DNA of 20,666 bases from a virus. Where the stretch lies: the IMG/VR virus record IMGVR_UViG_3300042090_000868, positions 1-20,666 of that record; one strand, written 5' to 3'. Below the pieces are notes generated by a model. It was not told where the DNA came from and did no database searches. It saw only the letters and a program-made list of their open reading frames with translations. Shown here piece after piece: positions 1-20,666 of this stretch (position 1 is the first letter of the stretch; each line of letters begins with the position of its first letter). A program made the translations under genes and the position numbers.

Positions 1-16
1 ACGGAGAGCGCCTTGA
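1..16 (+). CDS. possible 3' end of an upstream gene (partial)
   Basis: The frame starting at base 2 is open and closes with TGA at 14-16. This would overlap the TTG start at 13 as TTGA, which matches the start/stop overlaps used throughout the window. Only four codons are visible, so the gene cannot be identified and may not exist. Confidence 0.3.
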
Positions 17-1104
17 CGACGAGCGGCACAGTATCTACGACCACTTTCAACACGGGCAAGCTCATTGACCGGTCGTTTGGTCGTTGCCAAGTACCCCCGC
101 AGAAGATCACCCCTGAGTACCTTGCGATTGCGCAAGACCTACTCTATCTGTCGCTGTCGACGATCGCGAGCAAGGGCATTGCACTGTGGGCGCAGCAGAA
201 AGTCATCCTGCCCCTCTATGACGCTACGCAGGACGTACCGGCCCCTTTGGGCACGGTCGACATTCTTAATGCGAACCTGCGCAATGTTACACAACTGCAG
301 CTCTCTGCTCCTGGCACCGTTTACACCAGCTCTGCGGGCGGCATAGCTGCGAATGCGTTCGATAACAACCTAGCCACCGCCTGCACGCAGACTTCTACCA
401 ATGGTTACCTCCAGGTGCAATTCCCCGCGGTGGGTCAGCCGGTCATCTTCGGTATTCTTCCCAACGCTACTGGGACTTGGAATGTTGCGATCCAGACTTC
501 TAATGATGGGGTCACGTTCACGACGGTGTACTCAAACGTTGCGTTGGCTGCCGTAGCGGGTCAGTGGTTCTGGGTGGATATTCAGGGTATCCCGGAAGCC
601 GGCGTGCTCTACGTACGCTTGCAGGCCTCGGGCGGTACGACGCTGAACGTGACAGAGTTCGTAACTGGAGCAGCGCCTCAGGAGATCCCGATCGCGAAGA
701 TCAACCGGGATGACTACGCTAATCTTCCTAACAAGTACTTCACGGGTCGGCCGCTGCAATTCTGGTACGACAAGACCCAACCACAGCCGGTCATGACCCT
801 GTGGCCGGCACCCCAGCTGCAATACACCTTTGCGCAGATCGTGTTGTACGTGCAGCGCTATGTGCAGGATGTAGGAACACTGACGCAGACGGTGGAAGTA
901 CCCCAGCGCTGGTTCCTGACAATCCTGACGCGGCTTGCGAAGGAACTCATGCTGATGATTCCAGAAGTCGCCAAGCAAATGAGTGATCTGGATAAGCAAA
1001 TGTTGATGCAGGAAGACACCAACCGATGGAACGAGGCTTGGCAATCCGAAACAGACGGGTCACCTGTCATGCTGCGCCCGATGATTGGCCACTATACGAG
1101 GTAG
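13..1104 (+). CDS. neck/adaptor-like virion protein with a discoidin (F5/8C)-type domain
   Basis: This 363-aa protein is probably part of the head-tail neck. The N-terminus (residues 10-70, with FNTGKLIDRSFGRC and a helical stretch ending SKGIALWAQQ) and the C-terminal part (IAKINRDDYANLPNKYFTGRP, then WYDKTQPQPVMTLWPAP, then a helix around VPQRWFLTILTRLAKEL) resemble P22 gp4-like / podophage adaptor proteins. Between them, about residues 100-217 read as an F5/8 type C fold: SSAGGIAANAFDNN, TSNDGVTFTTVYS, W187 and VLYVRLQASGG...LNVTEF are its hallmark segments. That domain normally binds glycans. The TTG at 13 is the only good start: GGAG lies at 3-6 and there is no early in-frame ATG, although the frame stays open to the window edge. 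The family match is by eye; the inserted domain is the more secure part. Confidence 0.72.
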   Translation: MTTSGTVSTTTFNTGKLIDRSFGRCQVPPQKITPEYLAIAQDLLYLSLSTIASKGIALWAQQKVILPLYDATQDVPAPLGTVDILNANLRNVTQLQLSAPGTVYTSSAGGIAANAFDNNLATACTQTSTNGYLQVQFPAVGQPVIFGILPNATGTWNVAIQTSNDGVTFTTVYSNVALAAVAGQWFWVDIQGIPEAGVLYVRLQASGGTTLNVTEFVTGAAPQEIPIAKINRDDYANLPNKYFTGRPLQFWYDKTQPQPVMTLWPAPQLQYTFAQIVLYVQRYVQDVGTLTQTVEVPQRWFLTILTRLAKELMLMIPEVAKQMSDLDKQMLMQEDTNRWNEAWQSETDGSPVMLRPMIGHYTR

Positions 1105-1108
1105 AGTT

Positions 1109-1396
1109 ATGCGATCCCCCGCCTATTTCGTAGACACGACCGGACAGCCCACGCTAGGGGTAGGCCTGTGCGGCCGGTGTAGTGCGAAGCTGCCCTTGAT
1201 CGAGCTGCATAACGATCCTAACTCACCCGGTCTCATGGTGTGTATTGATGACTTGGATGTGCTGGACCCATGGCGACTGCCTGCGCGCCAGACTGAAGAC
1301 ATTAATCTGCCGTTTGTGCGCCCGGATACAAGTATCGATGTGCCCGCGGCGCTTGCAGCTCAGGATGCGCTGTTGATCGCAAACCAGTATGGATAG
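1109..1396 (+). CDS. small CxxC phage protein, zinc-ribbon-like
   Basis: This 95-aa protein starts at ATG 1109, five bases after the stop of the neck gene, with GAGGTAGAG just upstream. An earlier in-frame ATG at 1085 would overlap the previous gene and has no Shine-Dalgarno sequence. A knuckle C21-G-R-C24 is followed by C45 in GLMVCIDDLD, then a polar, proline-rich tail (DPWRLPARQ). This layout is common in small proteins located near neck genes in podophages. A usual zinc ribbon has four ligands; only three cysteines are present here, with Asp47/Asp48 at the fourth position, so metal binding is uncertain. The function is unknown. Confidence 0.6.
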   Translation: MRSPAYFVDTTGQPTLGVGLCGRCSAKLPLIELHNDPNSPGLMVCIDDLDVLDPWRLPARQTEDINLPFVRPDTSIDVPAALAAQDALLIANQYG

Positions 1397-1405
1397 TGAG
1401 GTGAC

Positions 1406-1864
1406 ATGAGCGCGGAGTCTATTGCTGAAGGCGATTTACCAACAGAAAAAAAAGCGGAGATACAAGGAGCAACAATTTGGTTTCGTATCCATGGATTACT
1501 GGAGAGGATGCAACAGCTGCAGCAACTGTTGCAATTGATGATGAGCCAGCGGCATCGAGGAGACGATAAGCTACGTGAGGTGGAAGAGACTCTAGAGAGA
1601 GAAAGCCCGTGGCCCGTAGGTCATTACTACGAGCGTGGCGAGGGGCCGAGAGATGGTTGGCAGAAGTGGATCTTGGGAATCGTGAGCGCAGTTTTAGTAG
1701 GTATGTTGTCATGGGTACTGGGGAAACTGGATACGTTGACGCAGGAGGTAGCCACGCTGCAGGCCACGCAGACGGTGTCACTATCCGCGATCAACCAGCG
1801 TCAAAATGCAACCGACGAGCGCTTGGGTCGGATAGAGGGGCATGTGTACCGGGCAAATCCGTGA
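1406..1864 (+). CDS. single-TM coiled-coil protein of the lysis/membrane cassette
   Basis: This 152-aa protein starts at ATG 1406 after GAGGTGAC. Residues 33-66 form a Gln-rich helix (repeated LQQLLQLMM-type heptads). Residues 88-106 are one clear membrane segment (WILGIVSAVLVGMLSWVLG), and 107-140 form a second coiled coil (LDTLTQEVATLQAT). The topology resembles XhlA-like or other accessory lysis proteins more than a classical holin. It heads a run of four coupled or closely spaced membrane-protein genes that lead into the endolysin. I do not recognise a specific family. An A8 run at 1446-1453 lies in the reading frame (GAA AAA AAA). Confidence 0.65.
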   Translation: MSAESIAEGDLPTEKKAEIQGATIWFRIHGLLERMQQLQQLLQLMMSQRHRGDDKLREVEETLERESPWPVGHYYERGEGPRDGWQKWILGIVSAVLVGMLSWVLGKLDTLTQEVATLQATQTVSLSAINQRQNATDERLGRIEGHVYRANP

Positions 1865-2178
1865 CCAGACTCGGCTCATCGCGGGATAACGCGGACGACT
1901 CGGTGCAGGCTTACGAATCCGCGCATGTCAACATTAACCGCTTTACGGTACCGCGCGACCCTGTATCGATGATCACGGCTACCTTGTTGGCGCTCTCTAT
2001 CCTCGGTAACGTTGCGATGTATTTGTGTTATCAGGGCCTGAAACAAACGGTAGACTTGGACACGTACGACGATCGGGTTTTCATTAACGGTCGCTTTGCT
2101 AACATCGCAGCGCAAGTGAAGTCCGACCATGATTTGATCCAGGCTTATGGCTTACAGAAATCACTGAAGGAGAAATAA
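1861..2178 (+). CDS. small one-TM membrane protein
   Basis: A 105-aa protein starting at GTG 1861, which overlaps the TGA of the previous gene as GTGA (1861-1864). A longer open frame reaches back to 1609 but lies inside the previous gene and is ignored. A polar N-terminus (about 35 residues) precedes one membrane segment at residues 36-57 (SMITATLLALSILGNVAMYLC). A soluble C-terminus rich in Asp and Lys follows (VDLDTYDDRVFINGRF). It has no lipobox or enzymatic motif. Its position in the cassette suggests a lysis accessory or inner-membrane role; this is inference only. Confidence 0.6.
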   Translation: MTRLGSSRDNADDSVQAYESAHVNINRFTVPRDPVSMITATLLALSILGNVAMYLCYQGLKQTVDLDTYDDRVFINGRFANIAAQVKSDHDLIQAYGLQKSLKEK

Positions 2179-2179
2179 A

Positions 2180-2224
2180 GTGACAATATCGATCCAGGTT
2201 AAACGGCAGGAGGTGCAATCTTGA
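2180..2224 (+). CDS. 14-codon coupled mini-gene or leader peptide
   Basis: A tiny frame starts at GTG 2180, one base after the preceding TAA, with GGAG at 2169-2172 at ideal spacing. It encodes MTISIQVKRQEVQS and stops at TGA 2222-2224, overlapping the TTG start of the next gene as TTGA. Both ends therefore follow the coupling style seen across the window. The AGGAGG that serves the next gene (2208-2213) lies inside it. It may be a real micropeptide, or a leader whose translation opens the next start. No function is known. Confidence 0.4.
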   Translation: MTISIQVKRQEVQS

Positions 2225-2415
2225 GCGGCGGAGGACACATCATTATCAGGAATGCAATCAAGACAGCTCTTACCGATCCTATGGTGGGTGGTGCATTACC
2301 CCCCGGGATCGCCAAGGAGATCGCGCCGGTCCTGGCGACCGACACGAGTACGTGGGACGAGAACGCCGACAAGGTGACTCAACACGCTTTCAAGTGGGCT
2401 ATGGCACACGTATGA
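2221..2415 (+). CDS. small soluble protein of unknown function
   Basis: A 64-aa protein begins at TTG 2221 with a perfect AGGAGG at 2208-2213, seven bases upstream; this strong site decides the start over the internal ATG at 2281. The sequence starts MSGGGHIIIRNAIKTAL and has an Ala/Pro-rich middle (GGALPPGIAKEIAPVLA) and a short C-terminal helix (ADKVTQHAFKWAMAHV). There is no TM segment. It ends in an ATGA overlap with the next gene. Family unknown; its place among lysis genes is the only clue. Confidence 0.55.
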   Translation: MSGGGHIIIRNAIKTALTDPMVGGALPPGIAKEIAPVLATDTSTWDENADKVTQHAFKWAMAHV

Positions 2416-2672
2416 CCGTTGAGCAGACTGCGCTGATACTGACAGCTTGTGGGACTTTATTGAGTTCCGTAGTTGCAGCTATCGGCGTGGTCTTCTCAGT
2501 TAGAAACAGTCGCAAGTTGGATGTGAATAACGATAAAATCGACGCAGTACACCGTAGCACTAACGGATTAGCTGAGCGCAACGAAGCCATTGCTCGGAAA
2601 CTGGGGGTTGTAGAGGGTATACAACAAGGTACCGCCAGGGAAAAACAACGTGCAGAGGACGAACACAAATGA
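2412..2672 (+). CDS. small N-terminal-TM protein upstream of endolysin; holin or spanin candidate
   Basis: This 86-aa protein starts at ATG 2412 (ATGA overlap with the previous stop) and ends in an ATGA overlap with the endolysin gene. Residues 6-30 form one hydrophobic segment (TALILTACGTLLSSVVAAIGVVF). It is followed by RNSRK and a charged coiled-coil tail (NNDKIDAVHRSTNGLAERNEAIARKL). A short N-terminal anchor with a coiled tail directly before a lysozyme fits a lysis accessory protein, either a small holin or an i-spanin-like protein without a recognised o-spanin partner. The LTAC at residues 10-13 resembles a lipobox but lacks a positively charged N-region and sits inside the TM helix. 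Confidence 0.6.
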   Translation: MTVEQTALILTACGTLLSSVVAAIGVVFSVRNSRKLDVNNDKIDAVHRSTNGLAERNEAIARKLGVVEGIQQGTAREKQRAEDEHK

Positions 2673-3136
2673 CTTTGAGCCCGTTAGGTCTGGCACTGAT
2701 TCAGTTCTTTGAAAACTACGCTGACCGGCCGTATCGGAGGTTTCCTCACGAGCCGTGGACTGCGGGGTGGGGCCACACCGGGGCGGACGTTACGCAGGAC
2801 ACTGTAGTCACGCCAGAAATTGCCTTGAAGTGGCTCAAGGAGGACACGCTGGGTGCGGAAACCGTGGTCATGCACGACGTAAAGGTGAAACTGTACCAGC
2901 ATGAGTTCGATGCGCTGGTGAGCCTCGTTTACAACGCAGGACAAGTTGCGTTAGAGCATCGCACAGGGGAAGTGTGGGTTGTCTCCACCCTGCTCAAGCA
3001 ACTCAACGCCAGCAACATCTCAGCAGCTGCGGAGGAGTTTCTGCAATGGGACCACTTGAATGGGGTTCCTGATAAGGGACTGCTGCGGCGTAGACAACTC
3101 GAAAAAGCATTATTTTTGGATGGAGCACCCACATGA
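2669..3136 (+). CDS. phage endolysin, GH24 lysozyme-like
   Basis: A 155-aa protein of the T4-type lysozyme family, which cleaves peptidoglycan between MurNAc and GlcNAc. The family core is visible: LALIQFFE15, then WT31AGWGHTG, then EFDALVSLVYNAG (about residues 74-86), and a C-terminal RRRQLEKALF. Glu15 is the expected acid catalyst and Thr31 the expected threonine. The Asp or Cys usually found nine residues after the Glu is Arg24 here, in the segment PYRRFPHEPW, so the triad is non-canonical. There is no signal or SAR segment, so release should depend on a holin. The start at 2669 overlaps the previous stop (ATGA) with GAGGAC upstream; the end overlaps the holin start. Confidence 0.85.
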   Translation: MTLSPLGLALIQFFENYADRPYRRFPHEPWTAGWGHTGADVTQDTVVTPEIALKWLKEDTLGAETVVMHDVKVKLYQHEFDALVSLVYNAGQVALEHRTGEVWVVSTLLKQLNASNISAAAEEFLQWDHLNGVPDKGLLRRRQLEKALFLDGAPT

Positions 3137-3693
3137 GTCTGCTCTCGACTATCGCATCCGGTGCGCTGCAGGTTTTACGCACGGTTGCGCCGACTATTGC
3201 GGACACGCTCGCGGGACCCTTTGCTCCGCTGGTAGACCCGATCATGCGGAAGATTTTCGGAACCAGTGATGCGAAAACCGTAGAAACGTCTCTTCTCAAC
3301 GCCACACCGGATCAGTTGGTTGCGCTCAAGCAAGCGGATAATGCGCATGCTGAGCAGCTCGCGCAGTTGGGGATCGATAAGGCCAAGTTGGCCTTCGACG
3401 ATGTGGCTAACGCACGGCAGATGCAGATTGTCACTAAAGACCCCACAGCGGGTCGTTTGGCGTGGCTTCTGATTGTGGGGTTTTTACTGGTGACTATTGG
3501 GATGATCATCGGACTGTTTGGTTGGCCGGACCGTGCAAAACTACTGTTGAATGGTGAAGCCGGATTGTTCTTCGGTACTATTTTCGGTTACCTGTCTTCT
3601 GAAGCAAAGCAAGCTACCGCATTCTATTTCGGGGGCAGTGAAAGCGGTCAGACGAAAGACGCTACTATTGCCTCCATCGCTAAACAACCTTAG
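3133..3693 (+). CDS. holin of the 3TM (GTA-type) family
   Basis: A 186-aa protein starting at ATG 3133, overlapping the endolysin stop (ATGA), with GGAG upstream. The N-terminal 95 residues are a helical, partly amphipathic region. Residues 109-130 (LAWLLIVGFLLVTIGMIIGLFG) and 141-166 (EAGLFFGTIFGYLSSEAKQATAFYF) are hydrophobic. The end of the second runs into YFGGSESGQTK (165-175), the signature seen in 3TM holins of gene-transfer-agent and phage lysis cassettes. Such proteins permeabilise the inner membrane so that the cytoplasmic endolysin can reach the wall. Its position directly after the endolysin supports this. The exact number of TM helices (two or three) is uncertain. Confidence 0.7.
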   Translation: MSLLSTIASGALQVLRTVAPTIADTLAGPFAPLVDPIMRKIFGTSDAKTVETSLLNATPDQLVALKQADNAHAEQLAQLGIDKAKLAFDDVANARQMQIVTKDPTAGRLAWLLIVGFLLVTIGMIIGLFGWPDRAKLLLNGEAGLFFGTIFGYLSSEAKQATAFYFGGSESGQTKDATIASIAKQP

Positions 3694-3701
3694 GACGAAC
3701 T

Positions 3702-3914
3702 ATGTTGACCCTTGAGACGTTGACTAACATTGAAGCTCTTTTGGTGTCCAGGAGTCACCCCCTGTGGGGTGAGTTCATGCCGCTTGCTCGCATAATCGCG
3801 GAAGTACAGCATGCAAAAGCAGCGCTGACGCAGGCTCGGGTTCGTCCGGCTGATACGCCGCACATACCCGCACCTACGGACGACGTTCCGGTAGGCGACC
3901 CTGCGAGCATATGA
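3702..3914 (+). CDS. small hypothetical protein
   Basis: A 70-aa protein starting at ATG 3702 with TAGGAC upstream. It has a helical N-terminal half (LTLETLTNIEALLVSRSHPLW, then LARIIAEVQHAKAALTQA) and a disordered Pro/Asp-rich tail. No family is recognised. The coding sequence contains a perfect 7-bp hairpin (3755-3772). It sits between the holin and the adaptor gene. Confidence 0.5.
   Translation: MLTLETLTNIEALLVSRSHPLWGEFMPLARIIAEVQHAKAALTQARVRPADTPHIPAPTDDVPVGDPASI
3755..3772. other. perfect intragenic hairpin, 7-bp stem
   Basis: TCACCCC (3755-3761) and GGGGTGA (3766-3772) are exact inverted repeats around the loop CTGT. No T-run follows, so it is not an obvious intrinsic terminator. 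It lies inside the small gene 3702-3914, just before the adaptor gene, and could affect translation or RNA processing. Confidence 0.45.
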
Positions 3915-3917
3915 GCG

Positions 3918-4583
3918 ATGCCCGTCGCGTTGACATTTACCTCTCTTAGCACTCAGGTGCTCCAGGCGTATGTGGAGCGCGGCGGGTCAGCCACCGACCC
4001 TACTTTTTTTGGCCAGATACCCCTGTTGATCAATAATGCGGAACGGGCACTGGCTCGCCGATTGAAAATCCTGGGGATGGTTATCCCGATTGTAGGGTCC
4101 TTGGCTGCGGGAACTGCGGTGTACACGAAACCTAACGGGTGGCGTCGCACGGTTTCGATGAATTTCGGAGTTGCGACGGTTGCGGACTCTTCGCAGAATT
4201 CGGCTACGCCTTTATTTGCCCGGCAGTACGAATACTGCCTGAGCTACTGGCCGGATCTGACCCAGACTGCGCAGCCGCAGTTCTACGCTGATGTGGATTA
4301 CGCACACTGGCTCATCGTACCCACGCCGCAGATCAGTTACCCGTGGCAAATCCTGTACTACGGGCTACCGCAGTTGCTGGATAGCTCAAATCAGACCAAC
4401 TTCTGGACGAACTTCGCACCCGAGACTTTGCTCTATCGGGCACTGCTGGAGTGCGAGCCTTTCCTGAAGAACGACGAGCGTATACCAACATGGCGCCAAT
4501 ACTACGAGGAGGGGGCTACCAACCTTGAAAATGAGGATCTAATGCGCTCAGTAGACCGTGCTGCGGTACGTAACGAGGATTGA
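3918..4583 (+). CDS. head-tail adaptor protein, SU10-adaptor type
   Basis: A 221-aa protein that probably docks under the portal ring. It shows the layout of SU10-type phage adaptors: an N-terminal helix (VLQAYVERGG), then FFGQIPLLINNAERALARRL, a beta-rich middle containing GWRRTVSMNF, QYEYCLSYWPDLTQ and ADVDYAHWLIVPTP, and the C-terminal segment ETLLYRALLECEPFLKNDER followed by WRQYYEEG. The start ATG 3918 lies three bases after the previous stop; an ATG at 3911 is out of frame and short. It is the second adaptor-like gene in the window and the more typical one. Confidence 0.75.
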   Translation: MPVALTFTSLSTQVLQAYVERGGSATDPTFFGQIPLLINNAERALARRLKILGMVIPIVGSLAAGTAVYTKPNGWRRTVSMNFGVATVADSSQNSATPLFARQYEYCLSYWPDLTQTAQPQFYADVDYAHWLIVPTPQISYPWQILYYGLPQLLDSSNQTNFWTNFAPETLLYRALLECEPFLKNDERIPTWRQYYEEGATNLENEDLMRSVDRAAVRNED

Positions 4584-4586
4584 CCT

Positions 4587-6875
4587 GTGCCTAGTGTGTA
4601 CCAGTTGTTGTTCGGTGGCAGTCTCGTAGCGCCTGCGATCCCCACATACCTGTCGTTGTCGATGTCAACGAATCAGGTCTTGGGATGGCCGCTTGAATCC
4701 AACATCACCTCTCCGGCCGCTGCGGAAATCATTGATGTCAGCGCTACCGCGGGTGGCCTGACCATTCAGCTGTCGGATGCTCGATCAGTAGGTACCGGCT
4801 ACTGTGCGTTGTTTAACAACGTAGGCGCTAACACGTTCACGTTGCTGGACGCGCAGGGCAATACGCTGATGGCACCTGCCCCAGGTGCGGCGTGGCAGAT
4901 TTATCTGGCTGACAACTCGACGCTGCAAGGCACATGGCGAGTATTCCAGTACGGTGCGTCGGTCTCTACGGCTAATGCGGCGACGCTTGCGGGTGCGGGA
5001 CTCAAAGCTATCAGCACGACGCTGAATGAGCAGATCACGTTCTCGCCGCAAGCTGCGAGCTATACGATCGGCTCCGGTACGAATCAGGATCGCGCAGCTT
5101 GTATTGAGTGGACTGGCGGGGCGGGGGGCACATTCTCCTCCTCGGCCGCGGCGACCCTGGGTGCAGGTTGGTTCTGCTACATCAAGAACAGCGGCACGGG
5201 TGTTGTGAGCTTCGTGCCTGGGTCTGGGCAGATCAACGGCAGCGCGTCGATGACGTTCAACCCGAACGATTCGGCGATTATCGCGACTGACGGAACTAAT
5301 TTCTTCTCAATAGGCTTCGGTCAGTCGGTCGCCTCCTCATTCAATTTCGTTACCATCAGCCTTGCAGGCGACACTGGCAACGTCGTCCTGACCGGTGCGC
5401 AACTCAATCGCATCTCGTATCGTTTTACCGGCGCGCTCGCCGGCAATACGGTCGTCATTGTTCCCGCATCCATCCAACAGTATTGGATCGACAACGAGAC
5501 GACCGGCGCTTTTACGCTCACCATCTCCGCAGGGGGAGCGGGCAGTACATTTGTCGTGCCGCAAGCCAACCGGGTTATCCTGTACTGCGACGGGTTGAAC
5601 ATCGTCAGTGCGATCACTGGCGGAGGTGTGACCTTCGGGAACGGCACTGCGGCGTCGCCATCCATCACTTTTGCTTCTGATGGGACAACCGGGCTGTACC
5701 TGCCCGGGGCGGGCGTACTTGGGTTTGCGGCTGGCGGTCGCGCTGCAGGATCTGTCAACGCGAGCGGCCAGTGGTCTTTGCCCGCAGCTACTACCGGAAC
5801 TACGCTTGCTGTAGCCGCGGCGAGTGGGGCAACGACGCTGGCGCTCACTGCGACAACTGGAGCGGCAGGGCCGTTGTCGTTTGGTTGGAGCGAGGGAATT
5901 GACACCAACACGTGGAATATTTTTAGCCAATCCACTGACCCGTTGGTGATCGGTACTGGCAGCGGTACTTTATCGCTCGCGACCTCAGCCACAAATCGTC
6001 TGGTGATCGCAAGCACCGGCGCGACCACCCTCAACGCCGCCAGCGGCACCAGCACGACGCTCACCGTCACAGGCGCGACGGGGAATGCCACGTCTTTGGT
6101 CATCAATAGTAGCCAGGGAGCCACGAACACCGCTGGGGACATTGTGGTCAACCGGGCCGGAAGCACCGCAAATGCCGTCGCAGAAGGACCCAATCTGGAG
6201 CTGTGGGACACGAGCGCGACGACGGTGACTAACCTGCAGCAGTCTGGAGGTCAGACTGAGCTATGGCAGTTCAACGGCTCCTGGGCGCAGATTTTTAAAG
6301 TCGCTACGACTCGTGCAGTTACCATCAACGCCCCTGCTAGCGGCAACTCTCTGACAGTCACTGGACCTGCGAATTCGCGCGCGGCATATCTTGTTGGCAA
6401 CGCAACGGCGGGTCAATCATTTGGACTGCTTATCCAAGCGGGTACTAATACTAGCGACGATGCGTTGCGGGTACAGAATCAAGCTGGAACCGTTAACTAC
6501 TTCGTCGTGCAGGGTGGTGGAGTTGTATTTGGAAATGACGGTACCAACCTGTTTGAGTTGGGTTACAAGGATGTTCCACTCAGCACTCAAAATGTCAATT
6601 ACACCCTGCAACTATCCGATAGGGGGAAAACAGTCCAAGCCGGGTCGTCGGTCACTTACACCGTTCCGTCCTCGGTATTCGGACAGGGCGCGGTCGTGAC
6701 GCTGAGGGTCACATCAGGCTCCACTCTGACTGTGGCTCAGGGTTCCGGAATGACCCTTTCGTGGGCCGGTAACGGCGGCACGACTGGGAACCGCACAATG
6801 ACCGGAGAGTCAATCGCCACGTTGTTGTTCACAAGTGCCGGCTCATGCTCGATCGCCGGCGCTGGCGTCACCTGA
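4587..6875 (+). CDS. large tail fibre / appendage protein
   Basis: This 762-aa protein is rich in Ala, Gly, Ser and Thr, and is almost entirely short beta repeats. It starts at GTG 4587 with GAGG at 4575-4578. The N-terminal part (about 1-130) probably attaches to the tail. A middle region carries fibre-type repeats (SITFASDGTTGLYLPGAGVL, then SGQWSLPAATTGTT, then VTGATGNATSLVINSSQGAT). The last 110 residues, from ELGYKDVPLSTQ through GKTVQAGSSVTYTVP to SGSTLTVAQGSGMTLSW, look like a compact beta tip found at the end of phage fibres. Its likely role is host recognition. No lyase or intramolecular chaperone motif is seen. A very long antisense ORF here is a composition artefact. Confidence 0.75.
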   Translation: MPSVYQLLFGGSLVAPAIPTYLSLSMSTNQVLGWPLESNITSPAAAEIIDVSATAGGLTIQLSDARSVGTGYCALFNNVGANTFTLLDAQGNTLMAPAPGAAWQIYLADNSTLQGTWRVFQYGASVSTANAATLAGAGLKAISTTLNEQITFSPQAASYTIGSGTNQDRAACIEWTGGAGGTFSSSAAATLGAGWFCYIKNSGTGVVSFVPGSGQINGSASMTFNPNDSAIIATDGTNFFSIGFGQSVASSFNFVTISLAGDTGNVVLTGAQLNRISYRFTGALAGNTVVIVPASIQQYWIDNETTGAFTLTISAGGAGSTFVVPQANRVILYCDGLNIVSAITGGGVTFGNGTAASPSITFASDGTTGLYLPGAGVLGFAAGGRAAGSVNASGQWSLPAATTGTTLAVAAASGATTLALTATTGAAGPLSFGWSEGIDTNTWNIFSQSTDPLVIGTGSGTLSLATSATNRLVIASTGATTLNAASGTSTTLTVTGATGNATSLVINSSQGATNTAGDIVVNRAGSTANAVAEGPNLELWDTSATTVTNLQQSGGQTELWQFNGSWAQIFKVATTRAVTINAPASGNSLTVTGPANSRAAYLVGNATAGQSFGLLIQAGTNTSDDALRVQNQAGTVNYFVVQGGGVVFGNDGTNLFELGYKDVPLSTQNVNYTLQLSDRGKTVQAGSSVTYTVPSSVFGQGAVVTLRVTSGSTLTVAQGSGMTLSWAGNGGTTGNRTMTGESIATLLFTSAGSCSIAGAGVT

Positions 6876-7489
6876 TGACCGGCATTCTCAACGTATTGTT
6901 GAGCGCCGGGGGGTTCACTCCTGTTGCTCACCTGAAAAACACCGCAGGGGCATTCACAGAAACCATCCCTAACGGCGCAAGTAACGTTGTGATCGAAGCG
7001 TGGGGCGGCTGCGGCTCAGGGGGCGGCGGCGGCACTACTACCGGGGGAGGCGGTGGGGGAAGCGGGGCTTATAGCCGCTCGGCTTACTCCGTAATAGGGC
7101 ATACGGGACAAACAATCGGGGGCACTGTCGGTTCAGGAGGTGCGGCAGCCACCGGAATTGGAGGAAATAATGGCACCGCGACTACTGTCTCCTCCGGTAC
7201 GTTCACGATTACGACGATGAGTTGCCCGTTCGGGCAGGCGGGTGCAGCAGGTCCCGCTACCGGCACCGGGGTTGGGGGAAATGGAGGAGCCGCAAGCACA
7301 GGTGGCAACGTTACTAACCTCGCTGGAAATGGGGGGAGTAACGGCACCACAAGTGCGGGTGCGGCTGGTGGTGCGGGTATCGCGGGGGTTAACGGGGTCA
7401 ATGGAACCAGTGGCGGCGCTGGCGGATCTTCCCCTGGGGGCACTAGCGTTGCGGGCGGTGTTGGACAAGTTTTATTCAAGTACACCTGA
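6875..7489 (+). CDS. glycine-rich adhesin-like tail protein
   Basis: A 204-aa protein whose ATG at 6875 shares one base with the fibre stop (TGATG), so translation is probably coupled. After a short N-terminus it has a conserved entry strand (AGAFTETIPNGASNVVIEAWGG), as in Gly_rich_2-type phage domains. About 150 residues of Gly runs follow (GGCGSGGGGG, GGGGGGSGAYS, and several GGNGG, GGAG and GGSS blocks), closing with VGQVLFKYT. Poly-glycine sandwich domains of this kind form receptor-binding tips in some T4-like adhesins. Its place right after the fibre suggests a fibre tip or accessory adhesin. The low complexity makes exact homology uncertain. Confidence 0.65.
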   Translation: MTGILNVLLSAGGFTPVAHLKNTAGAFTETIPNGASNVVIEAWGGCGSGGGGGTTTGGGGGGSGAYSRSAYSVIGHTGQTIGGTVGSGGAAATGIGGNNGTATTVSSGTFTITTMSCPFGQAGAAGPATGTGVGGNGGAASTGGNVTNLAGNGGSNGTTSAGAAGGAGIAGVNGVNGTSGGAGGSSPGGTSVAGGVGQVLFKYT

Positions 7490-7492
7490 ACT

Positions 7493-8041
7493 ATGCCAAG
7501 ACCCTTTCCCATAGTGACCCCCATAGATCAAGGCCCTACGTTTGAGAGCCTGGATCAAGCTGCACACGAGGTTTCCAAAGACTTCGGCAAGCAGCCCGAC
7601 ATCGAGCAGTCGGCTGCGCTGTTCAAGCGCGCAGATGGTCGTTACCAGTACTCACCTGCGGTGACCAACTCAGATCACGATAACTTCGGGATGCGGGTGC
7701 AAATGCCGCAGGGCACTTCGTTGGCGGGTATCGTGCACAGCCACCCCGGCAGCGATGCTTTAGGCCAGTACTTCTCGCCGAATGATCTGAGCGTGGCGAA
7801 TCAGCTCAAAGTGCCGAGTTATATCCGTTTCTTGAAAGATGACTCGATACGTAAGTACACCCCGGGACAGACCTCGACAGCGTACTTGCCCGGGCTAGGG
7901 AGTCACGTATCGCGGGGGGACGCACTCAACTTGCCCGCTACGGATTCGACCCTGGGACCTAAGCTAGCTGACCTCAATGCACGCGCGCAGAACCTGACCG
8001 CTTCAGTCGCTTCCCTGCCTCAGGCACAGCAGACGCCGTAA
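7493..8041 (+). CDS. DUF4329 / JAMM-type metallopeptidase-like protein
   Basis: A 182-aa protein with a complete JAMM-style zinc signature: H82-S-H84-P, nine residues, S95-P-N-D98, with Glu38 upstream as the possible catalytic acid. The surrounding pattern (FESLDQAAHEVSKDF, GRYQYSP, AGIVHSHPG, FSPNDLSVANQLKVPSYI) matches the DUF4329 group. Proteins of this fold are zinc peptidases or isopeptidases; lambda tail protein K carries a related domain. The remaining 50 residues are Ala/Leu-rich. It sits between the adhesin-like gene and the nozzle gene in the tail module. No clear ribosome binding site is seen at ATG 7493, so it may depend on translation from upstream. Substrate unknown. Confidence 0.7.
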   Translation: MPRPFPIVTPIDQGPTFESLDQAAHEVSKDFGKQPDIEQSAALFKRADGRYQYSPAVTNSDHDNFGMRVQMPQGTSLAGIVHSHPGSDALGQYFSPNDLSVANQLKVPSYIRFLKDDSIRKYTPGQTSTAYLPGLGSHVSRGDALNLPATDSTLGPKLADLNARAQNLTASVASLPQAQQTP

Positions 8042-8042
8042 T

Positions 8043-9608
8043 ATGCCCACGACGCAACCTTTTCCTATCATGTCAAAGCCCGGGATAAAACGGGATGGCA
8101 CGCTGTTCGAAGGCCCTGAATACAAGGACGGGTTGTGGGTGCGGTTCAACCGTCGCGGGTTGCCCCGTAAGATGGCCGGCTACAAGTCGATTACTTCGCA
8201 GTTGCCTGAAGTCGTGCGCGGTATGGATGCGTACTTTTCCGGGGGTATCAACTATATACACCTAGGCTCACAGAGCTTTGTGACTCAAGTCCAGTCGGAT
8301 CAGTTTGGTAACCCCGGGTTTCAGGGAGACCGCACGCCAACCTCAGGGTTTACGCCCAACGCTAACGATCTGTGGATGTTCGATCAATTCGTGGATACGA
8401 CTGTAGGGCAAACGACCATTGTTGCTACCCCAGGGCAGAACCTGAATGACATTACGAGCACCGTAGAGACGCCTATTTTTTACGGCCCCGCCAATGCGAC
8501 AACCCCGCTGGTGCAGACCGGTATGCCCAACGTGGCGGGCGGCATCGTTGCCATCGCGCCGTACCTGATCGGCTACAGCATCAATGGTCGCATAGACATC
8601 TCGCAAATCAACAACATCAGCGCGGGAATAACATTCAATTCTGCGTTCGTGTCCGATCAGAAAGTCGTCAAAGGGTTGCCGTTACGCAACGGCTCGGGCG
8701 GTCCCGCAGCTATTTTCTGGACGCTGGCGGATCTGGTCGTAGCGACGTATAACCCGTATTTGCTGGCGGGTATCCCATTCAACTTCAATACCATAACTTC
8801 TGAGTTATCGGTGCTGTCGTCTCAAGGTATCGTCGAGTTTGACGGGATCTACTACTGGCCTGAAGTAGACCACTTCTCGATGTTCAACGGCGTTGTGCAC
8901 GAACTGCCGAACACCGCGAACCTCGAATGGTTCTATGAGAATCTGAACTTTACCCAGCGTCAAAAAGTGTTTGCCGTCAAAGTGCAGGCATGGGGAGAAA
9001 TCTGGTGGTGCGCCCCGCTGTTTGGCGCTACAGAATGCAACTGGGCTATTATATTCAACGTTAATTTGAACACGTGGTATGACACCCCGCTACCGGATGC
9101 AATCAGTGGAACGGGAGGCGGTAGCCGTTCCGCGGGGGTTTCCCCACGCGTCTTCAATAAGCCTTACTTTACGGATCTTGTGCAAACTTCCACGGGTTAT
9201 TCGCTGTGGCAACATGAGACCGGCACTGACAAAGTGATGGGAGGCGCGACTTACCCGATACGCTCCTACTTCAAGACTGCGGAAATTTCCCCTATTACGC
9301 AAAATCCCCCAAAGGATAAAGCTTTCCGGGTGTCATTGATCGAGCCTGATTTCACCCCGATAGGTCAGAACGCTACCGATTTGTTGGTTTCTGTGTTCTC
9401 GCGGGCCAACGCGCGGGAGTCGCAGGACCAGTCTGCGTTGGTGACCATTCCAGCGACGATTACGACGCCTGATCAGGAGCTCGTGCTGTTGAAGCAGAAT
9501 GCCCGACTCCTGGCGTTCCAATTCGAATCCAACACAGTTGGGGGGGATTACACCATGGGCAACGTCATGGCGCATATTGAAGAGACTGATGGGAGGTACA
9601 CCAAGTGA
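8043..9608 (+). CDS. tail nozzle / stabilisation-like protein
   Basis: A 521-aa beta-rich protein that opens with MPTTQPFPIMSKPGIKRDGT and YKDGLWVRFNRRGLPRKMAGY. That entry is typical of podophage tail proteins that form a beta-propeller nozzle (T7 gp12-like, or P22 gp10-like). Repeated blade-like segments follow (SGGINYIHLGSQSF, PNANDLWMFDQF, DGIYYWPEVDHFSMF). The length is within the range of such proteins. It lies directly after the fibre group and before the ejection genes, as expected for the tail tube end. ATG 8043 is one base after the previous stop; no strong ribosome binding site is visible. The end overlaps the next start as GTGA. Confidence 0.6.
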   Translation: MPTTQPFPIMSKPGIKRDGTLFEGPEYKDGLWVRFNRRGLPRKMAGYKSITSQLPEVVRGMDAYFSGGINYIHLGSQSFVTQVQSDQFGNPGFQGDRTPTSGFTPNANDLWMFDQFVDTTVGQTTIVATPGQNLNDITSTVETPIFYGPANATTPLVQTGMPNVAGGIVAIAPYLIGYSINGRIDISQINNISAGITFNSAFVSDQKVVKGLPLRNGSGGPAAIFWTLADLVVATYNPYLLAGIPFNFNTITSELSVLSSQGIVEFDGIYYWPEVDHFSMFNGVVHELPNTANLEWFYENLNFTQRQKVFAVKVQAWGEIWWCAPLFGATECNWAIIFNVNLNTWYDTPLPDAISGTGGGSRSAGVSPRVFNKPYFTDLVQTSTGYSLWQHETGTDKVMGGATYPIRSYFKTAEISPITQNPPKDKAFRVSLIEPDFTPIGQNATDLLVSVFSRANARESQDQSALVTIPATITTPDQELVLLKQNARLLAFQFESNTVGGDYTMGNVMAHIEETDGRYTK

Positions 9609-9829
9609 TTGACCCCCGTTACCTCACCGCGCAGCAGTGGACCGATGCGGTGAACCTCACGCTCGCCACTGCCGCACCGCTTCCCCGAATGCGGGGAAAC
9701 GATTGGCAGTCGTGGGCGTTAGGCGTGCTCGCAGTACCCTCGATTGCAGGGTTGTATCCCCCCGACCCTCGCGGGTTTACCGACTGGCGAAACTGGGCTG
9801 AGCGCTTCGTGCAGTGTGTGCCGCTATGA
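9605..9829 (+). CDS. small Trp-rich virion-associated protein
   Basis: A 74-aa protein starting at GTG 9605, overlapping the nozzle stop (GTGA 9605-9608) and ending in an ATGA overlap with the next gene. It contains LTAQQWTDAVNLTLA, NDWQSWALGVLA and DWRNWAERFVQC. Small proteins with this WxxW pattern sit between nozzle and ejection genes in several podophages. The double coupling suggests stoichiometric expression with its neighbours. Function unknown. Confidence 0.55.
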   Translation: MIDPRYLTAQQWTDAVNLTLATAAPLPRMRGNDWQSWALGVLAVPSIAGLYPPDPRGFTDWRNWAERFVQCVPL

Positions 9830-11814
9830 GCAGCAGCGGCACTCCGACAGGCTCCGCCAACCCCCTGGCTGCGTACGGGATCTACCAGGGAGCCACCTCA
9901 GGCAACCCCGTAGGGCAGACGCAGGCGGGTCTGGGCGCGGCCAAGATGTACGGCAACCTCACGGGCAACGCCAACTTGAATACGGGTGCTACGGGCGCGT
10001 TAGACGCCCTGGGCATCTACCAGGGCATCAACCAAGGGGGTTGGCAGGGGGACACCCGGGCAGCTGCTTCAGGAGCACAGCTCGCGGGGGTGGCTACGGG
10101 AGATTCTGCGCTGTCTTCCGTGGGCGGGGGCCTCTTGATCCCGCTGGACCTGTACAACGAGGTCAACAGCTACCAATCCGGCAATACTGCATCCGATGCG
10201 ATGTCGGGAGCTGAGACGGGCGCTGCAGTAGGCTCAGTTGTCCCCGTTATCGGTACTGCGGTCGGGGCACTGGCCGGGGGTGCGTTGGGCGCATTGGCCT
10301 CCGCATTCGGTCCGGGGGAAAAGGACCCTGAGACGTACGCATCTCAGAATGTGATCAATGCGACCTCTTCGAACCAGAATAACCCTGAGGTAGCCGCATC
10401 CGCGCAGAATCCGTACTTGGACCTCGCCGGCCTGATGGACGAGCGCTCATCTACGCTACCCGAATACCAGCAGTATGGTCGGATGGGTGAGCAGCAGTTC
10501 ACCGATGCCCTGGTGGGTAAGATCAACTCCGCTGCAACCTCTGACCCGTCGCTGGCCAGCAATCCAAGTGCGATGTACAGTCAAGTCGTGGCCCCCTGGG
10601 TAAGTTCCATGGGGTCTGGTTACAACAACGTGGGATCAGCCTACACCGCGACAAATGAGGGGTTGGTTGATGACATGGTCAATCAGTACATGTCAGGAGA
10701 CGCGGCTCAGGATTGGCAGTCTGTAGGGGGTCAATCCCCCTTCGCGAATATTTACAACAACAGTCCCTTTGAGTCGCAGTATCAGGACGTGCAGGCGCAG
10801 GATCAGGCGTTGCAACAGGCTCAAAGCGAGAAACAAGCTTTAACCGCCAACAGCGGCCAGAAGGCCGGCATGGCGAAGGTAGCTAGAGGCGGACACATGA
10901 CAAAGAAGACTTCGAAACACTCGTCTGTACTGGACAAAATTCGTCCTAGCTTCAAAGACGTGCCGCGTCATTACGACGATGGTGGATATGTCGACTACGT
11001 TAACCCTACTCCGATTACCTACGATTTCAATCTGGACACCCCCTCGAATGATGATTTGTCTGCGCTGAGTTCTCAGTCGGGGGTAGACAGTATAAATAAT
11101 CCCTACGCTGACAACAGTCAGAGTAGCAGCAGCTCCAGCGGGTTGGGGGGCGTATTGAGTTCGCTGGGGCTGGGCTCTGTAGGGTCTGCAATCAAGAACT
11201 ATGGCGCCCTGGCGCCGATCATTGCAGCGGCGTTAGGGGGTAATAAGAGCGCTTCCGCACCTGCTACTCCTGCGGGATTTACGAGCGGTACGAGTGCGAC
11301 TCTTCCCTCAGTAAGCTACAACCGCGCTTATACTCCCCCGAACGTCTCCAACTGGTACACGTATGGTGAGGGGCCAGAGCAAAGCTTCTTCAGCAATAAC
11401 CAGATTCCATCGGTTGCGGGAGTCACGCCTACTAATACGGGAAGTGCGGGGGCGGCTCCGCAAACCGCACCCCTTACCGCTAATACTCAGCCAGTGTCGA
11501 CAGTCATCAACCCGCGCATCATGGCCAGCGGTGGGGGCGTGTTTGATTCAACCCAAGGAGACAGTTATGTACCTGATCCGGGGCACGGTGATGGTACGTC
11601 CGATGATATTGACGCCAAGCTATCGGGTGGCGAGTACGTCATGGACGGCGGGACGGTTAGTATGTTGGGAAATGGCTCCAATGAAGCCGGTGCACGAGCT
11701 TTGGACGCCTTGCGCCAACGCGTTCGCAAGCACGCAGGCAAGCAGCTAGTCAAGGGCAAGCAGTTCATGAAGGCTCGTCCCCCGGAAGCCTACCTTAAGG
11801 GAGGCAAACCGTGA
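9826..11814 (+). CDS. putative ejection (internal virion) protein with glycine-zipper segment
   Basis: A 662-aa protein starting at ATG 9826 (ATGA overlap). It is rich in Gly, Ala, Ser and Gln. Residues 128-162 form a glycine-zipper hydrophobic stretch (GAAVGSVVPVIGTAVGALAGG and on to FG), able to insert in a membrane. A second hydrophobic part lies at about 434-475. The C-terminal segment 579-619 (PDPGHGDGTSDDIDAKLSGG, then EYVMDGGTVSMLGNGS) followed by a basic helix is a recurring ending of podophage internal virion proteins. It carries the GG motifs ARGGHM (353-358), DDGGYV (384-389) and ASGGGV (567-572). Such proteins leave the capsid to build the DNA channel. No transglycosylase motif is seen. 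Confidence 0.62.
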   Translation: MSSSGTPTGSANPLAAYGIYQGATSGNPVGQTQAGLGAAKMYGNLTGNANLNTGATGALDALGIYQGINQGGWQGDTRAAASGAQLAGVATGDSALSSVGGGLLIPLDLYNEVNSYQSGNTASDAMSGAETGAAVGSVVPVIGTAVGALAGGALGALASAFGPGEKDPETYASQNVINATSSNQNNPEVAASAQNPYLDLAGLMDERSSTLPEYQQYGRMGEQQFTDALVGKINSAATSDPSLASNPSAMYSQVVAPWVSSMGSGYNNVGSAYTATNEGLVDDMVNQYMSGDAAQDWQSVGGQSPFANIYNNSPFESQYQDVQAQDQALQQAQSEKQALTANSGQKAGMAKVARGGHMTKKTSKHSSVLDKIRPSFKDVPRHYDDGGYVDYVNPTPITYDFNLDTPSNDDLSALSSQSGVDSINNPYADNSQSSSSSSGLGGVLSSLGLGSVGSAIKNYGALAPIIAAALGGNKSASAPATPAGFTSGTSATLPSVSYNRAYTPPNVSNWYTYGEGPEQSFFSNNQIPSVAGVTPTNTGSAGAAPQTAPLTANTQPVSTVINPRIMASGGGVFDSTQGDSYVPDPGHGDGTSDDIDAKLSGGEYVMDGGTVSMLGNGSNEAGARALDALRQRVRKHAGKQLVKGKQFMKARPPEAYLKGGKP

Positions 11815-12926
11815 GCAGTACCTCAGGTAGCCCGCTGAGCTTTTTATATCAAGGCTCCACTCCGACGCAGGGCACCAATTACTCGCAGAGCACGAGTAAC
11901 GTACCGACGTGGTTGCAGGACTACTCGCAAGGCATCTTGGCTCAGTCCGCAGCCCTCGCATCCCAGCCGTATCAGACCTACAGCGGCCCGCAAGTGGCGG
12001 GATTCACCCAGGACCAAACCAACGCGCAAGGTGCCGTCGCGGGGCTGCAAGGGCAATACCAGCCTACTATCAACAGTGCTGAGGGGTTGGCGTCCTCTTC
12101 GGCTAATCCTTCCGCGATCAACAGTGCTCTGGGGACTTTGCCGCAGGCGCAGAGCATGGTCCAGGGCGCGCTGGCTCCCACGGCTGCGCAGATGAATCCT
12201 TACGCGCAGAACGTGATCGGAGCGGCGGAGACGCAGGCCAGTCAGTTTTTCCAGAATCAGCTGCAGCCTTCGATTCAGCAGCAGTACGCCGCAGCGGGTC
12301 AATCAGGCTCGTCTGCGGATCTGCGTGCACAGACGCAAGGCGCCAATCAGCTTGCCGAAAGTATCCAGTCTACGGGCGATGCCGCACTCGGTTCTGCTTA
12401 CACAGCTGCGCAGAATGCGGGCTTGCAAGGCGCAAGCGAAGAAGGTGCACTCGCGCAAATCGGTGGCGGGTTGGGATACGAGCAGGGCACTCTGGGGTTA
12501 CAAGGTGCGAGCACGCTGGGCAGCCTTGCGACTACCGGTCAGAATCTGGGCTTGCAGGGTGCGGGTGCACTCGATACGGTTGGGGGAGAAGAACAAAACC
12601 TCAACCAGGAAAACCTCAACACGGCACAACAGAATTTCCTGAACCAGGAGCAGTACCCCTATCAACAGGAGTCGTGGCTCTCCCAGATGATGAGCGGCAC
12701 CGCTACCCCCACAACCGTGCCGGGAAATACTCAAGGCTCGCAGACCTCGTACGCTCCTTCCACGGGAGCATCCCCGTTGAGTCAGGCAATCGGGCTCTAC
12801 TCTGGACTGAACTCCGGCGCGGTAGGTACGGCGTTAGGGGGCTCAGCCCGCGGCGGCTCCATCCGTCGCAAGGCGCAGCGTCAGCGCAGCCCCCTGGAGC
12901 AGGTTGCTAAGCACAGGAGTGCATAG
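11811..12926 (+). CDS. putative ejection protein, Gln/Ala-rich with GLQGA repeats
   Basis: A 371-aa protein starting at GTG 11811 (GTGA overlap with the previous gene). It has the layout of a widespread podophage virion family: TWLQDYSQGILAQSAALASQ with QTYSGPQVAGFTQDQ near the N-terminus, then MNPYAQNVIGAAETQASQFF, a long helical region with AAAGQSGSSADL, and a low-complexity C-terminus. Three spaced repeats (AGLQGA at 203-208, LGLQGA at 228-233 and 246-251) lie in a predicted helical stretch. The C-terminus is basic and contains ARGGSI (346-351) followed by RRK. The likely role is DNA ejection or tail channel formation. It is assigned by pattern and position. Confidence 0.6.
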   Translation: MSSTSGSPLSFLYQGSTPTQGTNYSQSTSNVPTWLQDYSQGILAQSAALASQPYQTYSGPQVAGFTQDQTNAQGAVAGLQGQYQPTINSAEGLASSSANPSAINSALGTLPQAQSMVQGALAPTAAQMNPYAQNVIGAAETQASQFFQNQLQPSIQQQYAAAGQSGSSADLRAQTQGANQLAESIQSTGDAALGSAYTAAQNAGLQGASEEGALAQIGGGLGYEQGTLGLQGASTLGSLATTGQNLGLQGAGALDTVGGEEQNLNQENLNTAQQNFLNQEQYPYQQESWLSQMMSGTATPTTVPGNTQGSQTSYAPSTGASPLSQAIGLYSGLNSGAVGTALGGSARGGSIRRKAQRQRSPLEQVAKHRSA

Positions 12927-12928
12927 GG

Positions 12929-14326
12929 ATGGCCGCGGACGATGACAGCCCAGATGCGGGAGCCGACGACACTCAACCTGCGGGTGCGCTAGACGCATTG
13001 CAGGCTCCTCCGGTTACCCCAGCAGGGCGAGCCTGGGGCGAGGACTACCTCAAAGCGCACCCGGAGGGAGTCGACACTAGGGGTGAGGCGTCGATATTCC
13101 AGGATTACGAAGCGAGTGCAGAAAATGCCCGTCAGACCCTGCGACAGGCCCGGGAGCACTTAGCCGCTCAGCGGATGGACCCGAGTGTGCTGGGTTTCCG
13201 AGTGGCTCAGGCCATGTTGGCCCCGTCGCGTTATGGTGGCGGAATGTCCAATCAGTTGAGTAACGCGGCGGGTGCGGTGGCTGATTGGCGCCAGCAGAAC
13301 AATCAGTTCCAACAGCAGCAGAGCACGCAGGATGACGCCCTTGCAGAGCAATTGTCAGGAGTGGATCAGCAATCGCTGAAAGCCAAACTTGCCCTGCAGG
13401 AGTTGCGCGAGCGCAATCAGGCTTCTATGCTCGATGTCGCCATGAAAGCAACTGCGCAGCCTCCCAAAGAGCCCGCGTCACAGTTGAAACTGCAGATGAT
13501 TGACACATCAGAAGGCAAGCAGCCGGTCATATTTGACCCCGTGAGTGGCGCGGTGAAACCCTACGGTAATCCGGCTACCCCCACAACAGCTAGCCTGGAT
13601 GATCCAACGATGGATTACCTGTACCAGTACTGGAACAACAGCCACGCGTTGCCCTCCGGGTACTCCCGCAACCCTGCGTTAGTCAATGTGATCATGGGCA
13701 AGATTGCGGACCGCGCAGCGACTGAGGGTAAGACAGACGCGCAAATCCTGGCGAACTCACAGCTGCTCAAGAGCCAGCAGAAGGCGGAGAATGACTTCAC
13801 CCCGGGCGGCAAGCTCGGCACCGCGTTGTTGAGTACCAACCGTGTCGTGGGTCACCTGGGTGACTATATGGATATTTTCAACGGGCTGAGTAACGGGGAT
13901 AGCCAGCTCGTAAACGCCGCCAAAAATAAAGTCAAGACGTGGTTTGGAAGTGAAGCGCCAACCGATATCAAGGCAGTAGCGCCTATCCTGGGGGACGAAC
14001 TGACGAAGTCTATTGTCCCCGGGGGTGGCGGCGTGACGGAGCGCCAGGAATTCACCCACAATTTCTCAACCGCCACGTCACCTGAGCAAGCTGCGGGTGC
14101 GATTCGCGCATATATGAACTTCTTGAAGACTCAGGTCGATGGGACCAAGAATGCTTACGAGCAGTTGCCTTCCCATCCGACTGATTTTGAGACTCGGTTC
14201 CTCACTCCTCGCACCCGTGACGCTTTAGGCTACGCACACCCCTCGGACGCACTGACGGTTGAGCAGCGGCAAGCCTTGATCGATATGATCCGACAGAAGA
14301 CAGCCCCTCAGCCCGGGACGCAATGA
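12929..14326 (+). CDS. putative ejection protein with conserved helical C-terminal domain
   Basis: A 465-aa protein starting at ATG 12929 with AGGAG about ten bases upstream. The N-terminal 50 residues are acidic and disordered. Helical, Gln-rich segments follow (ARQTLRQAREHLAAQ, then QQNNQFQQQQSTQDD). Residues of about 285-415 form a recognisable domain: FTPGGKLGTALLSTNRVVGH, LGDYMDIFNGLSNGD, APILGDELTKSI, GGGGVTERQEF and AAGAIRAYMNFLKTQ. This module recurs in DNA-ejection proteins of many podophages. No membrane segment is visible. It sits in the middle of the ejection block, and the neighbouring genes are within three bases. Confidence 0.65.
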   Translation: MAADDDSPDAGADDTQPAGALDALQAPPVTPAGRAWGEDYLKAHPEGVDTRGEASIFQDYEASAENARQTLRQAREHLAAQRMDPSVLGFRVAQAMLAPSRYGGGMSNQLSNAAGAVADWRQQNNQFQQQQSTQDDALAEQLSGVDQQSLKAKLALQELRERNQASMLDVAMKATAQPPKEPASQLKLQMIDTSEGKQPVIFDPVSGAVKPYGNPATPTTASLDDPTMDYLYQYWNNSHALPSGYSRNPALVNVIMGKIADRAATEGKTDAQILANSQLLKSQQKAENDFTPGGKLGTALLSTNRVVGHLGDYMDIFNGLSNGDSQLVNAAKNKVKTWFGSEAPTDIKAVAPILGDELTKSIVPGGGGVTERQEFTHNFSTATSPEQAAGAIRAYMNFLKTQVDGTKNAYEQLPSHPTDFETRFLTPRTRDALGYAHPSDALTVEQRQALIDMIRQKTAPQPGTQ

Positions 14327-14327
14327 T

Positions 14328-17267
14328 ATGGCAGAGCCTGACTACAGCAACATGACCGACGAGCAGCTCCTAGCGGCTGCGCATAGTGCGGGCGTGGATG
14401 GTTCAACACCTGCAGTTCCCAAAGGCGCGGCGGTAACTCCTGCAGATAACGGGGGAATGTCCACGCTGGAAAAGTGGGGGGCAGGTGCGTTAGCCACGGG
14501 AGCGGGTGCGCTGGCTCTCAAATACCCGGAGCTGCGCTCCATGGTGGAGAACATGGCGGCTCGCGCGAGTAACAAAGCCGCTGAGGTGCCCCTGTTTGAG
14601 CAAGCCGGACTGCGCACGGCACAGGACAGTCCGATTGCGCGCACGCTTGCCGGTTCTTCGGGTCAAGAAGCGTTGCGCCTGCACACCGCGGAAGTCAGCC
14701 GCACGATTGCCGCTAACGAGGCGGGAATCCCCGCAGCTCAGGCGCCTGTCCTCTCGCATGACATCCTGGCGGATGCCCGTCGCGCTCCGGGGGACGTATA
14801 CGATCGGGTGGGTAAAGCGCTCCCTACTTCTGGACTGGATGCGGACGCGCAGCAGGCGATTCAGACTGCGGGCTCACCTGCCGGTGGTCGAATGACTAAG
14901 GGTAGCCCTGAGGCCCTGGCGCAAATCAACGATTTGAAAGCCCAGTTGCTGGACCCCAACCGCACTTTTACCGGGCAGCAATTCATCAATGAGGTCCGCG
15001 GGCTGCGTCAGGAAGGGTTTACGAACGTCGCTTCCGACGATGTGAGTGCCCAGCAGTTGGGACGTGCGCAACTCGGCATCTCCCGGGCTATCGAAGACCA
15101 CATCGGGCGTAACATACCGAACGATGCGGATGTTACATTGCAGCAGTTCCAGGACGCCCGTAAAACGCTGGCCAAGAACTTCACGGTGCAAAGCGCGCTA
15201 CGCGGGGGGGATGTTGACTTGAAAGCCCTGGCTCGTGCGCAGCGGGCTGACCCCGGGGTGTTGGATGGGGGCATGAAGTTGCTGGCGGACTTCGGAGATG
15301 CGCACCCGGAAGTGGCAGCGCTACCTTCGGAAGCTACCCGGTATAGTCCCCCCAGCGCTGCGCGGGATCTGTCCGACATCAGCCTGAAAGACCCCGTCTC
15401 GTGGATTCGTCCCGCACTGGGGAATCTGGCTCGTCGCTCACTCGTAGGTGACCGTGAGGCGGCTATTGCGCAGGCTAACCAGGCCTTTCCAGCCCGCGCC
15501 GCCGGCAGCTTCTCCCCTCCGCCACCTGCTCCGCCGCCTAAATTCGGGGGCTATTTACCCTCACCTGACCTGGTGAGTGCTGGCGGAGGTGCGAGTACGG
15601 CCAACACGCTGCGTGATCTGGGGCTCACCCCAGATGTGCAGGCCGCAGCTTCTCAACACCCTGCTGCGGCGCGTCTGCAGGCGTTGCGCGAGCAGTTGGC
15701 GCAAGCTCCTGAGCGCCCGGCTCAGTCGATTGACTTCCAGGGACCACAGAAGTGGGGCGATTTCTCCCTTGCGCCGCAAAGCACGCCGAGTCTTGCGGCT
15801 GCTCAAGGAGTCCCCTTTGAAAACGTACTCGAACAGGGTGGCACACAAGGTAAACCTGTCGCGGGGATTCAATCAGGGTACCGGCCGGCGCCGCAGTCGC
15901 CGAAGGGTCCCAATATGCGCACCCCTTCCGGAGCGCCTGAGCTGACGGAGTTTACCCCTCAGGTACCCTCTGATGCGCAGAACAATTTCCGCAACCAACT
16001 CGCCGCGGACAGGCTGCGCAAAGTCGCAGGGGATCTGAGTATTGACGCCCCGGGCGCCAACAGCGGTGACCCCATCGCACGGTTGCGCGCAGCGCTTGAG
16101 CGCCGCGATCGGGGCTATGCCGAGGGGGGTGAGGTGCGGAGCTCCTCTCCGGGTTCCCCGGGGGTAGGCGGTGCGTTGAAAGATGCAATTGCGGCACTCA
16201 AAGACTACGTCATCGGTTTGCCTCAGCGGAACCTGCAGGCCGCGAGAGAGGGGATGGAAAATTCCGTGGTTAACGATACGGTAAGTCACCCTCAGGTACC
16301 CTCTTCTGGAAATTATGCGGACGGGGGCACGGTGACGATCGCGCAGCGTGCGCAGTCGATGGAAGACACCGCGCGCCAGTTGGCAGACCTCGTGAGCCTG
16401 CACGAGTCGCAGAACTCGCCTCCTCAACCCGGGCAGGCCCCCCAGACGACTCAGGGGCTGGCTGGCGGGGGTCGGGTGGAGCTGATTGAGAAGATCGGCC
16501 AGTACCTGGACGAAATCGCCGCTCAACGTGCAGCTCGCAACGCAGCGATCGGAGACCGTGCGCCCAAGATACCCTTGGTGCAGTCCCCGGATGGGCCCCT
16601 TCCTGCCGCAGCTACAGCCCCTCAGGGACCTTCCCTTCCCCCCAGCACGCCCCAGAACCCCCTGCAGCCCGGGTTCCTCACAGCGCCTCAGGCGATGGCT
16701 GACGGGGGCGCTGTGGATGACAGCCAATCCACTGTGCGCAAGCTCGCAGACCTTGCCCGTCGTCTTGACAACCCCTCAGGCACCGACCCCAATGCGGAGC
16801 ACCGCGCGCGTGTCGTAACGAACCTCGCAAGTTTGGCTTACGGATTGGATGACAAGGGCAACCCCGCACTCGGGGGGCGGGCGTGGACGAGTACCCAAGG
16901 GGGTACCCCTGCGGGCGTGCTCGATGCGCTCACCTCGACTCCTCACAACCTCGTGCAGCTGGGCAAAACGATCGACAAGTACCTGCCCGGGCAGAGCAAC
17001 CCTAAATTCTGGGATTCCATCGATCCTCAATGGTCCCAAGACGCTTCAAACCGATTAGGGCAGCTCAAGCAGCGGATGCAGCAGTCGGCCGGCGTAGCCC
17101 CTGCCAAGGGCCTGGGGGACACGATTGCGGATATGGTCACCGATCCGTCCATGGTAGCCCCGATGGGTGCGGCGAAATTGGCACCAAAGGGTACGACGCT
17201 GAGTAAGCTCCTCAACTGGTCCACGGGCAGCAGCCCAGAACAACCCGCACCTGCTGGGGGAAGCTAA
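14328..17267 (+). CDS. large ejection (internal virion) protein with GG-motif/helix modules
   Basis: At 979 aa this is the largest product in the window. It starts MAEPDYSNMTDEQLLAAAHS and has a short Gly/Ala hydrophobic segment (about residues 50-65). A helical domain (about 140-335) contains PGDVYDRVGKAL, TGQQFINEVRGLRQEG and FQDARKTLAKNF, as in podophage ejection proteins. A Pro-rich hinge lies at 394-405. The C-terminal third holds four GG motifs, YAEGGEV (597-603), YADGGTV (663-669), AGGGRV (712-717) and MADGGAV (790-796), each followed by an amphipathic helix. AGGRM also occurs at 185-189. The probable role is DNA delivery through the envelope. There is no visible lysozyme or transglycosylase motif. 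ATG 14328 follows the previous stop by one base. Confidence 0.65.
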   Translation: MAEPDYSNMTDEQLLAAAHSAGVDGSTPAVPKGAAVTPADNGGMSTLEKWGAGALATGAGALALKYPELRSMVENMAARASNKAAEVPLFEQAGLRTAQDSPIARTLAGSSGQEALRLHTAEVSRTIAANEAGIPAAQAPVLSHDILADARRAPGDVYDRVGKALPTSGLDADAQQAIQTAGSPAGGRMTKGSPEALAQINDLKAQLLDPNRTFTGQQFINEVRGLRQEGFTNVASDDVSAQQLGRAQLGISRAIEDHIGRNIPNDADVTLQQFQDARKTLAKNFTVQSALRGGDVDLKALARAQRADPGVLDGGMKLLADFGDAHPEVAALPSEATRYSPPSAARDLSDISLKDPVSWIRPALGNLARRSLVGDREAAIAQANQAFPARAAGSFSPPPPAPPPKFGGYLPSPDLVSAGGGASTANTLRDLGLTPDVQAAASQHPAAARLQALREQLAQAPERPAQSIDFQGPQKWGDFSLAPQSTPSLAAAQGVPFENVLEQGGTQGKPVAGIQSGYRPAPQSPKGPNMRTPSGAPELTEFTPQVPSDAQNNFRNQLAADRLRKVAGDLSIDAPGANSGDPIARLRAALERRDRGYAEGGEVRSSSPGSPGVGGALKDAIAALKDYVIGLPQRNLQAAREGMENSVVNDTVSHPQVPSSGNYADGGTVTIAQRAQSMEDTARQLADLVSLHESQNSPPQPGQAPQTTQGLAGGGRVELIEKIGQYLDEIAAQRAARNAAIGDRAPKIPLVQSPDGPLPAAATAPQGPSLPPSTPQNPLQPGFLTAPQAMADGGAVDDSQSTVRKLADLARRLDNPSGTDPNAEHRARVVTNLASLAYGLDDKGNPALGGRAWTSTQGGTPAGVLDALTSTPHNLVQLGKTIDKYLPGQSNPKFWDSIDPQWSQDASNRLGQLKQRMQQSAGVAPAKGLGDTIADMVTDPSMVAPMGAAKLAPKGTTLSKLLNWSTGSSPEQPAPAGGS
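16116..16860 (+). repeat. four GG-motif plus amphipathic-helix modules (protein level)
   Basis: Within the 979-aa protein four copies of [YLM]-A-[DEG]-G-G-x-V are each followed by an amphipathic helix: LKDAIAALKDYVIGLP, AQSMEDTARQLADLVSL, LIEKIGQYLDEIAAQRAARN and VRKLADLARRLDN. A fifth copy occurs in the next gene at about 17650. The DNA itself is not repetitive, so the repeats are old or held by selection on the protein. Confidence 0.6.
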
Positions 17268-17268
17268 A

Positions 17269-17913
17269 GTGCCTTCTACCTCGGAACCCCAGGCGCGACT
17301 CATGGCCGCTATTGCGCATGGTTGGCGACCATCTAACCTGAAACACGCACCGTCACAAGCGGTAGCGCGCGATTTCAACCAAGCCGACAAGGGCAGTGCC
17401 CTACTGAGTCACGCTATGCAACATCGCGCAGCCGGCGGTCCTATCTCACCCTTAGCATCTCTCGTGGGCAACCCGATGACGATGCGTTCAACATTACCTA
17501 AGATGGGCCAGCCGATGGGGGGTGTAGGTCACTTACGCATGCCTCACATTCCTATCGGGGGCGCACTGCGTAACATCGATCAGCACATGGCCGGCGCCCG
17601 GTTGCACCTGCCCACTATCAAGGCTGCGATGGGGGGCCGGATGCGTCACTTCGCGGATGGAGGCGAGGTACAGCTCGGTGCGCGAGCGATCAGTGCGATC
17701 AAGGATGCACTGTCACATCTGGCTAACCGCGATGCCTCCTCAGCCGCTGCGACACTGCGCGCGTCCCCTGAAGCAATGTCGCATCCTGTAGTGCAGCAGG
17801 CGGCTCAGTCACTGCGTGCCTCGACAGGAATCGCGCCAGCCACACGCAACCTCACTGGGGTGGTGAATGCGGATACTGATCGTGTTGTCATGCCTTCGGT
17901 GGCAGGTCAGTAG
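17269..17913 (+). CDS. small virion-associated protein with GG motifs
   Basis: A 214-aa protein starting at GTG 17269 with GGGGGA upstream, one base after the previous stop. The N-terminus (STSEPQARLMAAIAHGW, then AVARDFNQAD) matches a short domain found in small phage structural proteins, related in look to DUF3008-type sequences. Gly/Met/His-rich spacers follow. Residues 54-59 (AAGGPI), 121-125 (MGGRM) and 128-134 (FADGGEV) repeat the motif of the upstream ejection genes, and the last is followed by a helix (AISAIKDALSHLANRDA). It is the last gene of the + strand block, and its 3' end overlaps an opposing gene. Confidence 0.6.
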   Translation: MPSTSEPQARLMAAIAHGWRPSNLKHAPSQAVARDFNQADKGSALLSHAMQHRAAGGPISPLASLVGNPMTMRSTLPKMGQPMGGVGHLRMPHIPIGGALRNIDQHMAGARLHLPTIKAAMGGRMRHFADGGEVQLGARAISAIKDALSHLANRDASSAAATLRASPEAMSHPVVQQAAQSLRASTGIAPATRNLTGVVNADTDRVVMPSVAGQ

Positions 17914-18247
17914 AGCGACCGCTGATGCATCCGTAATCGCTGGAGGCTCTCTCGGAAGAGGGTGGGGAGCCTGTTAACCCGGGCTCTCCGTGCGGGGCCG
18001 TCGATGTCAGACGGCTTTCTGTCGGTTCCTCCGGTAACCATTCCATGCAGGAGCAAACGCCGCACGGACCTTTAATGTCAGTCGATCCGATGAAATGCGA
18101 CCGATCTGAATGACCACATGAGCAACGCACGGCGGCCCTGGTCGTCTCGTCCTGTCGCATCAGGGTCGTCGCGGCTTCGCTGGTGGAAGACTGCGAGCCC
18201 GTGTGGGATTTGGGTGGGTCATGAATCGGAATCAGCGGGCTGGCCAT
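17888..18247 (-). CDS. Cys-rich zinc-knuckle-like small protein
   Basis: A 119-aa frame on the minus strand. Residues 42-70 contain C42-S-C44-G-H46, H51, C62-G-V-C65-S-C67 and W70, the spacing of a small C/H zinc-knuckle domain seen in phage and bacterial proteins (CxCGH...H...CxxCxC followed by an aromatic). The Ser/Pro-rich C-terminal tail looks disordered. The start at ATG 18247 overlaps the upstream gene by 29 bases and has only a weak ribosome binding site; ATG 18160 is an alternative. The end runs 26 bases into the opposing virion gene. The Cys pattern makes a real gene likely; the exact ends are less sure. Confidence 0.5.
   Translation of the reverse strand: MASPLIPIHDPPKSHTGSQSSTSEAATTLMRQDETTRAAVRCSCGHSDRSHFIGSTDIKGPCGVCSCMEWLPEEPTESRLTSTAPHGEPGLTGSPPSSERASSDYGCISGRSTDLPPKA
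17944..17972. terminator. candidate hairpin between the converging gene blocks
   Basis: AGGCT (17944-17948) pairs with AGCCT (17968-17972). Inside, CTCTC (17949-17953) pairs with GAGGG (17958-17962) around a GGAA tetraloop, with a five-base bulge. It lies 31 bases after the last + strand stop, near the meeting point of both transcripts. There is no strong T-run on either side, so a terminator is possible but not shown. Confidence 0.3.
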
Positions 18248-18416
18248 TGAGGCGCACTTTGTTCTCCAGATGGTCTATCCACTTGGCGAGCGCGCGACTG
18301 ATTTCGAGCTGGTGAGTTTCTTCATGCTCTGTCGTGGGCAGACAATCGTAGACTATCACCTTCGCGGTGCGCAGTTTGGCGAGGTTGGTGGCGTCGATAT
18401 ATTCCTGTTCGGTCAT
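18219..18416 (-). CDS. small phage hypothetical protein
   Basis: A 65-aa protein starting at ATG 18416 with GAGG about nine bases upstream. It begins MTEQEYIDATNLAKLRTAK and has a helical C-terminal half (LEISRALAKWIDHLENKVR). Short proteins that open with this EYIxATNLAKxRxAK pattern occur in early or middle regions of other phages, by recollection. There is no catalytic motif. It lies three bases after the upstream stop and probably shares its transcript. Function unknown. Confidence 0.6.
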   Translation of the reverse strand: MTEQEYIDATNLAKLRTAKVIVYDCLPTTEHEETHQLEISRALAKWIDHLENKVRLNGQPADSDS

Positions 18417-18419
18417 ATG

Positions 18420-18680
18420 TTAGTGCCTCAAGGATAGCCATTCCAGGGTACCTACACCTTGCAGGTACTCTTTGATGAGCACCGCCTCATCCCGCTCCTG
18501 CCACTGGATGAACACGGGCTTTCCGTCTTTGTGGAACAGTGTCGGGTGGTCTACGATGTACTGTGCAGCCTCTTCAGGCTCGCGGAAGCGCGGCAGATCA
18601 TCGCGCTTGCTCCACTTGCGTGTTTGGGTGTCGAATTCCAGGGGGACAAACACGCTTTTGGGTACCTGAAAAATAGTCAT
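18420..18680 (-). CDS. hypothetical protein
   Basis: An 86-aa soluble protein starting at ATG 18680, overlapping the upstream stop (ATGA 18677-18680). It opens MTIFQVPKSVFVPLEFDTQT. A charged central part (FREPEEAAQYIVDHP) and GKPVFIQWQERDEAVLIKEY follow. It has mixed alpha/beta character, no membrane segment and no recognised family. Coupling to its neighbours supports it as a real gene. Confidence 0.55.
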   Translation of the reverse strand: MTIFQVPKSVFVPLEFDTQTRKWSKRDDLPRFREPEEAAQYIVDHPTLFHKDGKPVFIQWQERDEAVLIKEYLQGVGTLEWLSLRH

Positions 18681-19087
18681 TTAAAGAATTCGCTCCAGTC
18701 GCTACCCCGCGCTTTCCAGGCAAGATACTCTGCGCGGCTCTTTGCAGTTTGCAAAGCGTCTTCGCGGGTACCGAAGCTCGGGCCTCCACCCGCATGGCGC
18801 GAGCTGTTGTCGAAACAATTTTTGCTGCCCGTCATGCGATACTCGATTTCGACGTCCATGTGGTCGTCATACCGCGGATCACCGTCTTGATGGTATCGGT
18901 AAAGTCGGGATACAACGCCCAACAATGTTCCGGTATTAGGGTTGTACACCTCGTCCCCGACTTTGAAGTCAGAGAAGTCTTCCATGTGCGCATTCATCCA
19001 AGTGGTACGTTTGGCGAGGGTATCTTCGACTTCCTTGTTGAGTGCATCCAACTCCGTCTGTAACTTCTTTTGGTGTTCGGTTCTCAT
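18677..19087 (-). CDS. hypothetical protein with N-terminal coiled coil
   Basis: A 136-aa protein starting at ATG 19087, overlapping the nuclease-like gene stop (ATGA 19084-19087). Residues 3-33 form a coiled coil (HQKKLQTELDALNKEVEDTL). A beta-type segment follows (FKVGDEVYNPNTGTLLGVVS), resembling a small SH3-like barrel, then DVEIEYRM, SSRHAGGG and a C-terminal helix. No enzyme motif is seen. It might bind DNA or a protein partner, but nothing in the sequence proves this. Confidence 0.55.
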   Translation of the reverse strand: MRTEHQKKLQTELDALNKEVEDTLAKRTTWMNAHMEDFSDFKVGDEVYNPNTGTLLGVVSRLYRYHQDGDPRYDDHMDVEIEYRMTGSKNCFDNSSRHAGGGPSFGTREDALQTAKSRAEYLAWKARGSDWSEFFK

Positions 19088-19524
19088 GGAGTGTCCACCA
19101 ACAGGTTTCCTAGCGCCGCTATCAAGTCATCGCGTGCGCGGCCTTTCAGGTCTTTTACCCACCGCTGATCCGCGACCCGGGCAATCTGATCCTCTGTCAT
19201 GCGGTGCAGCTCATCAAAGTACATATCCGCTTTCAGAACGTATACCCGGTCACCGCACTGAAGGGCTAGAAATACGTGTCCGCCGGCATCGCACTCCCAC
19301 GTCATCCACGTGATCTGGCTCTTGCGTAGTCCGCTCTGCCCGCTGAAAGGGTACTTAGACCCGGGACGCTTCGCATCCTTGAGTTCGATGGTGCCGCTGT
19401 GCCCTTCCAGTGTGTAGTGCACGTCTGGAAACCCCGCTGAGGTGTTGTGCGACTCTACCCTGCTGTAATGCCCCTCTTTGGGTAGTAGCTTCACGAGGTA
19501 CTTCCAAAATGACGCTTCACTCAC
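19084..19524 (-). CDS. PD-(D/E)XK nuclease-like protein
   Basis: A 146-aa protein. I choose GTG 19524 over the longer GTG 19533 because GGAGG lies eight bases upstream of it and its GTGA overlaps the stop of the preceding small gene. The core reads R22-V-E24-S-H-N27, G31-F-P-D34, then I-E47-L-K49: the conserved Asp followed by E-x-K, as in PD-(D/E)XK nucleases of the VRR-NUC / Holliday-junction-resolvase-like groups. The later SGLRKSQITWMTWECDAGGHVFLAL also recurs in small phage nucleases. The likely role is DNA recombination, repair or host DNA degradation. The metal ligands (E24, D34, E47, K49) appear intact. Confidence 0.65.
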   Translation of the reverse strand: MSEASFWKYLVKLLPKEGHYSRVESHNTSAGFPDVHYTLEGHSGTIELKDAKRPGSKYPFSGQSGLRKSQITWMTWECDAGGHVFLALQCGDRVYVLKADMYFDELHRMTEDQIARVADQRWVKDLKGRARDDLIAALGNLLVDTP

Positions 19525-19634
19525 AGCTTCCACCTCCGCTTTTCCATCATCCGATAGAACCGAATGAACTGACGCGCTTCACCCATCAAGTACCCGACGA
19601 TGAAAGCCCCTAGACCTACAAAAAATAGCGTCAT
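19521..19634 (-). CDS. 37-residue one-TM membrane peptide
   Basis: A 37-aa protein starting at ATG 19634, overlapping the upstream stop (ATGA 19631-19634) and ending in a GTGA overlap with the nuclease-like gene. Residues 2-18 are one hydrophobic segment (TLFFVGLGAFIVGYLMG), followed by a strongly basic tail (RQFIRFYRMMEKRRWKL), which predicts N-out, C-in topology. The frame is open further upstream to 19703, but that part overlaps the previous gene. The exact double coupling argues for a real small gene. A role such as host membrane interference is speculation. Confidence 0.5.
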   Translation of the reverse strand: MTLFFVGLGAFIVGYLMGEARQFIRFYRMMEKRRWKL

Positions 19635-19888
19635 GGGGGTAATCCATCCGTAAAGCCGAGCACGCCATAATTTTTGAGGGTGACGATGTACGTATTGTCC
19701 CAACCGATGCGCGTGTCCGGGTCGGTCATGTATAGCATTACTTTTATGGTGCGGTTGTCGATTAGGGGAGCCGTAGGAAATGCTTCAAACAACTTACGGC
19801 AGTGTGTGATGAGTGCGGCACGATCAGGAAGTTCTACGCAGGTCTGCATCGCATCGGCAAGCGTGCCGCGATGTTCACGGAATTTCAC
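19631..19888 (-). CDS. conserved small phage protein
   Basis: An 85-aa protein. The start is set at GTG 19888, because it overlaps the upstream stop as GTGA (19885-19888), has TGGGG upstream and gives the typical beginning MKFREHRGTLADAMQT. A longer frame to 19951 would overlap the upstream gene by 67 bases. The C-terminal half holds TIKVMLYMTDPDTRIGWDN and TYIVTLKNYGVLGFTDG, the recurring signature of a small protein found in many phages of proteobacteria. Its function is not known to me; it does not look enzymatic. Confidence 0.62.
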   Translation of the reverse strand: MKFREHRGTLADAMQTCVELPDRAALITHCRKLFEAFPTAPLIDNRTIKVMLYMTDPDTRIGWDNTYIVTLKNYGVLGFTDGLPP

Positions 19889-20229
19889 GGGCGTAACCCC
19901 AGTGCGCGACGTATTTTCCCCAAGCGCTTTGACCCTGTCTTCCAACGCCACCCCTCGACAGGCTTATTGATTCCCGCACGCTGCATGTAGAGCCGTGCGA
20001 GCTGCGATTGCATCCCTCGCTCCGCTGCGAGCTGCGTCAAGGTGACATAACCTTCAACCGCGCGGGGTTTCACGAGTGCGTAAGCCAGTTGACGCTGCGG
20101 TTTAGGAGTTTCTTTCACCGGCTCGTCAGGCTCAGTAATCTCAACCTGCTGCGAAGTGATGGCGCCTCGACGCGATTGTCCCGCGGGTACCGCAGGGAAT
20201 GAAACTTTTACGAGCTTGCGCACGATCAC
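19885..20229 (-). CDS. small HTH-like protein
   Basis: A 114-aa protein starting at GTG 20229, overlapping the upstream stop (GTGA 20226-20229), with GAGG upstream. The N-terminal 55 residues are polar and probably flexible (ITEPDEPVKETPKPQRQ). Residues 62-88 (VTLTQLAAERGMQSQLARLY, then MQRAGI) fit a helix-turn-helix, followed by the basic end GWRWKTGSKRLGKIRRALG. It could be a DNA-binding regulator or a DNA-associated factor. The call is from pattern only. Confidence 0.5.
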   Translation of the reverse strand: MIVRKLVKVSFPAVPAGQSRRGAITSQQVEITEPDEPVKETPKPQRQLAYALVKPRAVEGYVTLTQLAAERGMQSQLARLYMQRAGINKPVEGWRWKTGSKRLGKIRRALGLRP

Positions 20230-20651
20230 GGTAGTCTGACCTCGATGACGAAATTTCCCCTCACGTCGCGTTGTATAGATTCGAATGCCAAGGGGTACTT
20301 TGGGCCGGTCTTGTTGTAAAACCCTAACACTTCGGACACTCCGGGTAAGTCAGGCTTTTTGGCGTTGTCCAACTCCAGTTGGAGCGCAGTAATTTGATCC
20401 TCAAGCCGCGATATCGTCTTCTTGTCTTTTCCTAATAAAACCTCTCTGGCCTCCACACGGAGCTCAATCAACTCACCCATCGTGGCGTCTTCGGGTAACA
20501 AGTGGATTGCGGCGAGCAGTAAAGCGCAGCTGTCGCGCAGCTCGGCTTGGAGCGCTTCCACATCGGTCCACTTGCACCAATCTCCCGTAGGGCTGGCGTA
20601 GGTACTGGATTGACCTACATTGCGGAAGTCATAGCGAATGATGTCTTTCAT
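20226..20651 (-). CDS. hypothetical protein with coiled coil
   Basis: A 141-aa protein starting at ATG 20651, the first gene of the minus block inside the window; the operon probably begins beyond base 20666. It starts MKDIIRYDFRNVGQSS, then has helices at about 30-70 (VEALQAELRDSCALLLAAIH) and a coiled coil at about 76-97 (KKTISRLEDQITALQLELDN). A beta-type C-terminus follows (YPLAFESIQRDV, then NFVIEVRLP). No family is recognised. No strong ribosome binding site is seen in the 15 bases left upstream. Confidence 0.55.
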   Translation of the reverse strand: MKDIIRYDFRNVGQSSTYASPTGDWCKWTDVEALQAELRDSCALLLAAIHLLPEDATMGELIELRVEAREVLLGKDKKTISRLEDQITALQLELDNAKKPDLPGVSEVLGFYNKTGPKYPLAFESIQRDVRGNFVIEVRLP

Positions 20652-20666
20652 AGGTTTGACCGCGAC

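Follow-up and report, generated by a model that had tools for sequence, protein, structure and literature searches.

Four of five consecutive virion genes in the window (the whole stretch of DNA that was analysed, 20,666 nucleotides) carry copies of a short word built around a Gly-Gly pair, A-x-G-G-x-[VI]. The word is conserved, is restricted in the proteins that carry it, lies at module borders and coincides with the mapped maturation cut of the T5 protein pb2. The explanation that we prefer, tentatively and as a possibility that falls short of being probable, is that it is a linear motif at the module borders of expelled virion proteins, where it would act as a maturation-cleavage or hinge site. 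That the proteins of the window phage are cut, and by which protease, we infer by analogy.

Motif copies in the virion genes

All five genes and all motif copies are on the + strand. Gene A (9814..11814, 666 aa, GDGTSDDIDAKLSGGEYVMDGGTVSMLGNGS) encodes a glycine-zipper segment (residues ~123-162), a disordered middle and a C-terminal tape-measure-like module. The protein is homologous to a protein of the cultivable Caulobacter phage GB2A (GB2A_gp065c, with the word ARGGYA) that is annotated as tape measure, and its C-terminal part matches the tape-measure families phrog_6090 and phrog_5448 weakly; the AF2 model of the C-terminus has a mean pLDDT of 45. Gene B (11811..12926, 371 aa) belongs to a DNA ejection protein family, with residues 17-339, most of the protein, matching the phrog_4287 profile (E=2.4e-8). 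Gene C (12929..14326, 465 aa) contains zero motif copies, and the modular gene D (14328..17267, 979 aa) contains four, all in its C-terminal 40%. Gene E (17269..17913, 214 aa) comprises an N-terminal MPS module (residues 1-51, 17269..17421, phrog_16759), a disordered middle and a C-terminal helical bundle (17680..17823, pLDDT 72-89 in most blocks). The AF2 model of E (mean pLDDT 59.9, with low confidence across residues 52-132) predicts helices at residues 6-16, 30-54, 138-152, 156-165 and 173-185. The MPS module also exists as a stand-alone small phage protein; it was found on about 35 contigs and its consensus was matched by 113 phage records. The gene E model had no match in the viral structure library at E <= 0.001, and solved structures searched for the MPS module and the A C-terminus returned nothing convincing. 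Proteins A, B, D and E are stored inside the virion and probably pushed into the bacterium. The SU10-type adaptor together with the syntenic ejection set suggests a short tail, and no tail-tube gene was noticed among the searched genes (a subset) of a near-identical 60.6 kb genome.

A sequence-only reading of this DNA had proposed at least ten motif copies in four of the five genes, and a sequence check of A, B, D and E found all 11 quoted words where they had been placed, with none in C. Seven of the 11 match the strict pattern A-[DERS]-G-G-x-[VMI] (2 in A, 1 in B, 3 in D and 1 in E), compared with 0.03, 0.01, 0.03 and 0.01 expected from composition shuffles, about 0.08 in total; the frequency thus stands well above that of shuffled sequences of equal composition, the comparison on which that reading had staked the motif. 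The looser copies are DDGGYV, AGGGRV, AAGGPI and AMGGRM. Because GG as such is only mildly enriched, it is the flanking residues that carry the signal. The window copies have Y, F, M, L, V, S, R or A directly in front of the word.

The same reading regarded the motif plus an amphipathic helix as a movable unit. Five copies, four in D and one in E, are indeed followed by such a helix, but the association is not general: in a broader sample, neither helix propensity nor moment downstream of the motif differs from that at random positions. Copy E120 (AMGGRM) just stands ahead of FADGGEV. Movement as DNA did not hold up either, since the Gly codons differ from copy to copy and no motif copy is covered by any of the six direct-repeat families (at least 16 nt) in the window. 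A mobile DNA element or recombination site is rejected on these two grounds, and the differing codons identify the unit as a protein motif.

Conservation and module borders

In three linkers, homologue alignments show the Gly-Gly pair 86-100% conserved, against a flank identity of only 5-19% on one side or both. In copy A357 (ARGGHM, 10882..10899) the pair is conserved at 0.86/1.00 in 8 homologues with flanks at 0.05 and 0.15, and in A388 ((Y)DDGGYV, 10975..10992) it is invariant with flanks at 0.17 and 0.19. Copy A571 ((M)ASGGGV, 11524..11541), whose second G is invariant, opens the tape-measure C-terminal module (an A-x-G-G word, then G-E-[YF]-V) at residues 571-625. A degenerate copy, (Y)LKGGKP, lies at the C-terminus of A (11794..11811), where the GB2A homologue ends in YMDGGRV. 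In gene B, the pair of copy B346 ((S)ARGGSI, 12846..12863) is invariant in 9 homologues and the downstream flank is at 0.17.

In gene D, the GG, A and V of copy D598 ((Y)AEGGEV, 16119..16136) are invariant in 6 homologues; D664 ((Y)ADGGTV, 16317..16334) is not aligned in the D homologues; D712 ((L)AGGGRV, 16461..16478) reads YAGGGRV in 3 relatives; and D791 ((M)ADGGAV, 16698..16715) is kept in 3 relatives, one with MAEGGTP. In gene E, the MPS helix ends at copy E54 (AAGGPI, 17428..17445), whose A and Gly-Gly pair do not vary among 7 homologues. The weaker copy E120 (17626..17643) has an invariant second G and A at 0.33, and E129 ((F)ADGGEV, 17653..17670) lies where the disordered stretch gives way to the C-terminal helical bundle.

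Protein modules swap and insert at these borders. The module D616-669, which precedes copy D664, is also present in the E homologues of relatives L046 and L048, and relative L050 has an insertion of about 100 aa immediately after copy D791. Alignment edges are 2-3x enriched at motifs, an effect that is partly expected at any conserved island and therefore adds little. AF2 models place the copies at helix-domain borders and in stretches that are disordered or of low confidence, and the motif flanks are slightly more prone to disorder.

Recurrence in other phages and competing explanations

The strict pattern was picked after reading the window, and out-of-sample tests therefore weigh more. Unrelated IMG/VR phage proteins re-derived the word as [YFM]-A-x-G-G-x-[VI]: extra GG pairs in 36 single-linkage clusters of phage ORFs showed Y/F/M at -3, A at -2 and V/I at +3 (p = 5e-10, 1e-7 and 4e-11, respectively), with shifted controls mostly null, and yielded 12 further full copies versus 0.21 expected. 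In the near-identical 60.6 kb genome the words are confined to A, B, D and E, to a pair of small head-region genes and to one further, isolated occurrence; its portal, capsid, scaffold-like, adaptor, fibre, lysis and replication genes have none. The two head-region genes sit outside the window and were not among the sequences used to pick the pattern; they are not known to be expelled, which counts against the explanation that we prefer. Carriers of YA[DE]GGEV belong chiefly to tape-measure and DNA-ejection families, a few having polyvalent-protein domains; carriers of the reversed word, used as a control, were mainly portal proteins. The earlier suggestion that other phages have similar words in their tape-measure and ejection proteins is thus supported, with lambda gpH and T5 pb2 among the examples. 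A literature text search for six spellings of the word found no paper.

T5 pb2 contains a single A.GG.[VIM] word, A-E-G-G-M-M, beginning at A1128, and its maturation cut has been mapped after R1127 (PMC10038345), directly before the A of the word. The chance that a random cut in pb2 would fall within 2 residues of the word is 0.004, and R-A-E-G-G is invariant across 13 distinct T5-like sequences. The proposal of a double-glycine processing site is therefore supported in part: the T5 cut adjoins the word, but it falls before A-x-G-G and not after GG. Two other roles in that reading, docking between ejected subunits and membrane contact, are neither favoured nor disfavoured by these results. With the word at a tape-measure cut, it may be the place where injected phage proteins are cut or hinged. 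According to the explanation that we prefer, selection would maintain [YFM]-A-x-G-G-x-[VI] in linkers, exposed and for the most part disordered, that join the modules of podoviral ejection proteins, tape-measure proteins and some injected multidomain proteins, all stored in the virion and expelled at infection. The word would mark and form the border at which the chain is cut in particle maturation, or bends on exit through the tail. By T5 analogy, A, B, D and E may undergo trimming or partial cleavage immediately ahead of A-x-G-G, giving fragments that would start with AxGGxV followed by their own module. A broader claim, that the word is a general maturation-cleavage code for phage-expelled proteins (tape measures, ejection proteins and injected multidomain proteins), stored as chains whose module-border sites are recognised by a single widespread peptidase of host or phage, seems unlikely to us.

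Several other explanations account for part of these data. The disordered setting of the copies and their place at helix-domain borders would suit a flexible hinge only, a Gly-Gly bend with hydrophobic anchors that allows packing and unfolding on exit without binding or cutting; a pure hinge would have no need of Ala at -2 or Val/Ile at +3, residues that recur in unrelated proteins, and we consider it rather improbable. Defined side chains around GG (an aromatic or Met, Ala, Val/Ile) suggest recognition instead, and copies in several proteins, including the two small head-region proteins, would fit a docking or cargo-loading signal: the word would bind one shared surface within the virion, be it the inner face of the capsid, the portal, the lumen of the tail or a further ejection protein, and so recruit or retain the proteins. 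However, no partner was found, tape-measure and head proteins have no obvious common surface and the T5 word sits at a cut site, leaving docking doubtful. Weak self-association, in which aromatic/Gly/Val strands pair reversibly and hold the expelled proteins together, would agree with the repeated copies per protein and with a composition that appears suited to short beta contacts, but the strand is absent from AF2 monomer models and we regard this as very unlikely. Finally, the post hoc choice of pattern, and the fact that Gly-rich phage proteins show some excess even of the reversed word, could point to no function at all, with the word a residual sequence bias in fast-evolving linkers or a product of recent duplication. 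Conservation against diverged flanks already contradicts this, as do the differing codons and the out-of-sample re-derivation, and it is the most improbable of these explanations.

Tape-measure and ejection protein processing is poorly mapped. Text searches for tape-measure processing returned only T5, lambda and general statements, and the T5 protein was the single tape measure found for which mass spectrometry had placed the cut. Should the word mark places of cutting or bending, sites of cleavage could be predicted from sequence, in lambda as well as in many uncultured phages, and the way in which large injected proteins are built from modules would be directly readable.

Comparison with known systems

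The word is absent from T7 gp16, P22 gp7/16/20 and the HK97 tape measure; P2 and Mu lack it or, for P2 and HK97, have it in other proteins only. Hence, ejection in general does not depend on the word. In JBD30 there are two words, at 1020 and 1082, and its proposed cut at 1066 is a computed Arg-C guess only. No dedicated protease for the motif was identified. C39 double-glycine leaders do not fit, because the window copies are internal and mostly in C-terminal halves. The neighbouring gene 7493-8041 matches DUF4329 (JAB/DUF4329), and its homologues were found only with L044, L049 and L050; having been found in just three relatives, this JAB/DUF4329 protein is unlikely to be a GG peptidase. Among the ten head-region genes tested, no prohead-protease gene was recognised, and one capsid protein has partial matches to capsid-protease fusions.

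P22 gp7 is likewise an ejection protein; host OpdA removes its leader of 20 residues by cutting just before K-G-G-K-G-G, but gp7 lacks an A-x-G-G-x-V word. In giant phages, the SPN3US prohead protease gp245 recognises a short motif, AXE, common to many packaged/ejected proteins (PMC10052503). This parallels a short cut motif shared over many proteins, but the giant-phage motif is a different one, cut after the Glu of A-x-E, and the word conserved here is A-x-G-G. Lambda gpH is cleaved during assembly (PMC3224144), at a site not found in the literature searched, and no relaxed words occur in the lambda genome beyond the two in gpH, FATGGFT and YATGGYV, whose Y/F, A, G and G are invariant in 54 gpH sequences. 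Their Ala residues are A734 and A779, and computed cuts after GG737 or GG782 would leave 80.1 or 84.9 kDa of the 92.3 kDa protein. Both words lie outside the deposited gpH structure, which models residues 818-842 (PMC10721106). The two words flank a GEFV module; in gene A, ASGGGV likewise comes before a GEYV module, an arrangement also seen in the GB2A homologue. In lambda, though, the word is limited to a single protein and is not spread across several genes.

T5 pb2 resembles the window proteins in having the word near its C-terminus, followed by a G-E-x-G-x-E-V stretch. Against cleavage, only one experimentally mapped cut lies at the motif, after an Arg that most copies lack, and several copies per protein would predict heavy fragmentation. 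Within the window, Arg immediately precedes A-x-G-G at E54 only. The siphophage protein pb2 has one copy with Arg before the cut, whereas the window proteins, of podoviral ejection type, have several copies with mostly Tyr, Phe or Met at that position.

A glycine-pair word in phage ejection proteins

All 11 words listed by the sequence-only reading are present in the window, and its strict form, A-[DERS]-G-G-x-[VMI], exceeds chance in a shuffle check set beforehand (7 copies observed, approximately 0.08 expected). Because the pattern was chosen after reading the window, we tested it outside by scanning IMG/VR for DNA encoding a single spelling, YA[DE]GGEV, with the reversed word as a control. 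At least 120 contigs encode this spelling versus 81 for the reversed word, and among the matches listed 124 of 124 motif places fall within frames that are 60 residues or longer. In the matches listed, another 138 words of the form [AS]-x-G-G-x-[VIML] occur in these frames, where 23.7 would be expected; reversed-word frames are also enriched (32 versus 6.9 expected), so part of the excess is a general property of Gly-rich phage proteins. When the YA[DE]GGEV ORFs were grouped into 36 single-linkage clusters and their other GG pairs examined, position -3 was enriched in Y/F/M, position -2 in A, and position +3 in V/I; V/I at +2 was slightly elevated, and the shifted controls (V/I at +4, Y/F/M at -4, A at -1 and -3) were null. 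The enrichment at -3, -2, and +3 indicates that the word is [YFM]-A-x-G-G-x-[VI].

The suggestion that such words recur in tape-measure and ejection proteins of other phages was borne out: the top PHROG matches of 63 YA[DE]GGEV proteins (matches listed) are tape-measure families and a DNA-ejection family, and the reversed-word sample consists mostly of portal proteins. Single members of the 63 carry LPD23, ART-PolyVal, and PcfJ domains, the first 2 being named for polyvalent proteins, for which injection has been proposed (PMC5512222). Lambda has 2 relaxed words, both within gpH; others occur in HK97 gpI, HK97 gpJ, and one P2 fibre protein, and none in T7 gp16, P22 gp7, gp16, and gp20, or the tape-measure proteins of P2, Mu, and HK97.

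Genomic setting

The window, a virus record of 20,666 bases, is nearly identical to a 60,653-base contig (IMGVR_UViG_3300014658_000001) in which A-x-G-G-x-[VIM] occurs 16 times. Within the five consecutive genes A to E (9814-17913) it is found twice in A, once in B, 4 times in D, and 3 times in E. Four words lie in a 257-aa Gly/His-rich protein adjoining the window upstream (L044:985-1758) and matched in 6 of 6 relatives searched, one in a 139-aa His-rich head-region protein (L261:6583-6999, minus strand), and an isolated one in a 204-aa ORF; none occurs in this genome's genes for portal, capsid, terminase, adaptor, fibre, lysis, or replication functions. The 139-aa protein gene sits between the portal gene and a 349-aa scaffold-like gene.

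The window also encodes a lysozyme (2669-3136), an SU10-type adaptor (3918-4583), a DUF4329/JAB protein (7493-8041), and a virion structural protein (phrog_3287, 8043-9608). Homologues of the DUF4329/JAB-like protein were found in some relatives only; its HxH...SxxD pattern appears intact, and its neighbours are fibre and structural genes. Gene B is a member of phrog_4287, a DNA-ejection family, and the C-terminal end of A gives weak matches to tape-measure families. Residues about 123-162 of A (9814-11814) form a Gly-zipper segment, possibly a membrane-inserting element, with weak matches to tape-measure and bacteriocin profiles. Relatives of A and of the structural protein (8043-9608) occur in two cultivated Caulobacter phages, GB2A and RW, and in GB2A a transglycosylase protein occupies the position of D.

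Conservation and module borders

At 3 copies (A357, A388, and B346, by gene and residue) the GG pair is 86-100% conserved in alignments of few homologues (6 to 9), and flank identity on one or both sides is 5-19%; upstream of B346 it is 53%. Since Gly codons differ between copies and no direct repeat covers them, the constraint acts on the protein.

Alignment edges are concentrated 2-3 fold at words. The D homologue of one relative (L050:16493-19897) has an insertion of approximately 100 residues (EGLREPGTIKDIWDRPV...) immediately after a word, with no family match for the inserted domain; L045 has another insertion with words on its flanks; the E homologues of L046 and L048 contain a D module, and that of L048 (15159-15971) carries, up to the word, another N-terminal module (MPWTPKDALRHTKKA...) instead of the MPS module. 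The movable unit of motif plus helix proposed earlier stands in part: insertions and swaps do occur at words, and a helix follows 5 copies in D and E, but it is not a general accompaniment.

The MPS module of E (phrog_16759, MPSxSxxQARxMAAIAHG...VAxEFNQADKG, 17269-17421) is also a free small protein in many phages, and recurs at L256:4001-4792, L258:6001-6159, and L259:8001-8141. In a weak AF2 model of E, the N-terminal module is helical and is followed by a disordered stretch and then a bundle of helices; words mark the borders between these parts. As a free protein the module reaches giant phages (201phi2-1 gp383, PhiPA3 gp316), it is fused in 121Q gp51, and in BUCT555 its gene is flanked by a portal-like gene on one side and the capsid gene on the other.

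Cleavage in known systems and a possible cut or hinge site

We favour the reading that the word at module borders would be a cut or hinge site, because T5 pb2 is cut at the word, lambda gpH is cleaved, and P22 gp7 offers a looser parallel. A pure hinge role and a docking role, in which the word would serve as a shared contact code, are less likely alternatives. For the window's proteins the cut or hinge role is inferred, and processing is supported by one mapped cut, that of pb2.

The T5 tape measure pb2 has a single A.GG.[VIM] word, AEGGMM, from residue 1128, and its maturation cut after R1127 was located by proteomics and intact mass (Linares et al., PMC10038345). Residue numbering agrees between paper and sequence (T1085, R1127), and RAEGG is invariant across 13 distinct T5-like sequences. 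In lambda, gpH* is approximately 12 kDa smaller than gpH, which would fit a cut at the first of gpH's 2 words, both nearly invariant except at x. Cleavage of gpH is documented (PMC3224144), and both words follow the main rod and precede the C-terminal helix 818-842, which is visible in the lambda tail tip (PMC10721106). In P22, host OpdA cuts gp7 before KGGKGG, a looser parallel to the word.
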